A stretch of DNA of 23,024 nt from positions 1 to 23,024 of the IMG/VR virus record IMGVR_UViG_3300025122_004324; one strand, given 5' to 3'. Shown here piece by piece: positions 1-23,024 of this stretch (the first letter of the stretch is position 1; the number at the start of each line of letters is the position of its first letter). The DNA comes from a virus. The notes under the pieces were generated by a model. That model searched no databases, was not told where the DNA came from, and saw only the letters and a list, made by a program, of their open reading frames with translations. The translations under genes were made by a program, and so were the position numbers.

Positions 1-1
1 T

Positions 2-850
2 ATAGGCTTAGGCAAAGCAGGCTGTGCGATTGCGGACTGCTTTTCGAAATTCCCCCAATACGAAATCTATAAATTCGACAACGGGCTTGCCGGAGAGAAT
101 TGTTTCGATATTCCGAAGCAAAAATCCCACGAGATGTATGAAAAAAAGTTCCCAAACTTCAAAAAACACTTGCAAAAGATATCAGGAGATGTTATATTGG
201 TTCTATGTGGCGCAGGAAGTATCACAGGGTGCGCTCTGAGGCTCTTAGAGCAACTCTCAGACGTTTCTGTATCCGTTCTATACATAGAGCCGGACATGAC
301 CCTCTTAAGCGAAGTAGAGGCGGCACAAGAGAAGATTGTCAAGAATATTTTTCAAGAATATGCAAGGTCCGGAATGTTTGAAAGAATCTACCTGATTTCT
401 AATGCACAGATGGAAAAAAGCATCGGAGATGTTCCAATCATAAGCTACTACGATACAATAAATCAAGCGATCGTTAACACGTTTCACATGGTAAATGTTT
501 TTAAAAATTCTGAACCAATTTTGGGCACTTTTACAGAACCACATGAGATTGCTAGGATTTCCACGCTTGGCATCGTGGATGTAGAAGAAAATGAAGAAAA
601 ATGGTTTTATGACTTGCAAATGCTGAGGGATGTGGTATACTATTATGGTATCAATGAGAACGATCTTAAGACAGATGGAACACTCTTCAAAAAGATTAAA
701 GAATATATCAAAGATAAAGTGAAAGAAAAGATTAACGTGTCCTACGGAGTATACAAAACAAACTACGAACAGAAATATTGTTATTGCGTTAAGTATAGTT
801 CTGTGGTACAATCATATATAAACGAACTAGACGATCAGGATATTGGCTGA
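2..850 (+). CDS. Tubulin/FtsZ-like GTPase-fold protein, 5' partial
   Basis: The frame is open from base 2, so the gene begins just before the window; 282 residues are visible. The first visible residues, IGLGKAG, resemble the FtsZ T1 nucleotide loop (GVGGAG). About 70 residues on, CGAGSITG lies where FtsZ has the tubulin signature GGGTGTG. The next segment (VLYIEPDM, then ARSGMFERIYLISNAQ, then DTINQAIVNTFHMV) follows the FtsZ order of strand, helix, IPN-type strand and a core helix. The T7 catalytic loop, NxDxxD in FtsZ, appears only as a diverged acidic stretch (GIVDVEENEE), so GTP hydrolysis may be altered. Tubulin-like proteins of some large phages form filaments that position phage DNA; whether this one polymerises is unknown. 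It lies directly upstream of the SSB gene. The family call rests on motif order read by eye; a Rossmann-type nucleotide-binding protein is the alternative. Confidence 0.6.
   Translation: MGLGKAGCAIADCFSKFPQYEIYKFDNGLAGENCFDIPKQKSHEMYEKKFPNFKKHLQKISGDVILVLCGAGSITGCALRLLEQLSDVSVSVLYIEPDMTLLSEVEAAQEKIVKNIFQEYARSGMFERIYLISNAQMEKSIGDVPIISYYDTINQAIVNTFHMVNVFKNSEPILGTFTEPHEIARISTLGIVDVEENEEKWFYDLQMLRDVVYYYGINENDLKTDGTLFKKIKEYIKDKVKEKINVSYGVYKTNYEQKYCYCVKYSSVVQSYINELDDQDIG
784..812 (+). promoter_or_regulatory. Candidate sigma70 promoter upstream of the SSB gene
   Basis: TTGCGT (784-789), a 17-base spacer and TACAAT (807-812), with TGG before the -10 giving an extended -10. It lies in the 3' end of the tubulin-like gene. 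Transcription would start near 819, about 60 bases before the SSB start codon. The -35 is poor, so this call leans on the -10. Confidence 0.4.
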
Positions 851-881
851 TCGTACTCTAACCCAATGAAAGGAAAATAAA

Positions 882-1664
882 ATGGGTATTAATTTAGAAA
901 AGATGAGAGCAAAGCTCGCCACTCTCAAAGGACAAGGCGGCGATAGGGACAACTTTTGGCGTCCCGAAGACGGGACTCAGGCAATTCGTATTGTCCCCAC
1001 TCCCGATGGAGACCCCTTCAAGGAGAAGTGGTTCCACTACAACCTTGGAAACACTCCTGGGTTTTTATGTCCTAAGCGTAATTACGCAGAGGAATGTCCT
1101 GTGTGTGAATTTGCCTCGCAGCTTTGGCGCGACGGCGTAGATAACAACGACGATGGAAGCAAGAAGGTTGCTAAGAGTTTGTTCGTGCGGCCTAGATTTT
1201 TCTCTCCCGTGCTGGTTCGCGGCGAGGAAGATAAGGGTGTACGCATCTGGGGATACGGTAAGATGGCCTATGAGAATCTTCTCAGCCTCGTGCTAAATCC
1301 GGAATATGGTGATATCACCGATCCAGAGACTGGCACCGATCTTACTATGACTTATGGTAAGCCGTCCGGCGCCTCATTCCCGCAGACGAAGCTGGTACCT
1401 CGACGTCGCAGTTCTGAACTGTGCGAGGATATGACGCCAGAGAAGTGTGCGGAACTACTTGAGAGTATTCCGGATCTTGAAGGCCTGTTTGAGCGCAAGA
1501 CCGCTGAAGATGTTGGTGCGCTGCTCGACGCCTTTGTGAACTCGGGTGTAGAGGACCCCGAGGCGGTTTCGTCCGAGACCCAAAAGTTTGGTGGCACTTC
1601 TACGACCACCGACGAAGAGCCGAACGCTGTTGACCAGGCATTCGCTGAGTTAGGCGCTATATAG
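882..1664 (+). CDS. Single-stranded DNA-binding protein, T4 gp32-like
   Basis: A 260-residue protein expected to coat ssDNA during replication and recombination and to bind replisome partners. The N-terminus (MGINLEKMRAKLATLKG) is basic, as in the cooperativity domain of gp32. H52, C63, C72 and C75 form an HC3 zinc site with C-x8-C-x2-C, close to gp32 (C-x9-C-x2-C). The central part would be the OB-fold core. The end is acidic (TTTDEEPNAVDQAFAEL), like the gp32 tail used for protein contacts. An AAGGAAAA ribosome site precedes the ATG. The neighbouring AIPR-like and UvsX genes place it in a recombination/replication cluster. T4 gene 32 represses its own translation through a leader pseudoknot; here the structured RNA lies just after the stop codon (1677-1710). 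Confidence 0.88.
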   Translation: MGINLEKMRAKLATLKGQGGDRDNFWRPEDGTQAIRIVPTPDGDPFKEKWFHYNLGNTPGFLCPKRNYAEECPVCEFASQLWRDGVDNNDDGSKKVAKSLFVRPRFFSPVLVRGEEDKGVRIWGYGKMAYENLLSLVLNPEYGDITDPETGTDLTMTYGKPSGASFPQTKLVPRRRSSELCEDMTPEKCAELLESIPDLEGLFERKTAEDVGALLDAFVNSGVEDPEAVSSETQKFGGTSTTTDEEPNAVDQAFAELGAI

Positions 1665-1676
1665 CCCGACTTTCCA

Positions 1677-1710
1677 CTCCCGCAGGGAGGCCCGGGGTTA
1701 CAGGGGCCTC
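1677..1710 (+). promoter_or_regulatory. Structured RNA element, copy 1 (tandem or alternative hairpins)
   Basis: Right after the SSB stop codon, CTCCC-GCA-GGGAG (1677-1689) can form one hairpin. GAGGCCC (1687-1693) pairs with GGGCCTC (1704-1710) around the loop GGGGTTACAG. The two helices share bases 1687-1689, so they compete or form a pseudoknot. No T-run follows, so it is not an intrinsic terminator. A second copy lies at 3075-3112 with a compensatory change in the stem. A role in translation control, mRNA stability or processing is inference. Confidence 0.6.
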
Positions 1711-1728
1711 AAAAAACTTATGATAACG

Positions 1729-1752
1729 CCACCAGCGGATCGCTAAAGGTGG
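1729..1752 (+). promoter_or_regulatory. Stem-loop in the leader of the AIPR-like gene
   Basis: CCACC-AGCG (1729-1737), loop GAT, then CGCT (1741-1744), an AAA bulge and GGTGG (1748-1752): nine base pairs in total. It ends about 10 bases before the purine-rich ribosome site of the gene at 1774, so it could influence initiation. No second copy was found before the recombinase gene. Confidence 0.45.
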
Positions 1753-1773
1753 AACTATTGAAAGGAAAAGAAA

Positions 1774-3072
1774 ATGATTAAGTTAAAAATTTATGGCGAT
1801 ATTAGAAACTCTATGATTAGAGTGCCACTCGCCCAAGATAAAAATGGTAATGACCTGTGTTTGCACATGCTTATTGTGCAACCCAACAGTGCTCATTCAC
1901 TAGCGCAGATTCCCAAGGGGGCTAACCCGCGGGATCTTGCACCCGATACCAAGTTGTTTAAAGACATCAAAGCCACCTATGAGAAGGGTCCGATGTTCCT
2001 GGTATATAATGGCGGCATGACTGCCACTATTGATACAGGCTCTCTGACAACGGTAAAGCAGGACAATGTTGACTACATTGTGTTTTCATGTGATGACGAG
2101 GACAACGGCCATTACGATGGACAACACTCGGAAGGCGCCGTTACGGCCGCGATTGAGAACAAAGACCTAGGAGAAAACAATGCTCCATTCCTGATAATTT
2201 TGGTGGATGATGGGGTATATCCTGACAGCGACGCTCGTCGCACGGCCGCGAAATGCACCAACAACCGCTCGGCTCAACAGCTAAAGAGTGAAATGGATAT
2301 CCGCGGGACCTTTGAAAATATTAAGAAAGAGATTAATTATTGCGCTGTTGAAAACATTCAATGGAAGCAGAATCAACTGAATGCTGCAGGCGATGCAATG
2401 AAGCCCGACTGCGATGTTTTGCAAGTGATTAATATGCTAGGAGCTTTCCTTCCCATTGCTTCGGTAAGTGGCGGTGAAGTGGGAGACATTAGCAAGTGGG
2501 AGAAGCAGGGATCAAGCGCCTTTAAACATTTAGAAAATGAAACGCTGGCGCCCTATCTGAACGCAACCTATGAACATATTGATTTTATACTAGATATGGC
2601 TGATTTTATTCGTATGACAACCCGAGAAGTTCTAGGCGACAAGGCTGAGAGTTTCGGAATTGTTAAGAAGAATACTGCCGGAGAACGCAAGAAAGATTTT
2701 GAGAATCGTAAGCCTCTTCAGACACAACTCTTCAACGGTGCCCTACAAGAATATGGCTTGAATAAGGATATTATGCCTCTGATATTGCATGCAATTATCG
2801 ATGCTACATTTGAATATGATGAATGTCGAGAAAAATATGTTACGGACTATAAGCTTGAAGAACTCAAGGCAATGTGGCTTGAAGGCGGTTTCGGTGTACT
2901 GCATGTAATTGAAACAGAATTCAAAAATTGTTTTGAAGATAAGTATAAGAGTCGATGGTCTGATTTTGTTCTTGACACGCTTTTGTGGACTAAGGTTCGG
3001 AATGCTTTCCGGCGAGTTCCTTGGCGAGCCAAGGATTGGAAGAGTCACCTCAATCACGAACTGGTAGGATAG
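1774..3072 (+). CDS. AIPR / DGQHR-superfamily protein
   Basis: A 432-residue protein. Several segments resemble the AIPR (abortive infection phage resistance) domain: KGANPRDL near residue 50, a following helix, FLVYNGGMT near 75-83 where AIPR proteins carry a similar Asn-Gly motif, and TNNRSAQQLKSEMD near 160. DGQHS at 115-119 resembles the DGQHR motif of DndB-related proteins. Bacterial members occur in phage-defence and DNA-phosphorothioation contexts; their chemistry is poorly known. Here it sits between SSB and recombinase genes, which suggests a role in DNA metabolism or counter-defence, but that is inference. The ATG is preceded by GAAAGGAAAAG. The leader of about 110 bases carries several stem-loops, suggesting post-transcriptional control. 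It could be only a distant relative; no catalytic residues can be assigned. Confidence 0.55.
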   Translation: MIKLKIYGDIRNSMIRVPLAQDKNGNDLCLHMLIVQPNSAHSLAQIPKGANPRDLAPDTKLFKDIKATYEKGPMFLVYNGGMTATIDTGSLTTVKQDNVDYIVFSCDDEDNGHYDGQHSEGAVTAAIENKDLGENNAPFLIILVDDGVYPDSDARRTAAKCTNNRSAQQLKSEMDIRGTFENIKKEINYCAVENIQWKQNQLNAAGDAMKPDCDVLQVINMLGAFLPIASVSGGEVGDISKWEKQGSSAFKHLENETLAPYLNATYEHIDFILDMADFIRMTTREVLGDKAESFGIVKKNTAGERKKDFENRKPLQTQLFNGALQEYGLNKDIMPLILHAIIDATFEYDECREKYVTDYKLEELKAMWLEGGFGVLHVIETEFKNCFEDKYKSRWSDFVLDTLLWTKVRNAFRRVPWRAKDWKSHLNHELVG

Positions 3073-3074
3073 TA

Positions 3075-3112
3075 TCCCCCCCACGGGGAGGCACAGGGTA
3101 ATCAGGTGCCTC
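3075..3112 (+). promoter_or_regulatory. Structured RNA element, copy 2
   Basis: After the AIPR-like stop codon, a C-run (3076-3082) can pair with GGGG (3085-3088). GAGGCAC (3088-3094) pairs with GTGCCTC (3106-3112) around the loop AGGGTAATCAG. Compared with copy 1, one stem pair changes from C-G to A-T with pairing kept, and the loop keeps GGGT..-CAG. It ends about 20 bases before the recombinase start and just before its ribosome site. Confidence 0.6.
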
Positions 3113-3132
3113 AAATTAAGTGGAGAAAGAAA

Positions 3133-4242
3133 ATGGCAAAGTCAAAATCAAAAGTAGGAACCGTATCAATAACCGATCTGCGTTCCCTTATTAATAAGGC
3201 TTCCGGCATGGAAGTCGCATACAATCTCAAGGATGAGAATCCAACCGAAGTTAAGGAATGGATTCCCACAGGATCTCGTTGGCTCGACAGCATTATCTGT
3301 CGTGGAAAACTGGCCGGGATTCCTGTCGGAAAGATTTCAGAAATTGCAGGCCTGGAATCCACAGGCAAGTCTTTTATGGCAGCACAAATTGCAGGGAATG
3401 CCCAGAGAATGGGCATGAATGTAATCTACATGGATGCAGAGTCGGCGATCGATCCAGCGTTCCTTGAACGCGCAGGGTGTGATCTGGAGACGCTTATTTA
3501 CGTCCAGGTTCAGTCAGTCGAGCAAGTACTTGAAACTATTGAACAAATCCTTAATAGCGGAGCAGAGAAAACCCTGTTTATTTGGGATTCGCTTGCGCTT
3601 ACCCCGTCCATTTCTGACGTAGAGGGGGATTTCAACCCTCAATCGTCGATGGCAGTAAAGGCGCGCATTCTTGCGAAGGGAATGTCAAAGCTTACAATCC
3701 CTATTGCGAACAGCCAATCGGCCTTCTTGGTTCTGAACCAGTTGAAGACTAATATTACAAGGTTTCCCGCCGAGGCCATGACTACACCCTACGTCACTCC
3801 GGGAGGGAAGGCTATGATTTATGCTTACTCTCTGCGTGTTTGGCTGACAGGACGCAAGGCCAAGGCCAGCTTTGTTCTGGATGATAACGGATTCCGTATT
3901 GGATCGGAAGTTAAGGTCAGGCTGGAAAAGTCTCGCTTCGGAACACAGGGGCGTAATTGCGCCTTCAAGATTCTATGGGGGGAAGATGTAGGAGTCCAAG
4001 ACGAGGAATCTTGGCTCGAAGCTATTAAGTCTTCAGAGAATCTTAAGAGAGCGGGAGCATGGTACTCTTTGGTACACGATGATGGCTCAGAAGAAAAGTT
4101 TCAGGGCTCTCATTGGGTTGAGAAGTTACAGGACGAGCGGTTTAGACAACGCGTCTTCGATATTATGGATGAGGAAATCATAATGAAGTTCGATAATCGC
4201 ACAGGGAATGCACAAGACCATTATACTTTAGACGATGAGTAA
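3133..4242 (+). CDS. uvsX: RecA/UvsX-like recombinase
   Basis: A 369-residue ATP-dependent strand-exchange protein. Walker A is GLESTGKS at residues 73-80. A following strand ends VIYMDAESAID, and the Walker B strand is TLFIWDSLAL. The motif FLVLNQLKTNI matches the RecA region that ends in a conserved Asn-Gln before the DNA-binding loop, and a Gly-rich TPYVTPGGKAMIYAYSLRVWL segment follows. The C-terminus is acidic, ending DDE. The ATG at 3133 is chosen because GGAGAAAG lies just upstream; an in-frame ATG at 3106 lies inside the stem-loop and has no ribosome site. It would act with the SSB in recombination-dependent replication and repair. RecA versus UvsX is a naming matter; the phage context favours UvsX. 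Confidence 0.9.
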   Translation: MAKSKSKVGTVSITDLRSLINKASGMEVAYNLKDENPTEVKEWIPTGSRWLDSIICRGKLAGIPVGKISEIAGLESTGKSFMAAQIAGNAQRMGMNVIYMDAESAIDPAFLERAGCDLETLIYVQVQSVEQVLETIEQILNSGAEKTLFIWDSLALTPSISDVEGDFNPQSSMAVKARILAKGMSKLTIPIANSQSAFLVLNQLKTNITRFPAEAMTTPYVTPGGKAMIYAYSLRVWLTGRKAKASFVLDDNGFRIGSEVKVRLEKSRFGTQGRNCAFKILWGEDVGVQDEESWLEAIKSSENLKRAGAWYSLVHDDGSEEKFQGSHWVEKLQDERFRQRVFDIMDEEIIMKFDNRTGNAQDHYTLDDE

Positions 4243-4265
4243 CTATTTATAGTGGAGACAGCGTT

Positions 4266-4589
4266 ATGAAACTTATAATGGAAAACTGGAAAAGATTCTT
4301 AAAGAAGGGGACAGGAAACCTTGTAGAGGGCTTGAAGAAAGACGCAAAAGGCGCTCTTGTGGATCTGTATGAGTTCTCCAATCTGGCCATAGGCAGATCT
4401 GACGGGGCTATTACCGGCCTTGATGTTTCGCAGGGTATGAAGGCTCCGGTTTCCATGTCACTTTCACTAACCGAGGAACCCCCTGTTCAAAAGTTGCCAT
4501 CGGGCAATCAAGTTTTTGTACCAAACGAACTGTTAGGGCAGCCATTTACAGTTATACAGTTTGAGGATTATACTTTTATTTTAAATTAG
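4266..4589 (+). CDS. Unknown 107-residue protein with MKLIMENWKRF leader
   Basis: Not recognised as an enzyme. It starts MKLIMENWKRFLKK, an amphipathic leader of a kind often seen on small phage proteins, followed by a Lys/Gly-rich stretch and a C-terminal half with alternating hydrophobic residues (QPFTVIQFEDYTFILN) that looks like beta structure. The GGAG site eight bases before the ATG supports the start. The LIME-N sequence in the leader would fit the (L/I)-x-E cleavage rule of T4 prohead protease, so an internal head protein is one possibility. It lies 23 bases after the recombinase gene. Confidence 0.65.
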   Translation: MKLIMENWKRFLKKGTGNLVEGLKKDAKGALVDLYEFSNLAIGRSDGAITGLDVSQGMKAPVSMSLSLTEEPPVQKLPSGNQVFVPNELLGQPFTVIQFEDYTFILN

Positions 4590-4654
4590 CAAGACACCTA
4601 CCTGGTGACTATTTATTATTGACGATTATGTCATCAATATAAAGGAATAGTATA

Positions 4655-4801
4655 ATGAAACAATTATTATTAGACGCCGCGGCCTTGGGCAAGAGTATTT
4701 TGTTGCTCCGCGAATCACGCGAACTTTATCTGCTCTTGGGGGCGAACAGCGCTGTTGCTCTTGTTGTCGGTCTTATTGCTGGCCACTGCTCTGCGCTTTA
4801 G
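4655..4801 (+). CDS. Small membrane-type peptide, 48 residues
   Basis: ATG at 4655 with AAAGGAATAG upstream, stop TAG at 4799-4801. The product begins MKQLLLDAAALGKSILLLR, continues with a charged RESRELY segment and ends with a hydrophobic stretch (ANSAVALVVGLIAGHCSAL) long enough to cross a membrane once. No family is recognised. The ribosome site, the tight junction with the next gene and the lack of any other gene in this gap support it as real. Function unknown; an inner-membrane peptide is inference. Confidence 0.5.
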   Translation: MKQLLLDAAALGKSILLLRESRELYLLLGANSAVALVVGLIAGHCSAL

Positions 4802-4810
4802 GAGCGAGAA

Positions 4811-5113
4811 GTGAAGTTAACCAAACAAAGACTCAGAGAGATGATCAAGGAAGAGATGAGTTCTCTAATGACAGAAGCTGAAGCAAGATTGTTTAAGTTC
4901 CGGGACAAGGAGATGGGTGGTTTCAGTACTCCAGATCGCCCATCAGTAATAGAAATAGTAGCTACGCGCACCATCGAGGCGCTATACGAACTAAAAGAAC
5001 GGTATGGCCTTACTGATGACCAAGTCCGAGAGCGCTTCGAGGTCGTCGGCGATCCGGACGGGGTGCCCATGGGTGAGCCCCACAAACCGGCCCGCTTTGG
5101 AGTGACACGATGA
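4811..5113 (+). CDS. Small protein with MKLTKQRLREMIKEE leader (copy 1)
   Basis: A 100-residue protein starting at GTG 4811 after a GGAGCGAG ribosome site. The first 15 residues are nearly identical to those of the next gene, and 39 of 45 bases match, so the leader was duplicated at DNA level. The leader is a basic/acidic amphipathic helix; the body (SVIEIVATRTIEALYELKERYGLTDDQVRERFEVVGD) looks helical and is unrelated to the neighbour's body. The stop overlaps the next start (ATGA). Function unknown; the leader may be a targeting or packaging tag. Confidence 0.65.
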   Translation: MKLTKQRLREMIKEEMSSLMTEAEARLFKFRDKEMGGFSTPDRPSVIEIVATRTIEALYELKERYGLTDDQVRERFEVVGDPDGVPMGEPHKPARFGVTR

Positions 5114-5331
5114 AACTCACCAAACAAAGACTCAAAGAGATTATCAAGGAAGAGTTTGACGAGGCCTACACTCGCGCAGAAGTAAATAGAATTATTAATG
5201 CTCCCCGAGAACCCGCCGCTGCCCCGGCTTTAAGAGAGCCGTGGGATGGCATAGAAGAAAATGCGGAGCGCTTAGATGCCCTATCGAATCAAATTGGCAA
5301 GATTGCCATGGCCCTTGGTGTAGAATTTTAA
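5110..5331 (+). CDS. Small protein with MKLTKQRLKEIIKEE leader (copy 2)
   Basis: A 73-residue protein coupled to the previous gene by a 4-base overlap. It repeats the leader (MKLTKQRLKEIIKEEF), then has an Ala/Pro-rich linker (APREPAAAPALREP) and a C-terminal heptad-like helix (EENAERLDALSNQIGKIAMAL) that could form a short coiled coil. No known family is recognised. Sharing only the leader with the preceding protein suggests the leader is a modular signal. Confidence 0.65.
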   Translation: MKLTKQRLKEIIKEEFDEAYTRAEVNRIINAPREPAAAPALREPWDGIEENAERLDALSNQIGKIAMALGVEF

Positions 5332-5343
5332 TCAGAATATTCC

Positions 5344-5371
5344 TTGACACCGTCACCCCATAGTGTATACT
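5344..5371 (+). promoter_or_regulatory. Sigma70-like promoter at the deaminase start
   Basis: TTGACA (5344-5349), 16-base spacer, TATACT (5366-5371). The predicted transcription start, near 5378, coincides with the ATG of the deaminase at 5377, so a transcript from here would be almost leaderless. The -35 is a perfect match. Confidence 0.65.
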
Positions 5372-5376
5372 ATGGT

Positions 5377-5763
5377 ATGGGGAAACAACGACGTTATATC
5401 TCCTTCGCTAAGAAGGTCGCAGAGCAATCAAACTACGGAAAGTTTAGACACGGAGCCATCCTTGTAAAGGGTAGCTCGATTCGTAACGTTGCCTGTAATA
5501 AACATCGACATTGTGGATTCGGAAAACGCTTTCGAGATCATAACGACGGCGACCCCACACTCCACGCAGAACTAGGAGCGATCCTAGGCATGGATCGATC
5601 GATAACACAGGGTTCAACTATCTACGTGGTTAGAATCAATAGAGAAGGACACCCGCGCATGAGCAAGCCGTGCACCATGTGCGAGAGCGCCATGAAACAT
5701 GTTGGCGTGAAGAGGGTAGTGTATACCGAGAGGGACGGCAGAATAGAAAGCATGACATTGTGA
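5377..5763 (+). CDS. Deoxycytidylate/cytidine deaminase family protein
   Basis: A 128-residue zinc deaminase. The catalytic HAE motif is at residues 63-65 (PTLHAELGAI) and the second zinc motif PCTMC at 98-102, as in dCMP deaminases; H63, C99 and C102 would hold zinc and E65 would shuttle protons. The likely reaction is dCMP to dUMP, feeding thymidylate synthesis, which fits the nearby exonuclease, helicase and ribonucleotide reductase genes. The start is uncertain: ATG 5377 lies on top of the promoter, while an in-frame TTG at 5344 is itself part of the -35 box. Neither has a good ribosome site. The stop overlaps the next gene. Substrate choice between free nucleotide and tRNA or other cytidine cannot be settled from the sequence. 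Confidence 0.8.
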   Translation: MGKQRRYISFAKKVAEQSNYGKFRHGAILVKGSSIRNVACNKHRHCGFGKRFRDHNDGDPTLHAELGAILGMDRSITQGSTIYVVRINREGHPRMSKPCTMCESAMKHVGVKRVVYTERDGRIESMTL

Positions 5764-6725
5764 AAAGAGTAATGATTATTGATGCGTTGAATGCATATTT
5801 CAGGGCATATATTGTAGACCCCAGTATGTCTACTAACGGGCAGCCCATTGGAGGGGTCAAGGGGTTCTTAAAGATTCTACAGAAGCTCGTACGAGAGAAC
5901 AAGCCAGACATGGTGGTGGTGGTGTGGGACGGACCCGGAGGGTCTGCTAAGCGTAGAGCAATCGTAAAAGAATACAAGGAAGGTCGCAAGCCCATCCGCC
6001 TGAATCGGGAGAGTAACCTCACGCCCGACGAAGAGACCGAGAACAAGGTGTGGCAACAGACGCGCCTGTTAGAATACCTTAATGAGCTTCCTATTCCACA
6101 GTTTATGTTTCCCGAGGTGGAGGCCGATGACGTGATCGCTTATGTTGTGCAGTCGGAAAAGTTTAAGGGGTGGCAGAAGGTGATAGTTTCCAGCGACAAA
6201 GATTTTATTCAGCTCTGCGATGACGAGACAGTTTTGTTTCGGCCCATCCAGAAAGAAGTGCTCACCACGAAGAATGTTTTGGAGAAGTACGGCATCCATC
6301 CTCGTAACTTTGCGATGGCACGAGCTATAGCCGGAGACAAGTCGGATAATCTCAAAGGTATTGCCGGCGCTGGTTTGCCCACCGTGAAAAAAAGATTGCC
6401 ATTTTTATTTGAGGACAAAGAGTATTCATTTCAGGAGGTTATCGATTTTTGCGAAAAAGTTGACAGTAAAGTTGTGTTTTTTAACCGCGTTATCGATAAC
6501 AAAAACCTAGTTATAAGGAACTACAAGTTGATGCAGCTATACGATCCCAACCTCTCTCGCCAAAGCAGAAAGAAGGTCGATTATGTGTTTGGCAACCTAG
6601 GGTATGAGTTCAATAGAACTGAGTTTATTAAGATGATGAACGAAGACGGTTTCGGAGTTTTTAACTGGGACGATTTGTTTGCAACTATGAATCGGTTTTC
6701 TGTTGACAAAGTGCTGAAAAACTAG
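5760..6725 (+). CDS. 5'-3' exonuclease / flap endonuclease (T4 RNase H-like)
   Basis: A 321-residue FEN-family nuclease that would remove RNA primers and flaps at the fork. Metal-binding acidic residues appear in family order: D8 (MIIDALNAYFRAY), D57 (VVVWDGPGG), E119/E121/D123/D124 (FPEVEADD), D146/D148 (SSDKDF) and D193/D196 (GDKSDN). The segment AGDKSDNLKGIAGAGLPTVKK is the helix-3-turn-helix DNA-binding motif. A basic arch-like stretch (KRRAIVKEYKEGRKP) follows D57. The start is taken as GTG 5760, overlapping the deaminase stop as GTGA; ATG 5772 would remove the first strand. The gene leads into the helicase gene, whose promoter lies in its last codons. Confidence 0.88.
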   Translation: MKRVMIIDALNAYFRAYIVDPSMSTNGQPIGGVKGFLKILQKLVRENKPDMVVVVWDGPGGSAKRRAIVKEYKEGRKPIRLNRESNLTPDEETENKVWQQTRLLEYLNELPIPQFMFPEVEADDVIAYVVQSEKFKGWQKVIVSSDKDFIQLCDDETVLFRPIQKEVLTTKNVLEKYGIHPRNFAMARAIAGDKSDNLKGIAGAGLPTVKKRLPFLFEDKEYSFQEVIDFCEKVDSKVVFFNRVIDNKNLVIRNYKLMQLYDPNLSRQSRKKVDYVFGNLGYEFNRTEFIKMMNEDGFGVFNWDDLFATMNRFSVDKVLKN

Positions 6726-6731
6726 TAGAAT
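6703..6731 (+). promoter_or_regulatory. Sigma70-like promoter for the helicase gene
   Basis: TTGACA (6703-6708), 17-base spacer, TAGAAT (6726-6731), overlapping the end of the exonuclease gene. Transcription would start near 6738, leaving a leader of about 9 bases with only AGG of the ribosome site before ATG 6747. Confidence 0.6.
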
Positions 6732-6746
6732 CAGAGAGAGGTGAAC

Positions 6747-8105
6747 ATGGAATCTAAAGAGAAGGTAACCTTTTCTCGCTACGGCAAATCATTTCAAGAG
6801 CAGTTGTGTATGGTCATTCTCGATGACCGTCCTTTTGCGGACCAGATAGAAGAAGTTCTCGACATCAATTTTTTGGAGCTTCGATATCTAAAACTTTTCA
6901 CCAAAGTAATATTTCAGTACAGACAGAAGTATGGGGTTCATCCATCGCGACAAATTCTCGGAACGATTTTGCGTTCAGGGATTGACGATGAAAATGAAAT
7001 GACGCAACAGCAAGTCAGAGAATATTACGCTCGTATTATGGCGGCGCACCCTGAAAACCAAGAGTATATTAAAGACACAGCGTTAGATTTTTGTCGCAAA
7101 CAAAACCTAAAGTCGGCGATGATTAAGTCGATTGGTCTTTTGCAGAGTTCGTCTTTTGATGAGATTGCCGTAGTGATCAACAACTCACTCAAGCTCGGTG
7201 CAGACAACAACGGCGGTTATGATTGGAAGAAAGACTTCGAAGAACGCTTTAAGCCCCGATTCAGGAACCCCGTTACTACGGGCTGGCCTCTCATAGACAA
7301 CATCTGCCAAGGGGGCCTCGGACAAAAGGAACTCGGCGTAGTAATAGCCCCGACAGGCGCCGGTAAATCCATGGCCCTGGTACACCTGGGAACACAGGCC
7401 CTTAAAGATGGCAAGACGGTAGTTCATTACACGTTGGAGTTACAAGATACGGTGGTGGGCTCCCGCTACGATAGCTGTCTAACACGGATTGAGTTGGGTG
7501 ATCTGATGACATTTAAAGAAAAGATTTATGAAGAGGTGCAAGACATCGAAGGGCGCCTAATCATCAAAGAGTATCCTACCAAGTCGGCCTCTACTCATAC
7601 CCTTAAAACGCACCTGGAACGTTTACGCATGAAGGACGTTCCCATTGACATGATCATAGTAGATTATGCAGATCTTTTGCGGCCCGTAACTGCCCAGAGA
7701 GAGAAGCGCAATGAACTTGAATCTATCTACGAAGAGCTTCGCGGCCTGGCGCAAGAATATAAGTGTCCTGTGTGGACCGCTTCCCAGACCAATCGATCGG
7801 GCCTCAACGCCGAGGTTATAACTATGGAATCCATCTCCGAGGCATTCAACAAATGCTTTGTTTCGGATTTTATATTTAGCATCTCACGAACGACCGATGA
7901 TAAGCTGGCAAACACAGGAAGGGTATTTATTGCTAAAAATAGGAACGGTCCTGATGGTATAATATATCCATTGTTTATGGATACCAGCACAGTATCTATG
8001 AAGATCCTAGAACCAACTGAAGAAACCGAGGTAGAAGTGAGTCCGCAGGCGCAGAAGCAAAAGTTGGCCGAGAGATATAAGAAGTTTAAAGACGGGAATA
8101 GATAA
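6747..8105 (+). CDS. dnaB: Replicative DNA helicase, DnaB/gp41-like
   Basis: A 452-residue RecA-fold hexameric helicase. The N-terminal ~150 residues are helical, as in the DnaB/gp41 N-terminal domain. Walker A is APTGAGKS at 201-208, followed by a VVHYTLELQ strand (motif H1a-like glutamate). Walker B is MIIVDYADLL with D306. A motif H3-like WTASQTNRSG and a C-terminal basic FIAKNRNGPDG segment (arginine finger region) complete the helicase core. ATG 6747 is preferred over GTG 6741 because GAGAGAGG is well spaced for it. The next start codon lies one base after the stop. A matching primase is not in this window. Confidence 0.9.
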   Translation: MESKEKVTFSRYGKSFQEQLCMVILDDRPFADQIEEVLDINFLELRYLKLFTKVIFQYRQKYGVHPSRQILGTILRSGIDDENEMTQQQVREYYARIMAAHPENQEYIKDTALDFCRKQNLKSAMIKSIGLLQSSSFDEIAVVINNSLKLGADNNGGYDWKKDFEERFKPRFRNPVTTGWPLIDNICQGGLGQKELGVVIAPTGAGKSMALVHLGTQALKDGKTVVHYTLELQDTVVGSRYDSCLTRIELGDLMTFKEKIYEEVQDIEGRLIIKEYPTKSASTHTLKTHLERLRMKDVPIDMIIVDYADLLRPVTAQREKRNELESIYEELRGLAQEYKCPVWTASQTNRSGLNAEVITMESISEAFNKCFVSDFIFSISRTTDDKLANTGRVFIAKNRNGPDGIIYPLFMDTSTVSMKILEPTEETEVEVSPQAQKQKLAERYKKFKDGNR

Positions 8106-8106
8106 A

Positions 8107-10524
8107 ATGTATACAGAAGAAGAAGTGCGCGCAGCAACCCTAGAATATTTTAATGATGACGAACTTGCTACCAATGTTTTTATGACCAAGTATTGTTTGC
8201 GAGACAACGAGGGAAGCTTTATAGAAAAAAGTCCAGATGAAATGCATAGGCGCCTCGCGGGAGAGTTCGCGCGAGTAGAGGACAAGTTTGAATCTGGCAA
8301 GAATTCTTACCTTACCGAAGATGAGATCTATTCCTTCTTTAAGGATTTTAAATACATCGTCCCTCAAGGTTCGCCTATGATGGGAGTGGGAAATAATTAT
8401 GTTAACGTATCTTTATCCAACTGCGTGGTCGTGGAGTCCCCAGGCGACAACATTAGTTCAATCGTTGACACCGGAAAACATTTGGCTAATTTATTTAAGC
8501 GCCGCTGTGGTGTTGGCCTTGACATATCTAACCTGCGCCCCGAAGACGCGCAAGTAAACAACTCTGCTCGTACCACCACGGGAGCTTGGTCGTTTGCGGA
8601 CTTCTATTCTTATGTGTGTCGTATGATAGGGCAGAATGGACGCCGAGGAGCACTCATGATCTCAATGGACATTCGCCACCCAGACATCGAGAAGTTTGTT
8701 GTTATGAAACAGGACCTTACTAAGGTTACTGGCGCAAACGTGTCAGTAAAAATAAGTGATTCTTTTATGAGAGCGGTTGAAAACAAGGAATCATTTACTC
8801 TGCAGTTTCCGGTCGACTCAAAGAACCCCACCCACACGAAAGAGATCCAAGCCGCAGAGCTGTGGAGTCAAATAATAGAATCAGCAACGACAACAGCGGA
8901 GCCCGGGCTGCTCATGTGGGACAACATTATCAAAAACCTTCCCGCGGAGTGCTACAAGGACGAAGGGTTTCGAACCCTTACGACAAACCCTTGCGGAGAG
9001 ATCCCTCTCTCGGCTTACGACAGCTGCCGCCTCATTTCATTAAACCTTAAACACTTGGTGCGCAATCCGTTTAGTGACAAGGCTGTCTTCGATTTTAATA
9101 AGCTAAAAGAGATTACCTCGGTGGGCATGCGGCTTTCTGATGATCTTGTAGAGCTAGAGCTAGAAAAGCTGGAAGTAATCAGGAAGGTGTGCGATACGGA
9201 CAGCGAAAGAGAACTGTGGGACAACCTACACACGGCGTGTGTGAGCGGCCGCCGTACAGGGCTCGGGACTCACGGTCTCGCTGATGCAATGGCTCGTCTC
9301 AAGCTTGCTTACGATTCAGACGAAGCCATTGAAATCATTGAGAAGATTTATGAGACTATTCGTGATACCTCCTACATGGAGAGCGTTTACTTGGCTCAGG
9401 AACGGGGTGCATTTCCGGCATTCGATTGGCAAAAGGAAAAAAACAATTCGTATATCAAAAGGCTCCCCAAAAATCTGTCTGAAAAAATTGAGACTTTTGG
9501 ACGCCGTAATATTTCTATTCTCACCAACGCGCCGACCGGCTCTGTTTCTATTATGTCGCAAACCTCTTCTGGACTCGAACCGGTATTTAGAAACATTTAT
9601 GTCCGACGGCGTAAGTTGTCCCACAACGAACAAGATCTGGAAGCGGACTACATCGACGATCTTGGAGATAAGTGGCTAGAATATAAAGTGTTTCACCACA
9701 ATGTACGCGAATATCTAGATTTGTTTGGCGACGAGGAACCTCCGGATTTTTTTGTAGAATCCCGCGATATTGATTGGTCCAGGCGCGTTAAGGTACAAGC
9801 AGCGATCCAGAGAAGTATAGACCACTCTATCAGCTCCACCATTAATCTTCCCAGAGGGACTGACCCCAGTATTGTGGGTGAAATTTATATGGAGGGGTGG
9901 AAACAGGGGCTTAAGGGGATTACTGTATACGTCGACGGCTCGCGTTCCGGAGTTTTGATGGAGAAGGGAAAGGAAAGATTTCCACACCACACGGCCCCTA
10001 AGCGCCCCCTTGAACTACCTTGCAATATACATCGCGCGACTATTCAGGGGGAGAAATGGGTGATTATGGTAGGCCTTATGGATGGAAAGCCCTATGAGGT
10101 AATGGGGGGTCTATCAAATTTGATCGAGATACCCAGAACCCGCGAAGAGGGCGTTTTGGTTAAAAACCCCCGGAAGACGATGAATGCCGTTTATGATTTA
10201 AAGATTGGCAAAAATGGAGATACACTCATAGTAAAAGACCTGGTAAGGGTTTTTGACAATCCTAACCATTCTGCATTTACGCGCATGATATCGTTGGCTC
10301 TGCGCACTGGAGCAAATATTCAATACGTTGTAGAGCAACTACAAAAGGATCGCGATGCAGATCTGTTTAGTTTTGCCAAGGGGGTTTCTAGGGTTTTAAA
10401 GGGATATATCATCAATGGAGCCAACGCTTCTGAAAAAGTTTGCTCGGAATGCAACGCCGAGGGGCTCGTATATATGGAGGGGTGTGTGACCTGTAAAGCA
10501 TGTGGTTATGCTAAGTGTGGCTAA
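8107..10524 (+). CDS. nrdJ: Class II (adenosylcobalamin-dependent) ribonucleotide reductase
   Basis: An 805-residue single-chain reductase converting ribonucleotides to deoxyribonucleotides. The active-site set is visible: C106 (SNCVVV), the NPCGE motif at 294-298 with radical C296, and C307 (SCRLISLNL). The C296-C307 spacing of 11 matches NrdJ enzymes, and the finger loop region (NAPTGSVSIMSQTSSGLEPV) is present. The tail has a cysteine cluster (CSEC, CVTCKACGYAKC), typical of the NrdJ C-terminal redox region. No N-terminal ATP cone is evident and no separate radical-generating subunit is nearby, so it needs B12 from the host but no oxygen. The ATG is one base after the helicase stop with only a weak ribosome site, suggesting coupling. 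No intein interrupts it. Confidence 0.93.
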   Translation: MYTEEEVRAATLEYFNDDELATNVFMTKYCLRDNEGSFIEKSPDEMHRRLAGEFARVEDKFESGKNSYLTEDEIYSFFKDFKYIVPQGSPMMGVGNNYVNVSLSNCVVVESPGDNISSIVDTGKHLANLFKRRCGVGLDISNLRPEDAQVNNSARTTTGAWSFADFYSYVCRMIGQNGRRGALMISMDIRHPDIEKFVVMKQDLTKVTGANVSVKISDSFMRAVENKESFTLQFPVDSKNPTHTKEIQAAELWSQIIESATTTAEPGLLMWDNIIKNLPAECYKDEGFRTLTTNPCGEIPLSAYDSCRLISLNLKHLVRNPFSDKAVFDFNKLKEITSVGMRLSDDLVELELEKLEVIRKVCDTDSERELWDNLHTACVSGRRTGLGTHGLADAMARLKLAYDSDEAIEIIEKIYETIRDTSYMESVYLAQERGAFPAFDWQKEKNNSYIKRLPKNLSEKIETFGRRNISILTNAPTGSVSIMSQTSSGLEPVFRNIYVRRRKLSHNEQDLEADYIDDLGDKWLEYKVFHHNVREYLDLFGDEEPPDFFVESRDIDWSRRVKVQAAIQRSIDHSISSTINLPRGTDPSIVGEIYMEGWKQGLKGITVYVDGSRSGVLMEKGKERFPHHTAPKRPLELPCNIHRATIQGEKWVIMVGLMDGKPYEVMGGLSNLIEIPRTREEGVLVKNPRKTMNAVYDLKIGKNGDTLIVKDLVRVFDNPNHSAFTRMISLALRTGANIQYVVEQLQKDRDADLFSFAKGVSRVLKGYIINGANASEKVCSECNAEGLVYMEGCVTCKACGYAKCG

Positions 10525-10543
10525 TTAGAGTAAGGAGAAAATT

Positions 10544-10951
10544 ATGGCATATTCAAGAAAAGTTATAGATCACTTCGATAACCCGCGCAATATAGGCTCT
10601 TTGGACAAAAAAGATCCAAGCGTCGGCACCGGTATTGTAGGAGCTCCCGAATGCGGGGATGTTATGAAATTGCAGATTAAAGTGGATGATGGGGGGTACA
10701 TATGCGATGCGAAGTTTAAAACCTTCGGATGTGGATCAGCTATCGCCGCCTCTTCTTTGGCAACGGAGTGGATAAAGGGCAAAACCTTAAAAGAAGCTGC
10801 TATCATTAAAAATACAGATATTGTGGAGGAATTATCTCTCCCTCCGGTTAAAATACACTGCTCTGTGCTAGCAGAAGAGACCATCAAGGCGGCAATTGAA
10901 GATTTGGAGAGTAAATGCGGACAAGAAAGGAAAAAGGAGAGAAATGAGTGA
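10544..10951 (+). CDS. iscU: IscU-type Fe-S cluster assembly scaffold
   Basis: A 135-residue scaffold on which [2Fe-2S] clusters are built before transfer. Every key residue of bacterial IscU is present at the same number: C37, D39, C63, H105 and C106, plus the LPPVK chaperone-recognition motif at 99-103. The opening MAYSRKVIDHFDNPRN is almost that of the E. coli protein as I remember it. This argues for a working protein captured from a bacterium, able to engage host IscS and HscA/HscB. No other isc gene is in the window. An AAGGAG site precedes the ATG. Its stop lies inside the start of the endonuclease gene. Possible use: supporting Fe-S enzymes or host metabolism during infection. Confidence 0.9.
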   Translation: MAYSRKVIDHFDNPRNIGSLDKKDPSVGTGIVGAPECGDVMKLQIKVDDGGYICDAKFKTFGCGSAIAASSLATEWIKGKTLKEAAIIKNTDIVEELSLPPVKIHCSVLAEETIKAAIEDLESKCGQERKKERNE

Positions 10952-12131
10952 AACGACTGAATTTAATATTGGAGAACATACACTAATTTTAGATGCTGAG
11001 GATTTAGAAAAGGCATCGGGACACAATTGGAAGCCCAATAGGAATCATAAAACGGGTTTATCCTTTCATTCTACCATCATCGATCCAAAGGTCGGATGGC
11101 TACATAAAAAGTGGAAAGGGAAGGAGTGGAAGCAACGGAAGCGAAAGAGTATTTTCCTTCATCGTCTTTTGATAAACGCCCCCAGCGATCTCGCGATTGC
11201 TCATCTGAATGGTAATGAGTTGGATTATCGGAAAAAGAATCTTAAAGCTTGTACACAAGCGGATCTAAATGAGAGGTATAATGTAATGCGCATGCGAGAT
11301 ACCGCGGATAAAAAGGTGAAAGAGTTGTTGATCGAGACTCTCTCCCATGGAACATGTATAGTAAAATTCAATGCGGAGGACTGGGATGTCATCAAATGGT
11401 ATCGATGGGGAATTAGTTTTTCCAAGGCCTATTCGGACCATCTTTACGCAAATGCTCTCGGAGTTTTTGATGGAGATCCTCGACACATTAGGCTACATCG
11501 TCTCATTATGGACCCCCCCGCAGGTAAGGTAGTGGATCACATTAGCGGCAAGACCCTTGACAATAGGAGGTGCAACTTGCGAATCTGCACTCAGGGCGAG
11601 AATGCCCGTAATCGACGACGTATAACTGCCGGCGCCAAGATTCCTTATAAAGGGGTGAAGGAAAGCAAGCAGCACAGAAGGAAGGCCCTCGATGGAAAGC
11701 CACTAAATCCCTATAGCGCTCAAATTAATGTGAACAAGAAGCGAGAACATCTAGGAATTTTTGCTACCCCCGAAGAGGCAGCCCTCGTTTATGACCAAAG
11801 AGCCAAGGAACTCCATGGAGAGTTTGCTCAACTGAATTTTCCTGATGGCCCTGCTTCTCATATTTTAGAAATCATTGAAGAAGGAACGCGCCGCAGCGCC
11901 GCTCTTCGACAGGAAAGAAAAGAACAGCGCCGTCAGCGTAAAAAGCCTAAAGGCTCCCTTAGTCCCCATCTGGGGGTCACCTATGAGGCCAAGAATCGCG
12001 CCGCCCCATGGAGAGCTACGGTATATGGTACATATTTGGGTAACTTTGCCACAGAAGAAGAAGCCGCGCATGCCTATAATGAGAAGGCGCCGGCGGTCTA
12101 TGGACCAGATGCCACTTTAAATCAAGTATAA
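10944..12131 (+). CDS. HNH endonuclease with two HNH-like and two AP2 domains
   Basis: A 395-residue protein with an internally duplicated plan. HNH-like units lie near 70-112 (LHRLLINAPSDLAIAHLNG, then NLKACTQ) and 182-224 (LHRLIMDPPAGKVVDHISG, then NLRICTQ), each preceded by a similar sheet/helix segment (LILDAEDLEKASGHNW and IVKFNAEDWDVIKWYRW). Two AP2-type DNA-binding domains follow near 233-299 (HLGIFATPEEAALVYDQ) and 339-395 (YLGNFATEEEAAHAYNE). The second HNH keeps the DH...DNRR...N core; the first has lost the D of the DH pair, so only the second is expected to cut. This looks like a free-standing homing endonuclease inserted between iscU and the groES-like gene. ATG 10944 follows AAGGAG and overlaps the iscU stop by eight bases. 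Confidence 0.85.
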   Translation: MSETTEFNIGEHTLILDAEDLEKASGHNWKPNRNHKTGLSFHSTIIDPKVGWLHKKWKGKEWKQRKRKSIFLHRLLINAPSDLAIAHLNGNELDYRKKNLKACTQADLNERYNVMRMRDTADKKVKELLIETLSHGTCIVKFNAEDWDVIKWYRWGISFSKAYSDHLYANALGVFDGDPRHIRLHRLIMDPPAGKVVDHISGKTLDNRRCNLRICTQGENARNRRRITAGAKIPYKGVKESKQHRRKALDGKPLNPYSAQINVNKKREHLGIFATPEEAALVYDQRAKELHGEFAQLNFPDGPASHILEIIEEGTRRSAALRQERKEQRRQRKKPKGSLSPHLGVTYEAKNRAAPWRATVYGTYLGNFATEEEAAHAYNEKAPAVYGPDATLNQV

Positions 12132-12142
12132 GGAGTTATAAA

Positions 12143-12409
12143 ATGACATTTACGCCAGTTAATAATCACCTATGGGTGAGAATCATTGAGGATGAGGAAA
12201 CAGAAGAGAGCGGCATTCTCTTGCCGCAAGATTATCGGCCCGCAGACAAGCCCTTCGCGGCCGTGAGAGTACTCGCCGCTTCGATGGAGGCCGAGTGGAC
12301 ACCCGGCAGCCTCCTTGTGGTAGAAGCTCAGATGCTTCGGGACATCGAGCATAAGGGCGAGATCTTCACAGTTGTTAAAGAAAACTATGTGATCGGAGTT
12401 TTATCATAG
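12143..12409 (+). CDS. groES: GroES-like co-chaperonin
   Basis: An 88-residue protein with the GroES fold pattern: LWVRIIEDEETEESGILLPQ corresponds to the first strand and mobile loop, with ILL in place of the IVL tripeptide that docks on GroEL. A PFAAVRVLAAS strand, a PGSLLVVEAQ strand and a terminal GEIFTVVKENYVIGVL follow the usual order. It is slightly shorter than the ~97-residue bacterial protein. Phage examples such as T4 gp31 modify host GroEL to fold the major capsid protein; that role is inferred. AAGGAG precedes the ATG. Its stop (ATAG) overlaps the probable start of the next gene. Confidence 0.8.
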   Translation: MTFTPVNNHLWVRIIEDEETEESGILLPQDYRPADKPFAAVRVLAASMEAEWTPGSLLVVEAQMLRDIEHKGEIFTVVKENYVIGVLS

Positions 12410-13155
12410 AGGCGCCGGAACTAACTACCGATAAGCTTGTTGTTGGGTATAGTTTAGAGGCTTTGGAATTTGCCAAAGCTAATAATGCAATGCTCCTTAT
12501 TAATGGGGACACAACGCCCCACTCCATTGCGGATAAAGATAACGAAAATAAGTGGTATCGTCTCACTTTTGAGTTGGGAATGCGAGGATTATCTCCCATC
12601 CCTTCGGCGATAGAGGGAATACGCATAACAGACAGCATGGCGAATGTGACAACCGAGTTTCATCGCCTTATCAAAATCCGCTTTAAGGAGCTTTATATAT
12701 TTGACATGGAGTTGGTCCAGGGCATTCCCGTACAAGAAAAGGTGGAAGAGTATATAGTGTATGATTGGTTTAATATTAAGCGTGGTTCCAAGCAAGCTTC
12801 GTGTAAAATTTTAACTTCGACAAACTTCATTAAAGAACTGGTTTTTTATTCCTCCATAAGAAAAGATGGAAATGATGGATCATTCAAGGATTGTTATATT
12901 AAATCTTATATAGCAGCGCCGGAGATAGACACGTTTGAGCACTCAGAAACAGCTGCTAAGATAGGCACCACGAGAATTATTAAAGAGAGCGGCTTCCGAG
13001 GGCCCTCCCGAAACTTTGGGGAAAAGAAACATTATCTTAATCTGATTCTAGAACATGATCGCCGCGAGTTACATAAAAACAAAAAAGTCTTTGTGCGCGC
13101 CGATGAACTGCCACCTAATATTCACTTATGCAACATCACGGGGGAATGGAACTAA
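12406..13155 (+). CDS. Conserved-looking unknown protein, probable non-AUG start
   Basis: About 249 residues, family not recognised. The N-terminus DKLVVGYSLEALEFAKANNAMLLINGD looks like a Rossmann-type beta-alpha-beta start. The first standard start in frame, TTG 12463, would cut off the LVVGY strand and part of the first helix and has no ribosome site. GGAG at 12395-12398 is ideally spaced for ATA 12406 (overlapping the groES stop as ATAG), or shorter for ATC 12403. A rare AUA or AUC start, or restart after groES termination, is therefore likely. The rest is mixed alpha/beta with a conserved-looking IKESGFRGPSRNFGEKKHY segment near the end. It overlaps the next gene by ten bases, suggesting linked function. 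Confidence 0.6.
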   Translation: MEAPELTTDKLVVGYSLEALEFAKANNAMLLINGDTTPHSIADKDNENKWYRLTFELGMRGLSPIPSAIEGIRITDSMANVTTEFHRLIKIRFKELYIFDMELVQGIPVQEKVEEYIVYDWFNIKRGSKQASCKILTSTNFIKELVFYSSIRKDGNDGSFKDCYIKSYIAAPEIDTFEHSETAAKIGTTRIIKESGFRGPSRNFGEKKHYLNLILEHDRRELHKNKKVFVRADELPPNIHLCNITGEWN

Positions 13156-14042
13156 GCACCACCAAGCGCCGCGCCTCCCACATGGCTGGCATTATCCCCG
13201 TGGCGGCATCCTCCGGAGAGTTTAATCTTCCAGGGCACGACGTATTGATGCCTATCGCGTCTGATTTTAATCTGGTTGAGGCGGCGGTAGCAGAATGCTC
13301 TTACGCCGGGTGTGAAACAATTTGGATAGTTTGTAATGATGATATAGCGCCGCTTATTAAACATAAAGTGGGGGACTGGGTGGAAGATTTATACACTGTC
13401 GAATCGGGTCGGTACGTAAAATATCCCAAAGAGGGCCATGTGTCAATTCCCATCTATTATGTGCCAATCCACCCCAAACATCGAGATAAATATGATTGTT
13501 ATGCTTGGTCTATTATCCATGGCGCGAACGTTGCGTATTGGATTTGTAGACGACTCGGCCGCTGGCTTATTCCTGATCGATATTATGTGAGTTTTCCATT
13601 CGGAGTGTATGATTTAAATGAGGTCAAAAAGGCGAGAAGCAAGATGAGCGCTAAAAGCTCGCTTTATTTTTCCCATGAAGGCAAAACGGTTTGCGACGGA
13701 TTACCACTAGGATTTACTTTTGACACCTTAGAGTGGCGGCGCGCCAGAGATGTTATTAAATCTAATTCTCGCACCTACTATCCTCCCGCCGAAGACGAAG
13801 AAATACCCAAAAGAAAACTTCCTCCCGAAGAACGCCGAAAGTCTAGACATTTTAAGTTGTCGGACGTATTTAAAGATGCAGATCGGTCGAGCGCAATAAT
13901 AAATGAACTTTCATGGTTTTACGACTTGACAACGTGGGCTCAATATTGTACACTAATAACATCAGGACATTACAAGGACATCAAGCGCCCCTTCGGATTT
14001 GTCACTGGCCATATCAGTATAGGAGAAGACGATAGTGAATAG
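13146..14042 (+). CDS. Nucleotidyltransferase-like protein (GT-A fold suspected)
   Basis: A 298-residue protein. Its N-terminus, GIIPVAASSGEF...LMPIASDFNLVEAAVAECSYAGCETIWIV, has the layout of sugar-nucleotide transferases: a strand and loop, then PI(A), then a helix and an AGxxxIxIV strand. The classical GGxGTRL nucleotide loop is not conserved, so activity is uncertain. IPIYYVPIHPKHRDKYDCYAWSIIHGA and YYVSFPFGVYD look like conserved core blocks. The C-terminus is charged with a KRKLPPEERRKSRHFKL stretch. The start is taken at ATG 13146, overlapping the upstream gene; ATG 13128 and 13182 are alternatives. It ends within the dnaE start. Role unknown. Confidence 0.6.
   Translation: MELSTTKRRASHMAGIIPVAASSGEFNLPGHDVLMPIASDFNLVEAAVAECSYAGCETIWIVCNDDIAPLIKHKVGDWVEDLYTVESGRYVKYPKEGHVSIPIYYVPIHPKHRDKYDCYAWSIIHGANVAYWICRRLGRWLIPDRYYVSFPFGVYDLNEVKKARSKMSAKSSLYFSHEGKTVCDGLPLGFTFDTLEWRRARDVIKSNSRTYYPPAEDEEIPKRKLPPEERRKSRHFKLSDVFKDADRSSAIINELSWFYDLTTWAQYCTLITSGHYKDIKRPFGFVTGHISIGEDDSE
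13926..13954 (+). promoter_or_regulatory. Candidate promoter upstream of dnaE
   Basis: TTGACA (13926-13931), 17-base spacer, TACACT (13949-13954), inside the 3' end of the preceding gene and about 75 bases before the dnaE start. The -35 is perfect; the -10 matches only four of six positions. Confidence 0.35.
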
Positions 14043-17000
14043 AAAAGAACCTTCGATCCCGTTCGTTGGGCTGCATGCCCATAGCGTTGCGGGCAGCATT
14101 TTTGATGCAATTGGATACCCGCCAGAGCATATGGATTTTGCCTATGAGAACGGCGCCGAAGCGCTGGCATTGACAGACCACGGAAACATGAACGGATTCA
14201 GCCACCAGCTACTCCATTTTAAAAAAATGAAGGCCGACGGCAAGAAGTTTAAAGCCATTTATGGAGTAGAAGCGTATTTTATTCCCAGCATCAAAGAATG
14301 GCGTGAAGAATACGATAGAATAAAAGCAGACGTTAAAGAAGCCAGGAAGCTTAATAACGAAATGAGCGGCACTACAATTGAAGACGAAGAGGAAAGTAAG
14401 AAAGCTATCCGCAGTCTTCTTAACCACAGACGCCACATGATTCTGCTGGCGCAAAACCAAACAGGCCTTAATAATATTTTCAAACTGATATCGGAGAGCT
14501 ATAGGCAGGAAAATTTCTATCGCTACCCTCGTGTCGATTACGAAATGTTGGCAAAACATAACGAGGGGATTATTGCATCGAGTGCATGCCTGGGGGGTAT
14601 CTACGCGGGAGATTATTGGAGCAACCGCGAAGAGGGTGATGAGGCAATTTTGAATGCAATGCGTTCGACCACCGAAAACATGGTGAGAATATTTGGAGAC
14701 CGATGGTACGGAGAATTGCAGTGGAATAACGTACCGGAGCAACACAAACTAAATCAGTACATCATTCGCATGAAAGAAGAATACGAAATTTCTCTGATTT
14801 CTACGGCCGATAGCCATTATCCAAGTCCGGCCGCTTGGAAGGATCGAGAACTTTATAAGAGACTCGGATGGCTCGGAGGAAAGGATAGACCAGATTACAT
14901 GTCCAATGAGTTGCCTGTCGACATTGAAGCCATTGGGTATGAGTTATATCCCAAGAATGGGGATCAAATGTGGGAGGCATACAGGAAATACTCAGAGATT
15001 TGCGGCGTAGAATACGACGATGAATTGGTGTTAGATTCCCTCACAGAAACCCACCACATTGCTTTCAATCGGGTTGATGATTTTCAGCCAGATACTTCTA
15101 TCAAGCTTCCCGACTTCGTGGTGCCCGAAGGGGCAACCGCCGAAGAAGCGCTTCAAAAGCTGGCGATTGATAATCTTCGCTCGAAGAATCTTCATGAAAG
15201 TCCGGAATATGTCGAGAGGCTAAAAATGGAATTGGAAGTTATTGAAGATCGAGGGTTTAGTAAATACTTCTTGACAATGAAAGCGATTGTTGATAAAGCT
15301 AACGAAGTTCAGGTCACAGGCCCCGGCCGCGGCTCTGCGGCGGGCTCATTGGTGGCTTATGTATTGGACATCACCCAGGTTGATCCCATTCGATGGGGGC
15401 TTTTGTTCGAGAGGTTTTTACGACGTGATGCTACCGATTATCCAGATATTGATTTTGATGTGTCAGAGCCTATGGAGCTTAAGGAGCGGCTGGCGAAAGA
15501 TTGGGGGGAGAATACAGTTGTTCCCATTTCTAACTGGAATACGTTGCAGCTAAGATCTCTTCTTAAGGATATATCAAAGTTTTATGATATTCCATTTATA
15601 GAAGTTAATAAAGTTACGAGCGTTATGGTGCGCGAGGCGCTTCAAGATGCGAAGCAAAAGAACGATATTAAAGCCGGCGTTTATAATCCCACTTGGGAAG
15701 AGGTGATGGAGTTTAGTCCATCCCTTCGCGGCTTCTTAGTGAAATATCCTAATGTTAAAACGCACGTCGAGGCCTTAGTTGGCCAGGTACGCTCTTGCTC
15801 CCGGCACGCGGGGGGCGTACTGGTTGCTGAAAATTTAGATGAGCGCATGCCCCTAATTAACTCCGGGGGAGTGCGACAAGCTCCCTGGTCCGAAGGGCAA
15901 AATGTTAGGCACCTGGAGCCCCTCGGGTTTATTAAGTTTGATTTGCTTGGGTTGTCAACGCTTCGGATGATCGACGGGTGTGTGCGACATGTCTTGCGCC
16001 GACATTGTGGCGTTGAGGATCCAACGTTTGAAGATGTGAAGAACTTTTATAATGAGCACCTTCATCCCGACAGGATTGATTTTGACAACCAGGAGGTATA
16101 CGAAAACATTTTTCAGCAGGGAAATTGGGCCGGTATCTTTCAGTTCACGGAACAGCCAGCACAAAACTTTTGTAAGAGGGCCCGCCCGGAGAGCCTGATC
16201 GATCTCGCGGCGATTACTTCTATTTATCGCCCGGGCCCGTTGTCGGCCAACGTACATGAGCAGTATGTGGATGCCAAAAGCAATCCCGATACAATTGAAC
16301 ATATTCACGATATCGTACAAGAAGAAACTGAAGAAACATTTGGCTTCCTGATATTTCAGGAACAGATTGCATTGCTGGCTCACAAGCTTGGCAAGAATCT
16401 CAGCTTGGATGAGGGAAACATGCTTCGAAAAGTTCTAACGAAGAAGGGAACCGGCAAAGGCTACACAGTTAAGAACAAACTTTACTCAAAGTTTGTGGAG
16501 GGGTGTCAAGAGAAGGGGATGAGAATTTCGGAAGCCGATAGACTTTGGCAGACGTTTGAATATTTCTCGGGGTACGGCTTTAATAAGTCTCACGCTGTTT
16601 CTTATTCTATTATTTCTTTTCAGTGCGCATGGCTGCTCAATTACTACCCTTCTGAGTGGATGGCTGCATTTCTTGATAAGGAACCGGAATCTCGTAAGGA
16701 GAAAGCAATCAATATCGCCAAGAGTTATGGATTTAATGTGGAAAAGGCTGATATTAATGCATCAGGCGATGTATGGGAAATTGATCCTGGCGATAACATG
16801 ACGTTGGTGCAGCCGCTTTCTTCTTTGAAGGGTCTCGGAGACGCCGCCATCGAGCAAGTGCTTAAAAATCGTCCGTTTGAAACAATCGAAGACGCCATTT
16901 TCCACCCAGATGTGGTATACTCTAAGTTCAATAAGAAAGCGTTAGATGTGTTGGTGCGAAGCGGAGCGATGGATGGTTTAATGGACGATCGCTTTTCAGG

Positions 17001-17313
17001 ACGTAAACATTTTTGGTCAGCTATAGCGGTCGATAGGCCAAAGAATAAGAAAAAGCTTAACGAGAATATAGAGACATATCAGCCCGAAGGCGACTTTTCT
17101 CATGAGGAAGAAATTGAGAACACCGTAAGCCTTACGGGTATTTTTCCGATGGATTTGGTGGTTGATCACAAGATTCAAAATCGGCTGGATGAATTGTACG
17201 TTCCTCCCATATCAGAATATGATCGAGAGCTGGGGTTGGTGTGGTTTATTCCTCGCGAGGTTATACACGCAAAACAAAGAACGGAAAACCATACTTGGTT
17301 ATTACAGCAATAG
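14035..17313 (+). CDS. dnaE: DNA polymerase III alpha subunit (DnaE), main reading frame
   Basis: A 1092-residue replicative polymerase in this frame. The N-terminal PHP domain keeps its metal ligands: H14-x-H16, D48-H49, E79, H134, C185 and D259-x-H261, suggesting an active metal-dependent exonuclease or phosphatase. The polymerase core has GPGRGSAAGSLVAY (429-442), the catalytic PDIDFD (470-475) and the third Asp at D636 (IKFDLLGL). FNKSHAVSYSIISFQCAWL is the finger/PHP-adjacent block, and a helix-hairpin-helix (DVLVRSGAMDGL) lies near 970-985. An OB-fold begins at SLTGIFPMDL. The frame then ends abruptly, while the rest of the OB domain continues in the -1 frame (17241-17471). GTG 14035 follows GGAGAAG and overlaps the upstream gene by eight bases. 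No clamp, clamp loader or separate proofreading subunit is in the window. Confidence 0.93.
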   Translation: MNRKEPSIPFVGLHAHSVAGSIFDAIGYPPEHMDFAYENGAEALALTDHGNMNGFSHQLLHFKKMKADGKKFKAIYGVEAYFIPSIKEWREEYDRIKADVKEARKLNNEMSGTTIEDEEESKKAIRSLLNHRRHMILLAQNQTGLNNIFKLISESYRQENFYRYPRVDYEMLAKHNEGIIASSACLGGIYAGDYWSNREEGDEAILNAMRSTTENMVRIFGDRWYGELQWNNVPEQHKLNQYIIRMKEEYEISLISTADSHYPSPAAWKDRELYKRLGWLGGKDRPDYMSNELPVDIEAIGYELYPKNGDQMWEAYRKYSEICGVEYDDELVLDSLTETHHIAFNRVDDFQPDTSIKLPDFVVPEGATAEEALQKLAIDNLRSKNLHESPEYVERLKMELEVIEDRGFSKYFLTMKAIVDKANEVQVTGPGRGSAAGSLVAYVLDITQVDPIRWGLLFERFLRRDATDYPDIDFDVSEPMELKERLAKDWGENTVVPISNWNTLQLRSLLKDISKFYDIPFIEVNKVTSVMVREALQDAKQKNDIKAGVYNPTWEEVMEFSPSLRGFLVKYPNVKTHVEALVGQVRSCSRHAGGVLVAENLDERMPLINSGGVRQAPWSEGQNVRHLEPLGFIKFDLLGLSTLRMIDGCVRHVLRRHCGVEDPTFEDVKNFYNEHLHPDRIDFDNQEVYENIFQQGNWAGIFQFTEQPAQNFCKRARPESLIDLAAITSIYRPGPLSANVHEQYVDAKSNPDTIEHIHDIVQEETEETFGFLIFQEQIALLAHKLGKNLSLDEGNMLRKVLTKKGTGKGYTVKNKLYSKFVEGCQEKGMRISEADRLWQTFEYFSGYGFNKSHAVSYSIISFQCAWLLNYYPSEWMAAFLDKEPESRKEKAINIAKSYGFNVEKADINASGDVWEIDPGDNMTLVQPLSSLKGLGDAAIEQVLKNRPFETIEDAIFHPDVVYSKFNKKALDVLVRSGAMDGLMDDRFSGRKHFWSAIAVDRPKNKKKLNENIETYQPEGDFSHEEEIENTVSLTGIFPMDLVVDHKIQNRLDELYVPPISEYDRELGLVWFIPREVIHAKQRTENHTWLLQQ

Positions 17314-17471
17314 ATGGCAATTCTACTTTGACAAAGATTAGATGTTGGGGTATAATACCAGGTAAGGATCAAGTATTTGTTAATCGACCCTATATGGCTC
17401 GCTTGGATTACAACGAACAATGGGGATTTAGCACCAGATCTATTAGAAGAAACATGAAACTACTAGGATAG
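17241..17471 (+). CDS. dnaE: C-terminal OB-fold end of DnaE in the -1 frame
   Basis: From about 17274 this frame reads TKNGKPYLVITAIDG, IRCWGIIPGKD, FVNRPYMARLDY and WGFSTRSIRRN, a coherent end for the OB domain that is cut short in the main frame. Joining GCA AAA (17269-17274) to ACA at 17274 gives ...REVIHAKTKNGKPYLV... and a full product of about 1145 residues. The junction is a run of four A's (17271-17274). GAGG (17257-17260) lies ten bases upstream and a small hairpin (AACCA/TGGTT, 17287-17300) lies downstream. A programmed -1 shift, a real split gene or a lost A in a homopolymer are the options. Independent initiation at GTG 17241 is unlikely, since it has no good ribosome site. Confidence 0.7.
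   Translation: MVYSSRGYTRKTKNGKPYLVITAIDGNSTLTKIRCWGIIPGKDQVFVNRPYMARLDYNEQWGFSTRSIRRNMKLLG
17328..17356 (+). promoter_or_regulatory. Consensus sigma70 promoter inside the dnaE 3' end
   Basis: TTGACA (17328-17333), exactly 17 bases, TATAAT (17351-17356): all twelve consensus positions match. Transcription would start near 17363, giving a leader of about 115 bases before the small basic protein and driving the following dUTPase-to-HTH gene block. It lies in coding sequence for the DnaE C-terminus. Confidence 0.75.
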
Positions 17472-17479
17472 GAAACATA

Positions 17480-17626
17480 ATGGCAAAGAAAAAAGGCAGC
17501 AAAAAAGAAGGCACCAAGAAAAAGACGAGGATCGGAAATAGCAAGTTTACCAAGCATGGTAGCCCGGGCCATCATGGCGGCAACCCCCGTTATAAAAAAA
17601 GATATCGAGGGCAAGGTAAGCGATAA
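17480..17626 (+). CDS. Small highly basic protein, 48 residues
   Basis: ATG 17480 after AGGAAACATA, stop TAA at 17624-17626. The product is rich in Lys, Arg and Gly (MAKKKGSKKEGTKKKTR..., ending NPRYKKRYRGQGKR) and has a central HGSPGHHGGNP segment. It is too basic and glycine-rich to have a folded core and could bind DNA or RNA or neutralise charge in the capsid; that is inference. It is the first gene after the strong promoter at 17328-17356, so it should be well expressed. Confidence 0.65.
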   Translation: MAKKKGSKKEGTKKKTRIGNSKFTKHGSPGHHGGNPRYKKRYRGQGKR

Positions 17627-17643
17627 CTCAGAAAGGATATGAA

Positions 17644-18108
17644 ATGATTGTACAATATCATCGCGTACGAGACGACGCGAGCAAACCAACGAGAGGTCAC
17701 CCAAGCGATGCGGGATTAGATGTATATTATTGTCCAGCAGACTTTTCCACAACGGCCTGCCGGATCGAGCCAGGAGAGGGCGCGGTACTTGAAACAGGAT
17801 TGAGATTTGAAGTGCCGCATGGATACATGCTGGAGGTAAAAAATCGTTCCAGCGTAGCGGCAAAACGCAGCCTTATTGTGGGCGCATGTGTAATAGACTC
17901 AGGCTATGCCGGCGAAGTGTTTATTAATCTTCATAATATTGGAAGCGAAACACAGTTTGTTGAAAGAGATACAAAGATAGCCCAATTGGTAATGGTGCCC
18001 GTAGTTTCGTTTCGAGCTTGGGAGAATACCGGGGGAGAGCTTTATGAATATCCCGTTACCATAAGCAACAGAGGCGCCGGAGCGTTAGGAAGTACCGATG
18101 CGACCTGA
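17644..18108 (+). CDS. dut: dUTP diphosphatase (dUTPase)
   Basis: A 154-residue trimeric-type dUTPase hydrolysing dUTP to dUMP and pyrophosphate, keeping uracil out of phage DNA and supplying dUMP. All five family motifs can be read: SDAGLDVY (1), RSSVA (2), ACVIDSGYAGEV (3, with the catalytic Asp and the uracil-site Tyr), RDTKIAQLVM (4) and RGAGALGSTD (5). Motif 5 differs from the usual RGxGGFGS by A and L in place of G and F, which may alter the closing lid. GAAAGGATAT precedes the ATG. It overlaps the methyltransferase gene by 11 bases. With the deaminase and reductase it makes up the pyrimidine part of the nucleotide set. Confidence 0.92.
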   Translation: MIVQYHRVRDDASKPTRGHPSDAGLDVYYCPADFSTTACRIEPGEGAVLETGLRFEVPHGYMLEVKNRSSVAAKRSLIVGACVIDSGYAGEVFINLHNIGSETQFVERDTKIAQLVMVPVVSFRAWENTGGELYEYPVTISNRGAGALGSTDAT

Positions 18109-18631
18109 AGTACCATATTTTGTAAAAGGAAACTTGTGGAATAAGGCCACCGGCGCCGTGGGGTTTAGTTCCAAGAGCGGAGACTGGGACACGCCCCAGA
18201 CATTCTTCGACAAGCTAAATGAACAATTTGAATTTACTCTGGACCCCTGCGCAACAGCGGCCAGTGCCAAATGCGAGAAATATTTTACTAAAGAAGAAGA
18301 TGGCCTCGCACAAGACTGGAAGGGGCATACGGTTTTTGTTAATCCTCCTTACGGCCGGGGCATCGGCGCGTGGTTAAAAAAGGGATATGAAGAATCCAAA
18401 AAACATAATACAGTGGTGGTAATGCTTGTTCCTTCCAGAACTGATACAAAATGGTGGCATGACTATGTGATGAAAGCTAAAGAGGTTCATTTAGTTCGAG
18501 GCCGATTAAAATTTGGAGATTCTGATAACGCCGCGCCTTTCCCGTCGGCCGTCGTGGTATTTCATTCTAACACACTTTATAAGCCGCCGACGGCTTTGGC
18601 CCCCGATTTCTATCCTATGGAGCGAACATGA
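18098..18631 (+). CDS. dam: Phage DNA N6-adenine methyltransferase
   Basis: A 177-residue protein of the phage N6-adenine methyltransferase family. It has the hallmark opening block (SGDWDTPQTFFDKLNEQFEFTLDPCA) and the catalytic NPPYG at 82-86, and the SAM-binding region surrounds DPCATAASAKC. It transfers methyl from SAM to adenine, probably protecting phage DNA from host restriction or marking it; the recognition sequence cannot be read. No cognate nuclease is nearby, so a restriction-modification pair is unlikely. It is coupled at both ends: an 11-base overlap with dut and ATGA with the next gene. Confidence 0.9.
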   Translation: MRPEVPYFVKGNLWNKATGAVGFSSKSGDWDTPQTFFDKLNEQFEFTLDPCATAASAKCEKYFTKEEDGLAQDWKGHTVFVNPPYGRGIGAWLKKGYEESKKHNTVVVMLVPSRTDTKWWHDYVMKAKEVHLVRGRLKFGDSDNAAPFPSAVVVFHSNTLYKPPTALAPDFYPMERT

Positions 18632-18897
18632 ATAAGCCGAAGATAAGAAAGGTGGACGCATCCAAGCGTAAAAAAGAGCGTAAAATTGCTGAGGAAGCTT
18701 TAAAAAGAAAAACCAGCATGTTTTTGGACATACCTGAAAAGTGTTGTGTATGTGAAGCGGCGTTTGACAGAAGAAGCAAAGAGATGGCACAGTCGTGGCA
18801 GGTTGTAGTTTTTGAAGAAAGAAAGAAAATACGACTTACATGCCCGGACTGCTGGAGCAAAGTTAAAACCACCATGGAGGAAATAAATGAAAACTAA
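18628..18897 (+). CDS. Unknown Cys-pair protein (possible zinc ribbon)
   Basis: An 89-residue protein. After a Lys/Arg-rich N-terminus (MNKPKIRKVDASKRKKERK) it has CCVC near 39-42 and CPDC near 72-75, the spacing of a zinc ribbon with two CxxC knuckles. Between them lies AAFDRRSKEMAQSWQVVVFEERKKIRLT, consistent with a small beta fold. I do not recognise a named family. Overlaps of 4 bases upstream and 11 bases downstream (IMPDH/GMPR-like gene) tie it to the nucleotide-metabolism block. Nucleic-acid or protein binding is possible. Confidence 0.65.
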   Translation: MNKPKIRKVDASKRKKERKIAEEALKRKTSMFLDIPEKCCVCEAAFDRRSKEMAQSWQVVVFEERKKIRLTCPDCWSKVKTTMEEINEN

Positions 18898-19930
18898 AGA
18901 AACATTATCGTATGACGACATACTATTGGTGCCGAAATACTCTGATATAAAAAGCCGATCGGAAATCAATATTAGTAGTTCTTTTGTTGGTGCGTACGCC
19001 ACAGTTCAGTTGGCGCTTCCCATTATAGGCAGCCCAATGGATACCATATCCGAAGTTGATATGGGGGTGGCCATGTGGAATGAAGGAGGCCTGGCCATAA
19101 TTCATCGATACAATACGATAGAAGAACAGAGCCTGTTGGCCCGCGCAGTTATCGTGGATGCGAACGCCAATGCAGCAGCTGCTATTGGGGCATCAGGAGA
19201 TTACCTCGATCGAGCCACGGCACTATACGACGCCGGCGTGCGTATTCTTTGTATTGATGTTGCTCATGGTCATCATGTCCACGTGAAAAATACGCTTTAT
19301 GAGTTACGGCAAACATTTGGAGATAAAGTGCATTTAATGGCCGGAAATGTTGCCACCCTTGAAGGCTTCGTCGACCTAGCTAATTGGGGCGCCGACAGCG
19401 TACGTGTTGGGATTGGCGGCGGCAGCATTTGCAGCACAAGAATTCAGACCGGACATGGTATCCCGGCCCTAGAATCGATTATAGCGACACGCATAGCCAA
19501 GAAAGGTGGCCGATTTGCTGATGTTAAAGTAGTAGCCGATGGCGGCATTAAGAATTCTGGCGACATCGTGAAAGCTCTCGCCTGCGGAGCAGATTTTGTG
19601 ATGGTGGGTTCACTACTAGCGGGAACAAATGAGTGCCCAGGAGAGATTATAAAAACGAAAAAAGGCGAGTTTAAAACTTATCGAGGAATGGCCAGCAAAG
19701 ACGCACAGATAGGTTGGCGAGGAAAGACCGCCTCTCTTGAGGGGATTTCTACTGTGGTACCGCACCGAGGGCCTGTTTCGGGTGTCTTGTCGGAATTGAG
19801 AAGAGGGATTTGCAGCGGACTGTCATACTCGGGCGCGCGCTCCATTCGCGAGTTACAAGAAAAAGCGCAATTCATTATCCAATCACCGGCCGGTCAACTG
19901 GAAAGCTCAACTCACATATTAAGCCGATGA
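18887..19930 (+). CDS. IMP dehydrogenase / GMP reductase family enzyme
   Basis: A 347-residue TIM-barrel enzyme without CBS domains, near the length of GMP reductase. [14 protein letters not shown] opens it as in the family. The catalytic loop reads [11 protein letters not shown] with C182; the usual GIGPGS has Gly for Pro. [28 protein letters not shown] is the phosphate-binding site. After YRGMAS the flap carrying Arg-Tyr in IMPDH (DRYFQ) is missing; only about ten residues separate it from [14 protein letters not shown]184 and a Glu in that block could form the GMP reductase dyad. So GMP to IMP reduction is somewhat favoured, but IMP dehydrogenase activity cannot be excluded. GGAGG precedes the ATG. 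Confidence 0.87.
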
Positions 19931-20247
19931 AAGATTTAGCTAGTGTAACTTTTTTTCTTCACCCTCGCCTGCATGAGGATCTTAAGATAAGAATGCATTA
20001 CGATGGTTTTAGGACACAGAGCGAGTTTTTTCGAGCATGTGCAGCAGCATATCTAGAAAAGAATGATAAATTTATGGAGTTTGTAGATTTTTATAAGATA
20101 GATGAAAAGCTTCAATCCAAAGCCAACATACGAAAATCAATTAGGATGAGAGAGGAAGGAAAAGATTTGATGAAAAGACTGGGAATTACTGAAGATGACG
20201 TAGAAAACATATTTGACCTGATAGAAGAGGAGATGCCAGAGCTATGA
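19927..20247 (+). CDS. Unknown 106-residue phage protein
   Basis: Starts at ATG 19927, overlapping the upstream stop (ATGA). The N-terminus, LASVTFFLHPRLHEDLKIRMHYDGFRTQSEFFRACAAAYLEKN, has a strand-helix-helix pattern like ribbon-helix-helix DNA-binding proteins (a strand, then two helices with a hydrophobic spacing). The C-terminal half is charged and helical, ending GITEDDVENIFDLIEEEMPEL. A small DNA-binding regulator is possible, but the fold assignment is inference. An upstream in-frame start at 19810 lies deep in the previous gene and is rejected. Confidence 0.65.
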   Translation: MKDLASVTFFLHPRLHEDLKIRMHYDGFRTQSEFFRACAAAYLEKNDKFMEFVDFYKIDEKLQSKANIRKSIRMREEGKDLMKRLGITEDDVENIFDLIEEEMPEL

Positions 20248-20654
20248 AACTGCTTAATAATGTTTCTGAATTAGAACTGCTGCGGCCTTTTAATAATCGC
20301 GAGCGCGTGTCTCTTTTATTGATCGCATCCACGAATTGTGGAGTGTGTGCCGAATTCAAGCCGATTTACGAAAAGCTTGAAAACAAAATAGGAAATTGTT
20401 GTGATTTTTATGTGGCCATTGCGGAGAAGATGGGCGGCCGACAGGTTTTGAGGGAAGCGTTTAGGGGCCAATTTGATCGCCGCTATAGTGGATTTCCTTC
20501 GCTGTTCGTTGTATTAAATAAGAATATACTAGAAATTCCGTATGGTACAGTTATGTGGAACGAGAAAACGCGCAATTTTGACGAAAACGCGATCATAGAA
20601 TATCTTGAAAAGAACAAAGTCGTTCAAAGAGTTTCGACCCGGAGGACACCATGA
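20244..20654 (+). CDS. Thioredoxin-like protein (CGVC)
   Basis: A 136-residue protein with a thioredoxin-fold layout: strand LLLIASTN, active-site CGVC at 32-35, a helix, a second strand (CDFYVAIA) and a cis-Pro-type GFPSLFVV segment opposite the active site. The CGVC pair would allow dithiol-disulfide exchange; the ribonucleotide reductase tail cysteines upstream are a plausible partner, though not shown. An insert (KMGGRQVLREAFRGQFDRRYS) lies before the cis-Pro. It overlaps its neighbours by ATGA on both sides. Confidence 0.75.
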   Translation: MKLLNNVSELELLRPFNNRERVSLLLIASTNCGVCAEFKPIYEKLENKIGNCCDFYVAIAEKMGGRQVLREAFRGQFDRRYSGFPSLFVVLNKNILEIPYGTVMWNEKTRNFDENAIIEYLEKNKVVQRVSTRRTP

Positions 20655-20890
20655 GAGAATGCTCAAAGAAATGTATGGCGGCAAAAATATGTTGTGTGGA
20701 AAATGAATGTCGAATGTGGATAGACTATCCGGAAGATAATAATTGTACCCTCATAGCGGTTAACAAGCACGGACCAATGACTTTAAAGGAAGTCGCTGCT
20801 CGACACCACATTAGTATTGTGAGAGCAAAACAGATTGTAGATGAAACTTTGCGCAAAATAAAAAGCGTCGTTATGTTCGATAGATACTAA
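20651..20890 (+). CDS. Small Cys-rich protein with sigma70 region 4-like HTH
   Basis: A 79-residue protein. The first ~32 residues hold cysteines at 4, 8, 14, 15, 20 and 32, suggesting metal binding. The second half, GPMTLKEVAARHHISIVRAKQIVDETLRKIK, matches the helix-turn-helix of sigma70 region 4, which contacts the -35 box (RpoD: MTLEEVGxxxxVTRERIRQIExxALxKL). There are no sigma regions 2 or 3, so it cannot be a full sigma factor. It could redirect host RNA polymerase, act as an anti-sigma-like or late-transcription factor, or simply bind DNA. It is the last gene of the coupled block that begins with dut. Confidence 0.7.
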   Translation: MRECSKKCMAAKICCVENECRMWIDYPEDNNCTLIAVNKHGPMTLKEVAARHHISIVRAKQIVDETLRKIKSVVMFDRY

Positions 20891-20931
20891 TTAAATGTAG
20901 CAACACTCAGCTGTTTCTAGGAGAGATTATA

Positions 20932-21876
20932 ATGAGTAAAAAAGAATCACTGCTTAGCGAAGCCCAGGTTCGTAAGTTTATGAAACTAGCGAATTTGACG
21001 CCGATAACTCCCGGCTTCGTTGGAGGAATGGGCGAAAGTCACGGCCGCGGCCGCGGCGAAGGAGCCGCCGGTTATGGGCACCCGGACGATAGTCGTCCAG
21101 GCGCACGCTTGCGTGAAGATGAAAGTGAAGATGGAGGCGACGTCGGCGACGAGCTTGAAGAGGGTAGCATGTCTTACCGCGAAGATGAAGAACCCCTAGA
21201 AGAGCCCCTCCCAGATGAAGAACCCCTAGAAGAGCCCCTCCCAGATGAAGAGCCCCTAGAAGAGCCCCTGGGAGATGAAGGGGAAGCAGGCGGCCGCGAG
21301 GTTAGTGTTGACGACTTTTTGGCAGCGCTGGAAGTGGCACTTGAGGAAGTCTTGGGCGACGAAGTCAGTGTTGAGGAAGAAGAGCCCGCCGAAGAGCCCC
21401 TAGAAGATGAAGAGCCCGTCGGTGATCTTGGCGTCGAGCCCGTCGGCGATCTTGGCGTCGAGCCCGGAGAAGAGCTGGCCCTTCAAGAAATGATTAATAA
21501 GATTACTAAGCGCGTTGCTAAGAGAATAGTGCAGGAAGCTCTCCAAGGTAAAAAAAAAAAGTCTGAAGAGCCCCTAGCTGAGCTTGGCTTGTCGGGCATG
21601 GTCCGGAAATTGCCCGGCCTCAAAAGCGGCGTCTACAAAAAGATCGAAGCGAACCAGAAGCGCAACGCGATGTCCCTTGGTCAGAGCCCAAACTTCGGCG
21701 GCGCCACCCCGGAGCAAAAACTTGAGCTGGCCAAGAATATTATCGCGCGCCAGGCCGGCATTGGCCTGGGGACCGGAGAAGAGTCCGGACTCAAGCCCGG
21801 GGAAGCAGACACGCTAGCTCAGCAGCTTGTCGCGATGGTATCCGGCGCGGCCGGCCGCAAGTATACGGGTTTTTAA
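20932..21876 (+). CDS. Acidic repeat-rich protein, possible head or scaffold component
   Basis: A 314-residue protein. The N-terminus MSKKESLLSEAQVRKFMKLANL is a leader-like amphipathic segment, followed by a Gly/Arg-rich part. A very acidic middle region (about 75-190) is built from EEPLEEPLPD and VGDLGVEP repeats. It ends with a basic helix (INKITKRVAKRIVQEALQGKKKK) and a Gly-rich ordered-looking tail. LLSE-A in the leader would fit the (L/I)-x-E rule for T4-type prohead protease. No catalytic motif is present. TAGGAGAG precedes the ATG, and a terminator follows. The gene is visibly more GC-rich than its neighbours. Scaffold or internal virion protein is a guess from composition. Confidence 0.7.
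   Translation: MSKKESLLSEAQVRKFMKLANLTPITPGFVGGMGESHGRGRGEGAAGYGHPDDSRPGARLREDESEDGGDVGDELEEGSMSYREDEEPLEEPLPDEEPLEEPLPDEEPLEEPLGDEGEAGGREVSVDDFLAALEVALEEVLGDEVSVEEEEPAEEPLEDEEPVGDLGVEPVGDLGVEPGEELALQEMINKITKRVAKRIVQEALQGKKKKSEEPLAELGLSGMVRKLPGLKSGVYKKIEANQKRNAMSLGQSPNFGGATPEQKLELAKNIIARQAGIGLGTGEESGLKPGEADTLAQQLVAMVSGAAGRKYTGF
21184..21273 (+). repeat. Three tandem 30-base coding repeats
   Basis: Three in-frame copies of a 30-base unit encoding DEEPLEEPLP. The first two are identical in DNA and the third differs at a few bases (the last codons become GGG/GGA). Recent slippage or unequal exchange is likely. The period is a multiple of three, so length changes keep the frame. Confidence 0.85.
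21412..21459 (+). repeat. Two tandem 24-base coding repeats
   Basis: Two copies of a 24-base unit coding for EPVGDLGV, differing at one base (GGT versus GGC). They lie downstream of the 30-base repeats in the same gene. Confidence 0.8.
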
Positions 21877-21900
21877 AATAAAACAAAAAGCAATATTTGA

Positions 21901-21929
21901 TTGATAAATAGAACAAGATCTGTTATAAT
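21901..21929 (+). promoter_or_regulatory. Extended -10 sigma70 promoter
   Basis: TTGATA (21901-21906), 17-base spacer, TATAAT (21924-21929) with TGT directly before it, an extended -10. Transcription would start near 21936, inside the 5' arm of the terminator hairpin, and would serve the membrane protein and ClpP genes. Confidence 0.7.
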
Positions 21930-21959
21930 AAAACCGTGGGAACTCCCCGCGGTTTTTTT
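21930..21959 (+). terminator. Rho-independent terminator
   Basis: AAAACCGTGGG (21930-21940), a five-base loop, then CCCGCGG (21946-21952) and a run of seven T's. The GC core is seven pairs with one G-T wobble, extended by A-T pairs. It follows the acidic protein gene and is overlapped at its 5' arm by the start point of the promoter at 21901-21929. Confidence 0.85.
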
Positions 21960-21970
21960 ATGGAGTTAAT

Positions 21971-22366
21971 ATGGAGTTAACAGAAATTCAAACGGCCATA
22001 CTAATCTGCGTGTATCTGTTTGGCGTGTTTTCTTGTAGATTTGCGGCACAATTTTTTGAAATTTGTCACGCTTGGCGGCTCGTCGAAAAAGTAATATACC
22101 GTTGCCTTTTAATGTGCTCGAAAATTCATGAAGATGCTGAATTTCTTAGAGAAATAAAGTATAATCACCTGAGAAAGGCCGATTTTGATAAAAAACGTCT
22201 GCGCGAATTCATGGAAGTAGATGATAAATTTATGAGTAACTGGAAGGAATCAATCATCCAAACTATTTTAATTAACACGCCTCTATCTTTTTCCTTCGCC
22301 ACTAAATTTACCAACTGGCGAGAGGCAATGAGACAATTAGATGAAATGCACGAGGAACAACAGTGA
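21971..22366 (+). CDS. Unknown membrane-anchored protein
   Basis: A 131-residue protein. Residues 5-28 (ETQ-type start, then TAILICVYLFGVFSCRFAAQFF) form one hydrophobic segment suited to an N-terminal membrane anchor, and the rest is a charged, helical cytoplasmic-type domain with several Cys in the first third. GGAG in a repeated TATGGAGTTAA precedes the ATG; the repeat spans 21960-21982. No family is recognised. It overlaps the ClpP gene by 4 bases (GTGA), so the two are co-translated from the promoter at 21901-21929. Confidence 0.65.
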   Translation: MELTEIQTAILICVYLFGVFSCRFAAQFFEICHAWRLVEKVIYRCLLMCSKIHEDAEFLREIKYNHLRKADFDKKRLREFMEVDDKFMSNWKESIIQTILINTPLSFSFATKFTNWREAMRQLDEMHEEQQ

Positions 22367-22956
22367 GCGACAAAGAAGTGGTTATGGAATTTCAAGAAGA
22401 ATCTTCGGCGCGCCCCGAACAAAGGGTGCTAGGTCTTTACGGCGATATCAACGAAGAGAATACACAGGAATTTTTAATAGGCCTTCTTCATTATCACCAT
22501 ACATGCGAAGGCCCTCCGGACGATAATGGAATTATTCCACTACTTCCGGTTGACTTTTATATTTCAACGGGCGGTGGAAATGTTGCAGAAATGTTTGCCA
22601 TATATGACATGATGCGAATGATTCGAAAAGATTGTCCTATTCACACTTTTGGAATAGGCAAAGTAATGTCAGCGGGAGTTTTATTATTGGCAGCCGGCAC
22701 CAAAGGCGAACGAAGGATCGGCAAACACTCTCGAATAATGCTACACCGCGTATTAACAGGAGAAAGCGGAAGCCTTCATAACATCGAGGCCTCCTTAAAA
22801 GAAGCAGAGACTAACGAACAAATGATGTTTGAATGTCTTGCCGCGGAGACTAAGTTAACCAGGAGAAAACTCGCGAAAATTGTTTCTAAGAATTTAGATG
22901 CATACTTCAGCGCAGAAGAAGCAGTCGAAATGGGTATTGCCGACATAGTCGTCTAA
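22363..22956 (+). CDS. clpP: ClpP-like serine protease
   Basis: A 197-residue protein with the ClpP fold. The catalytic triad is in place: S103 (GKVMSAGVLLLAAG), H128 (RIMLHR) and D179 (LDAYFSAEEA), matching the family spacing. The oxyanion-side glycine strand is FYISTGGGNV. Length is near that of bacterial ClpP. No ClpX/ClpA chaperone is in the window, so it may pair with a host unfoldase, or serve as a phage head-maturation protease, many of which belong to the ClpP clan. It starts at GTG 22363 after GAGGAA, overlapping the membrane protein stop. An insert (HHTCEGPPDDNGIIPL) before the glycine strand is longer than usual. Confidence 0.88.
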   Translation: MSDKEVVMEFQEESSARPEQRVLGLYGDINEENTQEFLIGLLHYHHTCEGPPDDNGIIPLLPVDFYISTGGGNVAEMFAIYDMMRMIRKDCPIHTFGIGKVMSAGVLLLAAGTKGERRIGKHSRIMLHRVLTGESGSLHNIEASLKEAETNEQMMFECLAAETKLTRRKLAKIVSKNLDAYFSAEEAVEMGIADIVV

Positions 22957-22976
22957 TTATATCAGGAACTTATACT

Positions 22977-23024
22977 ATGACATTTGATTTCGGCCGACTA
23001 GTGGAAAACCACTTCAAAGAAAAG
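22977..23024 (+). CDS. Start of an unknown gene, 3' partial
   Basis: ATG 22977 after CAGGAAC, open to the end of the window: MTFDFGRLVENHFKEK. Sixteen codons are too few to name a family. The ribosome site and the 20-base gap after clpP support a real start. Confidence 0.5.
   Translation, partial: MTFDFGRLVENHFKEK

Follow-up and report, generated by a model that had tools for sequence, protein, structure and literature searches.

Two stem-loops that follow consecutive genes in a virus genome, E1 and E2, were confirmed by sequence comparison to be members of a family of predicted H-type pseudoknot RNAs of ~35 nt, which is unlisted in Rfam 15. The stretch of DNA analyzed, referred to here as the window, is the 23,024-nt record IMGVR_UViG_3300025122_004324 (positions 1 to 23,024; ~23 kb), and all features given for it lie on the plus strand. 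Its genes include those for a gp32-like single-strand DNA-binding protein (SSB), a RecA/UvsX-like recombinase and a DnaB-like helicase. The gp32-like gene (882–1664; 260 aa) matches Pfam PF08804 (gp32, 6e-14) and phrog_1192 (SSB, 2e-21), and its stop codon is followed after ~10 nt by E1 (1674–1712). Next comes ORF2 (1774–3072; 432 aa), an AIPR-like cargo gene flanked by the two elements, with E2 (3075–3114) beginning ~3 nt past its stop codon. The recombinase gene lies downstream of E2 (3133–4242; Pfam RecA, 1e-37; phrog_97, UvsX-like, 6e-58).

The family was defined using a covariance model, R1, built from 49 distinct copies (alignment A1), which scores E1 at 59.1 bits and E2 at 56.1 bits. 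In E1, the first pseudoknot stem, S1, pairs CCC (1679–1681) with GGG (1695–1697). Between these strands lie loop L1, GCAGG (1682–1686; conserved form RCAGG), and the 5' strand of stem S2, GAGGCCC (1687–1693), whose partner GGGCCTC (1704–1710) follows loop L3, TTACAG (1698–1703). In E2, S1 is again CCC (3080–3082) with GGG (3096–3098), and S2 pairs GAGGCAC (3088–3094) with GTGCCTC (3106–3112). The hairpin loop is 10 nt in E1 (GGGGTTACAG) and 11 nt in E2 (AGGGTAATCAG). Both stem-loops that the sequence-only reading had proposed are present at these sites, and the C-G to A-T change that it saw between them is genuine (1692–1705 versus 3093–3107). The folding energies of E1 and E2 on their own are unremarkable (z of -0.5 and -1.5), so the two copies would not suffice and the case rests on comparison.

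The consensus consists of S1, NNCC:GGNN (3–5 bp); L1, RCAGG; S2, GAGGCAY:RUGCCUC (7 bp); and an L3 that ends in ACAG. S2 is paired in 100% of the A1 sequences, and at three of its pairs both partners vary. For scans of covariation, either one S2 strand or both S1 strands were left unspecified in the descriptor, and the exchanges recorded for S2 are A-U/G-C, A-U/C-G and C-G/U-A. When the 3' strand of S2 was free, the matches listed contained 949 Watson-Crick, 79 G.T and 1 A.C combinations, and this 79:1 ratio of wobbles identifies the sense strand as the one that folds. As a covariance model cannot encode a pseudoknot, the S1 statistics came from separate custom scripts. With S1 free, its first three pairs form in 91 of 99 distinct copies among the matches listed, compared with a mean of 40 and a maximum of 53 in 2000 shuffles that ignore kinship. 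The diversity of compensating pair types is a stronger argument than the shuffle statistics. These types comprise CCC:GGG, ACC:GGU, UCC:GGA, GCC:GGC, GGC:GCC and CGC:GCG and, in longer stems, AACC:GGUU, AUCC:GGAU, AGCC:GGCU, AGGC:GCCU, ACGC:GCGU and UCGC:GCGA.

The C-run and G-run at each copy had been thought to form either an alternative helix or a pseudoknot. It is the pseudoknot pairing, CCC:GGG in both E1 and E2, that is conserved. The local alternative, CUCCC with GGGAG, was rejected, as it is lost where the 5' strand becomes AACC, AUCC, GGC or CGC. The loops are conserved as well: CAGG occurs in 230 of 236 distinct copies among the matches listed (CAGG/CGGG being part of the descriptor), and L3 ends in ACAG in 158 of those 236. 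In five loci (L120, L129, L130, L243 and L304), an additional hairpin is present within L3, whose arms vary by locus and apparently remain paired. The idea of an unlisted structured RNA, which had been made to depend on covariation or conservation in related phages, is borne out by clear covariation of both S1 and S2 among relatives. Searches of the window region and of four divergent loci gave no Rfam match at E≤10, and no Rfam 15 family reached its gathering score at the element.

The window gp32 protein was used as a query to collect 80 loci, nearly all of which have the element soon after the gp32 stop codon, regardless of the gene that follows. R1 found 153 strong copies across 81 loci, all in the sense orientation and all in the gp32–recA interval. 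Even contigs of 148–194 kb have 2–3 strong copies each, every one of them in this interval. A loose descriptor gave at least 473 instances (at least 236 distinct), compared with 8 in reversed or complemented controls; these totals are lower bounds, and the sources are uncultivated, mostly marine phage sequences. In a context-free pattern scan, almost all of the matches listed are gp32–recA intervals, with gp32 identity as low as ~40%. One pattern match, L160, was missed by the covariance model and apparently lies inside a coding region; it was set aside as chance.

Outside these sequences, the 50,697 isolated-phage records had no match above chance level, and there was no copy in PP395634, SPO1 or LysYB2, named phages with distant gp32-like genes. 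A bacterial or plasmid origin was rejected: plasmid matches are at chance level, and the single match in species genomes, L238 (CP070664.1, a WOR-3 MAG), is itself a gp32–element–recA locus. This locus sits within a 2.8-Mb MAG chromosome and may be a prophage, a mis-binned phage contig or a clue to the host. A literature search found no publication on the element or on a gene-32 covariation study.

The element is placed with respect to the upstream gene and lies ahead of the next RBS, mostly in operons for replication or recombination. Among distinct copies in the matches listed, the distance from the stop codon to S1 has quartiles of 6, 8 and 10 nt and a peak at 5–8 nt. The distance from the element to the next start codon has quartiles of 22, 26 and 31 nt and a minimum of 16 nt in the 213 cases listed, so that placement is tighter to the upstream stop than to the downstream start. 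A sense ORF ends within 150 nt upstream of 207 of 211 distinct copies listed, as opposed to 99 of 211 in the antisense control; L196 and L197 are among the few without one close by. The commonest junction is a gp32-like SSB gene, the element and recA, and in a minority (counts by gene context are approximate) the element adjoins helicase, ssb, polA, MoxR or tRNA genes. These include a UvsW-like helicase gene downstream (L257, L259 and L285), a copy between a 212-aa gene and a UDG-polA fusion (L275) and copies after a MoxR-like ATPase gene (L294) and a canonical ssb gene (L344). Overall, the element is preceded by unrelated genes of many kinds. In a 172-kb contig (L329, 1422–1570, minus strand), a copy lies between a nucleotidyltransferase-like gene and tRNA-Thr, 9 nt past a TAG, separated by a few nt from the tRNA, and has an inserted hairpin in L3. 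As this copy precedes a tRNA, there is no ORF start directly downstream for it to regulate.

Taken together, the stop-linked position, the variety of upstream genes and the tRNA case favor an intercistronic element that may act on the mRNA 3' end of the upstream gene, in processing or stability. This is held tentatively, at somewhat short of even likelihood. Of the functions suggested from the window alone, which were a binding site for the gp32-like protein or a processing/stability element, the latter appears to fit the positional data best. Here, the mRNA would be cleaved somewhere downstream of the element, and the compact pseudoknot would block 3'→5' exonucleases immediately past the stop codon. 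Each gene would then be preserved as a translatable unit composed of RBS, ORF, stop and pseudoknot, and an abundant message, for example that of gp32, would decay independently of its neighbors. There is a precedent in T4, where the gene 32 mRNA is unusually stable and RNase E cuts near the stop codon (PMC3014915). Four points weigh against this reading. Conservation of the loop sequences RCAGG and ACAG points to a tertiary fold or a specific binding partner more than to a mere roadblock; a general stabilizer need not show the bias toward SSB, RecA, helicase and polymerase genes; a few copies, L196 and L197, do not closely follow an ORF; and compact phage genomes may place everything close to stop codons regardless.

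The bias in context, the conserved loops and the G-poor linker keep a second reading viable, in which the element would be an operator for the phage SSB. By analogy to T4 gp32 acting on its own leader, free SSB would bind the pseudoknot and spread over the A/U-rich linker and the next RBS, thereby repressing recA, helicase or polymerase until it is titrated by ssDNA. This is possible, with a minority share of our confidence. A gp32-like gene is upstream of most copies and a canonical ssb gene is upstream of one, while the genes downstream include recA, UvsW-like helicase and polA. In addition, the first ~9 nt past the element contain only 0–7% G, which resembles the T4 pseudoknot followed by an unstructured A/U tract (PMC535899). 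The T4, T2 and RB69 operators share with the element an H-type pseudoknot, an association with gene 32 and a subsequent A/U-rich stretch and RBS. In T4, the operator sits in the gene 32 5' leader (PMC535899, PMC3014915), whereas the element follows gp32 and various other genes, and R1 gave no strong hit ahead of gp32, either in the window or in the other loci searched. The proposed analogy to T4 gene 32 control therefore does not hold for the arrangement. The operator reading is also opposed by the tighter placement relative to the upstream stop and by the copy before a tRNA. Furthermore, a phrog_1192 (gp32-like) match is absent in 10 of 11 second-context contigs, and gp32 was rejected as an obligatory partner; as these contigs are fragments, this does not prove absence, and other SSBs are possible. 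A broader version is doubtful: a portable sensor of ssDNA status, in which a phage SSB, gp32-like or other, would bind the pseudoknot and so govern, in phages unrelated to one another, how genes for replication and recombination and the cargo genes are expressed.

Two further readings place the function in transcription or in translation of the next gene. A role as a partial terminator, or as an antitermination RNA that targets RNA polymerase, is consistent with the GC-rich stem and with T-runs of at least 5 downstream of 59 of 235 distinct copies listed. The reading is unlikely, since the T-tract is missing from most of the window copies' clade and from both E1 and E2, as had been observed at the outset; furthermore, the pseudoknot itself covaries and copies are repeated at successive junctions of one operon. 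A switch controlled by a ligand or protein, riboswitch-like or otherwise, that governs translation of the next gene would suit a small pseudoknotted RNA with conserved loops that lies 16–31 nt ahead of start codons. The downstream genes share no common pathway, one copy lies ahead of a tRNA, and the sequences inspected showed no alternative pairing that involves the SD, which makes such a switch quite improbable.

The gp32–recA interval varies in gene content, with the element commonly at each junction. Larger inserts resemble defense genes, being MzaB-like HATPase, NsnA-like DUF262, D12 methyltransferase and AIPR-like. The first three types of cargo were seen in L001, L073, L077, L059, L013 and L178. 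An ORF of L015 matches Pfam AIPR at E 0.001, which is under the curated cut-off, and is 57% identical to ORF2. The AIPR-like family recurs in L015, L277 and L292 (25–57% identity to ORF2), with conserved NGG and GHYDGQH motifs. In L029, two small conserved ORFs (67 and 62 aa) lie between elements (6953–7156 and 7216–7404) and are also present in other loci; neither matches a PHROG family. In sequence comparisons, the element is a boundary mark of what appear to be swappable defense-like cargo genes, and the interval looks like a defense-gene hot spot.

Identity between relatives switches at the element in 14 of 35 pairs, which are not independent, compared with 0/18, 0/29 and 3/28 at three control points, and in L075/L076 the crossover falls within the element. 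These switches, and the copies that flank cargo, would be expected of a recombination or replication site that acts at the DNA level, folding as ssDNA and mobilizing the cargo. We regard such a site as a poor candidate: copies are nearly always sense to the genes and past stop codons, and switching is expected wherever different genes are inserted. With an upstream 3'-end element, the self-contained unit of RBS, ORF, stop and pseudoknot is proposed to make cargo genes exchangeable at junctions by homologous recombination. Stimulation of stop-codon readthrough or frameshifting, for which the spacing of 5–8 nt past the stop resembles that of known stimulators, was rejected as most improbable, since most of the stop codons are TAA (121 of 152) and none of the frames yields a consistent extended product.

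Known systems offer partial parallels. PeSLs, the mobile regulatory cassettes described in T4-type phages, reportedly couple an early promoter to a stem-loop (Arbiol et al., 2010). They too are repeated intergenic stem-loops bordering swappable genes; in contrast, the present RNA is a pseudoknot that covaries, with no evident promoter. A promoter-like 9/12 match overlaps E1, but matches of such quality occur near chance frequency. STAXI (RF01728) consists of tandem pseudoknots of Enterobacteriales, often with UUCG tetraloops (PMC2864571). Like STAXI, the element is a simple, repeated pseudoknot near SSB and DNA-handling genes (here gp32, recA, helicase, polA and ssb), and both raise the question of RNA versus ssDNA. 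Unlike STAXI, the element occurs as scattered single copies at individual gene junctions, and its stems and loops differ; the RF01728 model matched neither the window region nor any of four divergent loci at E values up to 10. The L17 downstream element (RF01708; PMC2864571) is a candidate structured RNA of a bacterial 3' UTR, to which the phage element is similar, but the genes and organisms differ and the phage element has no Rfam match.

The element represents a structured RNA family outside Rfam with strong comparative support, comprising hundreds of copies in which both helices covary. It occupies a near-fixed slot between a stop codon and the next gene in uncultivated, mostly marine phages, and flags the gp32–recA interval as what looks like a hot spot of defense-like cargo. 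It also provides a testable handle on the control of SSB/RecA-type genes in these uncultivated phages.
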